This document shows positions 1 to 17,052 of a DNA stretch of 17,052 nucleotides, one piece after another (position 1 is the stretch's first letter; each line of letters opens with the position of its first letter). The notes below the pieces were generated by a model that saw only the letters and a list, made by a program, of their open reading frames with translations, ran no database searches and was not told where the DNA came from. The stretch is taken from the NCBI GenBank assembly GCA_020351895.1, contig CP070672.1:3339228-3356279 (forward strand), written 5' to 3'. The translations under genes were made by a program, and so were the position numbers. The DNA is from Thermoplasmata archaeon (GTDB taxonomy: Archaea > Thermoplasmatota > Thermoplasmata > GCA-020350865).

Positions 1-22
1 AATAGTGCTGACCCCGGATTTT

Positions 23-44
23 GAGTGATTAATATTAATCACTC
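23..44. repeat. Perfect 22-bp palindrome downstream of the thioesterase gene
   Basis: The arm GAGTGATTAAT is followed directly by its exact reverse complement, with no spacer. It lies about 30 bases beyond the stop codon of the minus-strand thioesterase gene. It could be a dimeric regulator operator for a gene to the left, or an end-of-transcript structure. No T-run follows it on the minus strand, so an ordinary archaeal terminator is not obvious. Bases 1-22 show nothing else recognisable. Confidence 0.5.
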
Positions 45-74
45 TTCATTTTCAATTTTTTTAAATAACTCTTT

Positions 75-443
75 TTAGTGCTCGGGTGCAGAAATTGCCT
101 TCCTGTTCTCATCTATAAAAACATGGGTTGTGTAACCCTCTGCCACAGGCTCCAATTCACCGTCCTCTTTTTTCTTGAAGATCCTACTTTCTATCTTGAA
201 GCTCTTTTCTTTGATATCAGCAAAATTCGTATGTACCTCGAGAAGATCGTCAAAATATACAGGAGCCAGGTATTTGCAGTAGGTATCTACTATTGGTATG
301 TCCCATTTATAGGGCAGGTTCAGTTCCCTGTACATCTCGATCTTACCCACCTCGAAGTACAGAAAGAAACTTCCGTAATAGACCACCTCTGCCGCATCGG
401 TCTCCGCATATCTTACCCGAAGTTGGGTTTTAAAGGTCTTCAT
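75..443 (-). CDS. Hotdog-fold acyl-CoA thioesterase (4-hydroxybenzoyl-CoA thioesterase family)
   Basis: This 122-residue protein matches single-domain 4HBT/YbgC-type thioesterases, which hydrolyse acyl- or aroyl-CoA in the cytosol. The N-terminal RYAETDAAEV followed by VYYGSFFLYFE is the family signature: Asp16 occupies the catalytic aspartate position, followed by the YYG turn and the central hotdog helix. The chain is slightly short at the C terminus compared with the usual 130-140 residues. The ATG has an AGAGGT ribosome-binding site just upstream. The gene lies 104 bases downstream of, and in the same direction as, the BamA-type hydrolase gene, so the two are probably co-transcribed. This context suggests an aromatic or alicyclic CoA ester as substrate, but the sequence alone does not fix specificity. 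The family call is solid; the substrate is inference. Confidence 0.85.
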   Translation of the reverse strand: MKTFKTQLRVRYAETDAAEVVYYGSFFLYFEVGKIEMYRELNLPYKWDIPIVDTYCKYLAPVYFDDLLEVHTNFADIKEKSFKIESRIFKKKEDGELEPVAEGYTTHVFIDENRKAISAPEH

Positions 444-519
444 ACTCTACCTCTTGAAGATGGAACAGGAAATAACGTTATACTATTAATTGTATCGGTT
501 TTTAATATATTGAGAGAAA

Positions 520-534
520 GGGGGGATTCCCCCC
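520..534 (-). terminator. G6/C6 hairpin between bamA-like gene and thioesterase
   Basis: Six G residues, the three bases ATT, and six C residues form a very stable short hairpin 14 bases after the hydrolase stop codon, read on the minus strand. It could stabilise the 3' end of the upstream message, attenuate read-through into the thioesterase, or mark a processing point. On the minus strand it is followed by CTTTCTC rather than a long T-run, so full termination is uncertain. Confidence 0.4.
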
Positions 535-547
535 ATATTTTCCTCCT

Positions 548-1690
548 TTATTCCTCTTTTGGCTTTGGTTTTGCTAAAACAGCCTCGAATATATCGTCGT
601 CCTGATAGGCTCCTTTGGCAATCAACTGGCGATACTTGATGAAATCTATTACGTCCTTGCCTGTGATCTTCTTTGTGTTGAATGCGTGGAATCCCAAGAA
701 AGCCTCACCTGACATGTTGGCTGCAAGCCAATGCCTGTTGTAGTTCTTTGAGTAGTCCCAGAAAAATTTCTTCTTGGCCCTGATGCTGTCTATAGTCTTT
801 ATGAGGCAGCCGGGAAAGAGGTTCGTGAATCTCCAAATGACTTCGTTTAGTGAATTGTCCAAACCTGTAAAATCTGTCTGAGCATTCTTCACATAGGCCC
901 TAGCTTCTTTGAATTCATCTCCTTTCTTGAATTCACCATATACGATCTCTCCGTCCTCAACCCACTTGTCTGTTATAACCTGGGGATTTCTTATCCATTT
1001 GTCCCCTTCTTTGATAACTGGTACGACTCTAGTGAGGTATCCCAGCCTTTTCATCTTGTAAGCGCTCCAAGTCTCGCATGAAATGCAGTTCCACATTGCA
1101 TCCTCCATTCCAAGGTACCATGGTAGGAAATCGCTGGATCCCCCATCCGGTGCAGAACCATGTCTTGGGCCGGCTTGGCCGTATACCGCCAAATCAGAGC
1201 TAACCGCAATGTCCGTGGCCATTCCAATCTCCTGGCCTCCTGCAATGCGCATTCCATTGACCCTGCAGATTACGGGTTTTTTGCAAAACAGTATAGAATC
1301 CACCATGTGGTTGAAGAGTTCCATGTACTCGCCATATTCATTAGGTCTCTTGCTGTAATATTCCGCATATTCCTTGGTATTACCTCCTGTACAGAAGGCC
1401 TTGTCACCAGCACCTGTAAAAACAGCTGCAACAACGCTTCTGTCCAAAGAAGCATTATGGAATCCTGCAATCACACCCTTTACCATGTCTGTGGTGTAGG
1501 AGTTGTACTGCCTTGGGTTGTTCAGGGTTATCCAGGCTGAATACAGTCCCTCTACCTCATTACCCTCAGGATCCACAACTGGCTTCTTTTCATATACTGT
1601 ACAAGGGGGTTCTGTTCCAAAATAGTCCTTACCCTTGAAAAGCTCATGGTCTTTCAACTCATCTTCTCTCGGTAGCCATTCCAAACTCAT
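548..1690 (-). CDS. bamA: 6-oxocyclohex-1-ene-1-carbonyl-CoA hydrolase (BamA/Oah family)
   Basis: This 380-residue crotonase-superfamily protein resembles the ring-opening hydrolase of the anaerobic benzoyl-CoA pathway, which converts 6-oxocyclohex-1-ene-1-carbonyl-CoA to 3-hydroxypimelyl-CoA. Diagnostic stretches include QYNSYT (about 61-66), FTGAGDKAFCTGGN (91-104), GMRIAGGQEIGMATD (146-160) and GPRHGSAPDGGSSDFLP (174-190), all typical of the Oah/BamA branch rather than ordinary enoyl-CoA hydratases. The length, about 380, also fits that branch (about 360-380) and not the 260 residues of plain crotonases. The start chosen is the ATG preceded by GGAGGT at proper spacing; an upstream in-frame start at 1768 would add 26 unconserved residues. 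A thioesterase gene follows downstream. No benzoyl-CoA reductase, dienoyl-CoA hydratase or dehydrogenase gene of the pathway lies in the window, so the full pathway is not shown here. Confidence 0.88.
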   Translation of the reverse strand: MSLEWLPREDELKDHELFKGKDYFGTEPPCTVYEKKPVVDPEGNEVEGLYSAWITLNNPRQYNSYTTDMVKGVIAGFHNASLDRSVVAAVFTGAGDKAFCTGGNTKEYAEYYSKRPNEYGEYMELFNHMVDSILFCKKPVICRVNGMRIAGGQEIGMATDIAVSSDLAVYGQAGPRHGSAPDGGSSDFLPWYLGMEDAMWNCISCETWSAYKMKRLGYLTRVVPVIKEGDKWIRNPQVITDKWVEDGEIVYGEFKKGDEFKEARAYVKNAQTDFTGLDNSLNEVIWRFTNLFPGCLIKTIDSIRAKKKFFWDYSKNYNRHWLAANMSGEAFLGFHAFNTKKITGKDVIDFIKYRQLIAKGAYQDDDIFEAVLAKPKPKEE

Positions 1691-1787
1691 ACAATACCTC
1701 CAATAAATGTTCTTATATATCCTCCCCCAATGGCACGCCTTTAAAATTTTGGCCTTACAATTGGGCAACGCCGAGATAGGATTGGTT

Positions 1788-1800
1788 GTTTATAATTTTT
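1788..1800 (-). promoter_or_regulatory. Candidate BRE/TATA promoter for the bamA-like gene
   Basis: Read on the minus strand, AAAAATTATAAAC resembles an archaeal BRE plus TATA box. It would place transcription start near 1768, leaving a leader of about 75 bases that holds the GGAGGT site. A second TATA-like string at 1711-1720 would start transcription almost at the ATG, making that ribosome-binding site useless, so it is less favoured. Confidence 0.35.
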
Positions 1801-1927
1801 ATCGTTTGCAATCGGTTTTCTGATCGATTATCATAATAACTAAAATTAGGCAAAAATGATTTAACCAGGAAAGATATTCATAGCGCACAACAAATCAACA
1901 AAATATCCCAGAAAGTTGGTGCTGGGT

Positions 1928-3469
1928 ATGGCAAAAAGACGAAGTGAAATTGGAAAAAAAGGAAAACATGGCCGAGAGGGGATAGATTTATCCCTTGATA
2001 GGGCCGCCAGAAGACGAAATAAGATGATTTTGATTCTGGTCACCATAATAATCGTGGTGGTTGTGATTTTAGTTTCAGTTTTATACTTTCTCCTCCCAAC
2101 CCCTGAAGAGGATGAGGAAGAAATGGATGTACTAACGACTGACACCCCGCAGATGGGAGGATATCCCAATGAAACCGTAAGTTTTAGGTTCACGGTACAC
2201 AACCCTGATCCGGAGACTGACGTTTATTCCCCGCTGATTTCAGGTTTACCTTCTGATTGGGAAATAGACCTCCCCAACACCATAACTGTGGAGAGTATGG
2301 CGTCTAAGCATGTGGACTTCACCATTATACCTTCATTTGCAACAGCATATAATGGAACATATCCATTCATATTAACTGTCACATCATCCAATACACAGCA
2401 TACATATCCCCTTGAATATGATTTGATAGTTTTTGAACTACTCTTCGATGTAGAGCTCACTACAGATACACCGCATAAGGAGGGAAACCCAGGTGAAGAT
2501 TTTACCTTTAATTTCACAATCTACAACCCGAGAAACAATCCTGATACATTTATACCTGTGATTTCAGGTCTGCCTTCAGATTGGAATATCACCATAACAT
2601 ACAATGTTTCGGTTGGAGGAAATGAATCGGAACAGGAGTCTTTCTCTATCGTTCCTTCCACTGATAGTGCCGTAAACACAACCTATTCCTTTATGTTGAA
2701 CGTCACTTCTTTGAATCTGCTTCGTACATATTCACTTGGATTTAATCTAACCGTCTTTCAGTACACCTGGGGGGTGGAGCTTCAATGCTACAACAACTCT
2801 CATGACGTGGATCCTGGAAGGTCGACTCACTATGCAATAGTGGTGAGGAACACCGGGAATGGAAATGATACGATGACATTATCTTACAATGAAGCACATC
2901 TTCCTAATAATTGGACAATCTCTTTTGAATATGATTCCGTGAATATCTCCGGGTATGACTCCAGCGTCGTTATATGCAATATCACCTCGTATTCAGGAAC
3001 TGACCCCGGAAGATACGATATTTTAATCAATGCCTCTTCCAGTGCTGGGCCCACTGACTCGATTTGGTTGAACACTTCTAGGATCAAGGTATTTGGAAAC
3101 GAAACTGCGGTAGCTGGCAATAATGCCCAGGTAAATTATATAGGAATTTTAGTAGATGGCGAGATTTTTGACACATCCCATTCTGATGTGGCTCATAACG
3201 ATGACTATCCTAAGACAGAGGATTTTTCAATCAGGGATTCTTATTCCCCCTTAAAGATGCATGTGAATGGCACAGATCCGGATAGTTCAGACGATTACGG
3301 TCAATTGATAGAAGGATTTTGGAAGGGTGTCATCGGTATGAAGGCGAACGAAACCAAGGTGGTACGGATTCCTCCCGAAGAGGCTTACACAAAACCGGGT
3401 TGGGAGAGCCATAATCTTTATGGAAAATCGCTTATTTTCGAAATCAACTTGGTGAGCATAGACAACTAA
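1928..3469 (+). CDS. Membrane-anchored extracellular FKBP-type prolyl isomerase with three Ig-like repeats
   Basis: The 513-residue product has a basic cytosolic N terminus (1-31), one strong transmembrane helix (about 32-56), an acidic linker, three Ig-like repeats of roughly 100 residues (about 68-170, 174-277, 281-388), and a C-terminal FKBP domain (394-513). Repeats 1 and 2 share PxISGLPSDW and TTDTPxxxGxPxE motifs and resemble the NEW3/COG1470 class of archaeal surface domains. In the FKBP part, VNYIGILVDGEIFDTS, LIEGFWKGVIGM, IPPEEAY and LIFEINLVSI align with the classic domain; the usual active-site Tyr, Phe-Asp, Ile and Phe are present, but the pocket Trp is replaced by Phe. About 25-30 extra residues precede LIEGF. 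Many N-X-S/T sequons fit an exported glycoprotein. The ATG at 1928 was preferred over a TTG at 1916. The likely role is folding of exported proteins at the cell surface; clients are unknown. Confidence 0.85.
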   Translation: MAKRRSEIGKKGKHGREGIDLSLDRAARRRNKMILILVTIIIVVVVILVSVLYFLLPTPEEDEEEMDVLTTDTPQMGGYPNETVSFRFTVHNPDPETDVYSPLISGLPSDWEIDLPNTITVESMASKHVDFTIIPSFATAYNGTYPFILTVTSSNTQHTYPLEYDLIVFELLFDVELTTDTPHKEGNPGEDFTFNFTIYNPRNNPDTFIPVISGLPSDWNITITYNVSVGGNESEQESFSIVPSTDSAVNTTYSFMLNVTSLNLLRTYSLGFNLTVFQYTWGVELQCYNNSHDVDPGRSTHYAIVVRNTGNGNDTMTLSYNEAHLPNNWTISFEYDSVNISGYDSSVVICNITSYSGTDPGRYDILINASSSAGPTDSIWLNTSRIKVFGNETAVAGNNAQVNYIGILVDGEIFDTSHSDVAHNDDYPKTEDFSIRDSYSPLKMHVNGTDPDSSDDYGQLIEGFWKGVIGMKANETKVVRIPPEEAYTKPGWESHNLYGKSLIFEINLVSIDN

Positions 3470-3501
3470 AAACCATCACACCGAGAAAGGAAAGTAAAAT
3501 T

Positions 3502-3556
3502 CCACTGAGAGCCGTGTTAAGAAAAAAAAGGTTATAAGGCTGTGGGCTCTCAGTGG
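3502..3556. repeat. 12-bp perfect inverted repeat with 31-base loop
   Basis: CCACTGAGAGCC at 3502-3513 is exactly complementary to GGCTCTCAGTGG at 3545-3556. The loop contains an A-tract and GGTTATAAGG. It starts about 30 bases after the FKBP gene. It may be a transcript-end hairpin, a small structured RNA or a degenerate mobile repeat. The loop begins with GTGTTAAGAAA, reminiscent of the CTTAAGAAA loop start of the two tRNA-linked hairpins, but the rest does not align well. The remaining 3557-3660 region shows no gene. Confidence 0.6.
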
Positions 3557-3663
3557 TATAGGGCGTTGAGGTAAGGGAATGAAAAATTGATTTTTACTGA
3601 TAAATGCTTTATGCCGTGGTTATCATTTTTGATAGTGACTTCAACGGTTTTATTTAACACGAG

Positions 3664-3673
3664 TATAATTTAA
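3664..3673 (+). promoter_or_regulatory. TATA-like box for the small membrane protein gene
   Basis: TATAATTTAA lies about 55-60 bases before the chosen ATG. A start about 25 bases downstream of the box would leave a leader of roughly 30 bases, which would include the GAGATGAT ribosome-binding-like site. Confidence 0.35.
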
Positions 3674-3724
3674 ATCTCGGAACCTTTCTTTTTGAACACG
3701 GTTCTTTTATTCGAGATGATTGAT

Positions 3725-3937
3725 ATGGATAACACGATGTCTCTTGGTCTATTTGCTCTCGTTGGAGGCGTGGTATTGTATCTTATCAGCGGAACCTTTT
3801 CCCTCATGAATGCTTCTTTTGGGATCCTATTACAGATCTTAGGAGTAGTCCTGATATACGTTGGAATCGCCCTTGTGATGTGGAGTGTTTTGAGTTCGCT
3901 CGATCTGTTTTTAGAAAGATTGGTAAAAAGAAGTTAA
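3725..3937 (+). CDS. Small two-helix membrane protein of unknown function
   Basis: The 70-residue product has two hydrophobic segments, about residues 5-24 and 28-52, and a short basic C-terminal tail ending LVKRS. This predicts a helical hairpin membrane protein with the tail probably in the cytosol. I do not recognise a family. The ATG at 3725 was chosen because GAGATGAT, one mismatch from GAGGTGAT, sits four bases upstream. ATG 3716 and TTG 3692 are alternative in-frame starts. It stands alone between the FKBP gene and the tRNA-Glu region, with its own likely promoter. Confidence 0.6.
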   Translation: MDNTMSLGLFALVGGVVLYLISGTFSLMNASFGILLQILGVVLIYVGIALVMWSVLSSLDLFLERLVKRS

Positions 3938-4002
3938 ATAAGGTGTACTAAAATTTCATTATACTTTTTATTATTCAAATATTAGGAAGAGCATGGCTTA
4001 TT

Positions 4003-4129
4003 ACAATAAAAAATTAAAATGCTCCCGACGGGTGTTTGAGCTTAAGAAATATTTGAAGTCTCATAATAACTCAAACACGAAGTGGGTGCATGGATTGAAA
4101 CAATAAAGAATTATAATGCTCCCGACGGG
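4003..4129. repeat. Direct repeats of tRNA-Glu 3' end and trailer bounding micro-element 1
   Basis: Bases 4003-4032 and 4100-4129 are near-identical 30-base direct repeats with two mismatches and a period of 97 bases. The repeat holds the last 13 bases of the tRNA-Glu gene (seen as TGCTCCCGACGGG on the plus strand) plus about 17 bases of its AT-rich trailer. The copy at 4100-4129 belongs to the intact tRNA; the 4003-4032 copy is a remnant without the rest of the tRNA. Such geometry is what attL/attR of a site-specific integration at a tRNA 3' end looks like. However, only 67 bases lie between the copies and no integrase is nearby. Confidence 0.75.
4032..4078. other. Hairpin of micro-element 1 (variable 9-bp stem, conserved 29-base loop)
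   Basis: GTGTTTGAG at 4032-4040 pairs perfectly with CTCAAACAC at 4070-4078 around a 29-base loop starting CTTAAGAAATA. The hairpin at 6781-6829 has a loop of exactly the same length, identical at 24 of 29 positions, but an unrelated stem that is also perfectly paired. The stem arm next to the tRNA remnant resembles the T-loop complement (ATTTGAAC in the tRNA). Whether it acts as RNA or DNA is unknown. Confidence 0.7.
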
Positions 4130-4211
4130 ATTTGAACCCGTGTCCTTGGCTTTCTCCAGCCAAAGAGACTGCGAGAGGCCAAAATGATTGGCCGGGCTAC
4201 ACTACAGGAGC
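4117..4211 (-). tRNA. tRNA-Glu (anticodon CTC) with 20-base canonical intron
   Basis: The acceptor stem is GCTCCTG with CGGGAGC, the discriminator is A, and CCA is not encoded. The D-arm begins GTGTAGCCCGGCCAATCAT, as in archaeal tRNA-Glu. The anticodon stem is TTGGC/GCCAA and the T-arm is ACGGG-TTCAAAT-CCCGT. The anticodon CTC is at 4173-4175. Removing the intron leaves a normal 75-base tRNA. A TATA-like TTTATTATG at 4238-4247 on the minus strand is a plausible promoter. The trailer and the last 13 bases of the gene are duplicated about 97 bases downstream. Confidence 0.95.
4152..4171 (-). other. tRNA-Glu intron between positions 37 and 38
   Basis: The precursor folds into a full bulge-helix-bulge: outer helix TTGGC/GCCAA, bulge AAA on the 3' side, 4-bp central helix CTCT/GGAG (one G-U), bulge CGC on the 5' side, and inner helix AGTC/GGCT closed by TCTTT. 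Cutting after the second base of each bulge removes exactly 20 bases at the canonical site. The archaeal tRNA splicing endonuclease should process it. Confidence 0.9.
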
Positions 4212-4351
4212 AAATTTATGCCTCTAACATCCTATAGCATAATAAATTTGCGACTTAGTTTTTATTTCTACAGATATACCTTAATCAGCCTGATACTTAA
4301 TGTAATAAATAAAAGTTATTAAGGAAATCTTTAATCTTTCTACATTGACGA

Positions 4352-4519
4352 TCAATCTATCTCAAGGTCGATAGTGTATTTTCCTGGATCTTTTTTCATT
4401 TTTCTCATGAAAGTGAATATTTCGTACAACTCTTTTTCGGAACTGCCGGTTATATTCACGGAAACGGTTTTTTCCCCGTCATTGATGAGTATCTTACCGG
4501 TGCAATCCTTTTCAGCCAT
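4352..4519 (-). CDS. Small 55-residue protein of unknown function
   Basis: The frame begins MAEKDCTGKILINDGEKTVS and ends DPGKYTIDLEID. GGTGAT lies five bases upstream of the ATG, a good archaeal ribosome-binding site. The composition suggests a small soluble alpha/beta protein with beta strands at both ends and a helix (EKELYEIFTFMRKMKK) in the middle. I recognise no family. It follows the 60-residue gene by 66 bases in the same direction and may share its transcript. A 63-residue antisense frame (4374-4565, plus) is hydrophobic and has no ribosome-binding site, so it is treated as a shadow. Confidence 0.6.
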   Translation of the reverse strand: MAEKDCTGKILINDGEKTVSVNITGSSEKELYEIFTFMRKMKKDPGKYTIDLEID

Positions 4520-4585
4520 AATTATCACCAGATTAAAGGCTATGAACGCTATTAAATTTTTCTAAATTATCTTATTCCTTTTAGA

Positions 4586-4768
4586 TCATCCTTCCTTATG
4601 AACCAGTTTGAGCTCTGCGGTTCCAATTGGAAGCTCCACATCCAGATAGACCATGCCTTCGAAGCCGTCATCATCACGGAAAATTATTTTATATTTATCT
4701 CTACCTTCTAATTTAGAGACCTCGGTAATCTCAATAGGCAATGTCTCGCCCAGTGCTATCTTTTTCAT
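4586..4768 (-). CDS. Small 60-residue beta-rich protein of unknown function
   Basis: The frame runs from MKKIALGETLPIEITEVSKL to ELKLVHKEG. Alternating hydrophobic and charged residues predict a small all-beta or mostly beta domain. No family is recognised and no membrane segment is present. The ATG at 4768 was chosen over the upstream in-frame TTG at 4780; GGGTGT precedes it at short distance. A TTTAAAATA box near 4800 on the minus strand would give a leader of about 10 bases. It is the first gene of a probable two-gene unit with the 55-residue protein. Confidence 0.6.
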   Translation of the reverse strand: MKKIALGETLPIEITEVSKLEGRDKYKIIFRDDDGFEGMVYLDVELPIGTAELKLVHKEG

Positions 4769-4780
4769 ATAGACACCCAA

Positions 4781-5107
4781 GGAGTGATTGTTATCAACTT
4801 ATTTTAAAGATTTGTTGTAAAAGGCCACCTTTGCCCCTCAATATCTTTTTATCTTTGATATATCCCCACCATCTTCATCATTAATACCTGAATTACCCAC
4901 CACCAATTCCCCCTCCTCCCACCCTAATAATCCGTCATTTATGCACCATATTCTCATCCATTTTCAAAGTTTTCTCTATCCTCACCATCAACCGGGTTTT
5001 TTATTAATAGATAGAAAGGATATCTATCATTGAAAAATCTCCATGACATAATCGAAAATTACTTAATACCAAAACGGCTTTTGCCCAAACATAACGGGGG
5101 GACCTAC
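4781..5107. other. Gene-free divergent region with C-rich stretch
   Basis: No credible gene is seen here. It separates divergent transcription units: the small-protein pair on the left and the aminopeptidase on the right. A pyrimidine stretch at 4909-4924 (CCCCCTCCTCCCACCC on the plus strand) would read as four G-runs on the minus strand. TTTATTAATAG near 5000-5010 is a possible TATA box for the aminopeptidase, giving a leader of about 75 bases. ACGGGGGGACC at 5094-5104 precedes the ATG. Confidence 0.5.
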
Positions 5108-6535
5108 ATGGCTAAAAAGAAAATCAAAAAATCGAAATTGGAGGAGAAACTTTCCAGGAAACATGAATTGGTATGGGACAAGCTCAGTGAAAAGGAGAAA
5201 AAAGCTGCTTTCAAATTTTCCCAAGACTATATGAATTTCATGGGCATAGCAAAGACTGAAAGAGAGGCCGTGGTGGAGATTATAAAATTCGCCGAGAAAA
5301 ATGGATTCAAATCAATAGAGAAGGTTAAGGGTCCAAAACCAGGATCAAGGATTTATATAACAAATAGAAACAAGAATATTGCGTTGATTATTCTCGGGTC
5401 CGAACCCATAGACAATGGTGTGAAGATCATTGCATCTCATATCGACGCTCCTCGGCTGGATCTGAAGCAGAATCCGTTATACGAGGATGATGATACGAAG
5501 CTGGCTTTGTTCAAAACGCATTATTACGGTGGAATAAAAAAATATCAGTGGGTCAATCAGCCATTGGCTGTGCATGGGCGAGTTGTGAAAGAGGATGGCA
5601 GCACTGTTGATATAATCATTGGTGAGGATCCCAAAGAACCGGCTTTTACGATAACAGATTTGGAGCCGCATCTGTACCACAAGACACAGGCTAAAAGGCG
5701 ACTTCCAGAGGGAATCAAAGGCGAAGAGTTGAATGTCCTTGTGGGTAGCGTCCCAGTAAAAGATAAAGATGCTAAATCTAAGATCAAGCTCTGGGTGCTG
5801 GACCATCTCAATAAAAAATATGGTATAGTGGAGGAGGATTTCACCACAGCCGAGCTGGAAATCGTACCTGCGGGATCCCCTAGGGACATAGGCTTTGATT
5901 CCAGCATGGTTGGTGCCTATGGCCAGGACGACAGGATTTGCGCCTATACATCAATGGCAGCCATAGCTGCCCTGAAAAGACCGAAAAAAACCGCCATTGC
6001 ATTGTTTTTTGACAAGGAGGAAATAGGTAGTGAAGGTAATACTGGTGTCAAGTCCAGGTTTCTTGAAAACTTGATAGGCGAACTCATCGAACTTACAACA
6101 CCTGATTACAGGGATAGCATGTTGAGAAGAGCATTGTCAAGGTCCCAAGCCCTTTCTTCAGATGTTACTGGTGGTGTAAATCCCAATTACAAGGACGTGC
6201 ATGAGATAAAAAATGCGCCTAAGGTGGGTTACGGTTTAGTAATAACGAAATTCACAGGTGCGGGGGGTAAATATTCCTCCAGTGATGCCAATGCCGAGTA
6301 CATTGGTGAGCTTCGGCGCCTCTTCAACAAGAACAAAGTCCCCTGGCAGACAGGTGAATTGGGAAAGGTTGATGAGGGTGGGGGAGGAACCATTGCGAAG
6401 TTCTTGGCCGAGCACAACATGGAGGTTGTGGATTGCGGTCCGGCATTGTTAAGCCTACATGCTCCTTTTGAGGTGGCGAGTAAGGCCGACTTGTATTCCA
6501 CTTACCTGGGCTACAAGGTGTTTTACAGTGCCTGA
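5108..6535 (+). CDS. M18 family zinc aminopeptidase
   Basis: The 475-residue product is a cytosolic metalloaminopeptidase of the M18 (aspartyl aminopeptidase / aminopeptidase I) family, which trims N-terminal residues from peptides with a two-metal centre. Metal-site motifs occur in order: ASHIDAPRLD (His111), GAYGQDDR (Asp274), FFDKEEIGSEG (Glu304-Glu305), SSDVTGGVNP (Asp352) and LSLHAPFE (His451). The insert between 115 and 250 fits the family's dimerisation domain, and the length is normal. The ATG at 5108 was chosen because G6 lies six bases upstream; the TTG at 5030 would add 26 residues with no ribosome-binding site. A lysine-rich first 12 residues is slightly unusual. A small 65-residue gene follows after 22 bases and is probably in the same operon. 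The preferred N-terminal residue cannot be read from sequence. Confidence 0.93.
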   Translation: MAKKKIKKSKLEEKLSRKHELVWDKLSEKEKKAAFKFSQDYMNFMGIAKTEREAVVEIIKFAEKNGFKSIEKVKGPKPGSRIYITNRNKNIALIILGSEPIDNGVKIIASHIDAPRLDLKQNPLYEDDDTKLALFKTHYYGGIKKYQWVNQPLAVHGRVVKEDGSTVDIIIGEDPKEPAFTITDLEPHLYHKTQAKRRLPEGIKGEELNVLVGSVPVKDKDAKSKIKLWVLDHLNKKYGIVEEDFTTAELEIVPAGSPRDIGFDSSMVGAYGQDDRICAYTSMAAIAALKRPKKTAIALFFDKEEIGSEGNTGVKSRFLENLIGELIELTTPDYRDSMLRRALSRSQALSSDVTGGVNPNYKDVHEIKNAPKVGYGLVITKFTGAGGKYSSSDANAEYIGELRRLFNKNKVPWQTGELGKVDEGGGGTIAKFLAEHNMEVVDCGPALLSLHAPFEVASKADLYSTYLGYKVFYSA

Positions 6536-6557
6536 TTATTAAAAGGTCGAAGATAGC

Positions 6558-6755
6558 ATGAACATTGATGAGATTTTTGAGGAGATTCTTCCTTATCTTT
6601 CCGATCCTAATGGAATCAAGGAATTCCTTAAGGCCCATGAGGAGAGCAGCATTGATGGGGTGATAGAGGACATAAACAAGTTGTTACCCGAGGCGGATGT
6701 ACCTTTTAAAACCGATTTACGAATTCTTTTAAATGCACTTTTGAAACGATCATGA
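6558..6755 (+). CDS. Small 65-residue acidic helical protein of unknown function
   Basis: The product starts MNIDEIFEEILPYLSDPNGI and ends LLNALLKRS. It appears entirely alpha-helical, with two or three amphipathic helices and no membrane segment. It lies 22 bases downstream of the aminopeptidase gene on the same strand, and AAAAGGT precedes the ATG at a longish spacing. Co-transcription is likely. I recognise no family, and a role as an aminopeptidase partner would be speculation. The distal direct repeat of micro-element 2 begins only five bases after its stop. Confidence 0.6.
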   Translation: MNIDEIFEEILPYLSDPNGIKEFLKAHEESSIDGVIEDINKLLPEADVPFKTDLRILLNALLKRS

Positions 6756-6780
6756 TTTTATAAATAAGATAATAGCGGGG

Positions 6781-6829
6781 GATTGCGAAGCTTAAGAAAT
6801 AATTGATGTCCAATCATAACTTCGCAATC
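6781..6829. other. Hairpin of micro-element 2 (variable 10-bp stem, conserved 29-base loop)
   Basis: GATTGCGAAG at 6781-6790 pairs perfectly with CTTCGCAATC at 6820-6829. The 29-base loop starts CTTAAGAAATAATTGATGTC and is identical at 24 of 29 positions to the loop at 4041-4069. The stem sequence is unlike that of the other copy, yet both are fully paired, so structure is conserved where sequence is not. As in the first copy, the hairpin abuts the tRNA 3'-end remnant. Confidence 0.7.
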
Positions 6830-6872
6830 GGATGAAAGGAGATCACAAACATTCTAATATTACCTTTCATCC
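6830..6872. repeat. Second hairpin in micro-element 2
   Basis: GGATGAAAGG at 6830-6839 is perfectly complementary to CCTTTCATCC at 6863-6872, with a 23-base loop. It starts directly after the first hairpin. Micro-element 1 has no equivalent, which accounts for part of the length difference between the two elements. Confidence 0.6.
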
Positions 6873-6884
6873 CATCCAAGCTGA

Positions 6885-6900
6885 AAAAAGTTTTTTTTTT
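6885..6900. terminator. A6-G-T10 tract, likely bidirectional terminator
   Basis: AAAAAAG followed by ten T residues lies downstream of the aminopeptidase unit on the plus strand. Read on the minus strand it gives six T residues beyond the tRNA trailer. Archaeal RNA polymerase terminates at T-runs, so this could end transcripts arriving from both sides. Confidence 0.5.
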
Positions 6901-6951
6901 ATAAATTAAATAATAATACAAGAAAAATAACTACAAGTGATAAATAAGTAA

Positions 6952-7074
6952 TAGCGGGGGATAGATTTGAACTATCGATCTACGGGTTATGAGCCCGTCG
7001 GGATATCAGGCCGAAGGCATGATACAAAGAGGTATCGCATAAGCCTCGCGGTTTCCTGGCTACCCCACCCCGCT
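6952..7074 (-). tRNA. Initiator tRNA-Met (CAT) with 48-base D-loop intron
   Basis: The acceptor stem AGCGGGG/CCCCGCT with an A1-U72 pair, and an anticodon stem ACGGG/CCCGT with three consecutive G-C pairs next to the loop CTCATAA, are the marks of an archaeal initiator tRNA. The anticodon CAT lies at 6989-6991. The T-arm is GATAG-TTCAAAT-CTATC, the discriminator is A, and CCA is not encoded. The gene is 123 bases; removing a 48-base D-loop intron gives a normal 75-base tRNA with D-arm GGGTAGCCAGGAAATCCC. The 5' end is only six bases from the stop codon of the upstream winged-helix gene, with no TATA box between, so the tRNA may be processed from that transcript. Confidence 0.93.
7005..7052 (-). 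other. Non-canonical intron in the D-loop of initiator tRNA
   Basis: Central helix CAGG/CCTG is flanked by bulges AAA (5') and ATA (3'), with an inner helix CCG/CGG continuing through GAGGC/GCCTT and an apical stem GATAC/GTATC. Cutting after the second base of each bulge removes exactly 48 bases and restores a consensus initiator D-arm. The outer helix next to the bulges is weak; the D-stem lies a few bases away. This implies a splicing endonuclease with relaxed substrate range. Confidence 0.85.
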
Positions 7075-7080
7075 ATAAGA

Positions 7081-7299
7081 TCACTCTGCCGCGATTCTCA
7101 GGCCACCGTCCTTGTAGTATATCCATACCTTGTCTTTTAGGTGTTTTGTGAGATTGGCTAATGATTCGTAGACTGCGCTCTCTTCAACACCAAGGGATTT
7201 TGCAGCGTCAGCTGTGGACCACTTGTTGGTTTCGAAGTTATTGAGCTTTATGTATTCATAAAGCCTTTTGTCAAGGTCACTCAAATCTTCCTGTGCCAT
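7081..7299 (-). CDS. Small winged-helix DNA-binding protein
   Basis: The 72-residue product is essentially one winged-helix fold. A first helix (DLDKRLYEYIKLN) is followed by STADAAKSLGVEESAVYESLANL, which reads as helix-turn-recognition helix, and then VWIYYKDGGLRIAAE as the wing. It probably acts as a dimeric transcription regulator or a component of a larger complex; targets are unknown. The ATG has no ribosome-binding site. A TATA box at 7331-7340 would start transcription about 10 bases upstream, so translation is probably near-leaderless. The gene ends six bases before the initiator tRNA, suggesting a joint transcript. Confidence 0.75.
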   Translation of the reverse strand: MAQEDLSDLDKRLYEYIKLNNFETNKWSTADAAKSLGVEESAVYESLANLTKHLKDKVWIYYKDGGLRIAAE

Positions 7300-7330
7300 T
7301 TAACCGCAACATTGTGTAATTGTACCATCA

Positions 7331-7340
7331 ATTATAAACC
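7331..7340 (-). promoter_or_regulatory. TATA box for the small winged-helix gene
   Basis: GGTTTATAAT on the minus strand, centred about 36 bases before the ATG, matches the archaeal TATA consensus and predicts a leader of about 10 bases. An upstream AGGAAAGG may contribute as BRE. It may also drive the initiator tRNA downstream. The rest of the divergent region up to 7433 shows no gene. Confidence 0.5.
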
Positions 7341-7433
7341 TTTCCTACACACGTAGGTTATGATTTTTATATTTGCCATTCGATAATATTTTTTATGGTA
7401 TTCTGGTGTCTTTAAGGTAATTACCAGGGACAG

Positions 7434-7441
7434 TATAAATA
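7434..7441 (+). promoter_or_regulatory. TATA box for the small-ORF pair
   Basis: TATAAATA fits the archaeal consensus well. It predicts transcription start near 7460, about 30 bases before the first small ORF, leaving room for the GAGGTGA ribosome-binding site. Confidence 0.5.
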
Positions 7442-7493
7442 CACCAACTTGGGATAGTATACTTTAGAAAATAGGATTGAGGTGAAGATAAAT

Positions 7494-7589
7494 ATGAACA
7501 AAAGACATAAAAATCATCTGAGAAAGGCCATCTTGCACGGGGCACTGCAATTTGGTGATTTAGAAGTCGAGCATGAGTCACCGGAATAA
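7494..7589 (+). CDS. Putative 31-residue small protein
   Basis: The frame reads MNKRHKNHLRKAILHGALQF followed by GDLEVEHESPE. A strong GAGGTGA ribosome-binding site lies eight bases before the ATG, and a TATA box sits at the right distance upstream. The N-terminal half is strongly basic and helical; the C-terminal tail is acidic. No family is recognised. Without comparative data this may also be a leader peptide of the next small ORF, which starts 28 bases after its stop. Confidence 0.5.
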   Translation: MNKRHKNHLRKAILHGALQFGDLEVEHESPE

Positions 7590-7617
7590 TAAAAAATTTC
7601 AAGGAGGTTTGGAAGGG

Positions 7618-7755
7618 ATGGAAAAAAACGATTCGACTTGGTTCCTGGTGTTAAACGACAGTTCCCTGCTTTCGAAAACAAAGGGAGCATACAGATTGAA
7701 GACAATCATGAAACTTAAAGAGGTAAATACTCTTTCAAATTTCAGTAAAAGTTAG
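7618..7755 (+). CDS. Putative 45-residue small protein
   Basis: The frame starts MEKNDSTWFLVLNDSSLLSK and ends VNTLSNFSKS. AAGGAGGT, a near-perfect ribosome-binding site, sits nine bases before the ATG. This decides the start over an upstream in-frame ATG at 7573 that has none. A beta-rich N terminus is followed by a basic helix (YRLKTIMKLKEV). It is soluble and unrecognised, and follows the 31-residue ORF in a probable unit. sepF starts about 100 bases downstream with its own TATA-like sequence. Confidence 0.55.
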   Translation: MEKNDSTWFLVLNDSSLLSKTKGAYRLKTIMKLKEVNTLSNFSKS

Positions 7756-7859
7756 TTTCGTTCTCTCTAATTTAGGGCCAGAACCACAACAAGAACACCA
7801 AAAAAGCTTATATTCATATAATCAGTTACGGATACAAAGCGGAAGATGAGGTGTTGTAC

Positions 7860-8237
7860 GTGGTAAAAAGACCCTTTAAAAAATTCAAAAGTGAAGCGCC
7901 GCCAGGCGAGCCTGAAAAGTATATAGATCTTGGGGAGATGTCTTTTGAGGGGGAGGACATTGGTGCCTTTCCCGCGAAAATGAACATCAAGGTCGCAGAA
8001 TTACATAGATACGAGGATCTGGGCGACCTCACATCACAGGTTTATGGCGGAAACATCTTGCTTTTAGATTTTACTCCTATAGCCAAGGATACCCTAACCT
8101 TAAGACGGATAACCAATGAACTGAGAGCAGTCTCAAGAGATGTGAAAGGAGATTTAGCGGGAGTGGGTAAGAATCTTTTAATACTCACGCCAGAAGGAGT
8201 GAGAATCGATAGGACGAAGATAAAAGGATCGTTTTAA
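7860..8237 (+). CDS. sepF: SepF cell-division protein (FtsZ membrane anchor)
   Basis: The 125-residue product matches archaeal SepF, which dimerises, binds the C-terminal tail of FtsZ and tethers the division ring to the membrane. A short basic/hydrophobic N terminus (MVKRPFKKFK) and a Pro-Glu-rich linker containing EKYIDLGE lead to the core domain, about residues 42-120. That core has the signature DLTSQVYGGNILLLDFTPIA, a helix RRITNELRAVSRDV, the glycine-bearing GDLAGVGKNLLILTPEGV, and a terminal IDRTKI. A GTG start at 7860 was chosen because GAGGTG sits six bases upstream. The GTG at 7851 would add three residues but overlaps that site. TTATATT near 7808 is a possible promoter. FtsZ is not in the window. 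Confidence 0.9.
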   Translation: MVKRPFKKFKSEAPPGEPEKYIDLGEMSFEGEDIGAFPAKMNIKVAELHRYEDLGDLTSQVYGGNILLLDFTPIAKDTLTLRRITNELRAVSRDVKGDLAGVGKNLLILTPEGVRIDRTKIKGSF

Positions 8238-8300
8238 AAACCATCTGTGCTCGAGAGTTAGGTTTCTATTTTCAGCAGTCCTTTTGTTCTTTCGTTTCCC

Positions 8301-8336
8301 TTTGAAAATTTGAATTAACAGATGTTAGTTTTCAAA
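8301..8336. terminator. Inverted repeat at the convergent sepF / PUA junction
   Basis: TTTGAAAA at 8301-8308 is complementary to TTTTCAAA at 8329-8336 with a 20-base loop that spans the stop codon of the minus-strand PUA gene. The intervening plus-strand sequence 8270-8303 is T-rich (for example CCTTTTGTTCTTTCGTTTCCC), which suits termination of sepF. The pairing may be incidental in such AT-rich sequence. Confidence 0.35.
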
Positions 8337-8813
8337 ATTCCAGATATTATCGCCCACATGATGTAATGATTTTACTGCCTTGCCCTTGTCAGAAAGTAGC
8401 ATCTCTTTACCTGATATTAGAGCCTCTCCAATGGCAAGTGGCTGTTTATTCTTTTCATCTCTTATCCACACCAGATCCCCTTTTTTTATTCCTTCTTCTG
8501 CCTCGACTATTCCAGGTACCATCACATCTGCTCCATTGTAGACATATTTTACTGCACCCATATCCACAGTAACAAATCTTTTTTCGGGACGGTATTTCAA
8601 AAGACCTCTAACAGTCAAAAATGGAGCATTTTGTATTACCAATCCAAGAATCTCTCCATTCACAAGAATAACTTCAAAACCCTCCAACTCTGCCTTATCC
8701 ACGGTGTCATTTGTGGAGAAGCATTGTTTTGAAAAAATCTCCTTTAAATGCTCGGAAAAAGCCTTTATCTCCTTGTTTCTGAGTCGGTACCTCTTTCTTA
8801 GGCGAATGGGCAT
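8325..8813 (-). CDS. MCT-1/Tma20-like PUA-domain RNA-binding protein
   Basis: The 162-residue product has an N-terminal domain typical of archaeal MCT-1 homologues (MPIRLRKRYRLRNKEIKAFS onwards, about 1-78). A PUA domain follows (about 79-155, with VTVDMGAVKYVYNGADVMVPGI and GDLVWIRDE). Eukaryotic relatives act with eIF2D/DENR in ribosome recycling and re-initiation; the archaeal version is presumed to bind tRNA or the small ribosomal subunit. The ATG at 8813 was chosen: CAGGTG is correctly placed and the sequence matches the expected family start. An ATG at 8843 overlaps the stop of the upstream gene as ATGA and could give a 10-residue extension by translational coupling. It is probably co-transcribed with the RHH gene. 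Confidence 0.85.
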   Translation of the reverse strand: MPIRLRKRYRLRNKEIKAFSEHLKEIFSKQCFSTNDTVDKAELEGFEVILVNGEILGLVIQNAPFLTVRGLLKYRPEKRFVTVDMGAVKYVYNGADVMVPGIVEAEEGIKKGDLVWIRDEKNKQPLAIGEALISGKEMLLSDKGKAVKSLHHVGDNIWNFEN

Positions 8814-8839
8814 GACTTGCACCTGTAAATTCCAAAATA

Positions 8840-9763
8840 TCATTGTGTCTTATTCTTGAGTTTCTTCTTTCTGATTATGACCTTCTTCTTGGTTGCCTTT
8901 TTCTTCCTAAGAGCCCTCTTGATCTTCCTGCCCTTCGGTTTTTTTACCTCTTCCTCATCACTTTCAGGAATATGTTCCTCTTTTTGGTCTTCATCCCTCT
9001 CCATTATTTCCGATACGCTTTCTTCTATTCGTGGTTCATCCATCTCTTCATCGATAACCTCGATATCATCCAAATCATCAACTTCTAAATTCTCCTGGGA
9101 ATCGATCTCATCTAACTCGAGGTCCTCAACTTCTGGTTGGTTTATATCCTCATCAATGACCTCAATATCAGGTAATTCCTCCACCACCAAACCATCCTCT
9201 ATATCCACCTCTTCCGCCTTTGAATCCTCTGATGCGGTATCTAAATCCAACATGTCATCAGTCATTTCGTCTTCATAGCTGTCCTCATGTGCGATACTGA
9301 TACCGATATCGTCCTCCTCTTCCTCCTCCCCTTCCATATCTTCATAATAGTCTTCATCTGGTTCATCTTCAGGTAACTCTCTTTCCTCCTCATAGGCCTC
9401 TTTTGACCCTTCCAAATCGATCTTTTCATAGGAATCGGCCTCTTCTTCCTCTTCAAATTTCTCTTCCCTTCTACCTTCCCTACCCATGTATTCTATGAGG
9501 ATGTCCCTCAGCATGGATTCCACGCTTTCTCCCCTTTTTCTGCTCAATTCCTCAAACTCCTCTGCCATTTCCCTTGGCACCCTCACTCTCAGGACCGTGC
9601 TTTTGTTCATCTCTGATATCAAGGTTTTTAGGGCTACCGCAAGATCGGAAACATTATAATCGTCCGAGGAAACCTTCATCTTAATAGCGTATCTGATCTC
9701 ATCTTCAGTTAGCCATTTTCCATTAACCCGTATTTTCCCCTCCTCGAGGTCGATGTTCTCCAT
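8840..9763 (-). CDS. RHH-type protein with long acidic region and lysine-rich tail
   Basis: The 307-residue product is modular. An N-terminal segment (1-50, with GKIRVNGKWLTEDEIRYAIK) precedes a ribbon-helix-helix-like unit (about 55-93, TVLRVRVPREMAEEFEELSR then ESVESMLRDILIEYM). A very acidic, low-complexity stretch follows (about 102-272), and then a strongly basic tail (about 273-307, rich in KKK and RKKK). Two copies of a DIEVIDE-type 18-residue motif occur near 199-216 and 232-249. RHH proteins usually bind DNA as dimers; the acidic arm could mimic nucleic acid or mask the basic tail. I know no named family with this build. ATG 9763 with AAGGA four bases upstream was chosen; a TTG at 9781 is an alternative. 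It lies between the reductase and PUA genes on the same strand. Confidence 0.7.
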   Translation of the reverse strand: MENIDLEEGKIRVNGKWLTEDEIRYAIKMKVSSDDYNVSDLAVALKTLISEMNKSTVLRVRVPREMAEEFEELSRKRGESVESMLRDILIEYMGREGRREEKFEEEEEADSYEKIDLEGSKEAYEEERELPEDEPDEDYYEDMEGEEEEEDDIGISIAHEDSYEDEMTDDMLDLDTASEDSKAEEVDIEDGLVVEELPDIEVIDEDINQPEVEDLELDEIDSQENLEVDDLDDIEVIDEEMDEPRIEESVSEIMERDEDQKEEHIPESDEEEVKKPKGRKIKRALRKKKATKKKVIIRKKKLKNKTQ

Positions 9764-9900
9764 GATTTCCTTTGATACCAAAATCTAATCCCCCATATTC
9801 GTTTCAGGTCCAATTTTCTCCGACAAGACAGGCATTTCTGAATATACATCGGCCTTAGTTCTTAAGTACTTTTTGGTGTAGCTACCTTTTTCAAATCGCC

Positions 9901-10650
9901 TTATAGAAATGCCAAACCACCGTTCACTTGTATAACTTCTCCTGTAATATATGAGGATCTTTCAGAGCAGAGAAATATCACTGTATCCGCAATTTCGGAA
10001 GGTGCTCCCAGCCTTCCCAGAGGGATCTTCTCTAAATAGTAACCCTTCTCTTCCGCACTTGAGAATTTCGTCATATCGGTTTCTATATACCCGGGTGAGA
10101 CTGCATTCACCCTGATATTGTATGGGGCAAGTTCCATGGCCAGGGATTTCGTGGCCGAGACAACACCACCTTTTGAAGCTGCATAATGAACCTCATGATC
10201 TGTTCCGATATAAGCAATTACAGATGAAATGTTCACTATTCGCCCCCATTTTTTGGTCATCATGTTTTGGGCAAAGGTCTTTGCACAGTTGAAAACACCC
10301 GTTAGATTAACTCCTAAAACCGTATTCCAGTCTTCATTGCTAAGCTCCCAACTTTTCAGATGTTGATGAATTCCGGCATTGTTCACCAGAATGTTCACTT
10401 CACCCATTTCTTTGTGCACCCTATCCCTCATTCTTTCGACTTCCTTGGAATCCGAGACATCCGCCTCGATCATCATGGCCTCTCCGCCTTCATCCCGAAT
10501 TTGAGAGACAACCTCTTCAGCCTTCTCTTTGTTCTTTACATAATTCACCACGACCTTGGCCTTCTCCTTGGCCAAGGCAATGGCAACAGCCTTTCCTATT
10601 CCCCTTGAAGATCCTGTCACAAGAGCCACTTTATCTTCTATATCATTCAA
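9901..10650 (-). CDS. FabG-like short-chain dehydrogenase/reductase
   Basis: The 249-residue product is a classical SDR, most like 3-oxoacyl-(ACP/CoA) reductases. It shows the NAD(P) motif TGSSRGIG (12-19), NNAG (90-93), Asn115, the catalytic Ser143 in NISSV, and Tyr156-x-x-x-Lys160 in YAASK. The ending GEVIQVNGGLAFL is typical for the family. In an archaeon without bacterial fatty acid synthesis it may act on acyl-CoA substrates, for example acetoacetyl-CoA or beta-oxidation intermediates; specificity is not readable. The start is a TTG preceded at six bases by G6, the same arrangement as the aminopeptidase gene. A GTG at 10680 lies in the promoter-side inverted repeat and is less likely. 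The next gene downstream begins 137 bases away. Confidence 0.85.
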   Translation of the reverse strand: MNDIEDKVALVTGSSRGIGKAVAIALAKEKAKVVVNYVKNKEKAEEVVSQIRDEGGEAMMIEADVSDSKEVERMRDRVHKEMGEVNILVNNAGIHQHLKSWELSNEDWNTVLGVNLTGVFNCAKTFAQNMMTKKWGRIVNISSVIAYIGTDHEVHYAASKGGVVSATKSLAMELAPYNIRVNAVSPGYIETDMTKFSSAEEKGYYLEKIPLGRLGAPSEIADTVIFLCSERSSYITGEVIQVNGGLAFL

Positions 10651-10675
10651 ATGGGTCCCCCCGTAAACTTTTTGA

Positions 10676-10690
10676 TGCACAGGATGTGCA
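10676..10690. promoter_or_regulatory. TGCACA-GGA-TGTGCA inverted repeat upstream of the reductase gene
   Basis: A perfect 6-bp inverted repeat with a 3-base spacer lies 26-40 bases before the chosen TTG. A TATA-like GATATACAG (about 10690-10700, minus strand) adjoins it, so the repeat would sit between TATA box and start site, a usual operator position in archaea. The regulator is unknown. Confidence 0.4.
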
Positions 10691-10790
10691 CTGTATATCT
10701 AGTTTTTGGGGAAGGCTAAAGTGCTAAAAAATGCCCCTCAAATTAGCGAAATTATTAAGTGTTTAGTCCCTAATATATAATAGATAGCTC

Positions 10791-12704
10791 ATGAACAGGA
10801 GGGGCTTCTCGATTATCGTGACGATGCTGTTGGTTTTGAGTTCATTGGCAGTAATAGACATTACCATGGACATCATGCCGAAGGCAGGTGCAATCACCAT
10901 CTATGTAGATAATGATTACGGCTCTGAAGATGCTACCCATAAAAAGACGATCCAGGCTGCTGTGGATAATGCTAGTGATGGGGATACTGTTTTTATTTTT
11001 AACGGGACTTATCGAGAAAATATAATTATAAATAAAACTTTAAATATAATTGGAGAGGATAACTTCAATACAAAAATCAATGGGATGGAACAGGTTGGTA
11101 TTTTTATTGAGAACGCTAACTATGTGAATATTACTAACATCTATGTTTATAACGCTTCCATAGGGATTCATGTGCAATCATCATATAATTGCAATTTTTC
11201 AAACAATAGAGTTTATGGTTTTCGAGGTGAAGATCATGTGGGCCATGGGGACGATGGGGGAACTGGCATCCATATAGAATATTCGTCTGTGTTCATATCC
11301 GTTTGCAGTATTTTTGGAGGGGATGGCGGGACTGGAACTTATGAAGGAGGAATATTGCTATCTTCATATGGGGGTAATGGTGGGCATGGCATTTATGCAA
11401 TGAATTCTTCATTGAACTTAAGCCAAAATAATATCTATGGTGGTGATGGAGGTGATGCAGAGGAGGCATTTGAATGGAGTTGGGGAGGCGATGGTGGCAG
11501 CGGTATATATCTGGAGGGGGATTCTTATTTAAATGCAATAAATACCGATTTTAATGGTGGTTTTGGCGGTCAAGGACATCACTTTGGAGGAGATGGAGGG
11601 AACGGTATTTATGGTGAGGATTCCTATTCAAAGGCAGTGGGTTGTGAAATAATAGGAGGCGCCTCCGGGTTTGGAGCAGGGTTTTATGGCATACCTGGAT
11701 TTGCACTATATTGTTTGGACTCTTCATCTAATGTAGTTAATTGTACACTATTTGGCGAAGTCTTTAATCCGCCTTTTTTCTATTTTAATGACAATGCCTT
11801 TTATTTGAAAGGTTATTCTAACGCTATTGCTCTTAATTCAGATCTTAATAAGACTAAAGTATATTTCAGGGATACTTTACCAACTCTGAAAGTCCAGTGG
11901 TATTTGCATGTGGATACCATGGATAATTTAGCCCAGTCAATCCCAAACGCCATCGTTTGTATCAAAGATTTCCGAAACTCCCTACCTGCCCAAAAACATA
12001 AAACAGATTCCGAAGGTTGGGCTCGATGGATCGTGGTAACCGAATATGTAGAGAAAGACACGAACGGAGATACCATAGGAGAAAAAACCTACTACACTCC
12101 CCATAAAATCACTGCCTGGAATGAAACATTAATGGGTTATACTGAGGTCAATATGAATGTAAGTAAGGAAGCAAATGTGGTTTTAGACATTCCTTCCTAT
12201 GAAATTCCACTCTACAAAGGTTGGAATCAAATATCATTTCCTCTGGTCCAATCTGATACTTCTATTTATTCGGTTCTGAGTTCAATTGCAGGAAATTATG
12301 ATGTAGTCCAGTGGTACAACGCAAGTGATGGAAGATGGCACACAACTGATGACGATCTTACCGATCTGGATCACACCATGGGATTCTGGATTCACATGAA
12401 AAATGATGATACCTTAATCATAACTGGAGACATACCAAATCTAACCTCAATCCAACTCTACAAGGGCTGGAACCTGGTTGGAAACCCATCCTTCTGTATT
12501 CATTCGATTGATGAGATTTTTAACTCAATTATGGGACATTATACAGCTATACAATGGTATGACGCAGGAGATGGTGGAGATAATTGGAAGAACTACCATA
12601 TCAGTAAGCCTTCAAAATATAATGACCTGAGGTACATAACAAGTGGCCGTGGATATTGGCTTTTTGTAAATGATGACTGTCTATGGGAGGTAAATAACTT
12701 TTAA
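10791..12704 (+). CDS. Secreted beta-helix surface protein with glycine-rich turns and C-terminal repeat pair
   Basis: The 637-residue product begins with a signal peptide (basic MNRRGF, hydrophobic to about residue 34). Next comes a right-handed parallel beta-helix of the NosD/pectate-lyase type (about 36-350). Its entry motif TIQAAVDNASDGDTVFIFNG is typical for this class. Inside the helix, GGDGG or close variants recur about eight times (for example GGDGGTGTYEGG, GGNGGHGIY, GGDGGSGIY, GGDGGNGIY). An Ig-like domain lies near 368-466. Two repeats, about 472-547 and 554-635, share LYKGWN, SI, QWY-A-DG and G(F/Y)W motifs. Many N-X-S/T sequons fit glycosylation. No C-terminal anchor is seen, so it may be released or bound by its repeats. 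Carbohydrate binding or degradation is possible but no catalytic site was identified. Confidence 0.82.
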   Translation: MNRRGFSIIVTMLLVLSSLAVIDITMDIMPKAGAITIYVDNDYGSEDATHKKTIQAAVDNASDGDTVFIFNGTYRENIIINKTLNIIGEDNFNTKINGMEQVGIFIENANYVNITNIYVYNASIGIHVQSSYNCNFSNNRVYGFRGEDHVGHGDDGGTGIHIEYSSVFISVCSIFGGDGGTGTYEGGILLSSYGGNGGHGIYAMNSSLNLSQNNIYGGDGGDAEEAFEWSWGGDGGSGIYLEGDSYLNAINTDFNGGFGGQGHHFGGDGGNGIYGEDSYSKAVGCEIIGGASGFGAGFYGIPGFALYCLDSSSNVVNCTLFGEVFNPPFFYFNDNAFYLKGYSNAIALNSDLNKTKVYFRDTLPTLKVQWYLHVDTMDNLAQSIPNAIVCIKDFRNSLPAQKHKTDSEGWARWIVVTEYVEKDTNGDTIGEKTYYTPHKITAWNETLMGYTEVNMNVSKEANVVLDIPSYEIPLYKGWNQISFPLVQSDTSIYSVLSSIAGNYDVVQWYNASDGRWHTTDDDLTDLDHTMGFWIHMKNDDTLIITGDIPNLTSIQLYKGWNLVGNPSFCIHSIDEIFNSIMGHYTAIQWYDAGDGGDNWKNYHISKPSKYNDLRYITSGRGYWLFVNDDCLWEVNNF

Positions 12705-12796
12705 ACTAGATTGTTTTATGAAGATCCTTCCCATAAATCACAACACTTAAAACCAAAAACAGTAATTACACGAGGGAAAGGATTTAAGGTGACCCC

Positions 12797-13798
12797 ATGA
12801 AGGTTATTGTGGATGGTGAAACCAAGGACATGCGGTCCGTCTGGATGGAGGATGAGGAGATCAAGTTCATAGACCAGCGTGCCCTTCCCCATAGGCTCGA
12901 GATATTTTTGGCTATGAATGTGGAGGATGTGGCCTTTGCCATCAAGGACATGGTGGTAAGAGGAGCCCCTGCCATCGGTGCTACAGCAGCACTGGGAATG
13001 GCACAGGCCAGTATGCTCGATGGAGATTTGAGTAAAGCGGCAGAAGTACTCAGAGCCACAAGACCAACTGCCCAGGATTTGTTCACTGCAATAGACCACA
13101 TGTTAAGGAAAACAGAGGAAGGAATGGACCCAAAAGAAGCTGCCGAGAGTTACGTTGAAAACATCATAGAAAAGTGCAGGAAAATCGGGGAGCACGGCGA
13201 ATCTTTAATCAAATCCGATCAGGAAATTCTCACCCACTGCAATGCTGGAGCCTTAGCCACTGTTGATTTGGGCACGGCATTGGCACCCATAAGATTAGCA
13301 CATCATAATGGAAAGAAAATATTCGTCTTTGTGGATGAGACAAGACCCAGACTTCAGGGGGCCCGACTCACTGCCTGGGAGCTACAAAACGAAGGCATTC
13401 CACATGCTTTAATAACCGACAACGCTGCAGGTCATTTCATGCATAATCGTGAAATCGACATGGTTTTGGTGGGAGCCGATAGAATCGCCAAAAACGGTGA
13501 CTTCGCAAATAAGATAGGTACATATGAAAAGGCAGTATTGGCAAAAGAAAACAACATCCCTTTTTATGTGGCTGCACCAGTTACCACATTCGATTTTTCC
13601 ATAGAGACCGGGGAAGAGATTCCAATCGAAGAAAGAAATGCCGAGGAGGTATTGGCATTTTCAGGGAAACGGATGGCGCCTAAGGATACACAGGCCAAAA
13701 ATCCGGCCTTTGATGTCACACCCAAAAAATTCGTGACTGGATACATAACCGAGAGCGGGATTCTTACAGCCAAAGACATAACGAATCTGAAATCTTGA
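12797..13798 (+). CDS. mtnA: S-methyl-5-thioribose-1-phosphate isomerase
   Basis: This 333-residue protein belongs to the eIF2B-alpha-like MtnA family, which isomerises methylthioribose-1-phosphate to methylthioribulose-1-phosphate in methionine salvage. It shows MVVRGAPAIGATAALG (52-67), the catalytic Cys148 in THCNAGALAT, VDETRPRLQGARLTAWEL (179-196), and Asp228 in VGADRI followed by NGDFANKIGTY. These fit MtnA better than ribose-1,5-bisphosphate isomerase, though the two are paralogous and archaeal members can be misnamed. The length is usual. The ATG has AAGGTGA just upstream. No other salvage gene is adjacent; the zinc-ribbon gene follows after about 130 bases. Confidence 0.92.
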   Translation: MKVIVDGETKDMRSVWMEDEEIKFIDQRALPHRLEIFLAMNVEDVAFAIKDMVVRGAPAIGATAALGMAQASMLDGDLSKAAEVLRATRPTAQDLFTAIDHMLRKTEEGMDPKEAAESYVENIIEKCRKIGEHGESLIKSDQEILTHCNAGALATVDLGTALAPIRLAHHNGKKIFVFVDETRPRLQGARLTAWELQNEGIPHALITDNAAGHFMHNREIDMVLVGADRIAKNGDFANKIGTYEKAVLAKENNIPFYVAAPVTTFDFSIETGEEIPIEERNAEEVLAFSGKRMAPKDTQAKNPAFDVTPKKFVTGYITESGILTAKDITNLKS

Positions 13799-13927
13799 GA
13801 GGGAGGGTTGAGAAAGCAAGTCTCTTCATATTCCCCATTTTGGTGATAATATTCATATCCTTAAAATGCAATTCACCATGGAAAATAAGGCATATTTGGC
13901 CAAGTGTTGAAAAGGGAAGTTGATAGG

Positions 13928-14518
13928 ATGCAATGTTCCAACTGTGGTGCCGAGATAAGTGAAGAGGCAATCTTTTGCGAAAAATGTGGGATCAAACTGA
14001 GGGATACCGAGGCCACAGAAGAAGATATAAACAGCCAGGCAAGCGAGGCTCTACCCAGTGAAATAGAGGTGGAGCTTGTTGAAAAAGAGGTCCCAAAGAA
14101 ACCATGCGAGATTTGCGGCAAAGGAGAGTTGGAACAGGTGAGCGAAAAGGGCAAACCCCTGCTATACAGATGTCCCGCATGCGGGCACTATTTCGGTAAT
14201 TTTATGAGGAAAGGTAAGGACATCTATTATGATACCACACACTTGAGGATAGGCCAATACATTGCGAGTCAACTTATACACGGCAAGTATCGGGTATCGG
14301 CCCGTAAAAATCAGAGAGAGAAGGGTTTGGAGGATATGGCAGAGAGAATACAACAGGATATTAAACTGGATCGTACAATAATCACCAATGCCTTGTCATA
14401 TCTAATAGAGAAGGAGGTACTCTATAGTTATTACGAACCTACACCCGACGGTGAATTCGAATGGTTTGGAATAGCTTTTACAGACACTATCCCAGGGAAT
14501 ACCGAGATTACTAAGTGA
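13928..14518 (+). CDS. Double zinc-ribbon protein with C-terminal winged-helix-like domain
   Basis: The 196-residue product opens with a zinc ribbon, MQCSNCGAEISEEAIFCEKC (Cys3, 6, 17, 20), followed by an acidic linker to about 58. A second Cys4 site follows (Cys60, 63, 82, 85 in CEIC and CPAC). The last 90 residues, with RIGQYIASQLIHGKYRVS and DRTIITNALSYLIEKEVLYSYY, look helical with a final beta wing, like a winged helix. It is probably a nucleic-acid-binding or transcription-related protein. ATG 13928 was chosen as the beginning of the zinc ribbon, with AAGGGA upstream; a GTG at 13904 would add eight residues. No named family recognised. Confidence 0.7.
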   Translation: MQCSNCGAEISEEAIFCEKCGIKLRDTEATEEDINSQASEALPSEIEVELVEKEVPKKPCEICGKGELEQVSEKGKPLLYRCPACGHYFGNFMRKGKDIYYDTTHLRIGQYIASQLIHGKYRVSARKNQREKGLEDMAERIQQDIKLDRTIITNALSYLIEKEVLYSYYEPTPDGEFEWFGIAFTDTIPGNTEITK

Positions 14519-14528
14519 ATAATCCTTT

Positions 14529-14547
14529 CTTTTTTGATGAAAAAAAG
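14529..14547. terminator. Bidirectional T-run terminator between convergent genes
   Basis: CTTTTTT-GATGA-AAAAAAG is an inverted repeat giving T-runs on both strands. It sits between the convergent zinc-ribbon and HTH genes, 11 bases after one stop and 9 bases after the other. Confidence 0.65.
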
Positions 14548-14555
14548 TCCCTTGA

Positions 14556-15278
14556 TCAAAGTCCTTTGTAACGCTCACGGATCGAAAGGTACGGCTGGGT
14601 GCCCAGCTCCAATACACTCTTTTTTTCTCCGGTTGTGATTTTCACATGAAGGGATCTATCTGTGGTTCGCACAACCCTTGGTTTCACACCATCTTTTTCC
14701 AACATTTTTAAGAGATGCTTTCTGAACTTGGCCGCCTTTTTCCTGTAACTCTCTTCTTTCTTTTCTATGAGAACCGTGGGGTAATATCTTTTAAATTTGC
14801 CGTCTTGAATGCACTCGATTAATCCTATGCGCTCCAGATCTTTTGTGTGTCTCACCACGGTTCTTTGATTCAGTTGTACGTCATCGCAAAGATCTTTTTG
14901 GTTGATTCCCGAGTTGGATAGTATTTTTCTCAAAATGGGTGTTGCACGTTCGTGGTTTATGACGGTAAGAGCTTCAATATCCTCCTCGGCTATCATTTTC
15001 GCGGGATAAAATACAGAATCACCATTTACATCTTCTCTGACTATGAAATTCTTCTGAGCCAGTATATTTAGATGCCACTTTGTGGAGGCATTGCTCAATT
15101 CCAATTCCCTGGCAATCTTGGACAATCGCGTGCATGGGTATTTGCAAAGGTACTGCAGTATCTCCTGTCTCCTTGGATTCATTGTTATGGTTTCTTTTAC
15201 CCTTTCTTCAAGACCTTCAGGTACCTCCTTATCCTCTTCTATCTCCTTTTTGAGGGCATCAACCATTCTTCTTGGCAT
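14556..15278 (-). CDS. Tandem winged-helix transcription regulator
   Basis: The 240-residue product has two winged-helix units. The first spans about 34-92: NPRRQEILQYLCKYPCTRLS, then ASTKWHLNILAQKNFIV and the wing ending VFYP. The second spans about 110-168: RATPILRKILSNSGINQKDL, then RTVVRHTKDLERIGLI and the wing ending RYYP. A basic helix (175-192) and a small C-terminal domain follow. This fits the archaeal MarR/ArsR-like double-HTH regulators. The start ATG at 15278 overlaps the end of the KaiC-like gene by 20 bases; GAGG lies 11 bases upstream. A GTG at 15296 would add six residues. The overlap indicates coupled translation with the ATPase, so it is likely the output regulator of that system. 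Confidence 0.8.
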   Translation of the reverse strand: MPRRMVDALKKEIEEDKEVPEGLEERVKETITMNPRRQEILQYLCKYPCTRLSKIARELELSNASTKWHLNILAQKNFIVREDVNGDSVFYPAKMIAEEDIEALTVINHERATPILRKILSNSGINQKDLCDDVQLNQRTVVRHTKDLERIGLIECIQDGKFKRYYPTVLIEKKEESYRKKAAKFRKHLLKMLEKDGVKPRVVRTTDRSLHVKITTGEKKSVLELGTQPYLSIRERYKGL

Positions 15279-16161
15279 TGGTATCAGATTCCTCACTATA
15301 TGTCATAATCAAGTCGTTAACCAGTTGTTTCAAATCAACTTTCTCGAAATCCTCATCCGTCAGGTTGTCCAAAGATATTTTTATGTTGTTCCAGACTCTC
15401 TTTGAAAAGGATTTTTCATGCTTTTTCAGTAGCTTTTTCAACTCTTTCGGAGCCTGCCTGGTTTTGTCCTCAATTCTTGCCTTTCCCTGTACAAGCAATC
15501 CAAAACCTCTTACTATTGTGTATGGATGAGAAAGGTTACTGTGCCTTGAGTTTCTGCTTTTCACAATCTCTAAAAGCCTGGAGGTGACACCATCTGATCG
15601 GGTGTACTTGAGATGAATAACGTTATCTGCCAAATACATGGGAATAACGATCTCATTACCAGAGAGGTCTCCTTTTGAGCCATGCTCTTCTAATGTGCAA
15701 ATAACGGTTCCTATCTTCTTAGTCTCTTTGAGGAGGAGCATGAGCAACTCTCGTTGTTCGTACCTTCCATCTGTTGACCAAATAACAGGGGTGAGTGGAT
15801 CCACCACTATTCTCGATTCTGAGCCCTTCCACTCCTCAACGAAAGTGGGCAGTTCATGTCTGATGAACTTTGAGAATTTCTTGCCGCTTGCATCGATAAA
15901 CACGAGGGAGCCATCTTCAATATAATCGTGGATATCAGCCCAACCCATCTCCACGGCTTCTTTTATGATCTGGTCCTGGTTCTCATCCAAACTCACGAAC
16001 AGGGCATCTTTCCCAGTATCCAATCCCCTTCTCAAAAATTGCGTTGCACACGTGGTCTTCCCGGCACCCGAGGTTCCGATTATCACTGTTGTGGAGTTTT
16101 CGTTTATTCCTCCATCCAAAAGCGAATCCAAGCCCACGATCCCGCTTCTTATCTTTCTCAT
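15259..16161 (-). CDS. KaiC-like RecA-superfamily ATPase
   Basis: The 300-residue product is a single-domain KaiC/GvpD-like ATPase. The N-terminal RSGIVGLDSLLDGGINENST is the family entry, followed by Walker A GTSGAGKTT (29-37), the catalytic acidic pair in SLDEN (Asp59-Glu60), and Walker B RIVVDPLTPV (Asp121). LEIVKSRNSRHS (about 197-208) and PYTIV complete the core. A C-terminal extension, about 230-300, is highly charged and helical, and is not part of the usual KaiC core. Archaeal relatives are thought to act as ATP-dependent switches in signalling and often sit beside HTH genes, as here. ATG 16161 was chosen; a TTG at 16203 lies within the TATA box. Circadian function is not implied. Confidence 0.85.
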   Translation of the reverse strand: MRKIRSGIVGLDSLLDGGINENSTTVIIGTSGAGKTTCATQFLRRGLDTGKDALFVSLDENQDQIIKEAVEMGWADIHDYIEDGSLVFIDASGKKFSKFIRHELPTFVEEWKGSESRIVVDPLTPVIWSTDGRYEQRELLMLLLKETKKIGTVICTLEEHGSKGDLSGNEIVIPMYLADNVIHLKYTRSDGVTSRLLEIVKSRNSRHSNLSHPYTIVRGFGLLVQGKARIEDKTRQAPKELKKLLKKHEKSFSKRVWNNIKISLDNLTDEDFEKVDLKQLVNDLIMTYSEESDTNAKKNG

Positions 16162-16191
16162 TGCTCCTATTCCCCAATGTTTGATATTGCG

Positions 16192-16200
16192 ATTTAAATA
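16192..16200 (-). promoter_or_regulatory. TATA box for the KaiC-like / HTH unit
   Basis: TATTTAAAT on the minus strand, about 35 bases before the ATG, predicts a very short leader of about 8-10 bases. AGGAG lies only two bases before the ATG, too near for a normal ribosome-binding site, so translation may be nearly leaderless. Confidence 0.5.
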
Positions 16201-16243
16201 CAAAAACTTTCCTTTTGTATGGATGACTCAGAATTTGGGCGTC

Positions 16244-16924
16244 TCAATCCACAATGGTTCCGTCGAATTCCTCCCCCAATATGGCGTTTTTTAAGGCATC
16301 CAAATCCCGTCCATGACAAACAAAAAGGGGAATTATGGCCTTGGAGATGATATCTGAACCCTTGGGATCAAAAATCACATTGGGGCCTGCCATACCTTCA
16401 GATTCCGTGGTTAATGCCATCAACTGATCATATGACATCCTTGTGAACTTTTTTGCATTGGGATTCTTCTTTGGATCGGTATCGTATACACCGTCCACGT
16501 TCGTTGCGTTCACCAGTCTCACGGCCACCACCTTTTTTGCAAGCATGGCTGAAACGGCATCGGTTGTATGACCTGGGACAGTACCCCCCATGACAACGAT
16601 TTTATGGCTCTTACCAGCCACCATAGATTCTTCTATATCGAATCCTGGTTTCGGATATGCATAATCTCCTAAAGCTGTTATTAGAAGTCTAGCGTTTAGC
16701 CTGGTAACCTCAATTCCAAGTTCATCCAAGTAACGTTCGTCACCCCCCAATGCCCTGCCCGATCTTATGTAATATCTGGCTATTCTTCCTCCACCTGTTA
16801 CGATAAAGAGTTTCCTCTCAGTGGAAAGTTCCTTAAACATGGAGGCGAGTTTTTTCATGTAATCTGTATCGTTCTCATTCGGCACTAAAACAGAACCCCC
16901 AATCGAAACAACCACCTTATCCAT
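16244..16924 (-). CDS. pyrH: Uridylate kinase (archaeal UMP kinase)
   Basis: The 226-residue product is an amino-acid-kinase-fold UMP kinase, phosphorylating UMP to UDP in pyrimidine biosynthesis. Key motifs are the phosphate loop VSIGGSVLVP (6-15), TGGGRIARYY (43-52), LDELGIEVTRLNARLL (66-81), GGTVPGHTTDAVSAMLA (113-129) and the nucleotide-binding NATNVDGVYDTDP (139-151). The length fits the short archaeal form and not the 240-residue bacterial one. The ATG follows GGTG at five bases, and a TATA box lies at 16959-16967. The KaiC-like gene begins downstream after 82 bases with its own promoter. Confidence 0.95.
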   Translation of the reverse strand: MDKVVVSIGGSVLVPNENDTDYMKKLASMFKELSTERKLFIVTGGGRIARYYIRSGRALGGDERYLDELGIEVTRLNARLLITALGDYAYPKPGFDIEESMVAGKSHKIVVMGGTVPGHTTDAVSAMLAKKVVAVRLVNATNVDGVYDTDPKKNPNAKKFTRMSYDQLMALTTESEGMAGPNVIFDPKGSDIISKAIIPLFVCHGRDLDALKNAILGEEFDGTIVD

Positions 16925-16958
16925 TTTCGCACCCGAGCCTTAATTACAACAAACAAAT

Positions 16959-16967
16959 CTTTATAAA
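16959..16967 (-). promoter_or_regulatory. TATA box for the UMP kinase gene
   Basis: TTTATAAAG on the minus strand is a near-consensus archaeal TATA box, about 38 bases upstream of the ATG. It predicts a leader of 10-15 bases. The remaining bases 16968-17052 are AT-rich with no recognisable gene. Confidence 0.55.
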
Positions 16968-17052
16968 CCAATTCATACTTTGTGAAATTCCATAACATAC
17001 ATAAAGACTAAGGGTGTTATAGGTTTTGTATTATAATATCCTTGCGTAAGAC

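Follow-up and report, generated by a model that had tools for sequence, protein, structure and literature searches.

Hairpins behind two archaeal tRNA genes: probable cores of tRNA-nested cassettes resembling the tRNA-linked repeats of Escherichia coli

Introduction

Why should an archaeon carry, behind two of its tRNA genes, hairpins that have nearly the same loop on quite different stems? The window considered here, a stretch of 17,052 nucleotides from contig CP070672.1 of a Thermoplasmata archaeon, contains two such hairpins. A sequence-only reading of it proposed a tRNA-targeting micro-element or a recombination-site hairpin, and knew of no named element of this kind. A named counterpart does exist, in the tRNA-linked repeats (TLRs) of Escherichia coli and the Rfam family RtT (RF00391, rttR).

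The first description of TLRs, from E. coli, reportedly dates from 1978. In the passages that treat them in a 2021 paper, TLRs lie behind a tRNA or rRNA gene, in one to five copies per locus, and their 3′ ends match the end of the upstream gene exactly; the repeated tail measures 18-19 bp in E. coli (PMC8144298). The same passages report that a 5S-linked TLR is transcribed, suggest that the repeated tail is a processing signal, and describe TLR function as unknown before that paper's work on three 5S-linked TLRs (PMC8144298). The arrangement recurs in archaeal genomes, and the TLRs of E. coli K-12 fit the same layout. We therefore consider it fairly probable that each window hairpin forms the core of a tRNA-nested hairpin cassette, a variant of TLRs occurring in archaea, which would be co-transcribed with its tRNA and processed at the tail.

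Hairpins and tail copies in the window

All features described in the window lie on the minus strand. The tRNA-Glu (CUC) gene (4117..4211) has an intron in its anticodon loop and is the sole Rfam match in the window above cut-off; its isotype, anticodon and intron placement were read manually from the sequence, ARAGORN having left the type open. The initiator tRNA-Met gene (6951..7075) was recognised by manual reading and the Rfam tRNA model. About 45-50 nt are inserted in its D-arm region, which is probably why it scores 28.7 bits at 6952-7012 against a cut-off of 29. Between 3900 and 7100, at E<=5, Rfam returned beyond tRNA two snoRNA models far under cut-off, and a C/D-box RNA was rejected, no D box being visible by eye. 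The M18 aminopeptidase that neighbours the initiator tRNA adjoins a tRNA at 0 of 30 M18 loci in relatives.

Both tRNAs found in the window are followed by a copy of their own tail and a hairpin. Core hairpin 1 (4032..4078) has a perfect 9-bp stem, GTGTTTGAG/CTCAAACAC, around a conserved 29-nt loop (4041-4069), and core hairpin 2 (6781..6829) a perfect 10-bp stem, GATTGCGAAG/CTTCGCAATC, around a loop of the same length (6791-6819). The loops are identical at 24 of 29 positions and the stems at 3 of 9, which bears out the earlier description of a conserved loop on unrelated, perfectly paired stems. The window contains the loop pattern two times, compared with a mean of 0.00 over 200 shuffles. 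A second hairpin, HP2 (6830..6872; perfect 10-bp stem GGATGAAAGG/CCTTTCATCC, 23-nt loop), directly adjoins core hairpin 2 and was absent from the sequence-only reading.

As had been claimed, each core hairpin abuts a copy of a tRNA 3′ tail, in each case that of the next minus-strand tRNA. The tRNA-Glu copy (4020..4032) overlaps the stem of hairpin 1 by one base and belongs to a direct repeat of 42 nt (86%; 3991-4032/4088-4129) that comprises the tail and its flank. The linker from tRNA-Glu to the first unit (4092..4116) is part of this repeat, and a similar stretch follows the tail copy at 3991-4018. Behind the initiator tRNA, the tail and its copy are an exact 14-nt repeat, TAATAGCGGGGGAT (6949-6962 and 6770..6783), the copy overlapping the stem of hairpin 2 by three bases; the linker extends over 6883..6949, with a putative boundary. 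The distance between tail copies is 97 bp at the Glu unit and 179 bp at the initiator unit.

An inverted tail forming a 5′ arm (T′) is less distinct here. The candidate T′ of the Glu unit (4079..4091), placed by arm pairing and a minimum free energy (MFE) fold, pairs weakly with the tail copy; the longer arms at 4019-4040 and 4070-4091 are 73% complementary over 22 nt. Its specificity is not significant, 12 of 29 other tails scoring equally high. The same applies to the candidate arm AGCTTGG of the initiator unit (6876..6882), a partial complement of the tail copy that closes the junction in the MFE fold (6 of 29 other tails). Nor did the claimed resemblance of the inner stem arm to the T-loop complement of the tRNA prove significant, equally high scores being reached by 11% and 22% of shuffles.

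The exact loop had no match in viral contigs, and none, with its 21 fixed bases, in a contig collection covering 84,980 species. With up to three mismatches allowed, a match turned up in 1 genome among 80 from one class and in 2 among 389 from the phylum, one match being common to both; the two phylum matches each have three mismatches and no paired stem, and were dismissed as chance. Run over 12 sources, a covariance model built from the two sequences recovered both training copies and four weak matches (E 0.38-2.8); in 3 genomes it had no match. The loop therefore has no true further copy in the collections scanned, which is part of what the sequence-only reading had named as its refutation; it is the architecture that recurs in other genomes. 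Since T′ is not significant in the window and the core loop is found nowhere else, only the tail copies and hairpins place the window units among these cassettes.

Tail-flanked units in genome G057

Such units also occur in another archaeal genome, G057. A copy of the tRNA's own 12-base tail lies within 320 nt downstream at 14 of 34 tRNA loci, whereas the tails of other tRNAs occur there in 6 of 1072 comparisons (Fisher p about 1e-18). No locus of the 34 has an own-tail copy upstream with up to one mismatch; one Glu unit does lie upstream of its tRNA, with two mismatches. Among 85 loci from other genomes, mostly archaeal with a few bacterial, one carries an own-tail copy.

The units are built in the order T-L-T′-C-T, where T stands for the tail, L for a linker, T′ for the inverted tail and C for the hairpin core. 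Tail copies are spaced 93-108 bp apart at seven loci, and tandem arrays occur at Gly-CCC, Arg-CCG and iMet. Large integrative elements, viral or plasmid, that had used these tRNAs as attachment sites could have left remnants of which the far tail copy alone persists; integration of this kind characteristically leaves a tRNA 3′ fragment out of place. We disfavour this explanation as extremely improbable: the regular spacing and the tandem arrays speak against it, as do the short distances between tail copies in the window and the lack of matches to the Glu unit in plasmids and to the initiator unit in phages. Integrative elements that target tRNAs have the tRNA 3′ end directly repeated at both borders, as the units do, but the units measure about 70-180 bp, often contain an inner inverted tail and are too small to accommodate an integrase. 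REP and similar palindromic repeats of bacteria are likewise short, hairpin-forming and numerous within a genome; the units differ from them in that the sequence copied at their ends is specific to the locus, being the tail of the local tRNA.

Covariation was scored on seven G057 units, the two window copies being too few. Aligned, these share 22 pairs, with 89.6% of cells paired and 13 pairs changed on both sides; the score is 0.602, compared with 0.214 after shuffling, and 0 of 500 shuffles scored as high. Cores can also be near-identical at different tRNAs: those of Thr and iMet agree at 39 of 41 positions, while their tails have 3 of 12 in common. In 12 of 20 units the tRNA's own T′ scores above 95% of the tails of other tRNAs (10 of them also with p<=0.05 against shuffles); by the same test a specific T′ is lacking in the other 8, which counts against our reading. 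The suggestion that stems are tuned to the target tRNA thus applies to some units of G057 (12/20) and of E. coli (6/10), in which an inverted copy of the local tail precedes the core, and is unsupported in the window (0/2).

Could the units be decayed tandem tRNA duplicates without function, in which the end was duplicated locally and the middle lost, their hairpins arising and staying perfect through template switching (quasi-palindrome correction)? Within a hairpin, such correction would maintain perfect stems without selection. Linker and tail were duplicated together in the 42-nt repeat of the window, and one Glu unit in G057 retains the tRNA 5′ end as well as the tail. This origin nevertheless appears very unlikely to us, given that loops are conserved while stems change, that near-identical cores recur at different tRNAs and that the layout returns in other genomes. 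The arm sequence points the same way. Among six tRNAs compared, the two possible sources differ at two, and at both the arm reads as complementary to the tail and departs from the 5′ strands of the tRNA itself.

Possible gain, loss and recombination

Tail repeats after the initiator tRNA also occur in the archaeal genomes G085, G351 and G247. The phylum survey figure of 4 of 389 genomes is a lower bound, covering one tRNA, exact ends and one spacing range; at 179 bp, the iMet unit of the window itself would escape these settings. G348 has the site of G247 but lacks precisely 73 bp of it; downstream, the two agree at 563 of 599 aligned positions. Against our reading, this difference could represent a deletion between repeats, and upstream the two flanks align for a short stretch only. 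Together with the excess of own tails in G057, the pair supports the earlier proposal of a tRNA-linked micro-element.

The main rival to our reading is that the units are DNA-level recombination cassettes: tiny elements that are, or once were, integrated with the tRNA tail as attachment site, whose folded T′-C-T would mimic a double-stranded tail for a recombinase. Folded single-strand sites serve recombinases in integrons and in the CTX phage. The 73-bp presence and absence with the tail as direct repeat fits this idea, as do the tandem arrays, the near-identical cores at different tRNAs, and the many tail copies that are exact although linkers and T′ have drifted. Both strands also fold about equally well, the sense strand having the lower energy in 12 of 19 units, with no clear difference between strands; in two units, both of eMet, the fold hardly improves on that of shuffles. 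A more stable sense strand would be expected if selection acted on RNA; folding does not decide between RNA and DNA.

A comparison can be made with integron cassettes, including those of archaeal integrons, which are also tandem units in which the shape of the attC hairpin is conserved more than its sequence. Integron attC sites have R″ RYYYAAC and R′ GTTRRRY boxes. These boxes are present in 0 of 8 units tested on both strands, which speaks against attC identity, and the units, unlike integron cassettes, are too short for genes and have ends that match a tRNA. We hold recombination cassettes to be unlikely.

Relation to tRNA-linked repeats of E. coli

In E. coli K-12, tail copies are present at 8 of 36 tRNA genes examined. 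A specific T′ was detected in 6 of 10 units tested, three of the six being tandem copies behind tyrV, and was absent in 4 by the same test. TLRs and archaeal units are alike in their location behind a gene, in a 3′ end that copies the tail of that gene and in numbering one to five units per locus. The K-12 loci also have a linker, a structured core and, in the 6 units of 10, a specific inverted tail, and the E. coli lys units recur at 98-100 bp, similar to the archaeal spacing. The archaeal tail copies are shorter, at about 13-17 nt against the 18-19 bp given in the cited passages on TLRs; three nucleotides of this difference are due to the encoded CCA, which is missing in most archaeal tails. 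Archaeal and E. coli cores differ in sequence, with no sequence kinship found between them, and the large share of tRNAs affected in G057 is unlike E. coli.

The RtT model gave 7 matches in two E. coli loci, no match at gathering score in 9 archaeal loci and none in the E. coli arg locus; at E<=5 it had none between 3900 and 7100 of the window. Since the arg locus also goes unmatched, the model is evidently narrow.

TLRs have been an unexplained curiosity of E. coli since 1978, and the same layout in several archaea makes them a candidate class, based on locally matched inverted tail arms in part of the units of both domains and on near-identical cores across loci. Such a class makes it possible to ask whether the units arose by site-specific insertion or by duplication, and whether they serve as RNAs set free in tRNA processing or as sites of DNA recombination, with E. 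coli K-12 and sister species such as those of G247 and G348 as material. Taken as a whole, the interpretation offered by the sequence-only reading is partly supported.

Proposed mechanism and possible mobile loops

In the TLR-like cassettes that we propose, a linker, often a 5′ arm of inverted tail, a structured core and a 3′ tail copy lie behind a tRNA on the same strand. The copied tail corresponds to the 3′ strand of the T-stem, the 3′ strand of the acceptor and usually the discriminator base of the same tRNA, and arm and tail, once folded, rebuild a helix resembling the acceptor/T-stem, closing over the core. The unit would be co-transcribed with its tRNA, and the machinery for tRNA 3′ ends, RNase Z in archaea, may cut at the copied tail to yield a small hairpin RNA. 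Cassettes may be gained and lost via their repeated tails, and cores may move between loci.

We also speculate, while regarding it as quite unlikely, that these are mobile hairpin loops across domains, in which a conserved loop enters the apex of a hairpin in single-stranded DNA, above all the acceptor/T-arm of tRNA tails, and the arms are rebuilt on local sequence. If true, this would explain conserved loops on unrelated perfect stems and the inverted tails of local tRNAs. It would also explain nested hairpins and the copies with the same loop that lie away from tRNAs in G057. Against our main reading, 6 of 13 type-A hairpins are distant from any detected tRNA, and of eight type-1 matches in that genome one sits where a contig ends, the 112 nt present there containing no tRNA.

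tRNA-linked hairpin units

The two hairpins on the minus strand of the window are a real, non-random feature. They represent an archaeal version of elements that are known but still unexplained, the tRNA-linked repeats (TLRs; Rfam RtT) of Escherichia coli. As the sequence-only reading had claimed, the hairpins behind tRNA-Glu (4032-4078) and tRNA-iMet (6781-6829) have 29-nt loops with 24 identical positions on perfect stems of 9 bp and 10 bp, and these stems are alike at only 3 of 9 aligned positions. The tRNA remnant described beside them is also present, each hairpin being flanked by a copy of the 3′ tail of the tRNA upstream on the minus strand. The Glu repeat spans 42 nt (86%), with ~28 nt of flank included, while that of iMet is an exact 14 nt. 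A second perfect 10-bp hairpin (6830-6872) directly adjoins the iMet hairpin.

The proposal that the stems are tuned to their tRNA was not supported in the window. The inner arm resembled the T-loop no more than shuffles did (0.11 and 0.22), and the match to the inverted own tail (T′) ranked in the top 5% against other tails in neither of the two units. T′ is therefore not claimed here, despite both unit folds closing with the tail. Further copies of the exact 29-nt loop were not found outside the window in scans of genome collections, 389 genomes included, and two matches with three mismatches in the genome scans both lacked a stem.

The initiator tRNA-Met gene itself (6951-7075, minus strand) carries an insertion of ~45-50 nt in the D-arm region that looks like a non-canonical intron; the iMet gene of another genome, G363 (stretch L127), has an insertion at a similar place.

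Own-tail copies in a related genome

The proteins of the window suggest a Thermoplasmata-like archaeon with no close relative: the highest identity for UMP kinase is 46% across the 80 loci retained, and for MtnA 68% among the matches listed from 389 genomes. The M18 aminopeptidase scores best in genome G057 (556 bits, 52%). This same genome was singled out by eye among relatives' iMet loci (30 genomes, matches in 11) and Glu loci (18 genomes, matches in 10). Rfam matched 32 tRNA loci in G057, of which 30 were fetched.

Own-tail copies were scored as 12-nt matches, one mismatch being tolerated, in the 320 nt that follow the tRNA. Such copies occur at 14 of 34 G057 loci, several of whose stretches end early at contig ends, and other tRNAs' tails occur in the same stretches in 6 of 1072 comparisons (Fisher p 1e-18). 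At 85 tRNA loci elsewhere, the figures are 1/85 for own and 28/6456 for other tails (G057 versus other loci, Fisher p 3e-8). The 320 nt upstream held no own-tail copy at any of the 34 G057 loci. Three G057 contigs (L187, L194 and L260) have the linker motif AATTAACCAA close to their ends, so assembly may break at the arrays, which would then be under-counted.

Anatomy and covariation of the units

G057 units are laid out as tail (T), linker, T′, hairpin core and tail. The linker, ~30 nt long and of the AAATTAACCAA type, is similar between loci. In 12 of 20 units the own T′ is among the best 5% when set against other tails, and ten of these also have p<=0.05 against shuffles. Thr-CGT and Cys, two of the six tRNAs compared, contain a G-U pair in the T-stem; at both, T′ matches the tail's complement instead of the 5′ strand of the tRNA itself. 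Between tRNA-Gln and tRNA-Glu (L163/L164), upstream of the intact tRNA-Glu, one unit keeps 15 nt of the Glu 5′ end together with the tail, with a hairpin in place of the tRNA middle.

Covariation was assessed in seven type-1 units (ATRNGGCCAAT-hairpin-ATTAG; variable loop trimmed), two of which, the Ser pair, are nearly identical. Pairing was found in 89.6% of 154 cells, and 13 of 22 pairs are altered on both sides. The covariation score of 0.602 was matched by none of 500 shuffles (0.214, sd 0.036), and slid alignments gave at most 0.232; on the weakest measure, further pair types, 6 of 500 shuffles reached the observed value. Some of this covariation is to be expected, since the arms are copies of the local tails. 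Change on both sides is also seen in four inner pairs that lie outside the tail (columns 16-43, 24-35, 25-34 and 26-33).

The second G057 core, type-A, combines a conserved loop (AG...TTCG) with differing perfect stems of 9-10 bp, the same logic as in the window hairpins; the window iMet locus, with two hairpins ahead of the tail, also resembles type-A units. Membership of the window rests on the tail copies found at both tRNAs and on this common hairpin logic, not on sequence or T′.

Parallels in E. coli and a possible mechanism

PMC8144298 describes 22 TLRs at ten E. coli loci, one to five per locus, whose 3′ end repeats 18-19 bp of the end of the upstream gene. By its account, no function had been known for TLRs until that study; it reports that three 5S-linked TLRs yield RNAs binding Hfq and CsrA, and suggests a role for the repeated end as a processing signal. 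Among the K-12 loci fetched, a tail copy precedes the next tRNA at 8 of 36 tRNA genes, and argQ, truncated in that count, shows one as a ninth. In 6 of 10 K-12 units the inverted copy of the own tail outscores every one of the 15-16 other tails, as behind tyrV (GGGGAAGGAT against ATCCTTCCCC, three tandem copies) and lysW (CGTGTAGGAT, 9/10 positions); in the fold of the argV unit, T′/T closes the hairpins. We have seen no account of T′ for TLRs in the literature found under the term 'tRNA-linked repeats', and claim no priority.

RNase Z accepts acceptor/T-arm minihelices. Our preferred reading, drawn from the layout and the E. coli case, is that a cassette would be co-transcribed with its tRNA, after which the tRNA 3′-processing enzyme would cut at the copied tail and release a small hairpin RNA. 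The main rival is that the units are a DNA recombination site. Fold energy is lower on the sense strand in 12 of 19 units, which does not separate the RNA reading from this rival.

Possible gain, loss and spread

In the same preferred reading, the repeated tails would also let cassettes multiply or vanish, as tandem units, a 73-bp presence/absence pair and near-identical cores suggest. The Thr-CGT and iMet units share 39 of 41 positions in their type-1 cores, and agree at 3/12 positions in T and 4/12 in T′. A search for a doubled iMet tail picked out 4 of 389 genomes. Besides G057 these are G247 with one unit, G085 with two and G351 with three, of which the final one has a truncated tail; in these three genomes the inverted arms were read by eye. 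At the iMet locus, G247 and G348 are set apart by a clean 73-bp difference (gain or loss) in which the tail forms the direct repeat. Downstream identity extends to 563 of 599 aligned positions, and the upstream flanks align only briefly. ARAGORN classes the G351 initiator tRNA (L324), which contains an insertion close to its anticodon, as tRNA-Ser.

A model trained on the seven type-1 units (R2) matched 1 of 389 genomes, G057, at eight sites: the training units and one more, at a contig end with no tRNA in the 112 nt available. The 112 nt ahead of this Ser-type unit (L187, G057 contig C109, 5751-5826) do not correspond to tRNA-Ser, and the unit is either a relocated copy or an assembly chimera.

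Type-A hairpins number 13 in the available G057 sequence, seven of them within 434 nt behind a tRNA. Six are not near a detected tRNA: two stand in an array with Ala-type tails and no tRNA, and four lie among hairpin-rich repeats. These tRNA-distant hairpins (L259 from 1933; L280 145-216; L310 5212; L311 4851) share the conserved loop on differing stems and are partly tandem.
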